Position numbers and translations under genes: made by a program. The notes under the pieces are model-generated. The model ran no database searches. It saw nothing but the letters and a program-made list of their open reading frames with translations, and had not been told where the DNA came from. 64,000 nucleotides of DNA from Bugula neritina (Eukaryota; Bryozoa; Gymnolaemata; Cheilostomatida; Bugulidae), in assembly GCA_964035545.1 (NCBI GenBank), contig OZ037771.1, positions 4,019,128-4,083,127 of the forward strand, in the 5' to 3' direction. Positions 1-64,000 of the stretch are shown one piece after another (the first letter of the stretch is position 1; each line of letters starts with the position of its first letter).

Positions 1-3000
1 GGTGTCATCAGTGACATCTGTCAGAGGGACACCATTCAGCAGGTGAGAGGGCAGGGAACTGAGACCAGATCTCTTGTAGAACTCATAGGATTTCTGCAGA
101 AGAACGGCAGGAAGTGAGAAGCTAGACTGAGTTCTCCCTGCTCCGTAGGGGACTACTAAGACTTGTGCCTTATTTCAGATCAATATTTGCGTATTACATA
201 TAATAATCTTCATATAGCATCAAACCACAGTTACGAGTATCGCGATAATTAAAAATGACCTAAAATCATACTATAGTATATAAATTACAATTCAATGTAA
301 ATATGCCATAACTTGCACACCTTTATAACAAGTACATACTAATTAACATTACCTGACGATTATTTATGTAATCTTCATCTTCAATAACCTCTTCCAAGCT
401 GCCAAGATATTTGCCAAAACTGTCAGTAATATCCTGAGCAGAGAAACTCTCCTGGTCTTTCGATTTCAAATTTTGATAAAACTATAAACAGACAACTCCC
501 AGAAATGAATGAAGTGTAAAAGCACACATTACACTCAGCATTGGCCACACTGTATTAACACCAGGAAGATGATCAAAGCAGCAGAAAAAGCCAGCTACTG
601 TATAAACATTTACTTTCCAAAAATACTGGCAGCCATATAATTTATCTTGGTATTCTCAGAGTTAGTTGTGACTGTCAGTAGAACTCAGATTTAATCTGGA
701 TGAATGTGATTGAATCTGTAGGTTAATCCACTTTTATTAAAAATAATTACAATTTTAAGAGGAAGTAGCGCCATTATGTTTTACTTTTGATCAGTTAACA
801 TCCATTATTACAGTCAAAATAAAAAAATAAAGCCTACATAACACAAAGCATAACACCATTGTACCGGAGCTCTATAATCTCAGCTAATTGAGAAGACTTT
901 GTTCTTCAAATTTCTTAAAATTCTGACTTTTGAACTGATGAGAAACCAGTGCTAAGTTAATAGATGCACAAAACACAGTCTCATAATTTCACAGAGAAAG
1001 CAGGTGAATTATGGGTAACTAATGACCTTGGCCAGCTTCCTCACAGCCTCAGGTCCTTCTACTTCATCCACCAGCTTGTAGAAGGCCTGTGCTAATGTGA
1101 TGGCTGGCGTGTCGTCCTCCTTGGCTACAGGAACCAAGCCTATCCTGATGGGAGTCTGGTGTTCGTAGAGACTGGACAGGAAATCCAGAGTGTAGCCAAT
1201 AGCGATGTCATTAACATCAAACATCACCACCTGCAGAATATGTGGGTATAAATAGATAATATATGGGTATAACTATAGTATGTGTGGGTATAACTATAGT
1301 ATCACAGTACAACTACAAATTGCGGTCATGTGGCTTCAGAATTCTCACATAAATGAATTTAAATAAGAGTTATCTCCTCTCTCCTCACACATAATTCTGC
1401 CTACTAAGTACATTCAACAACTTCACAGTTGAAATTAGCATTTATGCCACAAAGAAAAAGGAAGTGGAATAATTAACAATAACAGTACATGCTAATTACC
1501 TACAGGCATTAAATATACAGATACTAAATATACATATATACTGTAGGTAGCGGCAACAGCCAGTATAAACTACACTCGGTCGTAAAATTGTTGGCAAAAT
1601 AAGCGGAGAAACCCACACATTGTAAAACAAAATTAATGGCAATTCACATAAAATCAGCCTCAATAAAAACACCAGAAGTGAATCAAAGAATTGCTGCAGT
1701 TTCAAGTTAGAACGCTACTAGTCTGTACACCCACCAGGTTGAACAGATTTCTGGAGAGGTATCTCATCATCCCGGGGAAGGTCGGCTGTAAGAGCGCGTG
1801 CAGTGAGCTCGGCCAGGAAGAGTATATCTCATCTCTCTCCAGGTTGTTGATGAACTACAATGGAACGCAGGTTAAACCACAAGTCCTACAGGTAGACAGG
1901 GTTACTACTTGCTTCACATATTAAACTTACAGCTGGACACACATCTGTTGAGAAGAATTAGTACAGAATTCCTGCCAGAAATTTGACACTCCTCTGTCAG
2001 GAGTGTTTAGCAACTCTAAGTTATAATAGAAACCTAATAGGAGGGACTGATTACTAATGCTTTTCATAGTTTTACATTTTTTGGGAAAGAACCAGAATGT
2101 TGCTGCTAATCTATACTTCAGAGTGAAATGCTTCATTGACCACAGAAACACAGATGAGTCAGTGTATATGACTCTTACAGTGTAGGTGTAATGGATGAAG
2201 ATGAAGGTGTTAAAAAGAGCAAAAGATTTCCTACATTCTCCCTTCTCCTCTCCGCCTCTCCCTTCCCCACCCCGCCCTCTGCATTCACTGCTCAAATATC
2301 CCAACAGCTTTACACAAAACAGGAAGTAAAACATTCCTTCTAAGAATTGTAACTCAAACTGATACATTAACAGAAAAACATTTTATCAAATCCTTCCAAT
2401 GATGCCACAAAACTAGCAAACGTTGAGAAAAAAATTTTTTTGTACAGACCTGAATTACAGAGTAAATGCACATTGTTATAGAATACACCAGCTGTTACTT
2501 ACATATTCAATGAAGTTTAAAAGCTAATACTCAATTACAACATTATAAAGTAAAACTACATTTACCTATTGACAGATAACAACTTAATGACAAGAATTAC
2601 TATAGAGTTGTCTTTCCCTTTTTATCATTATATCAGTAAAGCAAAAAGTTTACCAAAGATGGTTTTAATAGAATTTCACTTAGTCATGCAGCTATTCATT
2701 CAGTCATGCGTACAGGGACACGTTTTCCACAAGTTAGAAATATCCAAAATTCATGAGTTTTATTGGCATTAAAACAAACAGCTGAAAGAGGAAAAACTGA
2801 AACATCCTGAGCAAAGATCTCTGGAACTGTAACTCAAAAGTCACTGATGTCTAGAGATGAAATACACTGACTTCTAAAGTAGACTTACAGTTATAGCAGA
2901 GTCTCTAATGTCCAGGGCATATTGTTGGTCTTTGTTGTTAGACAGCTGCCTTAGCAAACTACCAACATCAGCATTCTACAATAAACAGGTTTTCCGTAAC

Positions 3001-6000
3001 TAAAAAGGCACGAAAAAACAACTTCATAAATAAGAGGCTTACATTCACACTTGCATCACTGTAAAACACTTTGCAGATTTGCATATGGAATATATTATGG
3101 AATATTTCTATATGTGATGTAATATTGGGAGATATTGGCAGACTGGTTTTCGTACAAGGAACTGCTGTGATTACGCAAAATTTAATTTTAAAATGTATAA
3201 TGATGGTAATGATAGTAAAAGTTGACGTAATGTGTACTTAGATACATTTATAATAATGCTAGGGAAACAGCCAAGTTACCGATGGAAAATTAATGTACAC
3301 ATAAAATCCCTGAGAGTTCCTGGTAAGAAAGAGAGATAACTGAAAGTTGGACATAGAACAGGAGGATTCTGGCAGAGATGCAAGTATTGCAAGATAATGG
3401 AGATAGCTGAAATCTGTTCTAGGAAATTACAGCATTTAGTGTGGTAACTCTGCTACTCAACATGGCCGACATTTAAAGGTGCAAAAGCTACACCAACAGC
3501 AGGTAAGATGGTTAGTTGGTCTGATACGTGAAAAACTGAAAATAATGCCCAAATCTACTGACCAAAATAAACGGAAACTCCAAATTCTGTTGCAGTAAAG
3601 ATATAATCTCGTTTCCATAGCAACGACTAATGTAAACAATAGCAGGACATCCTAAATCTCCCTGCTGTTAGCCAGTGTTAATACTTCAGACTGACAGGAA
3701 ATGAACTTATAACTAGGTCATGCTGACACAGCTGACAGGAAATGAACTTATAACTAGGTCATGCTGACACAGCTGACAGGAAATGACCTACATCTAAGCC
3801 TTGTTGACTGAGCAGCTCCATAATGGTCAGGTCTTCCCTGATGCTGTCGTAGAGAGAGAACATGTCCAGAGTGTCAATGTCCATAGAAATGCCGTTGATG
3901 AGCAGCGCAGAATCCCCCACCGCAACACCATACTGTTCCAGAGCCTGTAAACATACACCATATTAAACTCACGCAAGTTTATAGTCACCATCTCTGTGAG
4001 AAAATCCTGATGGAATGAATTTTTTGCTCAATCGGGCTGAGGACTTATTCAGATGGGGCACAGGAGCAATTATGACTGAATGCTCTTCCTAACATCACCA
4101 ATGGTCTTTGTCGGGGCTCGAATCCATGACCCCGTGTTTACTAAGCAAACACTCTAACCCCTAGACCATGGTTGCTCCCTCTACACACCACATCAGTTCC
4201 TTTCTTAAAGACACGAGTGATAGAGTCAGATGGAAATCACTAACTTTATTGGCAATGTAGAACCCCGTTACCTGCAAGGATTAAAACGGTTACAGTGAAA
4301 GACAGTGATGATTAGCTCCTTCCTTCCCACTGCCTAAACTGACCCAACATTTACCAAACACAGCTGTTCTAGGTTGCTGTCCAGTTGAATGGAATGCAGC
4401 TATAATAACATAATTTATAACATAGTTTTTCTGACAAGCCTGCAGTGTAAAATTAGAACTCAGCCTATCAATCACCTGCCAGCTTTAACCAATCTATTGT
4501 GGAACACTCTGTCACTTTTATGGAACAATTAAATTATTACTACTTGGTTTGCCGGAATTTTGAATAGCCTGAGTGATACACTAATGACAAACAGCACTAG
4601 CCTAAGTACCTGGTTGCCCCCCCCCACACTGCTAGCTAGTAAGAACTTGAAGGCTAGTACAGAGGTGTGCCAGCCACGAGTGGAAATGTTTAAAAACAGA
4701 ACGCCTATGAATAGAGAGATTGCATCTAACATGCCACATTTATAACATAATTTAAAGTTTACTTTATTTATGCACATTTTTTATCGTTGAGTATATCAAT
4801 GCCTACTGCAATATTTTCAATTTAAAAACAAATATATGTTAATAATTATAATATTGAAACCACTGCAGTAGTGAACGGAGTGACTGATTCTGATTTCAAA
4901 TCCCTAGCTAGAATCTTACCTGAGTAGGGGAAGGGGGAACCAACTCCTGAACTGCTGTGTATTTAATGGAGCTCTAATTATCATTATAAGTGTTGCATCA
5001 TTAGTTTTTAAATTACAGTTGACAATTATTCCTTTAGGCACCAGAGCTAATTTTTAGCCCAAGTTGTTTAAATTTCTCAGGAATTTTATTTGAGGCGCAA
5101 CTTGAAATTCCCTTCATTTATTATCTAGAACACAGGCTTTTCTCAATTTCTCCATTAAGGCATTTATGTGAGCTCATTTACCCTATATTTACCCATTATA
5201 CCACTTGGGTGTACTCAATATAGTATATACTATCCCTACTACACCTACCATACATAATGAAGGTACTGTGAATATGTTATACATACTGTACATGCTGTAC
5301 ATGCTGTACATGCTGTACATACTGTACATGCTGTACACACTGTACATATAATATATATACACTACCTTAAACAGTACATGATCTACACACTGTATGTCAG
5401 ACATCTAAGTACATCTGTACTCGACGTTCAACTTACCCGCTGGGAGCTTTTGACAGATTTCCGAAAGTCACTGGTAACCTGCACTTTGGCCAGAGAGGAA
5501 GTGAGAGATGGGAAGTTTTGGCTGATATCCTTGAGCACCTCCAACTGAGAGGTGGGGTTGTCACCGCTACCCACCGCCTTCTGGGCTGCCTGAAAACTCA
5601 GGTCTGCAATTAGTAACAAACACACACTACGGTCAGAGAGATGGCAAACCATTGACTACTATTGATTTTATGTATGAATCTATCCACAAAGGTGTCTCTA
5701 CCAGAACTTAGTGAAGACAGAACATTCTAGAACACAAACAAGCTGATCATAGGCTCTACAGTGAGTTACCACTACCCTAGTCACGTAATGTTTGTGCACA
5801 GCAAATGGTAGCTCATTTAACCTCCTCACTACCTGGACGGTATATATGCTACCTATTAGAAAATACACTAGACAGTAAGTACATTAGGCAGTAAGTACAA
5901 CAGGTAGTAAGTACATCAGACAGTAAGTACATCAGGCAGTAAGTACACTAGGTAGTATATTTACTAGGTATTAAGTTAATTTTTTCTTAGTAACCAAACA

Positions 6001-9000
6001 CCACTTGGCGTGAGCTCATCAGTAAATCTGCCTGTTACATGTATGGAATTGTAAAACACACCAAATTTCTCATCCTCCTCTACCTCAAACCCTCACCGTG
6101 TGATACAAACTACTTCCAGCAGGAACAGATAGTGGGTTTTCACTCCTAACTTATGCTAATCAGTGAGCAGAATACATTTACGATGCTAATTCAGTTACAT
6201 GATTACACAGTTTTGTATGTCACCTATGCTAACAGCAATAATTGTACACAGCTTTTAGTTTCCTGAATGTAAGAGTCTAAAAGTTGGTAGACCACAGAAT
6301 TACCATAAGAATAGCTCCTCTAGAACAGAGTGGAACTAGACCGTAGGAAAGAATGTATAACTGAAGTCTGATAGATGCTGAGAATACAGAGAAGTAAAAA
6401 CAGAAGTATTAACAGGATATCAGAGCTGTGGTGAGAACAGATTCCTTGCATAATAGACACCTTGTCCTGTGAACAATTTCTCTAACCTATCAATAGGTAA
6501 AAATGGCACAGGTAATAATGGCACAAATGGAAAGGTAGGTAAATAGCACACTAATGTTAAAGTTTCCCAAACCCCCTAAACCTAAACCCTCCATTCCCAA
6601 CCCCAAACCCTAATATAGGAAATGTGCCATTTTTACCTAATTTGCCATTATTACCTGTGCCATTTTTAGCTGTGCTATTTTTACAAGTCACCCCTCTATC
6701 CAGATTAAATTCATTTGAATTATGCAGTCAAGCTATTAAAAAAGAGTTCGTACAACTTGGAAAACATTGAGTAGATCAAGCTCAATGCTGAAAAATGTTC
6801 AGCGAGCACCAGTAAAAACTTCAGACGATATGATGAGGTCAAACTGAAGAGAAATTCCGCCCAGCTCTGGCAGAAGGCAGGGCGTACGACAGCAATACTA
6901 ATTAGTAGTTAGCGAGGTTTTATATAAATAGTCTGTCAGGTGACTCCATATAGCGCATTCCAGCTAAATAAAGTGTGCAGCAGAGAGAGTTTGGTAAAGG
7001 CATAGTTGCTGAGGGCGTACGTTCTAATTATATAAGTATGAGTGTATACTGTATACTGTGACCGCCCTTTGGGTATTTGCATACTTAATGAATGGCTGCA
7101 TACAGACGCAATCTTCTATAAAACAGCAACTAATTTACTGAACATACCCTAAGATTAGAGTATAAGGTAAGCCCCATGGCTAGTTTTTCATTGAAGTCCT
7201 CAGTCTATTTGACTAAAACTTTACATCAACAGCTGAAGTCATGAGAAGCAGAAATCTGCAGAAATGTTTTGGTACGAAATTCTCCTTGGTTCAGACAGAA
7301 ATTCCGATAAACATTCATGTTTGAAAGTTATCTGCCCTAGTATCTAACATCTGATAATGGTTATCTAAATCAGCAGCTTCAACTTCTGATCCAAGCCAAG
7401 AGATAATAAACGTAAGAACTGCAGAGCTGCAGATGCTGTTATATAGGTTCTAAAACCAACGCAGACGTTTAGTTTTAGTAAAAGAGGGGTCATTCAATCA
7501 GCTACAGTAGTCTCTTCACTAAAACTAATAAACAATTAATAAATACTTAGTCTTTATAAAGTAGTAGTGTTGTATTAGTAGTACATACTATGTAGTTCAA
7601 TATGCCACACCCACAGTGACACTTTTATAAGTGATTAATTCTACAACTCTATTTTAATCTAAACTGGTCTCCAAACATTGAGAATTTGGTATTTCTTTAC
7701 ACAAGATGCAACTGGTATTCTACTACTATTTGTAGAGGGGATCTTACACTCCTGCTGATAAGATGTACTGTAAGGGGGGGGGGCAGCATTTTAAATATTG
7801 ATCTTTTTATATAAGGGTCATTTTATTTAATTTAGTACACACTGGAAATCTCCAGTTTTTAGCTATTTTTCACAATTTAACTGCTAATGAACATGGGTTT
7901 TTGCTCAAAACTAGTAAAATATCAATAAATACACCTAAATAATCAAAGTTTTTTTAATGTTGCATGATTTCCCACGCTTTTCTCTAACTATTCAGCTATT
8001 TTTGATTGCGGTTTTCTTGTAACGGTTCGCAATCAAAAACAGCGAATAATTAGGAAAAAGCATGGAAAATCAAGCAACATTAAAAAAACTTTGATTATTT
8101 AGGTGTATTTATTGATATTTTACTAGTTTTGAGCAAAAACCCATGTTCATTAGCAGTTAAATTGTGAAAAATAGCTAAAAACTGGAGATTTCCAGTGTGT
8201 ACTAAATTAAATAAAATGACCCATAACTATGTCAACAAGTAAACACATCTTAGGCAGAACAGTACACTATACACTACAGTCTACACTATACAGTACATTA
8301 TACAATACACTACACACTATACTACACTATACAGCACTATACACTACACTATACAGTATATACTATACACTACACTATACAGTACACTATACAGCACACT
8401 ATACAGCACACACTATACAATACACTATACTATTGTTGATACAGGATAGTCTGAGTACCTTGCATTTGCCACACTTTAAGGGGCTTCAGCTCATTACTGC
8501 TCTCACTCAAGGCACTCTTGAAGGCCAGCAACTCCTTCTTGAGGTCAGGAAACCTGGTGCCAAGTCTGGTAAAGTTGAAACCTCCGATTTCACCATCCAA
8601 TGGTTCGTCAACAGAATCATCTTCCTACAGAGAGAGAAAGTGGCACATACACATATATAGAATCAGAGACTTGATGGATGTTATAATATGAAGTATAATA
8701 AGCCATTTGTTCACAACACATCTATATGGCATAAAATTAAACACAAAAGACAAGATAAACAGTAAAGCTGAGTAGTTCTATCGCAAGATTCTTCTGTTAG
8801 AGAGAAAACAGGTTTCTAGGTACATATCACTTTCGGAGATAAAATCCTACAACAACGTAAATCTTCGTAGTATATTAGACTGTGTGTAACCCATCCGTTA
8901 TTTCTGTTACTACGAACATCTAGTAAGCGTGTCATGGATTTATAGCCATTATTTATAGATGTAGGAAATATCTTGAGCTTAATCCTAATCTAATGATGAA

Positions 9001-12000
9001 TTGTCCTCCACAAATTAGCTATGGGATTAAAACGCAGAGAATTTTAATATGTGGCCTGGCAGAGATGTTAACTATATGTACTTTCGGATACAACCTTGCA
9101 TTTAGTGCAGGGGGGAATAACTTTGAATAATTGTGTGAAGAGGACTGAATTTTACTGAAATTTGGCATAGTCCTTAGAAGTTGGGGATCTAAAAAGAGCA
9201 AACTTTACAGACAAGCTGTTACCTACACCTCCGTCCAAATACTATGACCTTCACCTACACTGGAACTATTAGAGCCCCTCAAGTCACGAATTCCATTAAA
9301 ACAGAAAATTGACCTCTTTAGTAGGAAAGTAACAAGCCTGCCGTGGCACAGCACCTGCTGGTTGTACTAGGAGCAATGGCCACCAGAGGTAGCTTAATGG
9401 ATATTGTATGGTAATAAGACTTACACACCACTCTCTAGTACGTGGTGCTCCTTACATATCTCGTAGGCTTTCCTATGTATCATGTTTGTCATTAATCAGA
9501 ATTATACTTGCAGCCAGGAGTGACTTTCAAGTAAAAGCTGTGTTGTTGCCTCTGAAACCACACCTAACTGGTTACCATGGCAACCGGCACAAACTGGCTG
9601 GCTATTGGCTGCGAATAACACAAACAGCATTTCAGGGAATGAAAATAGCCTCCCAGGGAAGAATCGTGTCAGTCGCAGAAATTCTCTGAGATAGGCAAGA
9701 TTTCTCAAAAACTCTTGTAATAACACCAGAGATGTTACGTACAATTCTATTGGGTGCCACTTTGTTGGCTGCTGTGTCAGCATATCCAAGTGGAGCTCCT
9801 TCTGGTGCCTGTGACAGTCTTCTACCGTCCCACGGCACCTCATCCGCCCAAACAAGTAACTCCCCTTACTCTATCAGCGTCAGCACCCCCACCACTGTCA
9901 CCGGAGGAGAATCAGTAACAAGTGAGTTGTTTTTGTTATGAATTGCGGGCAAACATTTTTCACTATTGACAAATTTTTTGTAACACATTTGACAGCAAAT
10001 GCATTTTCAATGCACAGCATTTTGCATTTATTGTCATAGTAATTTTATTGAACACTTTACAGTAACTCTGAGTGGAGAGACAGATTTTCTGGGATTTATC
10101 TTGGTGGCAGAGACTGTGGATGCTAACAACGTTAGAAGCAGCGTTGGCACATTTAGTAACTACGACAACAACCTCGTACAGACAGCATGTGTGAACTCTG
10201 TAAGTCGGCATTAATCCCGCCACAAGTTATTAGAAATTCTGTTGCGTAACAAACATCTATAGGCATTGGGATAATACACCAAATAATAAATGATATTTTA
10301 TTTCAGCTCCAAGCATACTATCCAGAATAGCTAGAAATAAACTTCAGACTTGGCGATAAAACTCTTTCCCCTTTTTAAAATAATAATTTTTGCATAGTAG
10401 TGACTGCTTGTTGCTAAATCAGGCCACGCCATTGCATAGAATATATGATTGTTGTTGAATGTAAGTAATCGGTAGACTGGAGCTAAATTCGATCTATCGC
10501 TTAAAACACCAACTTCTTTTCAAGTTGCAAAACAATTTTTATAATTTATATCCAAGGTTACCTGGATGTTATTGTACATACCATAACAATTATAGATATG
10601 TAACCGCTCATAGCAAATAATCAAAATGTTAACAGCAACAACTGTTCCAAAATAAAACTTCAATTGATGAAGCATTTAATAATTTCAGGATGGATTAACA
10701 CATAAGGCCGCAGTTTCCAAAAACAATATAGAAATTACATGGACAGCTCCAACAGGTTTTACTGGATACGTCAGTTTCTGGTAAGCTACATGTTTTCTAA
10801 ATTACATATCCCTTCTATCATTATTTTAATTTTCAAACACACCACTTCCATTTTATTCCTTTCGACACTTTATAGGGATAAAGAAACAAATGCTTCCACT
10901 AAGTTGACTATACATGTTATATACATATGCGCAGGGGGTCCTTTGTACAGAACTTCAACACCTTCTGGACGGTCATACAAGGTACGAGCAGTGTACTTGT
11001 CTCCTTGCCAGCAGAAACGACCCCTAAACCAGCCACCACCACCACCACAACAACCACAACAACACCAGCCACAACAGCACCAGCTACAACAGCAAGAGCC
11101 ACAACTACTAAACCAGAAACAACTACTACTAGAGCCACCACCCAGAGCAGCTTCAAGACAACAACACAAGTGAAAACAACAGGTAACCCGATGAGTTTTA
11201 CACATCTGCAAGTAGTTTGTAAAATACCTCATAACTTCCCAAGCCAACAATAAAGCTTGAAAAGTGATAACCATTTTTCTATAGGCATAAAATGCACACA
11301 TTTAGAAAGTTGTTATACATATTTGAATCCACGAATTTAGAGTAAACAGTTTTCAAATTTCAAGAAAGGTTAGAATAGCCAATAAAGATGTAAAATATTC
11401 ATTCCTCCGTTATTATTGTAGCAAAACCTACTCCATCTCCAAAACCAAAAAGAACAAAAGTTATCAGAAAACCACATTTGAAATCCCAAGGAGTACCACC
11501 AGAAGTTGGTGCGAGTCAAAACCAAGGTAAAGTGTCCACAATTTAAGTTATATAATATAATTAGCAGTAAAACTGCAGCCCGAATGTCAATTGATTATAA
11601 CAGCACAATATAGTGTGAGTCTATAGGAAAGACATCTCATGGAAGAATTATGCAAAAATAAACCATACGTGTTAGAAACTTACTTCTTCATACATGAACT
11701 AACCACAAGTGGAATGGTATAATTTTAGTTATAATTAATAAATACTATTGTTTTTAATAATACAAAAGTTATTAAAAATCTAGCAAAAAATTTTCAAACG
11801 CCAAATTTTGATGATAGGTTTGTGAGTTGCAATGGCACATTATATGCAATTAACCAATAATTGCATAATTAGGGCAAAACTTTATGTCAACATACTACAT
11901 GAAACACCTAAATTCTTCAAGTATACAAAAAGTAGCTTTAAATACACACATTGTATAAAAGAAATAGAAAATGATGAATACTAGCGATGGTATTTAATAA

Positions 12001-15000
12001 TGCTGATACTATTTGCATATAAATTATTTTGTAATATACTATGTAATATATGTTATGTAATATATTTTACAGGTGTTTCTATTCTCCACTCATCAGGCTT
12101 GTGTTTGGTTTCAATTCTACTAAAGTACTTGTACTAGATACTTGGTTGTACCCTTCGCCTCCATTGCGTCAACTACCAATCACAGCTTATGTTATGGAAA
12201 CCAAGAACTAGTGACAGTAAATATTCTAGTGGTAAATTGTTGGTAATTAATGACTTAGCTACTTCTAATAGTAAGAAAAGAATTAGTTGATGCCCTGAGG
12301 CATAAATAAATGAATTTCGGTTGATTGGAGTCGCTTATATATGATTTTGAGAACTATTTAACTGTTTATATCAGATACACAACTTCTGTAGGGTTCAAAT
12401 AAACATGTGAATTAAATTGATTATCTTATACACAGGTCCTGTTGAACCATTTTATGAGCTACTATTATATTTTATATAATTATTATATTCTATGTGTATA
12501 TATTATATATTGACATATTCAATAAAGATATTATATTGTATACAACATGGCATCACTTTATATCATTATAGAAAATATTTAGTTTTTCTTTCAAAATCAA
12601 AATGTTGCATATTACCGGAAACTGTAAACCATTTATAATATTAGACATTGACACTGAGTCTAGCACATGATTTATCTAAAAGGTACGTAAAAATGAAAAT
12701 CATGATAATATTGACAGCCTGTCTCACTTTGAAAAAATATGGACATGCTGTCAGTTTAGCACAAGACACATAAATCATACCAGTTGGATCAAAGTTTCGG
12801 CATGTTTTTATTTTTAGCTGAATTAAAATTCTTTTGACAACTTCTGTGCATATACCGAAGGGCTAATAATTATTACTACTAAATATCGTAAATTAATCTA
12901 AATTGCTGACAACAATTTGATTGCACTGTGTGTACTGCCTGTCAGATAAATAGCAGATGTTGATACAACTAAACTTATGAAGGCGAGTAGATTTAGACAC
13001 GCCTGTCTTGATAAAAGGTGTGGCAAACGTGAGTAGCAAAACATGCTAAATATAGGTAATTGAAAAATTTATGAGGGAAAAATAATTCATGACTATGAGA
13101 AACACGCGCTTTAATTTCCAAAAGTTTGACATTTTACACAATTAATTTTGTAATATCACGACACAAAGAAGATTTTTTTCAAAGAAACAAATTATGATGA
13201 AACACGAGCTTTAATTTCTAAAAGTTTGTCATTTTACACAATTGATTTTGTAATATCATGACACAAAGAAGATTTTTTTCAAAGAAACAAATTATGATGA
13301 AACTTTGATAAATTGGAGCCCATCATAGTTCTACTTAGATAAATTTTATGGTTACATTTTTGGCTCCTTGTAAGTCCCAAATGGTCAACACCCGTGTGCA
13401 CCATTCTAATGTAATATAATATTTCTTCAATGGTATTAAATATAAATCACTCCTTGCCAAAATAAAAAGAATACTTCAACATTCGACATCATTATAGGTC
13501 AAAAATTGCTATAATTAAAAGCTTCAAGACCTAAGAACTATAGTATAATAGTCTACCTAACCAATGAATGATTCAAATTAATGTATTCAATTTTATGAAG
13601 AGTTGGTAATTCTTTAAAGAAGGTGAAGAAATGGTGAATACATTATCTATACAAATATAGACACTTAAAATTCATCAATTACACGACAGTGACGTAAATT
13701 AATCAGAGTGCCCAGCCCAACTAGGTCAATGAAGAAGGAGAATGTTGGTGTCGACAGTATTTATAGATGTTCAGGGGGCATAACTACCAACTACTCAAAT
13801 TGTTTTTTGTGTGAGTAAAGCAGTGAAAATAACCTTGACAGAATTAGTGTTAGTTATGAAGACAACTATGCTCATCAACAATTTTATGGGCTAAATGGTC
13901 AGTTATTAAAAAGTAGAGGCTTAGCATTATAATATAAATACTGAATGCTGCTAAAATAGTTTAGATATTTTCACAAATATGTAGAACTATAATGCACAAA
14001 AGAAATTATTACCATTATATTTATAGAACCTAGATATCCCAGCTATGCTTTTTTGCTTTTTTTTCACACAGGATGTGAAACATGAAATATCTAATTAAAA
14101 TATTCCAATATTTTCAAAATGAGTTTCAGCAAAAAACCTTGAAAACTACTAGCTTTGTCTTGCACGTCAACCTTATACAGAATAGAAAATAACAATCAAG
14201 AGCATTCAATCATCAACATAGACTTGCGCAATGTGCTAAGACTTCGGGGTACTAATTTTAAGACATAGGTTTCATTTCCACAAATCTACAATATTTACAT
14301 ACAAGGAAATTATAAATTTCTTTAGTGATGAATAACCCCCCAGGTGCATCGAGTCACAGCTAAATCGGAATACTTTCAAAATTTGAAATTGCTTTTATAG
14401 CTGAAAACTTAAATTAATGGTTATTCCTAATATTCATTTTATTTGATCACTTAGCATGGATAATTGAAAAGTGCTATCTGTATTACGAGTTACTCCAGGC
14501 ATCATATAAATTCGAGCACAGCTGTCATTAGCTTTCATCCAATATATCACTATTGTTGCTGTCTATCAAGATATCATTTTATGCTGACCATTACTCATGC
14601 TTACGAAAAAGTTAAAAGTTGCAAGCATTATGGAAATCATTTAAACAAGTCCGAAATGAACGTAGTAATATTTAATCTTTTGAGATAAGCGTAATTGAGT
14701 TGCCTTAAGAACACAGAACATATCTTGGAGTCTCCAGAAGCATTATGGTGACAGGACCTGGGAGGACAAGAGGATTTAAGTCAGTGAAATCATACAAGCC
14801 ATCAGAAAATTATCCTCCTAATCTCTTGAATGATGATGACAGAATTAGAACACTCGTAAAATACAGAGAACCATCCACTCAAAACTCTCAAGAGTCAAAT
14901 ACCAAGCAACCATCAACAAACTGGTGATCATAACACTAGCTTACAGAACTATGCAAAAAACCTTTCTTTCAGAAAGAAATTTCTATTGGCAACAAATTAT

Positions 15001-18000
15001 CGGGAACACATCACCCTTACAAAAACACGACACGTCAATCATGATGATTCTACCAGAAAAGTGGCAGATTGTCTCAAGACAGCTAGAGCCATCGTGGCCA
15101 TCAGTCACGAAATCTTGGCACCAATTCTTCAGCCAGACATTTAATTCATCAAGTTGGTTCTTCAGAAAAATTTCATCATATCAGAAAACCTTTTCGGGTG
15201 TACAATACAAGTAAACTGCAACTTGTACTGCTTGAAGAAATAACCATAAGTTGTATTGTAACAACTGATGCATTGTGAAACGATGTTGGATTTTAAAACT
15301 AAGGTATAAGCTCGGTCACATATCAAGTTCGCTAAAAAGAAGCTCTTGCTTGTTTATAAGCTGTGGACCTGAAGCTATGAGTTTAAAGTTTAATACCAGA
15401 CACCCCAGCAGCCGACACAAGATTCTATACTAGACTGTGTCTAGATATACAAGCTCACATTGTGTCACAGCAGACTCTACCAAAACAGCCAAGTTCTGGT
15501 ATCACAACATCTAAAAACCCATACTTTTTCTAACAGAGAATAACACACTGCCACCCTTACAGCGCCTATTAATATGAAGCCACATGCTAGCTAGCACTAG
15601 TCTCTGTCTCTCTCTATCTTCTGAGCTTACTCTTCAGCATAATACAGCAGGGAATGTAGTAGTAATTAATAGTTCCCTAAACACTTGTGGTGGCTGCAGA
15701 GCATGGAATGTTACCAGCACTTGGAGATGTCAGGTCTGACTTTTGAGTGATTGATGAGTGGAAACGACACAAGATCAAACATGAGTCATTAGAGCTGTTG
15801 CCATCACAAGATAGCTACCATCTACCATCCTGACACTGGTTACAGCCAATCAACTTCCATCCTGACACTGGTTACAACCAATCAGTGTCTGTCTGTTCAC
15901 ATTTAATACTCTTCTTCACTACAGCTTTCATACACCGGCTTTCCATGGATCGATCTGAGAATTGTGCTCAGATCGATTGTTTTTCCATGAGAGTGTCAGA
16001 TCGATCTTGCGTAGTTACCTCCTCTTAAGTGAAAGGTACTTGAATAAATTTGTTAAGTATAACTTGTATACTTAACAAATTTATACAACAAGTATACAAC
16101 CTTTCAATGTAGCTCCAATAATTTATATATATATTATTATCTTTTATTTTGAACATGACATGTTACCAGCACTGTTTATAAGAGTCGTGCTACCTTGCTG
16201 GCAGAGCAGATAACTGACAGAGCTCACAGCACACTGTTGTTAATATCGCGGTCACAAGTCTTGTGTTTATTGAATCTTCAAAATATTGAAAATTATAATT
16301 TCTTATCTTTTCAATGATTTTTCAAATACAGTCTGTCATAAACCCACTTGGGTTTATAGTCACCATCCCTGTGAGAAAACCTGGGGGAAAAGGTTTCTAA
16401 GTGGGCTAAGAATTTTTCTCTATTGTAAACGGCATACTAAACCACACATAAGGCTTAAATATTCAACGACTAACCTTTTTACTATCATCATGGGCTTTGT
16501 ATTCTGTGCTCTTTATAGCCAGTTCCACACCATAGCCAGATAGTCTCACCTTAGTTTCACCTTCAGTCTATAAATGTAAAATAACTGTCAGCATATTACC
16601 TGGAATTCTTGATTTAATACTTACGGGAGCAGACCATAAATTGTTTAACATTTAAAATCTGGATTCCAAAGTTTAAGAAATTGAGTATTCACGCAACTTA
16701 TGCACAAATAATACAATAAAATAATACAATAGAATATTACAATAGAATAATACAATTTAAGCTGTTAAATTCTGCTATCTTGTTATATATTTACAGGATA
16801 ATAAAAATAATAGGAGATGACAATTCCCTAATGCTCCATTTCTTAGAAAATCAATTGACAAATAAATTTTCAATGCTGAACCTTGACATAATGACGTAGA
16901 ACTGTGTAGGCGCCAGTGTCAATGTTGAGGAAAGCACTGAGAGAGCTGGTTCCGAGTTCACCATACAATATAACGGGACGACTCCGATCTTTGTCACAGT
17001 GCTGCAGGCAGCGTCTGTGATCGTCAGCGTACAAAACACTGGTGGCATCAGCAGACAGCTTTGAAAACTCTGATTTAACCTTTGAACTGTCACAGATGAT
17101 GTCATTTCCTATCACTGCCCAGGCCGAGCAATCCTTTCTCATTTCTCCAGCCATCTACATACACAATTATATGTTACTAGAGTTGCGATACTTTGGATAG
17201 ATGTGACAACTACTAAATAATGATAAGTTTACTATTTTCTACATATAATCTAAATGTGCATTTTTGAAGAAAAATATAAGTTTTCAACGTATCATATTAG
17301 ATTTAAACATAATGCTTACATTTTAGAATTATAACACGAGCAGACTATTCATATAGTTTCCAAGCAATGTTAGGTATAATTCTAATTAACATCAGCTGAT
17401 GTGGTACAGCAAATTAGTGGGCACAAGCAGAGATTGATTATCAAGCCCAAAATTCTAACTACTTCCACTTTTAATCTTCATTTATTGAAGCGTAGACATA
17501 AAAATTTCCGGCTCATACTCAGATTCAAAAATATTTCAAGTATTGATTAACTATTGAACATTATATTCAGTGACATTCTTATAAATTATACCTGCTGGTG
17601 CAGCTGTACTTTTGGAGAATACAGTCTAAGAGACAGCGTGAACTGCAGTAATTTAGTACGGGGCGGGGTCAATAATCGCTCCGCCATTTTGATAGTGTGA
17701 TGATACCAAGCTTCTGCATTATCAACTACAAAGATAAGATTCACACAGCTTGTGAACTATAAGTTTAGAGGAGTTCTAGTTATGTGTATCCCAGGACAAC
17801 TAAGCTATGGGAAACACTGAGGTAGATTCAGAAACACAAAAACTATATTAATTTTCTACAAAATAGCTGCTGGTGACGACAAAGTTTCCATATTTTCATG
17901 GGTATACAATTTCTTCACTAAAGTGCAACAGCTAAAATAAATAAACCCATATCAAAGAATAAAGTTGTCAATAAAATGTACTTTTTGAAAAAAAACTATT

Positions 18001-18365
18001 ATACAGTAACTAAAGTGAATAATAAACAGCTCACTTCCTTGCAATGTGCCTTGGTTTTTCAGCTGATCAACAAAATCAGCAAACATTCCTTCATCTGCCA
18101 TAAATTCACTGAAATACAAGAAATTCTCATAGTAATAAAACATGGCTGACATACTATGTTTTATATATTAGCAACGGAGACTCATTTTAGAAATAAACTG
18201 GATTTTGAGATAGAAACGGAAATATTATTACCTGGCTTCTAGCAGTAGAGGGGATGTTTTCCATTTGGCATCTAAGCTTACTTTGACTGGCTTTATCTTT
18301 CCATTAACCAGAGTGATAAGGAATATTAAAGTCATCAAGGCAAAAATTTTGCCCGGGTGCCTCAT
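1..18365 (-). CDS. UGGT1: UDP-glucose:glycoprotein glucosyltransferase (UGGT), N-terminal part, 13 exons, incomplete at left edge
   Basis: UGGT re-glucosylates misfolded N-glycoproteins in the ER lumen so that calnexin/calreticulin can rebind them. Exons in transcript order: 18365-18232, 18108-18035, 17725-17592, 17154-16882, 16567-16475, 8624-8459, 5603-5437, 3944-3792, 2975-2889, 1854-1735, 1230-1027, 481-353, 93 to below 1. All have GT-AG borders and matching phases, giving 609 codons without a stop. Residues 1-22 form a signal peptide (hydrophobic FALMTLIFLITLV). Family landmarks recalled from human UGGT1 are SPLLLEASEF, LSGYGVELAIKSTEYKA, SNELKPLKVWQ, DISQNFPSL, SWPSSL...LLQPTFPG and TPIRIGLVPV, i.e. 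the thioredoxin-like folding-sensor repeats. The C-terminal GT24 catalytic domain would lie beyond the window. A possible 5'UTR splice acceptor lies 8 nt upstream of the ATG. UGGT1 versus UGGT2 cannot be told for an invertebrate; the symbol means the family. Confidence 0.95.
3691..3787. repeat. 41-bp tandem repeat (2.3 copies) abutting the UGGT exon 8 donor
   Basis: Units 3691-3731 and 3732-3772 appear identical, and a partial third (3773-3787) runs to within 5 bp of the exon 8 boundary at 3792. On the minus strand the repeat begins inside the donor region: gtaggtcatttcc at the true donor versus agttcatttcc in later units. The donor GT is not itself preserved in the later copies. Confidence 0.85.
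3978..4180 (-). mobile_element. tRNA-derived SINE, group A, copy 1
   Basis: Read on the minus strand, the head (from about 4180) has an A-box-like TGGTCTAGGGGTTAG and a B-box-like GGATTCGAGCCCC, then a body containing CATTGGTGATGTTAGGAAG and a tail with CTCACAGAGATGGTGACTAT. The body and tail recur at 44785-44960 and the tail at 16349-16420. It is inserted in UGGT intron 7, upstream of exon 8 in transcript order. Confidence 0.75.
5277..5347. repeat. 10-bp tandem repeat (TGTACATGC/TACTG) near the UGGT exon 7 donor
   Basis: About six copies of CTGTACATGC-like units lie in UGGT intron 7, roughly 90 bp downstream of the exon 7 donor at 5437. Confidence 0.75.
5868..5965. repeat. 16-bp tandem repeat (CAGTAAGTACAT-type), about 6 copies
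   Basis: Units such as GGCAGTAAGTACATCA recur about six times with single-base variation, inside UGGT intron 6. On the plus strand each unit carries TAAGTA, but it is antisense to UGGT and does not match its donor. Confidence 0.8.
6487..6695. mobile_element. MITE-like element with GGTAATAATGGCACA termini and telomere-like core, copy 1
   Basis: The left side carries TAGGTAAAAATGGCACAGG and then TAATAATGGCACAAATGG. The right side carries the inverse (TTTGCCATTATTACCTGTGC and more). The centre is rich in CCCTAAACCTAAACCCT-type words. A diverged second copy is at 52515-52775. No open reading frame is visible. Confidence 0.7.
7815..8222. mobile_element. 408-bp hairpin (fold-back) MITE-like element in UGGT intron 6
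   Basis: The left arm (7815-8010) and right arm (8028-8222) are almost perfect reverse complements, separated by a 17-nt loop (8011-8027). The outer part of each arm pairs without visible mismatch from the termini GGGTCATTTTATTTAATT inward; mismatches gather near the loop. The bases ATAA flank both ends and may be a target-site duplication. No coding capacity is seen. The near-perfect arms suggest a recent insertion or arm homogenisation. Transcribed in the UGGT pre-mRNA it would form a dsRNA stem of about 195 bp. Confidence 0.85.
8261..8432. repeat. Degenerate ACTATACAGTAC minisatellite close to the UGGT exon 6 donor
   Basis: The tract is built of variants of CACTATACAGTA and CACTACACTATA with a loose period of about 10-15 bp. 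It starts about 25 bp downstream (on the minus strand) of the exon 6 donor at 8459. Long open frames here are by-products of the repeat. Confidence 0.8.
9571..9608 (+). promoter_or_regulatory. RFX X-box plus inverted CCAAT (Y-box-like) upstream of the Reeler gene
   Basis: GTTACCATGGCAAC at 9571-9584 fits the RFX consensus GTNRCC(N0-3)RGYAAC at every position. ATTGG at 9604-9608, an inverted CCAAT box (NF-Y site), follows 19 bp later. The pair ends about 120 bp before the Reeler ATG at 9732. No clear TATA box is seen. The spacing resembles an X-Y promoter module, but binding is inferred only. Confidence 0.5.
9732..12137 (+). CDS. Secreted Reeler-domain protein with Thr-rich stalk, nested antisense in UGGT intron 5
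   Basis: Exons 9732-9921, 10063-10199, 10689-10780, 10935-11182, 11422-11526 and 12073-12137 splice in phase into 278 residues. Residues 1-17 are a signal peptide (MLRTILLGATLLAAVSA). The Reeler (reelin N-terminal-like) domain follows, about residues 18-165: YPSGAP..AC start, FLGFILVAE, ACVNS, GLTHKAA, ITWTAP and SFVQNFNTFW are family-typical. Residues about 167-222 are a Thr/Pro mucin-like stalk, followed by a basic segment (KPKRTKVIRKP). The tail LCLVSILLKYLY is short and hydrophobic, like a GPI-attachment signal, though a secreted form is possible. Reeler proteins occur in extracellular matrix, immunity (insect noduler/defense protein) and ferric-reductase-like proteins; the exact role here is unknown. 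Both exons and introns lie wholly inside one intron of the opposite-strand UGGT gene. Confidence 0.88.
12305..12526 (+). terminator. Candidate polyadenylation signals of the Reeler gene
   Basis: AATAAA hexamers occur at 12305-12310, 12398-12403 and 12521-12526, 168 to 390 bp beyond the stop codon at 12135-12137. The last lies in a very AT-rich stretch. Which is used cannot be decided from sequence. Confidence 0.4.
12527..14744. other. AT-rich intronic DNA between the Reeler gene and a possible second nested ORF
   Basis: Part of UGGT intron 5. Apart from the 100-bp duplication at 13101-13300, no gene, RNA or recognisable element was seen in this stretch. Confidence 0.6.
13101..13300. repeat. 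Two tandem copies of a 100-bp unit in UGGT intron 5
   Basis: 13101-13200 and 13201-13300 align without gaps with about five substitutions. Each contains AACACG.GCTTTAATTTC and ends AAACAAATTATGATGA. No coding potential is seen. Confidence 0.9.
14745..15144 (+). pseudogene. Possible intronless ORF pair with a frameshift, nested in UGGT intron 5
   Basis: An ORF from ATG 14745 (60 codons, MVTGPGRTRGFKSVKSYKPS...) ends with TGA at 14925. An overlapping second frame is open from 14860 to the stop at 15142-15144 (95 codons, no ATG; contains KKFLLATNYREHITL and TARAIVAISHEIL). Both read more like protein than the surrounding AT-rich DNA. Together they could be one gene broken by a frameshift, a two-exon gene with an unseen intron, or chance. 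I do not recognise the product. Confidence 0.25.
15145..16348. other. Intronic DNA with short inverted repeats
   Basis: UGGT intron 5. It holds a CGATCTGAG/CTCAGATCG hairpin near 15951-15979 and a perfect 18-bp-arm hairpin at 16044-16084. No gene is seen. A duplicated phrase CCATCCTGACACTGGTTACA occurs near 15824 and 15857. Confidence 0.6.
16044..16084. repeat. Perfect 18-bp inverted repeat with 5-nt loop
   Basis: ATAAATTTGTTAAGTATA (16044-16061), loop ACTTG, then its exact reverse complement (16067-16084). Function unknown. Confidence 0.85.
16349..16420 (-). mobile_element. tRNA-derived SINE, group A, 3' fragment
   Basis: The plus strand reads TTTATAGTCACCATCCCTG and TGAGAAAACCTGG, matching the tail of the element at 3978-4180. 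The tRNA-like head is missing. It lies about 55 bp beyond the UGGT exon 5 donor (16475), inside intron 5. Confidence 0.6.
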
Positions 18366-20260
18366 TCTGACCCCTAAAATAGGATCAATACATCTATATA
18401 AATAGTCAGATTAAAAGAAAGTTAATGTGTAGCAGTCTAGCACATAATGTAATTGCAATCTGTATATATCAATTCGGTCCAAAGAATATTTAAATGGCAA
18501 AATAGTAATACACTAATAGTAATGCGCTAATATTATGTCGTCTAGGTGAGAAATTCTAGTAATAATAATACTAATTGTTTCATTATATCAAAATTTAATA
18601 GTAATACAGTAGTAATAGTAGTTATATTTATACTTGAATACGATAAGTATAACTTATGTGATAGCAATACTCATAATAAGTTTTAACTTTTAACACTTAT
18701 ATTTATTTACTCATAACCTTACTTTTAGCTCTTGGGTATGTCACTGGAAATAGCTACAGAACTACTACTACTACTAGTCACTAGGTCTGGTGATTGAACA
18801 AAGTACAGCCATAACTACAAATACAATCAGTATAACACTATAGTCAATAAATATAAGTATCACATTGATATTGTGATTGTGATTTTTATTGAGTTTGACA
18901 GTGACTTAGTCTTAAAGTTAAAGTTGGAGTTAATGTTACGAAAGTTTAAGTTGCTAATACTAGAAGCAGCAGGTCGAGAGTCTTGAGTTTAAAGGTGGGG
19001 GTTCAGGTTGAAACTCTGAACCCCCAACTCCAAACTAAAACTTGATACCCTAAACTACTGCATGCCTTAAATACGTGACCACCAACTCAGTGCTGCTTCT
19101 GGCACCTTTTTAGTGTTACACTTACACTTACAGTTTGAGCTGCTGCAATTGTTAGAATTCGTGACTTATACTTTCACTTTGACTTTTACTTTAGAGGTAA
19201 TGTTAAGAATTATAATAAGTGTCAACCGGTCCCAGTCTGGGTCAGTTAAGATAGAACTGCGACTAGAACTAAAAGTAGACATGGTGATAGTCATATTGAT
19301 ACTCATGGGAATAACTATTACTATAAGCCATAAGATAGAGATAATTTCAGACCAACAGTAACTGTAAGTGTAACTGTAAGACTAAGTCTAACAGTAACTC
19401 TAAGTCTAAGCAGTAAGACTAAGTGTAACATTAACAAACTACTATTTAACAACATATAGACATGAAATATAATAAAATATGAATAAATAAAAAATAACAT
19501 ATGTAGCAGAAACTGAAACTCGTATTCATATTGAAACTCGTATCTTTATCTTATATATCAAATTGAAAATTAAGACAGAATGAATGGATTGTCACTGGTG
19601 TCAAAATTTGATTTGTTCATTAAATAAATGAAACAAGCGCAAATGATATTGAAGCTCGTAAATGTTTTTATCTAATATTCAAGTAGTAATTTTTACCTGC
19701 TATCGTTTACAACCAGAACTAATATTTCACCTTGACCTATAATTTTAAATTGGAGCAAACAACTCTGCGAAAACCGTATTGCTGATTAGTAACGACCTCA
19801 AGTGTAATGATGGGTCCGAAGTTAGTATCTATTTTTTTATTACTATAAATAAAGCATCATAACTAAAACAAACTTGATATAGTCCCTTGTTATACCAACT
19901 ATATTTTTACAAGTCAAAAATTGTGGTGTTTCTATAATTAAATTTTAGAATAAACACCCATTACTCTCCAAGGACATATACTACTTCAAATCCAGACTAC
20001 TATGTCAGCTAATTTTCTATTAAATCCAATTCTCAAAATAAAAAATGTACTTGAGTAAAAAATAAATGATATTATGTATATAAAATGTATACTGACTAGC
20101 TTAAGTTACAAAATGCAGGTTTTCATACTTTAGTCTCTCATTAAATGAAAGGCATATGAAAACGTCTGCATAGTTTAGCACAAAGAGGCCTAATAAAATA
20201 TTAGCAGGAAATCGGAGTCAATGATTTGAAATCTAAAAATCTTCCTTGAAGTATTTTGTC
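18366..20260. other. Intergenic region between UGGT 5' end and the downstream minus-strand gene
   Basis: Contains whatever promoter UGGT uses, a degenerate fold-back element at 18963-19105, and cryptically simple sequence (roughly 18640-19560) made of interleaved AAGTCTAAGTGTAAC and GATAGTCATATTGATAC words. The 82-codon open frame at 19113-19361 follows that low-complexity sequence and is not supported as a gene. Confidence 0.6.
18963..19105. mobile_element. Fold-back element, degenerate copy (core GAGTTTAAAGGTGGGGGTTC)
   Basis: Arms AGAAGCAGCA...AGTTTAAAGGTGGGGGTT and AACCCCCAACTCCAAACT...AGTGCTGCTTCT are inverted relative to each other, with a shortened left arm. The same architecture and core are at 58922-59092 and 62318-62487. 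Confidence 0.6.
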
Positions 20261-23200
20261 TTAAGAACTTCCCAGTTGTTTCGACTGTCTTAACTTTTTA
20301 ATGGCTGCTTGCCTTTTCTCTTCAATGATTAGTCGCGTTTTCTCATCCAGAGTCTGACAGCCTTGCTTAGGCTTACAACTGTTAGAATTATCCGCTCTTG
20401 GTTTGACAGTACTAATAGAAGCTGGAGGGGTGGGTACGGTGTTGGGCTCACTCTTGACTTTGGATATAGTCTTGCTATTTAATGCAGAATCACTCTTGTT
20501 TTGACTAAATAAGGTTGACTTGGCCTTGACTTTAGTGTTGGGAGTTGTGTCACCAAGGATATCATCTAGGAGTTGGTGACCAGACAATCTGGAGCTTTGA
20601 GACAGTCTTTTTGCTACAAAAAACAGTATATTTTCAATCAGAAGGCCATGGATATTAAAAAAAAATACCAAAAGCACACTTCACAATTTTGTTCAGCGTG
20701 AAAAATGCCCTGACATCTATGTTCAAGGCAAATCAAAAGCACATTTAATCAGCTGAAATGCTAACAATATTGTGAAATTGCCTGCTTTAGAGTTGGCACA
20801 CACTAACAGTCACCACCATTAGAATTACCAACAGGTCATGCAATGCATTGCAGTTGGGAAATCAAATTGGTTAGTGGGATAACTCACAACTATCAGGTTG
20901 AGAAAATGTTGAGACACCGGAATTAGGGTTAGACAGGTTTTCTTGACTACTGGGGGGTGTGAGCTGACGTATCGTACCACTTAGACTATCTGACCTATCA
21001 CGGCCCTCTGTTATAAAAAGAAAGAAAGTGAGAAATATTAGTTATAAACAAGAGACAAAATAAACAAGAAATTAACAAACACATAACAGGCAGAACATGT
21101 AGTGTACACTTGAACATCAAAAATTGTCATTTCTTAATATATTCAATTATACAGTTTATTAAACATTTTAGTTATTGAAATGCTTTTTTATGCAAAAACA
21201 CACACTGAACGACAAATCAAAGTCACCAAAGCCATGCCAATTATTGAACATTCTATAACTTTCATAGAAAAGATATAAGAGTTGTCTTTTTTCAAAGTTA
21301 AAACAGGAAAGAGTTTGATCAGGATAGGTAGCTTTGCTGCAGATTTGTTCTGCGAAATTATCCATTCAAGCAATTTTAATTATTCATTCTAATTTGTTAG
21401 TAAAACTAACTTTAGGTGCAGGTAAAACATTTGCAGAACACAAGTTCCTTGAGCTGAAATATGTTATAATAATATTATGCCTTTTCCCTTTAGAAAAGAG
21501 AATAACTCTCAGTAAAACATGAAGAATATATCAATAAAGATTGCTTTATAGATTATTTATGCCTCAGCTATCTTTGAGAGCACTTTTAAGTTTTCATGTT
21601 CAAAAGCTTTGAATGAATTAGATATATAAATCAGCATGCAAAAGGTAAAAGGAAATATAGCAAAAGAAGGCAACACAAGAATACAAAAACATATCTTTGA
21701 ACCAAAATGTTTGGAAAAAGTGATTGCCAATAATAAATAACCTTCACGATGTTTTTGAAGTTTTTCTGCGGCCAGCTTTCTTTTCTCGTCTATAAGCTGC
21801 TGAAGAGCTGTTGATGATGTTGGTGTTGCCGTGGTAACAATGGAGTCGGTAAAAGAGGCACTTGTTACGCTGTCAAGTGACTTGTGCTTAGTGAGTGACC
21901 CTGAAGCAAGAGGTCGGTGTGTTTAGTGTACAGGGCATACACCGTATAGATAACAGTCAGTATGTAACTATTTAGAGAAGTTTAGGGTATGTGTCAAACT
22001 AACCAACCACTGTGTTAAAACTTGGTTACTATAAACTTGAGAAAACAAGAAAAATAAATCCAAAAAGTACATCAGACTGAACTGTACCCTTCCTGCTGTT
22101 CAACTTATGTAGTGCCTGTCGTCGCTTTTCTTCTATTAGACTGAGAGTTTTCTTCTCGTCGCTAACGGAGGAGCTCTGTTTATTGGTCGGTTTAGTGACG
22201 GGTGATTTGATAGCACTGTCATGTGAGCTATACCTCCTGAGTGGGGTTACGGGTGAACCTGTAGGAAACACAACCTTGAATTATTGCGTGCATAGACTTA
22301 GTGATGAGCACATAACACTACATGGTTATGACTCTTACAGGTGAACTGTGAAATACACAACCGTATGTAGTGTGCATAGACTTAGTGATGTATATTTGTA
22401 AGGTGTCTGCTCACCCATTAGCTATCATTAGCTTCTGCCTGCATTGCTCATAACTGACTAAAGTAACAGAAGATAAAAAAATATTGGACTAAAAACAACA
22501 ATTTTTAAGAAAATTCCAAAACTACATACCTTTACGGAGTTTACTAGTTGGGTTGGTGGGGGTCGTAGCCTCTGATCTCATAGACTGCACTTTGTCAGCC
22601 TTGGTTTCAGGAGTGGAGGGCTCCAACTTCACCGTTTTACTAATTTCCTTTTTCACACTCAGATCGCTGTATGAGTCAGTATTACCGACTGTGGTCTGAT
22701 ATTTGGATGAATCACCGACTTTATCAGGAACATTTCTGACAGTCGATGCATCTGATTGGCTCTTTCTTGACAAGCTGACATCAGTGGCAGCAGGTGCCCC
22801 GACTCTGCTTTTAGTAGACGAAGACTCAACCCAGGAGTTCTCATCGCTGTCACTAAGAAGAAAGTCAGCACTAAACTCCTCCAGGCTGTCACTAAGCGTA
22901 GAGTCATTAGCATCTGGCCTACTATAAGACTTGGAAGGGGTTGGTGTGATTGCAAGTTGTCTTCTCCTGCTCAGTGAGCTGTTTCTAGCCTCTGGTCTCT
23001 GAGGAGTGACAGCCCTTTCTACTAGCTGAGTGTAGTCTTGTGTTGGAGCTTCAGATTGTGCAGAGCTGTCAGTAAGTGAGGCTTGGGAGTTGTCTTCTAC
23101 AAAAAGAAACACGGTCACTGTATAACTAAAGCATTAGTACACAGATTTTGCTTATGCGAGCATATCAAAAAAACAATGACACATTTTAAATGCCATCAAA

Positions 23201-24365
23201 CCATTTCATACAAGTGGTCAGTTAAGGATGAGAACGAAGACTGAACAGGCTACAATATGTAAGTATACTGACTTTCAAGTTCGGAGACTAAGCTGTACAT
23301 CTGGTTGAGGAATCCAACATGACACTTCTGCTTACTATCACTGGATGCGGAACGGGAGCTATTAGCAGACGACAATGAGTGCCGCCTCGCTTTGGACTCC
23401 TTCCAGATTTTCTTCAGGTAAGGAGTGGAAGATGCGTTTGCAACTTTTGTTTGAGGCAGATCGACCTTGACACTACTGAAGGTGTCTAAAACATTGACAG
23501 CCCCTTTGAGATACGTCATCTATATTGTAGATACAGCCCACACAGTTCACAACTTTGAAAAAATATAACCAAAGCCAAAATATTATAAATTTGAGAAAAT
23601 ATTTTGCACAAGTTTCCTATGTCCCTTTTGTTGTCAATTATTTGTAATTTGTTATAACTTGTAGGTATTTATTAGGTTGAACCCTTCATCATTAAAGCAC
23701 AGTATTTATGTGGCTACAATAAGTGGGAGGAGCTTACAATATACCATAACATTAAAACAAAAAAAACCTAAACACAAGACAAACTCTATTAACTATCACA
23801 GTCTACTTAAAATCAGTCATAAATGTCAATTTGAGTTTAGACTATGTACCAGCGTCAGCAGATCCTTCTTCCTGTGAAACAATGGGACTAGTCACTCTCT
23901 GCCCCTCCCACGTCACTCTCGGAAGAGAGGTGGTCGACTGCGAGGCCATCTCCTGACTACTCCCACTATGATCTCCAGCATCAACTTCCCTACCCGACAT
24001 TGCTCTCTTCAACTCATCCGACTCTAATTCTGTGTCTAATTCATCTTTTCCCGCTTTAGAGTTTCTAACTTTTTTTGGTTGTGAGCATAGCAACTTTCCA
24101 TTGTTCACTTTGAGAGGTGCCAATTTTCTCCGAACTACAACCGACAAATGCCAGCAATATATCAAATGAAAAGAGAAATTTAAGGTAATGCTATTAAAAT
24201 ATCACAAATAAATCAGACTACAATGATAATGGACCTATCTGATAATGTAGTGTTTAGTTAACAAGCATGTACATTTGAAACAAAATTTTTGTATACTACA
24301 TTTGCATACCCACCAGGTGTTTTTTGTTCTCTGACTGGCATTCTATTTGTATTTTCCTTAGACAT
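20261..24365 (-). CDS. Unrecognised Ser/Thr-rich protein with three RPA32-binding-like helices, 8 exons, 638 aa
   Basis: Exons 24365-24314, 24134-23850, 23485-23273, 23096-22530, 22258-22088, 21900-21742, 21007-20891 and 20613-20261 join in frame from ATG (MSKENTNRMPVREQ) to a stop after KQLGSS. The protein is hydrophilic and probably disordered, with CDK-like sites (VTPQRP, ITPTPSK, VTPLRR). Near residues 413, 465 and 617 it carries LIEEKRRQALHKL, LIDEKRKLAAEKLQK and IIEEKRQAAIKKLRQ. These resemble, from memory, the RPA32C-binding helices of SMARCAL1, TIPIN, XPA and UNG2 (pattern IExxRxxAL). An acidic segment lies near residue 245 (SLEEFSADFLLSDSDE). All seven introns are phase 1, so exons 5 and 6, each ending in one helix, may be a duplication. 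A DNA-replication/repair adaptor is my inference; no ortholog is named. Confidence 0.8.
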
Positions 24366-27300
24366 ATTCAACTGCTGATCTGAAATAGAAATTGTCAGCA
24401 AATAAATCAAGCCTAGCACTTAATAAAGCTGAAGTTTGACTTTTGCTAAACAATATTAATAAAATGACAAAGTTTGTATATACTATGGTAACAGTAAACT
24501 CCAATTTTACAGTTGAAGAAAAGCTAAAATATTTGTAAATTACTAAAAAAAATCCAAATAGCAGTATCATATAAATATATCTTTATGCTCATATTATTAT
24601 TGATAACTATCGGTTATTGTAACGATAAATCTGTTGTAATTAAGCAACCGTTAATATAATAATGAGAAATAATATTACTTAAAATTTGTTAGCACACTCA
24701 CAGTAATGGCCATACTGATACTCACAGTATCAGTATTTATCCAAAAAAATGAATGTAACCATTAAAAATTAAACTATAAACACGGATCAATCTCAATTAT
24801 TATCATCAAGTGATCATCATGCATACAAACCAGCTTCACTGACACTATTAAACTAGAAAACTTGTAGCAAAAGTTAAAAGAGCATTATATTCATTGTATC
24901 AGAAAACTAAACTATTAAATTTAATCATTATGATTAATGATTATCATTAAAGCTGAAAATAAAACTAAAACTAAAAGTAAAAATAAAACTAGAATTTGAA
25001 AAAATTAAATTCATTTTGATTATTATTATTATGGCCAAAAGTGACACTGACAGTGCGTGATACTAATAGTGAGCATCATGATCATAGTCAATATCAATAT
25101 CAATTAATAAAAATTGAAATGAATGAATATAATAATTATTATATTATTATTAATATTAATAATATAAATATTAAATATTAATAAATATAATTGAACAAGA
25201 AATTGAATATAAATATTATAATATTAATAATTATTATTATTGTTATAATTTTTATTTTATTTATCTTCGAAAATAAGCTTCATTGCTCACATGGACACTC
25301 AAGTAAAATACAAATTCTTACACTGTCACGGTTTTCATGACATGATGAACTTGATGTTGTTCATAATGAGATTGAACCAACTATTAGTCGATAAACAGTA
25401 ACACGGAGTTTTTTCTTCGTTTTATTTTGGTGCTTTTGGAAAAAATAAAATGAAAAAATGTACTCGATGAGCATTATGTATTTTCTTAATCCGCTGCTTT
25501 GACTTTTTTGTTTTACCTTATATTTTAGACACTAAAATTAATATAATTTGATATATTGGTAAAAGATTGTTTTAAATTATATTTATTGTGTATGAACAGT
25601 ATGTTGGGTTGCTTAATTTACAAATTTCTTTAGCGTATGAACTAAATATTTATGCGTAAATAGCACGCCATTATTTTGATCGCTCTGAATCTGATTGGAA
25701 GTTCAGGATGACTGTTACATTCTAGCCTATAGCTAAAAATAACTTTTTTTAATTTCCATCCTTCTCAGTTATTATTAAGCAAGCGTGATGTATCAGGGTT
25801 TTAGTTTATTGTGCCTTTGAAGTTGAGTTTAACTTGCTTTTAATCTTGGCTTTAATTTTTACTAATTTGACCTTGAAGTTCATATTGATATTCATATTGT
25901 CACAATGACAATCTGAATCAGTATCACTACAAGTGGCAGTGCACTCTACAGTCCGAGTCACAGTGACATTCTGATTGAGTTTGACACTTATTTTGATTGT
26001 AAATCCGAGTAACTGCGAGTCAAGTGTGAGTCTGGGTCTCATACGAACAATCCCCTTTTATTATTTAACTCATGATTACAGTTGCACTAATTAGTAATTA
26101 GTATTACTATTAGTATTAGTATTATTCATAGTCAATATTATTACTGTATTAATACTCTATTAGTATTAATTGTACTGCTTCCTTTAGTTGGACTTAAAAT
26201 TTTTGTGTTGTAATTGTTATTATATTTAGTATGAGTTAGAATATCAAGATGAAAATGATAATGATTATTATAACTCAAATTATTTTCAATATTATTAATT
26301 TTGTACTTAATTCTATTAACATCATGATCAACCATGACAATGTGATAACTTTTAGTTTAACTATCAATTATCTTTATGATTATGTTTACCAGTACTGAGA
26401 GTGAGTATCAATATTGGTTATTGGTGAGACTAAAAGTGAATATAGGTATAAAGTTTGTCATTCGTAAATTTAAATCATTAGTCTAGTCACAGTGTGTCAT
26501 TATATTTATAGTTACTCATAGTCATTAGACTCAGTCAGTGAAACTGAAGCTGCATCAGCATGTAATGGTTAAACAAAAATTTTAAGTTTAAAATGAGCCA
26601 GAATGAAGGTATCAATATTGATGTTTAATAATTAAATTGACCATGGATCATTGAATACCTTTGAATACATAAACACTTGGAAACACGCAAGATTATCATT
26701 ATCATGGTTTTTTGATTATTAGTAAATTTTATATGATCATCATAGCATAGTGATAATCATAGTTGTAGTCATACTGATAAGAATGATCTCAATCTGTATC
26801 TGCCATTGTGATTATCATACTCATAGTCAAAGTTACTTCAATTTTATTTTTCAAATCAAATCATAGTAATATTAACTCAAAATGTCATCATCAAAACTTG
26901 AAAAGGGAGTTAACTTTGTAAAAGTTAGCTAAAAGTAATGTGATAGCTATGGACATCTTGGCTGTTGTACCTACGGAATATAATTTGAGGTAGTTCTTGA
27001 TCAATAACTTCAATGGACTCGTAATATAAAATTGTGTATTTTAATTGTAGCTCTTGTTTTGAGTATAAGCTCAGAGTAATAGAAAGTAAAAATTAATATA
27101 ATTTGGGCTTCTGTTTAATTTATCTATGTCGTTCAGTTGATTTTTGTGAAGTGTAGTCTTCTTTTAGATAATAGGATAGTAAGATTAGTCTTCTCGTTTG
27201 ATCAAACAAGAATTGATCAACAAATTATATTGTTATTTAAATAGTTGTCCAACAGTCACCGATTTATAATGAAAGTCAAAATGTGTTTAGTGATTTAGTG

Positions 27301-28086
27301 TCATCACTTGATCTTTTGTTTCTTGATATTCAATAAGCCTTGTTAATTCAACTTTATGTTCACATTCATTGATTCCTATTTTTTCCAATACCATCAGCTC
27401 AATGATGCTAATTGAATGAAATGTGACTTGGCTTGTATTTCATGTCTCTTAAGAGTGTTAGATTCACAGTTGCATTATGAAAAGTAAGCTTGTTTATTAA
27501 GCTTTTTCGCATCAGCTGTATAACTTTGACGGTTGCATGTAGATGTTTCGTAAGCAAAAGCAAACATTATGTAGCTATGCTGTTGCTCTTTCCTTCTTGA
27601 ATAAATTTGTGCTATCAGCTATTAGTTTGAGCTTTTTTAATTACATCGGATTGCTTACTATATCAAGTTTTATCCAGTATGGTTATTAGAATATTTTAAA
27701 ATACATTTTTCTACTTGTTTCCTTTCGTTTGTGTTATTATGAACAGCATTCCTATTTTTGGGCTTGGTTAAATGATAGTATTAAATATTTTCAATCTTTC
27801 AAACCGTGAATGACTATACAATTATAATTGGCTCGACTGTTGAAAAAAATGCAGAAACTGGAAATGGTGAAAGGGGAGTTAGGGTTTTAGGCTGGCTAAC
27901 AATTTTCAACAATATATATTATTCAATCTATAACAATCCTTCTACTTTTTAAAGCATCAAAACTGTGAGTTCTACTAATATGGATTTATATCAATTAGTT
28001 TACCTTGTGCTACAATAACTGAGCACATTTGTCACCATTATTGTAGGAGTGTTGGACAGCAGCAAGTAAAGGATTCTTCCTTTGAC
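24366..28086. other. Intergenic region between divergent genes
   Basis: Separates the start of the minus-strand Ser/Thr-rich gene from CUL3, so it should hold both promoters. About 24690-26560 is AT-rich cryptically simple DNA (runs of ATTATTAATATTAAT, CATAGTCAATATCAATATCA, AGTGACACTGACAGTG). No supported coding region was seen; open frames at 25806-26042 and 26141-26335 are low complexity. A possible 5'UTR splice acceptor (TTGTAG) lies near 28046. Confidence 0.6.
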
Positions 28087-31000
28087 ATGTCTTCAGTGAA
28101 GTCATATAAGAAAATGTCTCCAATGCGAATACGGGCTTTTCCAGTGAGTTACTTCTATTAGCAGATCAATTGATTAGTTCTCTAATATCTTGATGCTTTT
28201 TAGAAAGCGTTTTACCAGTTTATATTTGATGAAATAATTTATTCCTTCCTTAAATAAACTAAAAATCTATACTCAAGTTACAACATTATATGAATGTGTA
28301 CAGCTGACAATGATGGTTAATCGAAACATATTGTTAGTTTTCGTTATTGTCATAACAGATGACCATGGATCCAAGGTTTGTGGAAGACATATGGAGTTTG
28401 TTAAAAAATGCAATACAAGAAATACAGAGGAAAAATAACTCGGGGCTCAGTTTTGAAGAGCTGTACAGAAACGCTTACACTATGGTACTTCATAAACATG
28501 GGGAGAGGCTGTACAACGGTCTGAAGGAGGTGGTGACTTCACATCTAGTTGGCAAGGTAAGCCATCATCAGAGACTGTCTTTGGAGTTGTCTTCCTTAGC
28601 CAAAAAGTGGTATTTCTGTAACGTACCCCTTCTCACCCTCAACAAAGCTTGTTTACGGAGTTGTCTACTTTAGAAAAAATTTGTAATTCTGTAGCTTACC
28701 TCCATACTTTCAACAACAGTGATATAATGCTCTGGCAGCTTTCATGATTTAATGTTATGTTTAAAAAAGGTGTTCTTACATTGCCACTTTGTATGCTAAT
28801 TGTAAGACTCAAATGTCTTTGATAAGAATACCTTATTGATTACCTCTTAGATATTAACTGCATTATTGTAAAAGGCAATATGTTTTCTCGCAGGAGTAGA
28901 CAACAACTATCAATTAGTATGTTTAGGAGTATGCCACGACAATATTTGATGTATCAAAAATTGAAACTGTGATTTGTAAAGTCACTATTGTTTGACTGAC
29001 AGCAGTTTGTGATGTTAGCCAATAGTCAGTATAGACTTTCCTCTCGCACGCTGCAACCGAATTCTTGTCAATTCATGATTTTAGGTCCAAAGCGATGTCC
29101 TCGGATCTTTAAATAATAATTTTCTACAAACACTAAACTCTGTGTGGAATGACCACATCACTGCTATGGTGATGATAAGAGATATACTCATGTACATGGT
29201 AAGTGTGTATATACTCATGTATATGGTAAGTATATCTCTACTCAGGTACATGGTAAGTATCTATACTCATGTACATGGTAAGTGTATATACTCATGTACA
29301 TAGTAAGTATATATATACTCATGTACATGGTAAGTGTATCTCTATACTCAGGTACATGGTAAGTATATATATACTCAGGTACATGGTAAGTGTTTATATA
29401 CTCATGTACATGGTAAGTGTTTATATACTCAGGTACATGGTAAGTATATATATACTCATGTACATGGTAAGTGTTTATATACTCATGTACATGGTAAGTA
29501 TCTCTATACTCATGTACATGGTAAGTATATCTCTATACTCATGTACATGGTAAGTGTATCTCTATACTCAGGTACATGGTAAGTATATTTCTATACTCAT
29601 GTACATGGTAAGTGTATATATACTCATGTACATGGTAAGTGTATCTATACTCATGTACATGGTAAGTGTATCTATACTCATGTACATGGTAAGTGTATCT
29701 ATACTCATGTACATGGTAAGTGTGTATATACTCATGTACATGGTAAGTGTATCTATACTCATACGTACATGGTAAGTATATCTCTATACTCATGTACATG
29801 GTAAGTGTATCTCTATACTCATGTACATGGTAAGTGTATCTCTATACTCATGTACATGGTAAGTGGATCTCTATACTCATGTACATGGTAAGTGTATCTC
29901 TATACTCATGTACATGGTAAGTATATTTCTATACTCATGTATATGGTAAGTGTATCTATACTCATGTACATGGTAAGTGTATCTCTATACTCATGTACAT
30001 GGTAAGTATATCTGTACTCATATACATGGTAAGTGTTTATATACTCATGTACATGGTAAGTGTATCTATACTCAGGTACATGGTAAGTGTATTTCTATAC
30101 TCAGGTACATGGTAAGTGTTTATATACTCATGTACATGGTAAGTGTATCTATACTCATACGTACATGGTAAGTATATCTCTATACTCATGTACATGGTAA
30201 GTGTATCTCTATACTCATGTACATGGTAAGTGTATCTCTATACTCATGTACATGGTAAGTATATTTCTATACTCATGTATATGGTAAGTGTATCTATACT
30301 CATGTACATGGTAAGTGTATCTCTATACTCATGTACATGGTAAGTATATCTATACTCAGGTACATGGTAAGTGTATCTATACTCAGGTACATGGTAAGTG
30401 TATTTCTATACTCAGGTACATGGTAAGTGTATTTCTATAAATACAAGTCTTCTTTGCTTATGTTGCTAATGTTCTCTTGAGGTGCAGTGCTATTCCTAAC
30501 ATCCGACAGTTTGTTACTGCTAATTTGTATCTTATAAACAACTTGCAGACAATTGAATAAAACTTCTTTGCTAGTGCCTATATTTTGTAAGTAAACAATG
30601 ATTTGTTTTAATTTTAAAGTTTAATAAATTTTCATCAAATATAGTTGAGATAGTTGGTTGATGGGCTTAAGGAATCAGAAAATGCAGTCTTATCAGTGAA
30701 AGATGACAATTTTGGAGTCATTCCCAAAATGTTTACATTGCTAACTGTAAATTGGGTAAAAGATTTTTCTGGTTTGAATGTGTTGAATTAATTTATCTTT
30801 ATTTTGTGTATGTTTTTCACGCCGTGCATATGAGTATCTAAAGATAATTGTGTTTTACTTGGTTACAGGACCGTGTCTACGTACAACAGCACGAAGTAGA
30901 GAATGTATATAACTTAGGACTCATCATCTTTAGAGATCATGTAATACATCATCATCACATTAGAGAAAAATTGACCTCTACACTCCTCGACATGGTGGCT

Positions 31001-34000
31001 AAAGAGCGAAGAGGTGAAGTAGTGGACAGGTTAGTTGGTTTTTGTTTCACTGATGTGCACTAATTGACCTGTAAATGTTGGTAGTCTTGAGTCCAGTACA
31101 TTGTCCGGTCATGTCATGGTAGGTCTCTGAATTATCCTCTCCTTATTTGTCCCACGAGCTTTACAAACCTTGTATTTGCATTTGATTACTATGTTCATCA
31201 AACAGTAAATATCATTGTGGTATTCATTTGCTGCTTTAGTCTAACGTGAACAATCCTATTCTCATAGTTTATAACTATGCTATTCTGTAACATGACTTCA
31301 CACTTCTTTATAGACAAGAAACTCTTAGTAAATGTGTGTTAGGGTTGCCTACATCTAAACTTTACTAGCGCTTATTGGGAAAAGTATTGTTTTAGTTATT
31401 CAAAGGTACTTGAAACTCTAAAGCTATTGATTTTTGTCTAAGCAATAATTATGCTATTATACCTTGCACTGCATTTCAAGCGTGCACACCTAGTCACTGT
31501 GAACAGTTCATTTCCTAGTATTAACTACTATATATGGACATGAGCCACTGCACTGCGTTGAGTCATGATTGCTCATTGGGTGTTTCTTTCATTAACAAAA
31601 TATCACACAACTTCAACATTAATGTGTGTGTTCATATCTGAGTACAATAAAGTGTGTCTTTAGTCATAAATATCCCCTTTTAGAATATTATATACAATGT
31701 ATTTACTCCTTCTGATATAAAGATATGATTTAAATTTGTAAAAAGTTCAAGTTATAACTGTAGATGCAAAAATGTTGGACATTTATATATAGTTGCAGTT
31801 TTTCTGAGGCTTGTTGATCCCATGAGAAATAAGTTCACAGTAAGTGCCGTATAGCAGTTTATATAATTTACAGGGGAGCCGTGAAGAACGCATGTCAAAT
31901 GCTCATGGCTCTCGGGATAGACTCGAGGACGGTATATGAAGAAGACTTTGAACAGCCTTTCCTCGCCCGGTCTGCTGATTTTTATAAAGTAGGTCTATCG
32001 AGGAGGAGGTGTAGAGTTGCCCACCCTTGTTATCCAATACGTAATGTCGTATTCTACTTCTTTTTCTTTTTGAATACTAGCTTTCTAGTGTGTATACATT
32101 TGTAAAATCTGTAGCCATTGTCTTGAGTCTGTGGCAGCTTAAATTCCAAAGGGTAATAACTCTACATGCACAATATCAAGTTTTATGTTACAACAGAGTT
32201 TCATAAAAGGTTCGAAGTTGTCCCCGCCTTGTTGCCTCCCATATCTTCTACCCGTTTCCTTTATATCTTATCTGAATTTGAAAAAGTTAGATGAACTTTG
32301 GTTGATCTCTTAATCATGTAACAGCCAATCTCATGTTTACTTTTATTATCAACTTTTTACTCTCCCCCCCCCCCTTCCCTCAAAGCCTTATTTAATTATA
32401 GCTATTAAAACTGAAGAACATCAGGCTACTGGCACACCGTGAGTGTTGTCATCTTTATACATGTTTCTATTCTACAGGCAGAATCACAGAAGTTCCTGTC
32501 CGAGAATGACGCGTCCACATACATACGTAAGGTTGAGGCGCGGATCTTGGAGGAGGGGGAGAGAGCACGTCACTATTTAGATAAGTCTACGGAGGCCCCA
32601 GTCATAGCAGTACTGGAGCGAGAACTCATTAGTAGACATATGAAGTCTATAGTGGAGGTACCCTGTTTAATACATCAGTAATTCGCATCCCTGTCAATTT
32701 AAATTTTAATGTGTTTTATATCTGATAGATATTGATAAATTTAAGAAGTGTTAGCTGAATGAGATCTGTCTAGTTTCTCTATTTATATTTTATACAAGTG
32801 TTTTTCAAATGTACAAACCTCTTTTATTTATATTTTTCTATATTTTGTTCATCTTTCAGCTAATAACCTAGATGACAATTTGTTTGTAAAGTTAAGGGTT
32901 GTAATTATTTGGAATAGATAAAATATCTACTTTTGGCTAAAGTAAATGTGCCTTTGGAACATGTTTAGGTTTATCGCATGTAATGATACATTTGCAGCTT
33001 GTTCTAGTCACTTAGCAATTTTTCTGGAGTTGTCTTTCTATATATATAAGGAATCCAAAGCTGTACAAAACTTAATGTAAACCTTCCATACAACTAGTTG
33101 TTTACAACTAGTTGTATGGCTTGTCATACTTGCTAGGCAAATAACTTCTGCTTTAATATATTTGGCTTTTTTGAAAGTTATCACTTGAATTTATTTGCTC
33201 TACCTTTTACTTCAGTAATTTTTTTTCGATATACATTGTAATTTCATTCATGAATTTACTAATGCCAGACGCACCAAGTGGCCGTCATGATTCATTTGGT
33301 CTTTATGTTGTTTATCACAGTTGCTATGGTAATCTGTAGATGGAGAATTCTGGAGTCATACACATGATAAAGAATAACAAGCACAAAGACCTAGCCTGTA
33401 TGTATAAACTACTATGTAGAGTGGAAAGCGGGCTGCGTACCATCTGTCTCACTATTAGCCGTCACTTGCGAGAAATCGGTAAAGGTTTAGTAGCCGAAGA
33501 CGAGGGCACAACTCCCATCACCTATGTGCAGGTAAGGCTGTTTGCTCAGGAACTTGGACTGTGTTTGGCCATAGTAACGGTTTATTTACATTTACATGTC
33601 GCTCTACCAGTAATTTGTTTTGTTTTTAATATTTAATTATATTTCTCCGCTGTCTTCAAGGGTTAGTGCTGCTCGTAAGATTATGGTTATGGAATTGACT
33701 ATGATATGTTGTATTGTCCCCTATTTTGATTTTAATCAATTTCTTTTGTTTCTTGTGTTCTCATTGGCCAAAATTATTTTGTTTATTGTATTCTGATTGG
33801 TTAATGCCGTGATATCTCTGGTTTTGTAGGGTCTGCTGGACCTGAAAGACAGATTCGACCAGTTCCTGTATGAGTCATTCAAGGGAGACAAATACTTCAA
33901 ACAGATAATGTGTGGTGACTTTGAACACTTTATAAACATTAATAGCAAATCCCCAGAGTACCTGTCTCTCTTCATAGACAACAAACTAAAGAAGGGTGTC

Positions 34001-37000
34001 AAAGGGGTACGCCCTCTACTAGTGTATCTATGTAGCTGTAGTCTATAACTACTCTATATCTACTCTATAGCTACTCTATATCTACTCTATAACTACTCTG
34101 TATCTACTCTATAGCTACTCTATATCTACTCTATAGCTACTCTATAACTACTTGGTATCTATTCTATAACTACTCTATAACTACTCTATAACTACTCTAT
34201 AGCTACTCTATAGCTACTCTATAATATGCAGTACTTGTGATGTTTCGTGTCTATGGAGTTGACCCATATAAAGCTTGCACTGCGGGCAACTGTTAATTAC
34301 TTTTCATTGTATGAACTTTGCCATCTCAAAAACTTTCACCTCAATGATAATTTGTAGGCTAAATTATAAATTTATTCAGGCATCAACTGTTTTGGAACCT
34401 CACATTCAATAAATTTTCAAGTTAACTTTGGCGTTACTATGACCTTGAGAAAGTGGATGTACTGATCTCGTTGCAGATGACAGAACAGGAAATAGAAGCA
34501 GTTCTGGATAAGTGTATGGTGCTATTTAGATTCCTCCAAGAGAAGGATGTGTTTGAACGTTACTACAAACAGCATCTGGCCAAACGTCTCCTCCTAGACA
34601 AGAGCATGTCTGATGACTCCGAGAAAAACATGATCAGTAAACTAAAGGTGAGACTCTTTGCCTTTCAAAGGTTTGAAATTGTGTTTCTATGCTGAAAATA
34701 TTTTTTGATGTCATAAGAAAACTTGATATTACCACCGAGACGTATGCACCAGAAACATGGAGGCATTCTGGGAGATCAAGTTACATAGTTCAACAGTATT
34801 TGTTTGCCTTCTAGAATATGCTTTACAGTGTACAGAACACTGAGTTGCTTCAATTAATACATTGTAAACTTTAAAGAAAGGTATATTTAAACATAAAAAT
34901 TAAACCATAAAAATTAAAACTAGTGGAGCCCCTCCTTGTGGTACTGGCTTTATTGTTCATTACACATATATAAACCTGAGGCTCATAATATTCTATAAGT
35001 TTTCTTTATGGAGAATAAATTTTGTGCACTTGATTAGTCTCAATGTATTAAAAGTAGAGAGCAATTGTGACATCATTTATTATGACTCGATCGTGGGTTA
35101 TAAATTCTGTTTGTAATTATACTACATGACGATATATGATATATATAGCCTGTTCTATAATTCAGTTGTTATCTTCCCATGCTGCATGTTCTGTTCGCTA
35201 TGCTGACTTCTAACATGTTTATAATTACACTATGTATACTATTATGTATAACAAGTTCCACACTTGAGCTGCATATCCTGTTTCCTATGCTGACTTTGCT
35301 ATAAATTTCTCTGCTCGTGTATTCACAGACAGAGTGTGGCTGTCAGTTCACGTCTAAACTGGAGGGGATGTTCAAGGACATGTCCATATCCAACAGCACA
35401 ATGGAAGACTTCAAGACTCACTGTCACACGGCCGGCTCTGCGGAGACGGTGGGTAACCTGGATCTCATGGTCAGGGTGCTCACCACCGGCTTCTGGCCCA
35501 CCAACTCTGTCGCCAAGTGTATTCTACCAGCTTCCGCCAGTAAAGCATTTGAAGCCTTCTCCAGGTAGTCATCATTATAACTCAGGCTTGTCTGCTCTTT
35601 CGTTTCAACCTCAAGCTATGTCTTGTGCTCAAAAACATTTTATGGTTTCAAAGGAAAAGTAAGAGTTGTGTTTACCTATAGTTTTCTAGCAACTGATAAT
35701 AATCAACAAAATTGGTTGAGTTTTTTGTAGCAGTTGATTGTAGCAATGCTCATTGTGGAGTTATCCTTCTATGATTTTACCAATAATATCCCTTTTAGAC
35801 AAATAGCTATAATTATGAACCTATAATTTTTCACTTGAAAATTCAGCTGTTTATTGAATCTCAGATGATGATAAGCTGGAAAGTGGCATCTTTAGTGTAG
35901 TTTTGAAATGTTTGGCTTGGAGTTGTCTAACCAGCTGCGTCTACCTAGCTGTGTTTATAGTGACTTGCTTGTTCCTAGTTGCCAGTTGGGAAGCTGGACA
36001 ATTAGGTGTTAATCAGTACGTTTTCATGTGCTCCAAATTCAACGATACTTTCGGTTTTTAAATATTTTAGAAGTATAGCCTTAAGCACTGGATTTCATTA
36101 CACCATCTCCGGACACTACTACACAATACGTTGTGTCGTGTATAAACATTGTAATGTGGAGCTCTCCGGTGTATAGCTCTCAGCTGTAAGTGTTGTCTGT
36201 TTACTTCTACATATTCTTAGTGAGAATAAGTTAAATTGGAGTTACTCTCTCTTTACAGATTCTACCTTGGAAAGCATACTGGTAGACAGCTCACACTACA
36301 GTCTCATCTAGGAATGGCAGACTTGAATGCCATATTCTACGGTACTCCGTCGTCTCGCAGTAAAGACACGGCGTCAAACTCGTCACTCACATCACTGAAA
36401 CACTCGGACGGTAGAAAACATATACTTAGTGTGACCACCTACCAGATGTGCATACTTATGTTATTCAATTCTCGCACACAATGGACTTATGAAGATATGA
36501 AGAGCGAGACAGATATTCCCGACAAAGACCTAACTAGAGCCTTATTACCCTTGTCTATGGGAAAAGTGTCGCAACGGGTGCTCATTAAGGAACCCAAGTC
36601 TATGAATATAGAACCCACTCACGTCTTCTCTGTCAATGATAGCTTCCAATCCAAACTCTACAAGATCAAGATCTCCCCGCGTAAGTTGACCCCCCTCTCC
36701 CACACACACAGCATGTCATGAGATAATGGGCCTGGTTAACTTTTTGTACGAGTGATTATTTTTTGCAGTATTGAATGACACTTTATAGAATTTCTTTACA
36801 ACTATTTGCTGAGCATTTAAGGGAGTTATTTGCAAACCATGTTTAACATAGCGGATGTTGCATTTGTATATAATGTGATTTTGTATGATCTTCAAACTAA
36901 GTTGACTGATATAATATGACGGAGAATTCTGTCATTCTGCTGTTGTTAACATCTGACTAAAGATGAACTCTGAACTTTCTATGCAGTTGCTGCCAAGGGT

Positions 37001-38280
37001 GAGTCAGAACCTGAGAGGAAAGAAACTCGTATGAAAGTCGATGAAGATAGAAGATACGAAATAGAGGCTGCCATTGTACGAGTCATGAAGGCGAGGAAAA
37101 AGATGCAGGTATGTAATAAGTGGTGTGTGAAATCATTCCTCAGTTACTTGACTGGTGCTGGAGTTGCCTCGCCCTGTTTGTACTTATATGTATGGTGTAA
37201 TGGTTTGTATGTTGGAAACAATACACTCAGTTAACATGAAGTCCACTATGGGCTCGTCTCAGGAGAGGAATATTGCAACAAATCAATGCTCCTGTTGCCA
37301 TGCATTTGAATTCAGTCAAAATGGGATCTCGTCTAATAAATAATTCAGCGTTTTACATCAGATTTCACTGAATGCTGACGTATTGCCGTGAATGCTGACC
37401 ATATGTTGCTGACATTCAGCTCTTCAGATCAATAACCTTACTACTCTAGAGGTATGCATATCATCTCCTCTTTTGTTTCAGCATAATATTCTCATAACAG
37501 AAGTGACTGAACAGTTGAAGTCTCGGTTTATGCCCAGTCCTACGGTCATCAAGAAGAGAATTGAAGGTCTGATAGACAGAGATTACTTGGCACGCAGCCA
37601 AGAGGACATGTAAGTCACCCAACATCATCACCCCGGTAGCCTTAGTACCAGGTTTACACTGTGTGGTTAATAGCCATTGTACCAACGCACACAATGCGCA
37701 GTGAAATCTTACCCAAATCCAGTTCGAAGTTTTGCAATAAGTGTTGAAAAAAAAAACATAAAATGCGAAAACGCCCAGTGTTTGTTAAGGTGTTACGAGG
37801 TTCTCAGGCGTTTGACTGGCCCCAACTCCAGGGCACAGTCTTGCACCACTAAGTATCTGCTAAGTAGTTAAAAAAGCTGAAGATGCATGAACACCTGAGT
37901 GTCTTATTTGTTTGGGTGTCTTTAGGTATAATGTGCATTTCTTAGCAAAGACATAGTTATGTAAGAAGTATCTGTTTTGGTTCGTAACTGTAGCATCTCA
38001 AAAAGTAAATTCAAACTATTATGAGGTTAAAAAGGTTGTTTCCTTTTTGCACTTGGTAATTTTGTAGTTGCAGGGTTTACATGCAGCTCAGAGAGTTTAG
38101 CTGAGAGTAAAATAACAAACCTTGGTGCATAAATGATTAATAACCAATCACCTGAGAGCAACTGGTAGCTATGGAGTGTTTTATCTCGTATATTGTGACA
38201 TACTTGGTGTCATCTATTGCTCTACTGCTTACCATCATATGTCGTTGTGTTGTAGCAAGACGTACACATACGTGGCATAA
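28087..38280 (+). CDS. CUL3: Cullin-3, complete, 14 exons, 765 aa
   Basis: Scaffold of CRL3 ubiquitin ligases: the N-terminus binds BTB substrate adaptors and the C-terminus binds RBX1. Exons: 28087-28143, 28359-28556, 29085-29198, 30869-31029, 31874-31988, 32478-32657, 33340-33531, 33830-34006, 34477-34647, 35329-35564, 36259-36680, 36987-37108, 37482-37609, 38256-38280. The sum is 2298 nt, 765 residues, against 768 in human CUL3. MRIRAFP then [12 protein letters not shown] matches the CUL3 N-terminus, and [20 protein letters not shown] is identical to the human segment as I recall it. The cullin-homology region ([40 protein letters not shown]) and the winged-helix/neddylation site [16 protein letters not shown] (Lys709) are intact. 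The last exon is only 25 nt and encodes the conserved C-terminus KTYTYVA. Exon 3 ends in an amplified donor array. Confidence 0.97.
29184..30440 (+). repeat. About 45-copy minisatellite derived from the CUL3 exon 3 end plus its 5' splice site
   Basis: The true exon end (ATACTCATGTACATG at 29184-29198) followed by gtaagtg is the first unit. The block recurs about 45 times with 23-31 bp spacing (mean about 28), almost always keeping the ACATG|GTAAGT core. Variants are ATATGG, CAGGTACATGG and one CATAGTAAG. The separators are GTATCTCT/GTATATAT/GTTTATAT-like. A private variant CATACGTACATGG occurs at about 29761 and 30157, showing duplication of a larger block. Open frames on both strands (YTHVHGK, ILMYMVS) are by-products. 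Confidence 0.97.
33086..33119. repeat. Perfect 16-bp inverted repeat with 2-nt loop in CUL3 intron 6
   Basis: CCATACAACTAGTTGT (33086-33101), TT, then its exact reverse complement (33104-33119). Function unknown. Confidence 0.85.
34041..34222 (+). repeat. CTACTCTATA minisatellite next to the CUL3 exon 8 donor
   Basis: Roughly 17 copies of an 11-bp unit (CTACTCTATAN, with A, T, G or C variants) begin about 35 bp downstream of the exon 8 donor at 34006. Confidence 0.9.
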
Positions 38281-38785
38281 GGCCACAGGTGACCTGCTGC
38301 TACCACTAGTATTGTCTGGAATTGCTCACCTCCTCCTTATGTATATGGAGTATCCTCCCTCTCTCAGCTACTACACTCCTCCTACTCTGCCACACTCATC
38401 CAATGAGTTGTCCTTTCTCAACTAAATACACGCTGAAAAATTCCTCCATCTCGTTTCTATTTCATACATTCAACTTGTTAGATGCACAAAAATAGAAAAA
38501 TATAATTTTATTTCTATAAGTATGCTATTTATCTTCACATTTTATTATTATGATACTCTATCATGTTTAAATAGCAATTGATAACTAGTACCTAGTTGCG
38601 CCTCTAATCAGCATTATTGTTCTCTTAGAGGTATACAGTTTTTGGTAGGTCTTATAAATTGCTTTCCATTTGAAAATAAACAATGAAATCCGAAGCAAGC
38701 TATAAGTTCTGTCTTTTTGGTCCTAAATGTAGTCTCGCAGTTAAGAATTAATATCACAGTATACATGAAAACTAAAACAAGATTC
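38281..38785. other. Convergent 3' ends of CUL3 and the minus-strand gene
   Basis: Only 505 bp separate the two stop codons, so the 3'UTRs may overlap. An AATAAA-type signal for CUL3 lies near 38668 (GAAAATAAAC), and TTTATTATTA near 38541 can serve the minus strand. Confidence 0.45.
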
Positions 38786-41700
38786 TCAACTAGACACATG
38801 TTTCTGGTTGCATATAGAGAGTAAGTTTTGTGGCAGTCGTTTCTCGGGCCGAATGGTGAAGTATTGGGAAAGGCGGTGGCGTCTCTTGGGTCTACTAACT
38901 TGGCGGTATCGTAGTTTAGCCTTGTACGCGTGGTCTGTGTCAGATGTGTAGTTTCCACACATGTAGCAGTATACCAACTCTTTCTTCTGCTCTATTGCCT
39001 TTATCCTCTTTTTAATCTGCAAAAACATGCTGGTAGAGTAGAGTTTGATGCATTACAACACATTTCCCACTAACTGAGATGAATGGCTGTACAGTATGGG
39101 GATTGAAGTGGTTGGAGACAGTATTGTGAAATTTTATATATAAAATAACTTGAAGAGTCATAAACATTTGAACCCTGCCAAGACATTAAGTGAGGGAGGA
39201 GAAAAATTTAGGCTAGAGTCGCTGGTGGTGACATGAAGGGCATCAGCTCGCAATTGCCTCTTACTCTGTAGCTGCATATTGCCAACATGGAAAATTTACA
39301 GTCATCTGCTTAAACTAGTATTGTACCTGCAAATGAATGTTGGTACTAAACGCTAGCTGTTTTTAAAGTACAAGAGGAGATGATAACACGACAGCTGCCA
39401 GAAGGGGTGTCGAGAGAGTACATACCTTGGGTAAATAGATATTCTTGAGTGGTATACTGGCATACGGAGTATCAATTAGATTGTAATGTATTCTATGCCT
39501 TCCATTGGGTAACTTGGTTTTTGCTGGTTTCCGTTTAACCTTGACCTTAATCTGTGACTTTGCAATGCTTTCCAACTCATCTTTAGAAGCAGTTCCTCTT
39601 CCTGAATCTGCTTCTTCCATATCTAAAAATCAGGACAAATCCTTAAAGAATTCTAAAGATATAGCAGTGTTGCATCGTGCATTCTTGGTTACTGCGAGTT
39701 TTGAGCATGTGGGAGTTGTAACATGTTAGTATGAGCTGATGGTAGGAGCAAGAGAGATTAAAGCTGTAGAAGGAAGAGCTTGACAAGTATTGACAATAGC
39801 TACTATTATGAATCGTGCTCTAATTTTAGTATAGTTTAGCTCCATGCACATGATATAACTATTAACTCCAAATTAGAAAATATTATGTGGCCATAAGTGA
39901 CTATTTTGATGTATTTACTGACCTGAGTGTTCGCTGTTAGGCTGTTTTTCACCGAGCTCGAGATACAACTCCGAACACTGTCTACACAAAGACTGCATAT
40001 CTTCATCTTCCAGTGCTGTAATATTTATATTATATACACATGTGAGTAGATATGCATATACTGTATATATATTCGTTTTTTCGAATTTTGGTAAAATACT
40101 ACTACATGTGCTACTACCTAAAAGTCCATATCCTAAACTCTAGAAGATCGATTTTATCTAGCATGTGAAGTTTGGATTTCATGTAGCAGACAAACTGTGA
40201 AATTATTATAAGACTGCTGTATAGATGAATAAGTTACAGAATGTAACACTGATGGGAACAACCCTAATCATTGAAGAAGTAGCCTGTAGCTGTGATAGTG
40301 GGAAGGCATCTCTTCAAACACACCATTTGCTATTTACCTAATTGATCATCTTGATCCGACTGTGGACTGTTTGGCGGGATCTCTGAATCAGTTCCCTCTT
40401 CTGAATTAGCTTCTGGCGTTTTCAGGGGAGGGGGAGTAATGGTTTCCTCTTGCTCATGGGCTTTAAGGTAGGGAGAAGGTGGAGGTGAAATAACCTGATG
40501 ATCTTCATGGAAAGGAGAGGGTGGGATTGGGGTTAGCCCATTCTCTAACTCTTCACCTTTAAGAAAAGGAGAGGGTGGGATGGAGGTAAGCCCGTTCTCT
40601 AACTCTTCACCTTTAAGAAAAGAAGAGGGTGGGATGGGGGTAAGCCCGTTCTCTAACTCTTCACCTCTAAGAAAAGGAGAGGGTACTTCTTCCTACAACA
40701 GTAGAAACCACCTTTAACTGTTTTGCTCTCATCAGTAATTTCATAGTAATTATATCTGAATCTTCAGTTGTGTTCAGTTTTTACAAACATGAATATTTGA
40801 CAATATGTGATAAAAATAGATCCAGTATATGCTAATTATTAGTAACATAAATTGGAAGACAGTGATATGCACAGAGCAAAAGAAATTGTGAAAAAGGTGA
40901 GACAAGGTCAACTGGGTGTCAGATTAGTGTTGGTAAGTTCTGAGTCATAAAGTAAATTACCCTCTCGCTATCAGTTTCATCATCACTGCTGCCGGTCGCT
41001 ATTGGAAACTGTCGTTTTGATAATGGCTTGTCATCTAATTTTTCTGCTCCATCTTCTGCTGTCTGGTCATCATCAGATTCTTCTTGGAGGTAGTGAAGAA
41101 ATTGATTAAATGCTTGAATGTCTAAATAAAATAATTACAGTCATTAGCATTCCAATAGATAAATTTGATACATTTTCAATATACTTACGTAAATAGTGTG
41201 TTGCTTGTTAATCATTGAGTAATTTGCAAATAAAAGTTTGCTATTTACACATTGATACCTACAAATTGAAATTGCAAAAAGCGCATTTGAGTTAGTTTAT
41301 TGTTTTGCAGGACAAAGGCGTGTAGTTGTCAATATTTTAAAAACATTTTGTACTCTTTAATCGAAATCTCGTGATAAGCTGCAATATCGGCAGCTTCTAT
41401 TGAAAGTGTCTTTATGTATTGATAAACATAGACTTTTGACAACTGATGAAATTAGAATTTACGGTTCAAACAGCAAACTTTTACCATTATGGTCAATTGA
41501 AACATTCACTACATATCATCTTTATCTTTAGCCTAAGGAAACAATTATTTATTGAAGTAATATAGTTCAGCACACCTTTCTACATTTCCGAAACATCATG
41601 CTTTAAAACATTTTTCAGGATAGAATTTTAATTGTGAAGCTTAAAATTATAATAAAAGCATTTCCTAAAAAACTGTTGAAACTTTTTATAATGCATTTTG

Positions 41701-42663
41701 ATCCAAACAATCAATAAGCCACCTTTAATAGTTACAATATTTCCATTAGATGTTTTTAGCACTCACCGCTGTTAGCTTCCAGTTCATCGTCAGCTCGATT
41801 CAGTACTCTGCTAGTTCTATACCGTGCTGAGTTCTCATTTCCTGTCTTATGCAGCTGCTTTTTTGACATTTCACTGATGAACTTTATCATTGAGAATTTT
41901 GCTGATGGTCTACGGTTAAAATTTTCTTCTTTTCTGTAAAACTATGCACATTAGAATTTCTTATGAAAAGAAACTTTGTTAGAATAATGATGGTAGCAAA
42001 TACAGCATGTAAATACCCAAAGTATACTGAAGTAAACTAATAGACTATAAATGGAAATATGTGTAACAGTATATTGAGGCATTTAATAATGCCTATGGTG
42101 TGGTTTAGACTTTAGACAACTGCTATGTTATATAACAGTATAGAAAGAGCCGCATTTTACCAGCAAAATAATCTTAAAAGTGGAAAGATAATTAATGAAG
42201 GGCCTACCAACAGCCCAGCCACACAGCCTGTACCGTACCGATGTATGTTTTAAAGACAGTCACTAAGTTTTCAAGCTTGCATAATTCAAAGGAATTTTTA
42301 TTCATGTTTGAAAACAGTAACACCGAATGAAACCCCAACCATAAGTTAATACAAACCGCAATCACAAATTCATCTGTAGGAGAATCCATTAGAATAACTC
42401 AAAACCATGGAAAAGCAATGATGCTAAGCTAAGCAGATGCTACAAGCTATCTGGTGTAAGTGTGCTGTACTTACATCAGTAGAGTAAGTATAATACACTT
42501 ACTTCTCTGATGGCACAGATGTAGAGAGTCTTGCCGTCTGCAAGCTTGTAAACTTGTCATTGCTGACTCCTTCCTCAGATTTCAATTTTGCAGATTTTCG
42601 TTTCGATCTTTTTATTCTGTCAGCTAATGAAGATCTAGAGTCTGATTCACTTTTTAGCGACAT
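38786..42663 (-). CDS. Unrecognised 454-aa protein with Pro-rich 20-residue repeats and paired CxxC motifs, 7 exons
   Basis: Exons 42663-42503, 41933-41767, 41121-40961, 40692-40338, 40015-39923, 39622-39426 and 39016-38786 join in phase (2,1,0,1,1,0) from MSLKSESDSRSSLADRIKRS to a stop after QKHVSS. Exon 4 encodes three near-identical 20-residue repeats (PPSPFLKGEELENGLTPI type) plus weaker related copies ending PPPSPYLKAHEQEE. The next exon has LCRQCSELYLELGE, and the last has YCYMCGNYTSDTD; together these could form one C2-C2 zinc site. The C-terminal third is strongly basic (RPKRRHRLSQ, KVKVKRKPAKTK). It has no signal peptide or membrane segment; nuclear location is my inference. It is convergent with CUL3, with the stops only 505 bp apart. 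I do not recognise the family. Confidence 0.8.
40492..40690 (-). repeat. 60-bp coding tandem repeat in exon 4 of the CxxC gene
   Basis: Three 60-nt units, nearly identical at DNA level, encode PPSPFLKGEELENGLTPI-type blocks. High DNA identity indicates recent expansion, and the period keeps the reading frame. Confidence 0.85.
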
Positions 42664-44589
42664 TTTACAGTCTTGTCATACACTGTTCTGAATGCAAACT
42701 GAAATATGTAGAAATTATTGAAACTCCCAAGAATGTTTTTTGCTCATAAACCGATACTATTCTGCCAGTTATTTAAACTACTTTTCTGTTTACATTGAAT
42801 ATATTGGTACGCATAAAAATATAGATACAGGTATGTATATTACACAGGTATCATACAGATACTACACATGAAAGTAAATGTTAAACAAAAGATAGCATAA
42901 TTTATGAGATATGTAGGATATGTGGTGTCACTATTATCATTCTAATATTTTAAGATTTAAATGTTGGAGAATATATTGATTAGTGTAATTATATTCTCAT
43001 TTAAGCAATTAACACATTTTTGTTGTATTTGTTCACAGTGTAAACATAGTCAATTTAACGTCTTATTCTTCTAACATATGCCTGACAACAGCATTGCATA
43101 GACATGGAGACTTGCATACACAGCATGTGCTGACACACAGTCATATATACCTCAAATGTCTATGTCTATGCTTACACAGCTTTTCTTTCCCTTCTCTAAT
43201 CAATAACTAAGTTAGTTAACAACTTGTAGAGCAAACTTTGTTTTTGATGAACATGTAAGCTAAAGAACTATGTTAAACATAAGTATGTCAAGTCTTCAAG
43301 TATGATTATTAGACACAAACCTGTATATATATAACCTAACATTATGAGCAACTAAAACTTTTACCAATTTCTATAAAACTTACCTGCTAAAACTTACCTA
43401 TCCCATAATTAGTAAAGGTGACATTAATAAATGTTTTGTAGCAGAAAAGTAAAAACACAGAGCTAAAAGCCTTTATTTTGGAGTAGCTATTACAGGTACT
43501 TGCAAAGTACATGCTGCTCAGTGCTAAATTTTAGTAAAAAAAACATTATTGAATTATTCTGTATGGATAGTATAGAATGACCATTCCTCTCCCCCCCCCC
43601 CTCCAAAAAGTTATTTGATGCACAATCTTATTATTATTATATCAGTTTATTTCAGAGTATAAAGTATTAGTGTTTATAGTAGGCTATTAGTATAGCAGTG
43701 GCTGTATACATACAGGTGCATATCCCCCAGACTATTATCTAATATGGGTTTCCCTAACACTAAACTATTTATTGCGTAGTTTGCATTGATAGTTTAAAAC
43801 TATGAATTTTTAGCAGTTCAAGAAAAAACTTAAAAAATCATAAAGTCAAAATTATCTTATAATGTACGTATATAATATAATCACTCTTTCCTCCAATATC
43901 TTTCAAAGTCCTATAAACTGTTATTATTAAATTATTTATGTAATTTAGGTAGATTTCGATTCCATTTAGGCTCGGCAATTTTGAGTTTAAGTGTTTAAAA
44001 TGTAAAAACAAGTTTACAGTTGAAAATCATTATCAAAGCAGAAAAGTTTTAAAAAACTAACTAAGCTTTTTCTCAAATATTAAAGCTGATGTTATTAGAA
44101 GATACTATAATATTATGCCAACACTCTTACACCTTGCTAGAGTACACTCTACATACCTCTCATTCGATGCTATATACACAATTCCCGTAGAACTAATGGC
44201 AGTATCCTTCAACTCTCTCTTGTGTAAAGCTCGCACTATAAATTATTGAAACAATCACTAAGTAACACAAATGGCGGTTTTTTAGTTCATATAGTTTGTT
44301 ATTCATCTAATAGAATGGTTCTTTGTTGGAGTTGCCTTAATGCATTGCTCAACCAGCATTTTTATATAATATCATGTTATTGATCTGGAAGTAGGTACTC
44401 TAAATGGATCTTTTATATGAAATGCCTACAGCAATTACCTTTTAGAATGTCCAATTAAAGTTACACTCATTATCAATGTAATTATTACTTTATAATATGA
44501 GTGAGAAGTCATTGTTTAGATGAGGCAGCTCTTGATATGACCTTGACACTGTCACAGCAACCGGTCTAGCTAACATTTTTGTTCTGTGG

Positions 44590-44593
<4 letters not shown>

Positions 44594-44679
<86 letters not shown>
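44594..44679. repeat. (TA)n microsatellite
   Basis: About 43 uninterrupted TA dinucleotides. Confidence 0.98.
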
Positions 44680-44680
<1 letters not shown>

Positions 44681-44784
44681 GTAAATATAATATATTTTTA
44701 TTGAAACAAATTATTTTTTTATATTAAAATAATTACCTATAGATATGCTTCTTAGCCTAATTTAACTCTTACATGATATTCAAT

Positions 44785-44960
44785 GGATTAACACTATCCT
44801 TGTGAGAATCCTTAATGGAAAAGGATGTTTTAAGCTCAGGTCTTGTTTTCTATTAATGAATTCCCTTCCCAACATCACCAATGTCCTTTATTGAGATTTA
44901 AACCACGGTCCTTGTGTTTACCAACCCAATGTTTCAACCACTAGACAGTAGCTGCTCCTT
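44785..44960 (-). mobile_element. tRNA-derived SINE, group A, copy 2
   Basis: On the minus strand the head starts AAGGAGCAGCTACTGTCTAG, with a degraded B box (TGGTTTAAATCTC) and the body CATTGGTGATGTTGGGAAG shared with the copy at 3978-4180. It lies in the intergenic region upstream of the ABCC gene. Confidence 0.7.
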
Positions 44961-47439
44961 ATGCCAACGACATATCAATGGGTATATTATGTTGTGTACA
45001 CACTGTTAGTAAACTCTTCCAGCAAGCTCACGCAGCAAACTGTTCGTTTCTACAATCATCATGCTTAGCTTTCTGTTACAATGAAACTAACACAAGTGCT
45101 GCACTCATAGCAACAAACTACAGAGCTCTAAAAATAATCTCCACATCTCAACAGTCAGGTCTGTGTTGCAATGTAAATCAGTGAGATTATTGTTGTATAA
45201 ATAACTATTTAATGCAACATTATGTAATTTAATCTTTTGATTCTACTTTCCAAAGTAATTTTTCAATTCTATTTTTTTGCAGTTTTGTTCATACCTCCAA
45301 CTTCTGAATAATTGAGAAGTAGTCATGTGACTAGTATCTCTAACACTTACAATAATGGAGGACAACTCCAATACAATAATGAATGTTGCTGGAAAAACTC
45401 TCTCTGCAAGAAAGCAATATGGAAGAACGTTAAGAATATTCCAGTTGATACTGATGTAATCATATGCAATACAACTGTGCTTTATAGCCTACAGTTTGGA
45501 TTCCGCTATGTATGTCAACTGGAATAGTTTACTTGGATGTTATTAAATGGCGAACTACAAAGGCAGTACCAGCATATCCTAAAGTTAGTCTATTCTCACC
45601 ATCTTATCATCTCAACAGATTAAACATAAGCTCAAGTAAGACATTTCATAAAACTCATTCAATACCAGTGGAGTCCGGGTTTATCACGTGTCCAACATAT
45701 TGAAGTCGTCAAAACTTTATCTAAGAAAGTATTTTACAAGAAAAACCTTTCAATCTCCTAAAGGTAAGTGAAAATATGTTATAATAATCTTTCTCATCAC
45801 TTTGCTGCTTAGTATAAGCTATCTACATCAATACTGATAGAAATAATGTTTTATCACCAAAATGAATTGTTCTTAAATTAAATAATAAAACTATTGTTAA
45901 GAATAATTTGCACAGCAAAATTTATTTCTCAGTAATTTAATTCTTACTCCTATTATAAGTACATTTAGAAAGTATTAACACTTAATCAAGACAATTGAAA
46001 CATTTAATACATTTTCTATATAATCAATATTTTTGCTTAGATCATTAGTTTGGAACCTTAAAAAAATAAAAACTTCATGTAAAATAAAATGAAACTGTCA
46101 GAAAGGTTCCAATCATTATAATACTACACATAATAATATTCTCAACTGATTACAATGTTATAACCAATCTTGCTAGAACTGCATACAACAAAATTATAAG
46201 AGGTTTTTTAATCCTTTATTAGTTTCAATACTTGCTATACCTAGCAGGATATTTGTAGTATTAGCACTAGAAAACCTGTACAATGATTTAACAAAATAAC
46301 TGCTTTATGTAACACTTACTGCTAGTAAGTTTTAGCTTCTTTTCATATAGTGTGTTTGAAATATCGTGAAATAATATTTTCCAAACTATGCTACTGTGTA
46401 ATTTCAAATTCTTGATCTTACATATTGAGGCAGAGTTTAACTTCATTTGCTAAAATATAAATAGAAATTCACATATGCATTTATAGTAGTTCACCAATCA
46501 TTTAATTATGTAATATTCACAATAGTCGTTTTACACTGCAGTTGTTTTGGTTAATGCCACACAATCTCCTTTATTACTAATAAATGTCCTTTTGAGATGC
46601 AACACTATATTTATTACTTAGTTAAGATCTATTAAAACACACATATATATAAGGATAACTACTTCAGGTTTTGTAGCAGACAATCATAATATATATAATG
46701 AAATAATATATAATATAATAAGAATATAATAATTTATCAATAGTCCAGTTTTAAATTTTTACATAACTTGATCATGTTCAAACAGGAGTCCTGGTAACAT
46801 TATAATTGCCGTAGCAATAAGGTCTATAGTGATTGGTTTGACCACAAACCGCATGACTTCTCTCTGCTATGTACAAGCTATGTAATATTACGTCAACACA
46901 TATGCTGATAACGCCATGCTGGTAGATTAAACTAATCAGCTATATTCTTGCTTCCTGTAGCCATATATGCAGGCGTGTGAACTTCATGTGCCATCATATA
47001 TTTAAAGAAAACTTAGTTTGATGTCCTGTCAGCTTTACCGAATGAGTAGCTTTCAATCCCTTATGAGAAAATGCTTTCGCAAACTTATAGACTAATTCTT
47101 ATAGTTTAAAAATCTAGCAACGCATTTTGAGGATAACCTTTAGTAGCAAAAGTTAAAAAACTTTAGTCGTTGCAATTTTAGTATGCTTTAAAAACTTTGT
47201 TCAAGCAATGCTATTATTGCTTTTTAGTGCATTTTTTCTTGAAATTTAGCTTTACTAGTGTTAAGATGCAAAAAGCTGATTGATATAATGAGTCATAATT
47301 GATGAGTCATGTTTATTGAAGAAAAATTTAAGAAGTTCTTTTTTTCATTTTCTTGTCAATTGCTACACATCTGCAACATTTTACTTATAGTATATGTTTA
47401 TTTGTATATATTTATTGCATAATAGAACAAGAATATACC

Positions 47440-64000
<16,561 letters not shown>

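Follow-up and report, generated by a model that had tools for sequence, protein, structure and literature searches.

The window, by which we mean the whole 64-kb stretch of Bugula neritina DNA analyzed here, contains a CUL3 gene on the plus strand with a large tandem array at the end of one exon, and an exon of an ABCC-type transporter with a smaller array (Table 1). The original prediction had named CUL3 as the host gene, and this was borne out by Pfam Cullin matches, by tblastn matches spanning 28359 to 37607 (with a human CUL3 query) and by a splice model of 13 coding exons from 28087 to 37609, in which the exon at the array is coding exon 3. The model carries an error after exon 11. Its 673 residues are identical to the deposited Bugula neritina CUL3 (100% after rounding, with one difference found by eye), and the next-closest CUL3 protein, among the best 120 of 4001 matches, is that of Watersipora subatra (80%), which places the host at B. 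neritina or a near sibling species among the cheilostome bryozoans. The array takes up 1241 of the 1670 nt of intron 3, and the other 11 modelled CUL3 introns range from 215 to 844 nt.

Table 1. Features at the CUL3 and ABCC loci of the window, and two arrays from the surveyed 264-kb block (a slash marks a splice boundary).
Feature	Position	Strand	Basis or remark
CUL3 coding exon 3, 114 nt, ends ...ILMYM	29085..29198	+	tblastn and splice model; Pfam Cullin profile 69-97
Junction-spanning tandem array, 45 copies	29183..30439	+	TRF, consensus TATACTCATGTACATG/GTAAGTGTATTC
Authentic intron 3 donor, in copy 1	29199..29204	+	Cullin profile 97/98; deposited protein without insert
CUL3 intron 3	29199..30868	+	Splice model
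Copy 2 donor, in frame, +27 nt (VSVYILMYM)	29226..29231	+	Frame walk, translation
Copy 3 donor, in frame, +54 nt	29253..29258	+	Frame walk
First stop codon in exon 3 frame, within copy 5	29301..29303	+	Frame walk
CUL3 exon 4 (DRVYVQQ...)	30869..31029	+	Pfam Cullin profile 98-147
Minisatellite in CUL3 intron 8, 11 bp x 16.6	34042..34224	+	Begins 36 nt past exon end; donor not spanned
ABCC-type transporter exon, ends ...ILFATHQLQ	55988..56120	+	PDB ABCC5, E = 2.3e-9 (55989-56120)
Donor-spanning array AACCCACCAACTTCAG/GTGAGT, 5.1 copies; copy 1 is the ABCC junction	56105..56217	+	TRF, unit reading
FAM92 array, 34 copies of 24 bp	L033:7354-8166		Starts ~4 nt into intron; adjoins donor rather than clearly spanning it
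Cav2-type acceptor array, AGTCTGTATTGTAG/CG x7	L049:1029-1143		Exon E = 4.3e-17 to N-type calcium channel

TRF analysis of the 64-kb window reported 45.1 copies of the CUL3 repeat with a period of 27 and a score of 1782, which agrees in position and copy number with what had been proposed, and also a higher-order period of 338 bp within the array. As the original prediction had read it, each unit joins the end of exon 3 (its last ~16-17 nt) to the start of intron 3, namely GTAAGT and a variable spacer. The array holds 45 donors, a count from one assembly whose exact value is uncertain, out of 74 GTAAGT on the plus strand of the window; the 44 spacings between them are 27 nt (22), 29 nt (20) and 25 nt (2). 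GTAAGT is kept in all 45 units and is preceded by G in 44 of them (the lone exception reads ATA/GTAAGT), so that 44 of the 45 copies retain ATG/GTAAGT. The donor context is ATG/GTAAGTGT in 30 units and ATG/GTAAGTAT in 13, while ATA/GTAAGTAT and ATG/GTAAGTGG occur once each.

Comparison of whole units revealed 23 versions among the 44 that follow copy 1, with 17 versions of the spacer across all 45 (the partial spacer of copy 1 counted). The longest repeated run is four units long, units 22-25 being the same as units 36-39, which together with the 338-bp period points to exchange inside the array. The same diversity bears on whether the array is an assembly artefact, or a repeat collapsed or expanded in assembly. 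Such arrays are difficult to assemble, and one amphioxus minisatellite of similar type seems to be aberrantly assembled in a draft genome (in excerpts of PMC3087553), but the 23 distinct versions and the position of the array inside a 15.8-Mb contig make this explanation very improbable.

Because profile position 97 of the Pfam Cullin domain ends exon 3 and position 98 starts exon 4, splicing at the donor of copy 1 restores the conserved protein, and the first unit is the functional junction, as had been suggested. The deposited B. neritina CUL3, which may be a gene model only, reads ILMYM/DRVYV at this point, without an insert. All three aligned CUL3 proteins (B. neritina, W. subatra and Lingula anatina) share ILMYM, the residues that the array's exon letters encode, which indicates that these letters are old coding sequence and that the exon seeded the array. 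Judged from these alignments, the array grew out of exon 3 and not the exon out of the array.

To follow the consequences of donor choice, the reading frame of exon 3 was walked through the array. The first three donors stay in frame without meeting a stop (+0, +27 and +54 nt), donor 4 shifts the frame, and donors 5-45 lie past the first base of the first stop codon. Full-length CUL3 is predicted to be possible from donors 1-3 only, with 0, 9 or 18 additional residues, and since no other donor avoids a frameshift or stop, this fits strong pressure for the use of upstream donors. Exon definition, an established feature of splicing, applied here to the 114-nt exon 3 and taken together with the loss of frame past donor 3, would lead the cell to use the first donor.

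A minisatellite with multiple splice donors was reportedly described in the human IFI6 (6-16) gene by Turri in 1995. There, two downstream repeat units act as donors and three mRNA species result (in excerpts of PMC4526556). The human repeat unit bears a donor at the exon end, as the CUL3 unit does; the CUL3 donors differ in being spaced by 25-29 bp with the frame lost past the third, and the CUL3 array is known from genomic sequence alone. The CUL3 array might act in a similar manner, donors 1-3 being truly used and three CUL3 proteins being made that differ by 0, 9 and 18 residues in the N-terminal cullin repeats. The three open in-frame donors, followed by the frameshift at donor 4 and the stop at 29301, would suit such an isoform generator, as would the IFI6 precedent, but the deposited CUL3 lacks an insert (with the reservation about gene models made above), and an insert would separate residues invariant in the three aligned CUL3 proteins. 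We therefore consider production of the longer proteins rather unlikely.

The donors of the array had been called a strong match to U1, and in sequence they do fit well to its 5' end. A 19-nt block, ACTCATGTACATGGTAAGT, is the same in 28 of the 45 units, and the remaining 17 carry five other versions. Changes within the block are confined to its 13 exon-derived letters (ACTCATGTACATG; altered from their commonest form in 17/45 units), and none falls in GTAAGT. The comparison of GTAAGT with the separators came out as proposed, with 0 changed units out of 45 against 17 spacer versions in the 45 units. Selection as the cause of donor conservation is not established: GTAAGT is the least variable portion of the unit (0/45 vs. 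17/45), but the varied units hold only about five kinds of change, and five changes placed at random would spare 6 given positions out of 19 with a probability of (13/19)^5 = 0.15, so that the contrast is not significant. The constant GTAAGT beside the varied exon letters could still reflect weak selection on the donors.

One functional explanation is that the array binds U1, its dense sites sequestering U1 or blocking premature polyadenylation at two AATAAA motifs (30556 and 30623) located between the array and the end of intron 3. Forty-five good matches to U1 do stand upstream of both motifs, and GTAAGT is constant in 45/45 units while the adjacent exon-derived letters vary in 17/45. However, that contrast amounts to five kinds of change (P ~0.15), arrays of like layout that span acceptors in this genome need another explanation, and among 90 anagrams GTAAGT comes fourth by the arrays that it forms in a 264-kb block. 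Such a function, proposed from the sequence, seems improbable to us.

The ABCC donor is also repeated, by a 22-bp unit present in 5.1 copies ~26 kb downstream of the CUL3 array and unrelated to it in sequence. The ABCC exon gave no hit in Pfam at the threshold applied. Spliced to the following exon, it aligned with ABCC5 without gaps across the junction (E = 3.2e-21). A survey of a 264-kb block on the contig that holds the window gave 33 arrays with periods of 10-120, three or more copies and a length of 90 bp or more. For at least 8 of the 33, homology supports a splice junction no more than ~20 nt from an array edge, a lower bound since the homology search covered only hand-picked flanking open frames. 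These are CUL3, ABCC, FAM92, a NAXD-like gene, a UGGT-like gene (Thioredoxin_15), two EMP70/TM9SF acceptors and a Cav2-type acceptor. Four of the 33 arrays (CUL3, ABCC, NAXD-like and Cav2-type) have units that run across the junction. Both 5' and 3' splice boundaries thus carry arrays in this genome, as seen at the Cav2-type acceptor; the NAXD-like acceptor is weakly supported, with a Pfam E of 3.2e-4 that misses the curated cut-off and a PDB E of 0.046. The Cav2-type array offers seven AGs, the last of which is the authentic acceptor, and a TACTAAC branch-site-like motif lies just upstream of the array. Another ion-channel acceptor (Ion_trans, E = 5.4e-10) lies at the end of a shorter array, of 2.5 copies. 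Several candidates were left uncounted, namely a GPCR-like array (L038) with marginal exon support (Pfam E = 0.0024, PDB E = 0.0069), a second UGGT-like exon and two exons at L046 without a homology match. Ten further pieces gave three Pfam matches (Ion_trans twice, Med4 weakly), none of which was counted within 20 nt of an array edge.

On contig C1, five GTAAGT arrays were viewed, three of which (L051, L052 and L053) had been chosen because they read AG/GTAAGT. L051 and L052 begin at the end of an open frame and repeat its exon letters in the unit; what marks them as exons is an open frame running up to the donor, of 58 and 115 codons respectively, with no Pfam family match for either and no PDB match for L052. 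For L001, L019 and L053, no exon ending at the array was found by eye. In six cases it is the copy bordering the exon that forms the authentic junction, namely the first copy at the CUL3, ABCC, L051 and L052 donors and the last at the Cav2-type and NAXD-like acceptors. Introner elements are marked by related sequences at many loci; the five units compared here, those of CUL3, ABCC, L051, L052 and the Cav2-type array, look mutually unrelated by eye.

Genome-wide, GTAAGT triplets spaced 8-38 nt number 24,099, compared with 682 for the reversed pattern. With ~8 matches per array (100 matches in 12 arrays, among the C1 matches listed), this extrapolates to ~2,900 GTAAGT arrays in the genome. We rejected the 35-fold excess as a donor signature because GTAAGT is only 4th of 90 anagrams by arrays in the 264-kb block; the reversed pattern is a poor control, since TGAATG forms no arrays there. 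Among the C1 matches listed, 3 of the 12 plus-strand GTAAGT arrays have G at position -1. Two other measures were set aside: the donor motif in the units of 121 arrays was uninformative (7 vs. 3 in the reversed control), and a codon-usage score for exons placed CUL3 exon 3 itself below the random median. The probability of finding 8 of 33 arrays near junctions ranges from 3.8e-5 at 0.5 junctions per kb to 0.27 at 2.52 per kb, the density in CUL3, so a preference of arrays for junctions is possible but not established.

These figures leave some room for the view, which we hold to be somewhat unlikely, that GTAAGT arrays arise because minisatellites here favor certain motifs, their overlap with real donors being partly coincidental. 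The excess of GTAAGT triplets over reversed ones would follow from such a preference, but AGTGTA, AAGTGT and GTATAG each outnumber GTAAGT in arrays across the 264-kb block. Three of the five C1 arrays viewed lack, by eye, an exon ending at the first unit. However, the units of CUL3, ABCC, L051 and L052 hold gene-specific exon letters in addition to the donor, which indicates that those units derive from the junction.

In all likelihood, the CUL3 array is a junction-seeded minisatellite, or 'mirage', which was tolerated since its outermost junction stays functional and was then enlarged. It would have started with a short tandem duplication that took in ~16 nt at the end of exon 3 together with the first part of intron 3, and of the two copies the upstream one would have retained the authentic exon end and donor. 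With these kept, the protein would be unchanged and the extra copy absorbed into the intron, so that the duplication may have been neutral. Slippage during replication of the AT-rich spacer, along with unequal exchange, may then have raised the number to 45 copies and partly homogenized them. Exon definition on exon 3 would favor the first donor, leaving the internal donors as passive decoys, though copies 2 and 3 may see a little in-frame use, and a like process may have acted at other donors and acceptors of this genome. Tolerance of this kind predicts that donor arrays keep the junction in the first copy and acceptor arrays in the last, and that both kinds occur; the six cases with the junction at the exon, CUL3 included, agree with this prediction.

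The splice-junction minisatellite is a known kind of array. In amphioxus, mirage minisatellites occur in Adh3 and globin genes and also in troponin C, with imperfect ones in PGBD5, and many units retain splice signals, those of Adh3 being 10-72 bp long (excerpts of PMC3087553 and PMC3902484). They affect both kinds of boundary (PMC3087553, in part), and the same is seen for donors and acceptors in the B. neritina genome; the CUL3 and ABCC units also share with them that they span the exon-intron boundary. The host differs in being a bryozoan, and the CUL3 array has 45 copies against 6 and 3 in two BflGb6 globin haplotypes, as far as excerpts of the amphioxus reports go. Adh3 data and globin RT-PCR suggest that regular splicing is undisturbed in amphioxus, and length and somatic instability have been reported at Adh3 (excerpts of PMC3087553; also PMC3902484). 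Splicing accuracy and instability have thus been examined in amphioxus, according to these excerpts, whereas what we describe of the CUL3 array comes from its DNA letters only. Tandem duplication involving splice signals is also the basis of the Rogers model, in which introns are gained through tandem duplication of AGGT segments (excerpts of PMC4974935; a further paper on tandem repeats, duplication and intron gain is PMC2812944), but the CUL3 copies lengthen an existing intron at its donor, and no new intron is seen. Among the matches listed in a search of titles and abstract openings of the open-licence literature, no splice-junction arrays were reported in Bryozoa. The CUL3 array is therefore of a known type with a high copy number, in a host phylum that is new so far as this literature search shows.

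Splice-boundary minisatellites have been described for amphioxus and human genes (excerpts of PMC3087553, PMC2812944, PMC3902484 and PMC4526556), and several such arrays in a bryozoan suggest an independent origin of the process in distantly related animals. The CUL3 array offers a natural experiment on spliceosome choice among 45 near-identical donors: 42 of the 45 shift the frame or lie past the stop, so if CUL3 is made normally, the rule of choice must be strict. Junction arrays are also a simple source of change in intron length. It is conceivable, if speculative, that bryozoan introns grow largely through splice-junction minisatellites, with hundreds to thousands of them genome-wide at donors and acceptors, fast turnover, and occasional in-frame isoforms such as CUL3 with +9 or +18 residues.

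Other repeats and frames were found in the window and the surveyed block. A 54-bp x 3.2 repeat on the minus strand (window 40511-40684) lies beside an open proline-rich minus-strand frame with no Pfam match; its unit is a multiple of three, and it is perhaps a coding minisatellite. Similarly, a 30-bp x 5.6 repeat (L047:2272-2439) lies beside and within an open Ala/Pro/Glu-rich frame, also with no Pfam match. At window 6495-6684 and 52519-52767, 15-bp motifs (AGGTAA.AATGGCA and the complementary TGCCATT.TTACC) form facing short tandem runs, which are possibly the ends of a small transposable element. An open frame of 1318 codons (L041:4685-8638) is probably a retroelement.
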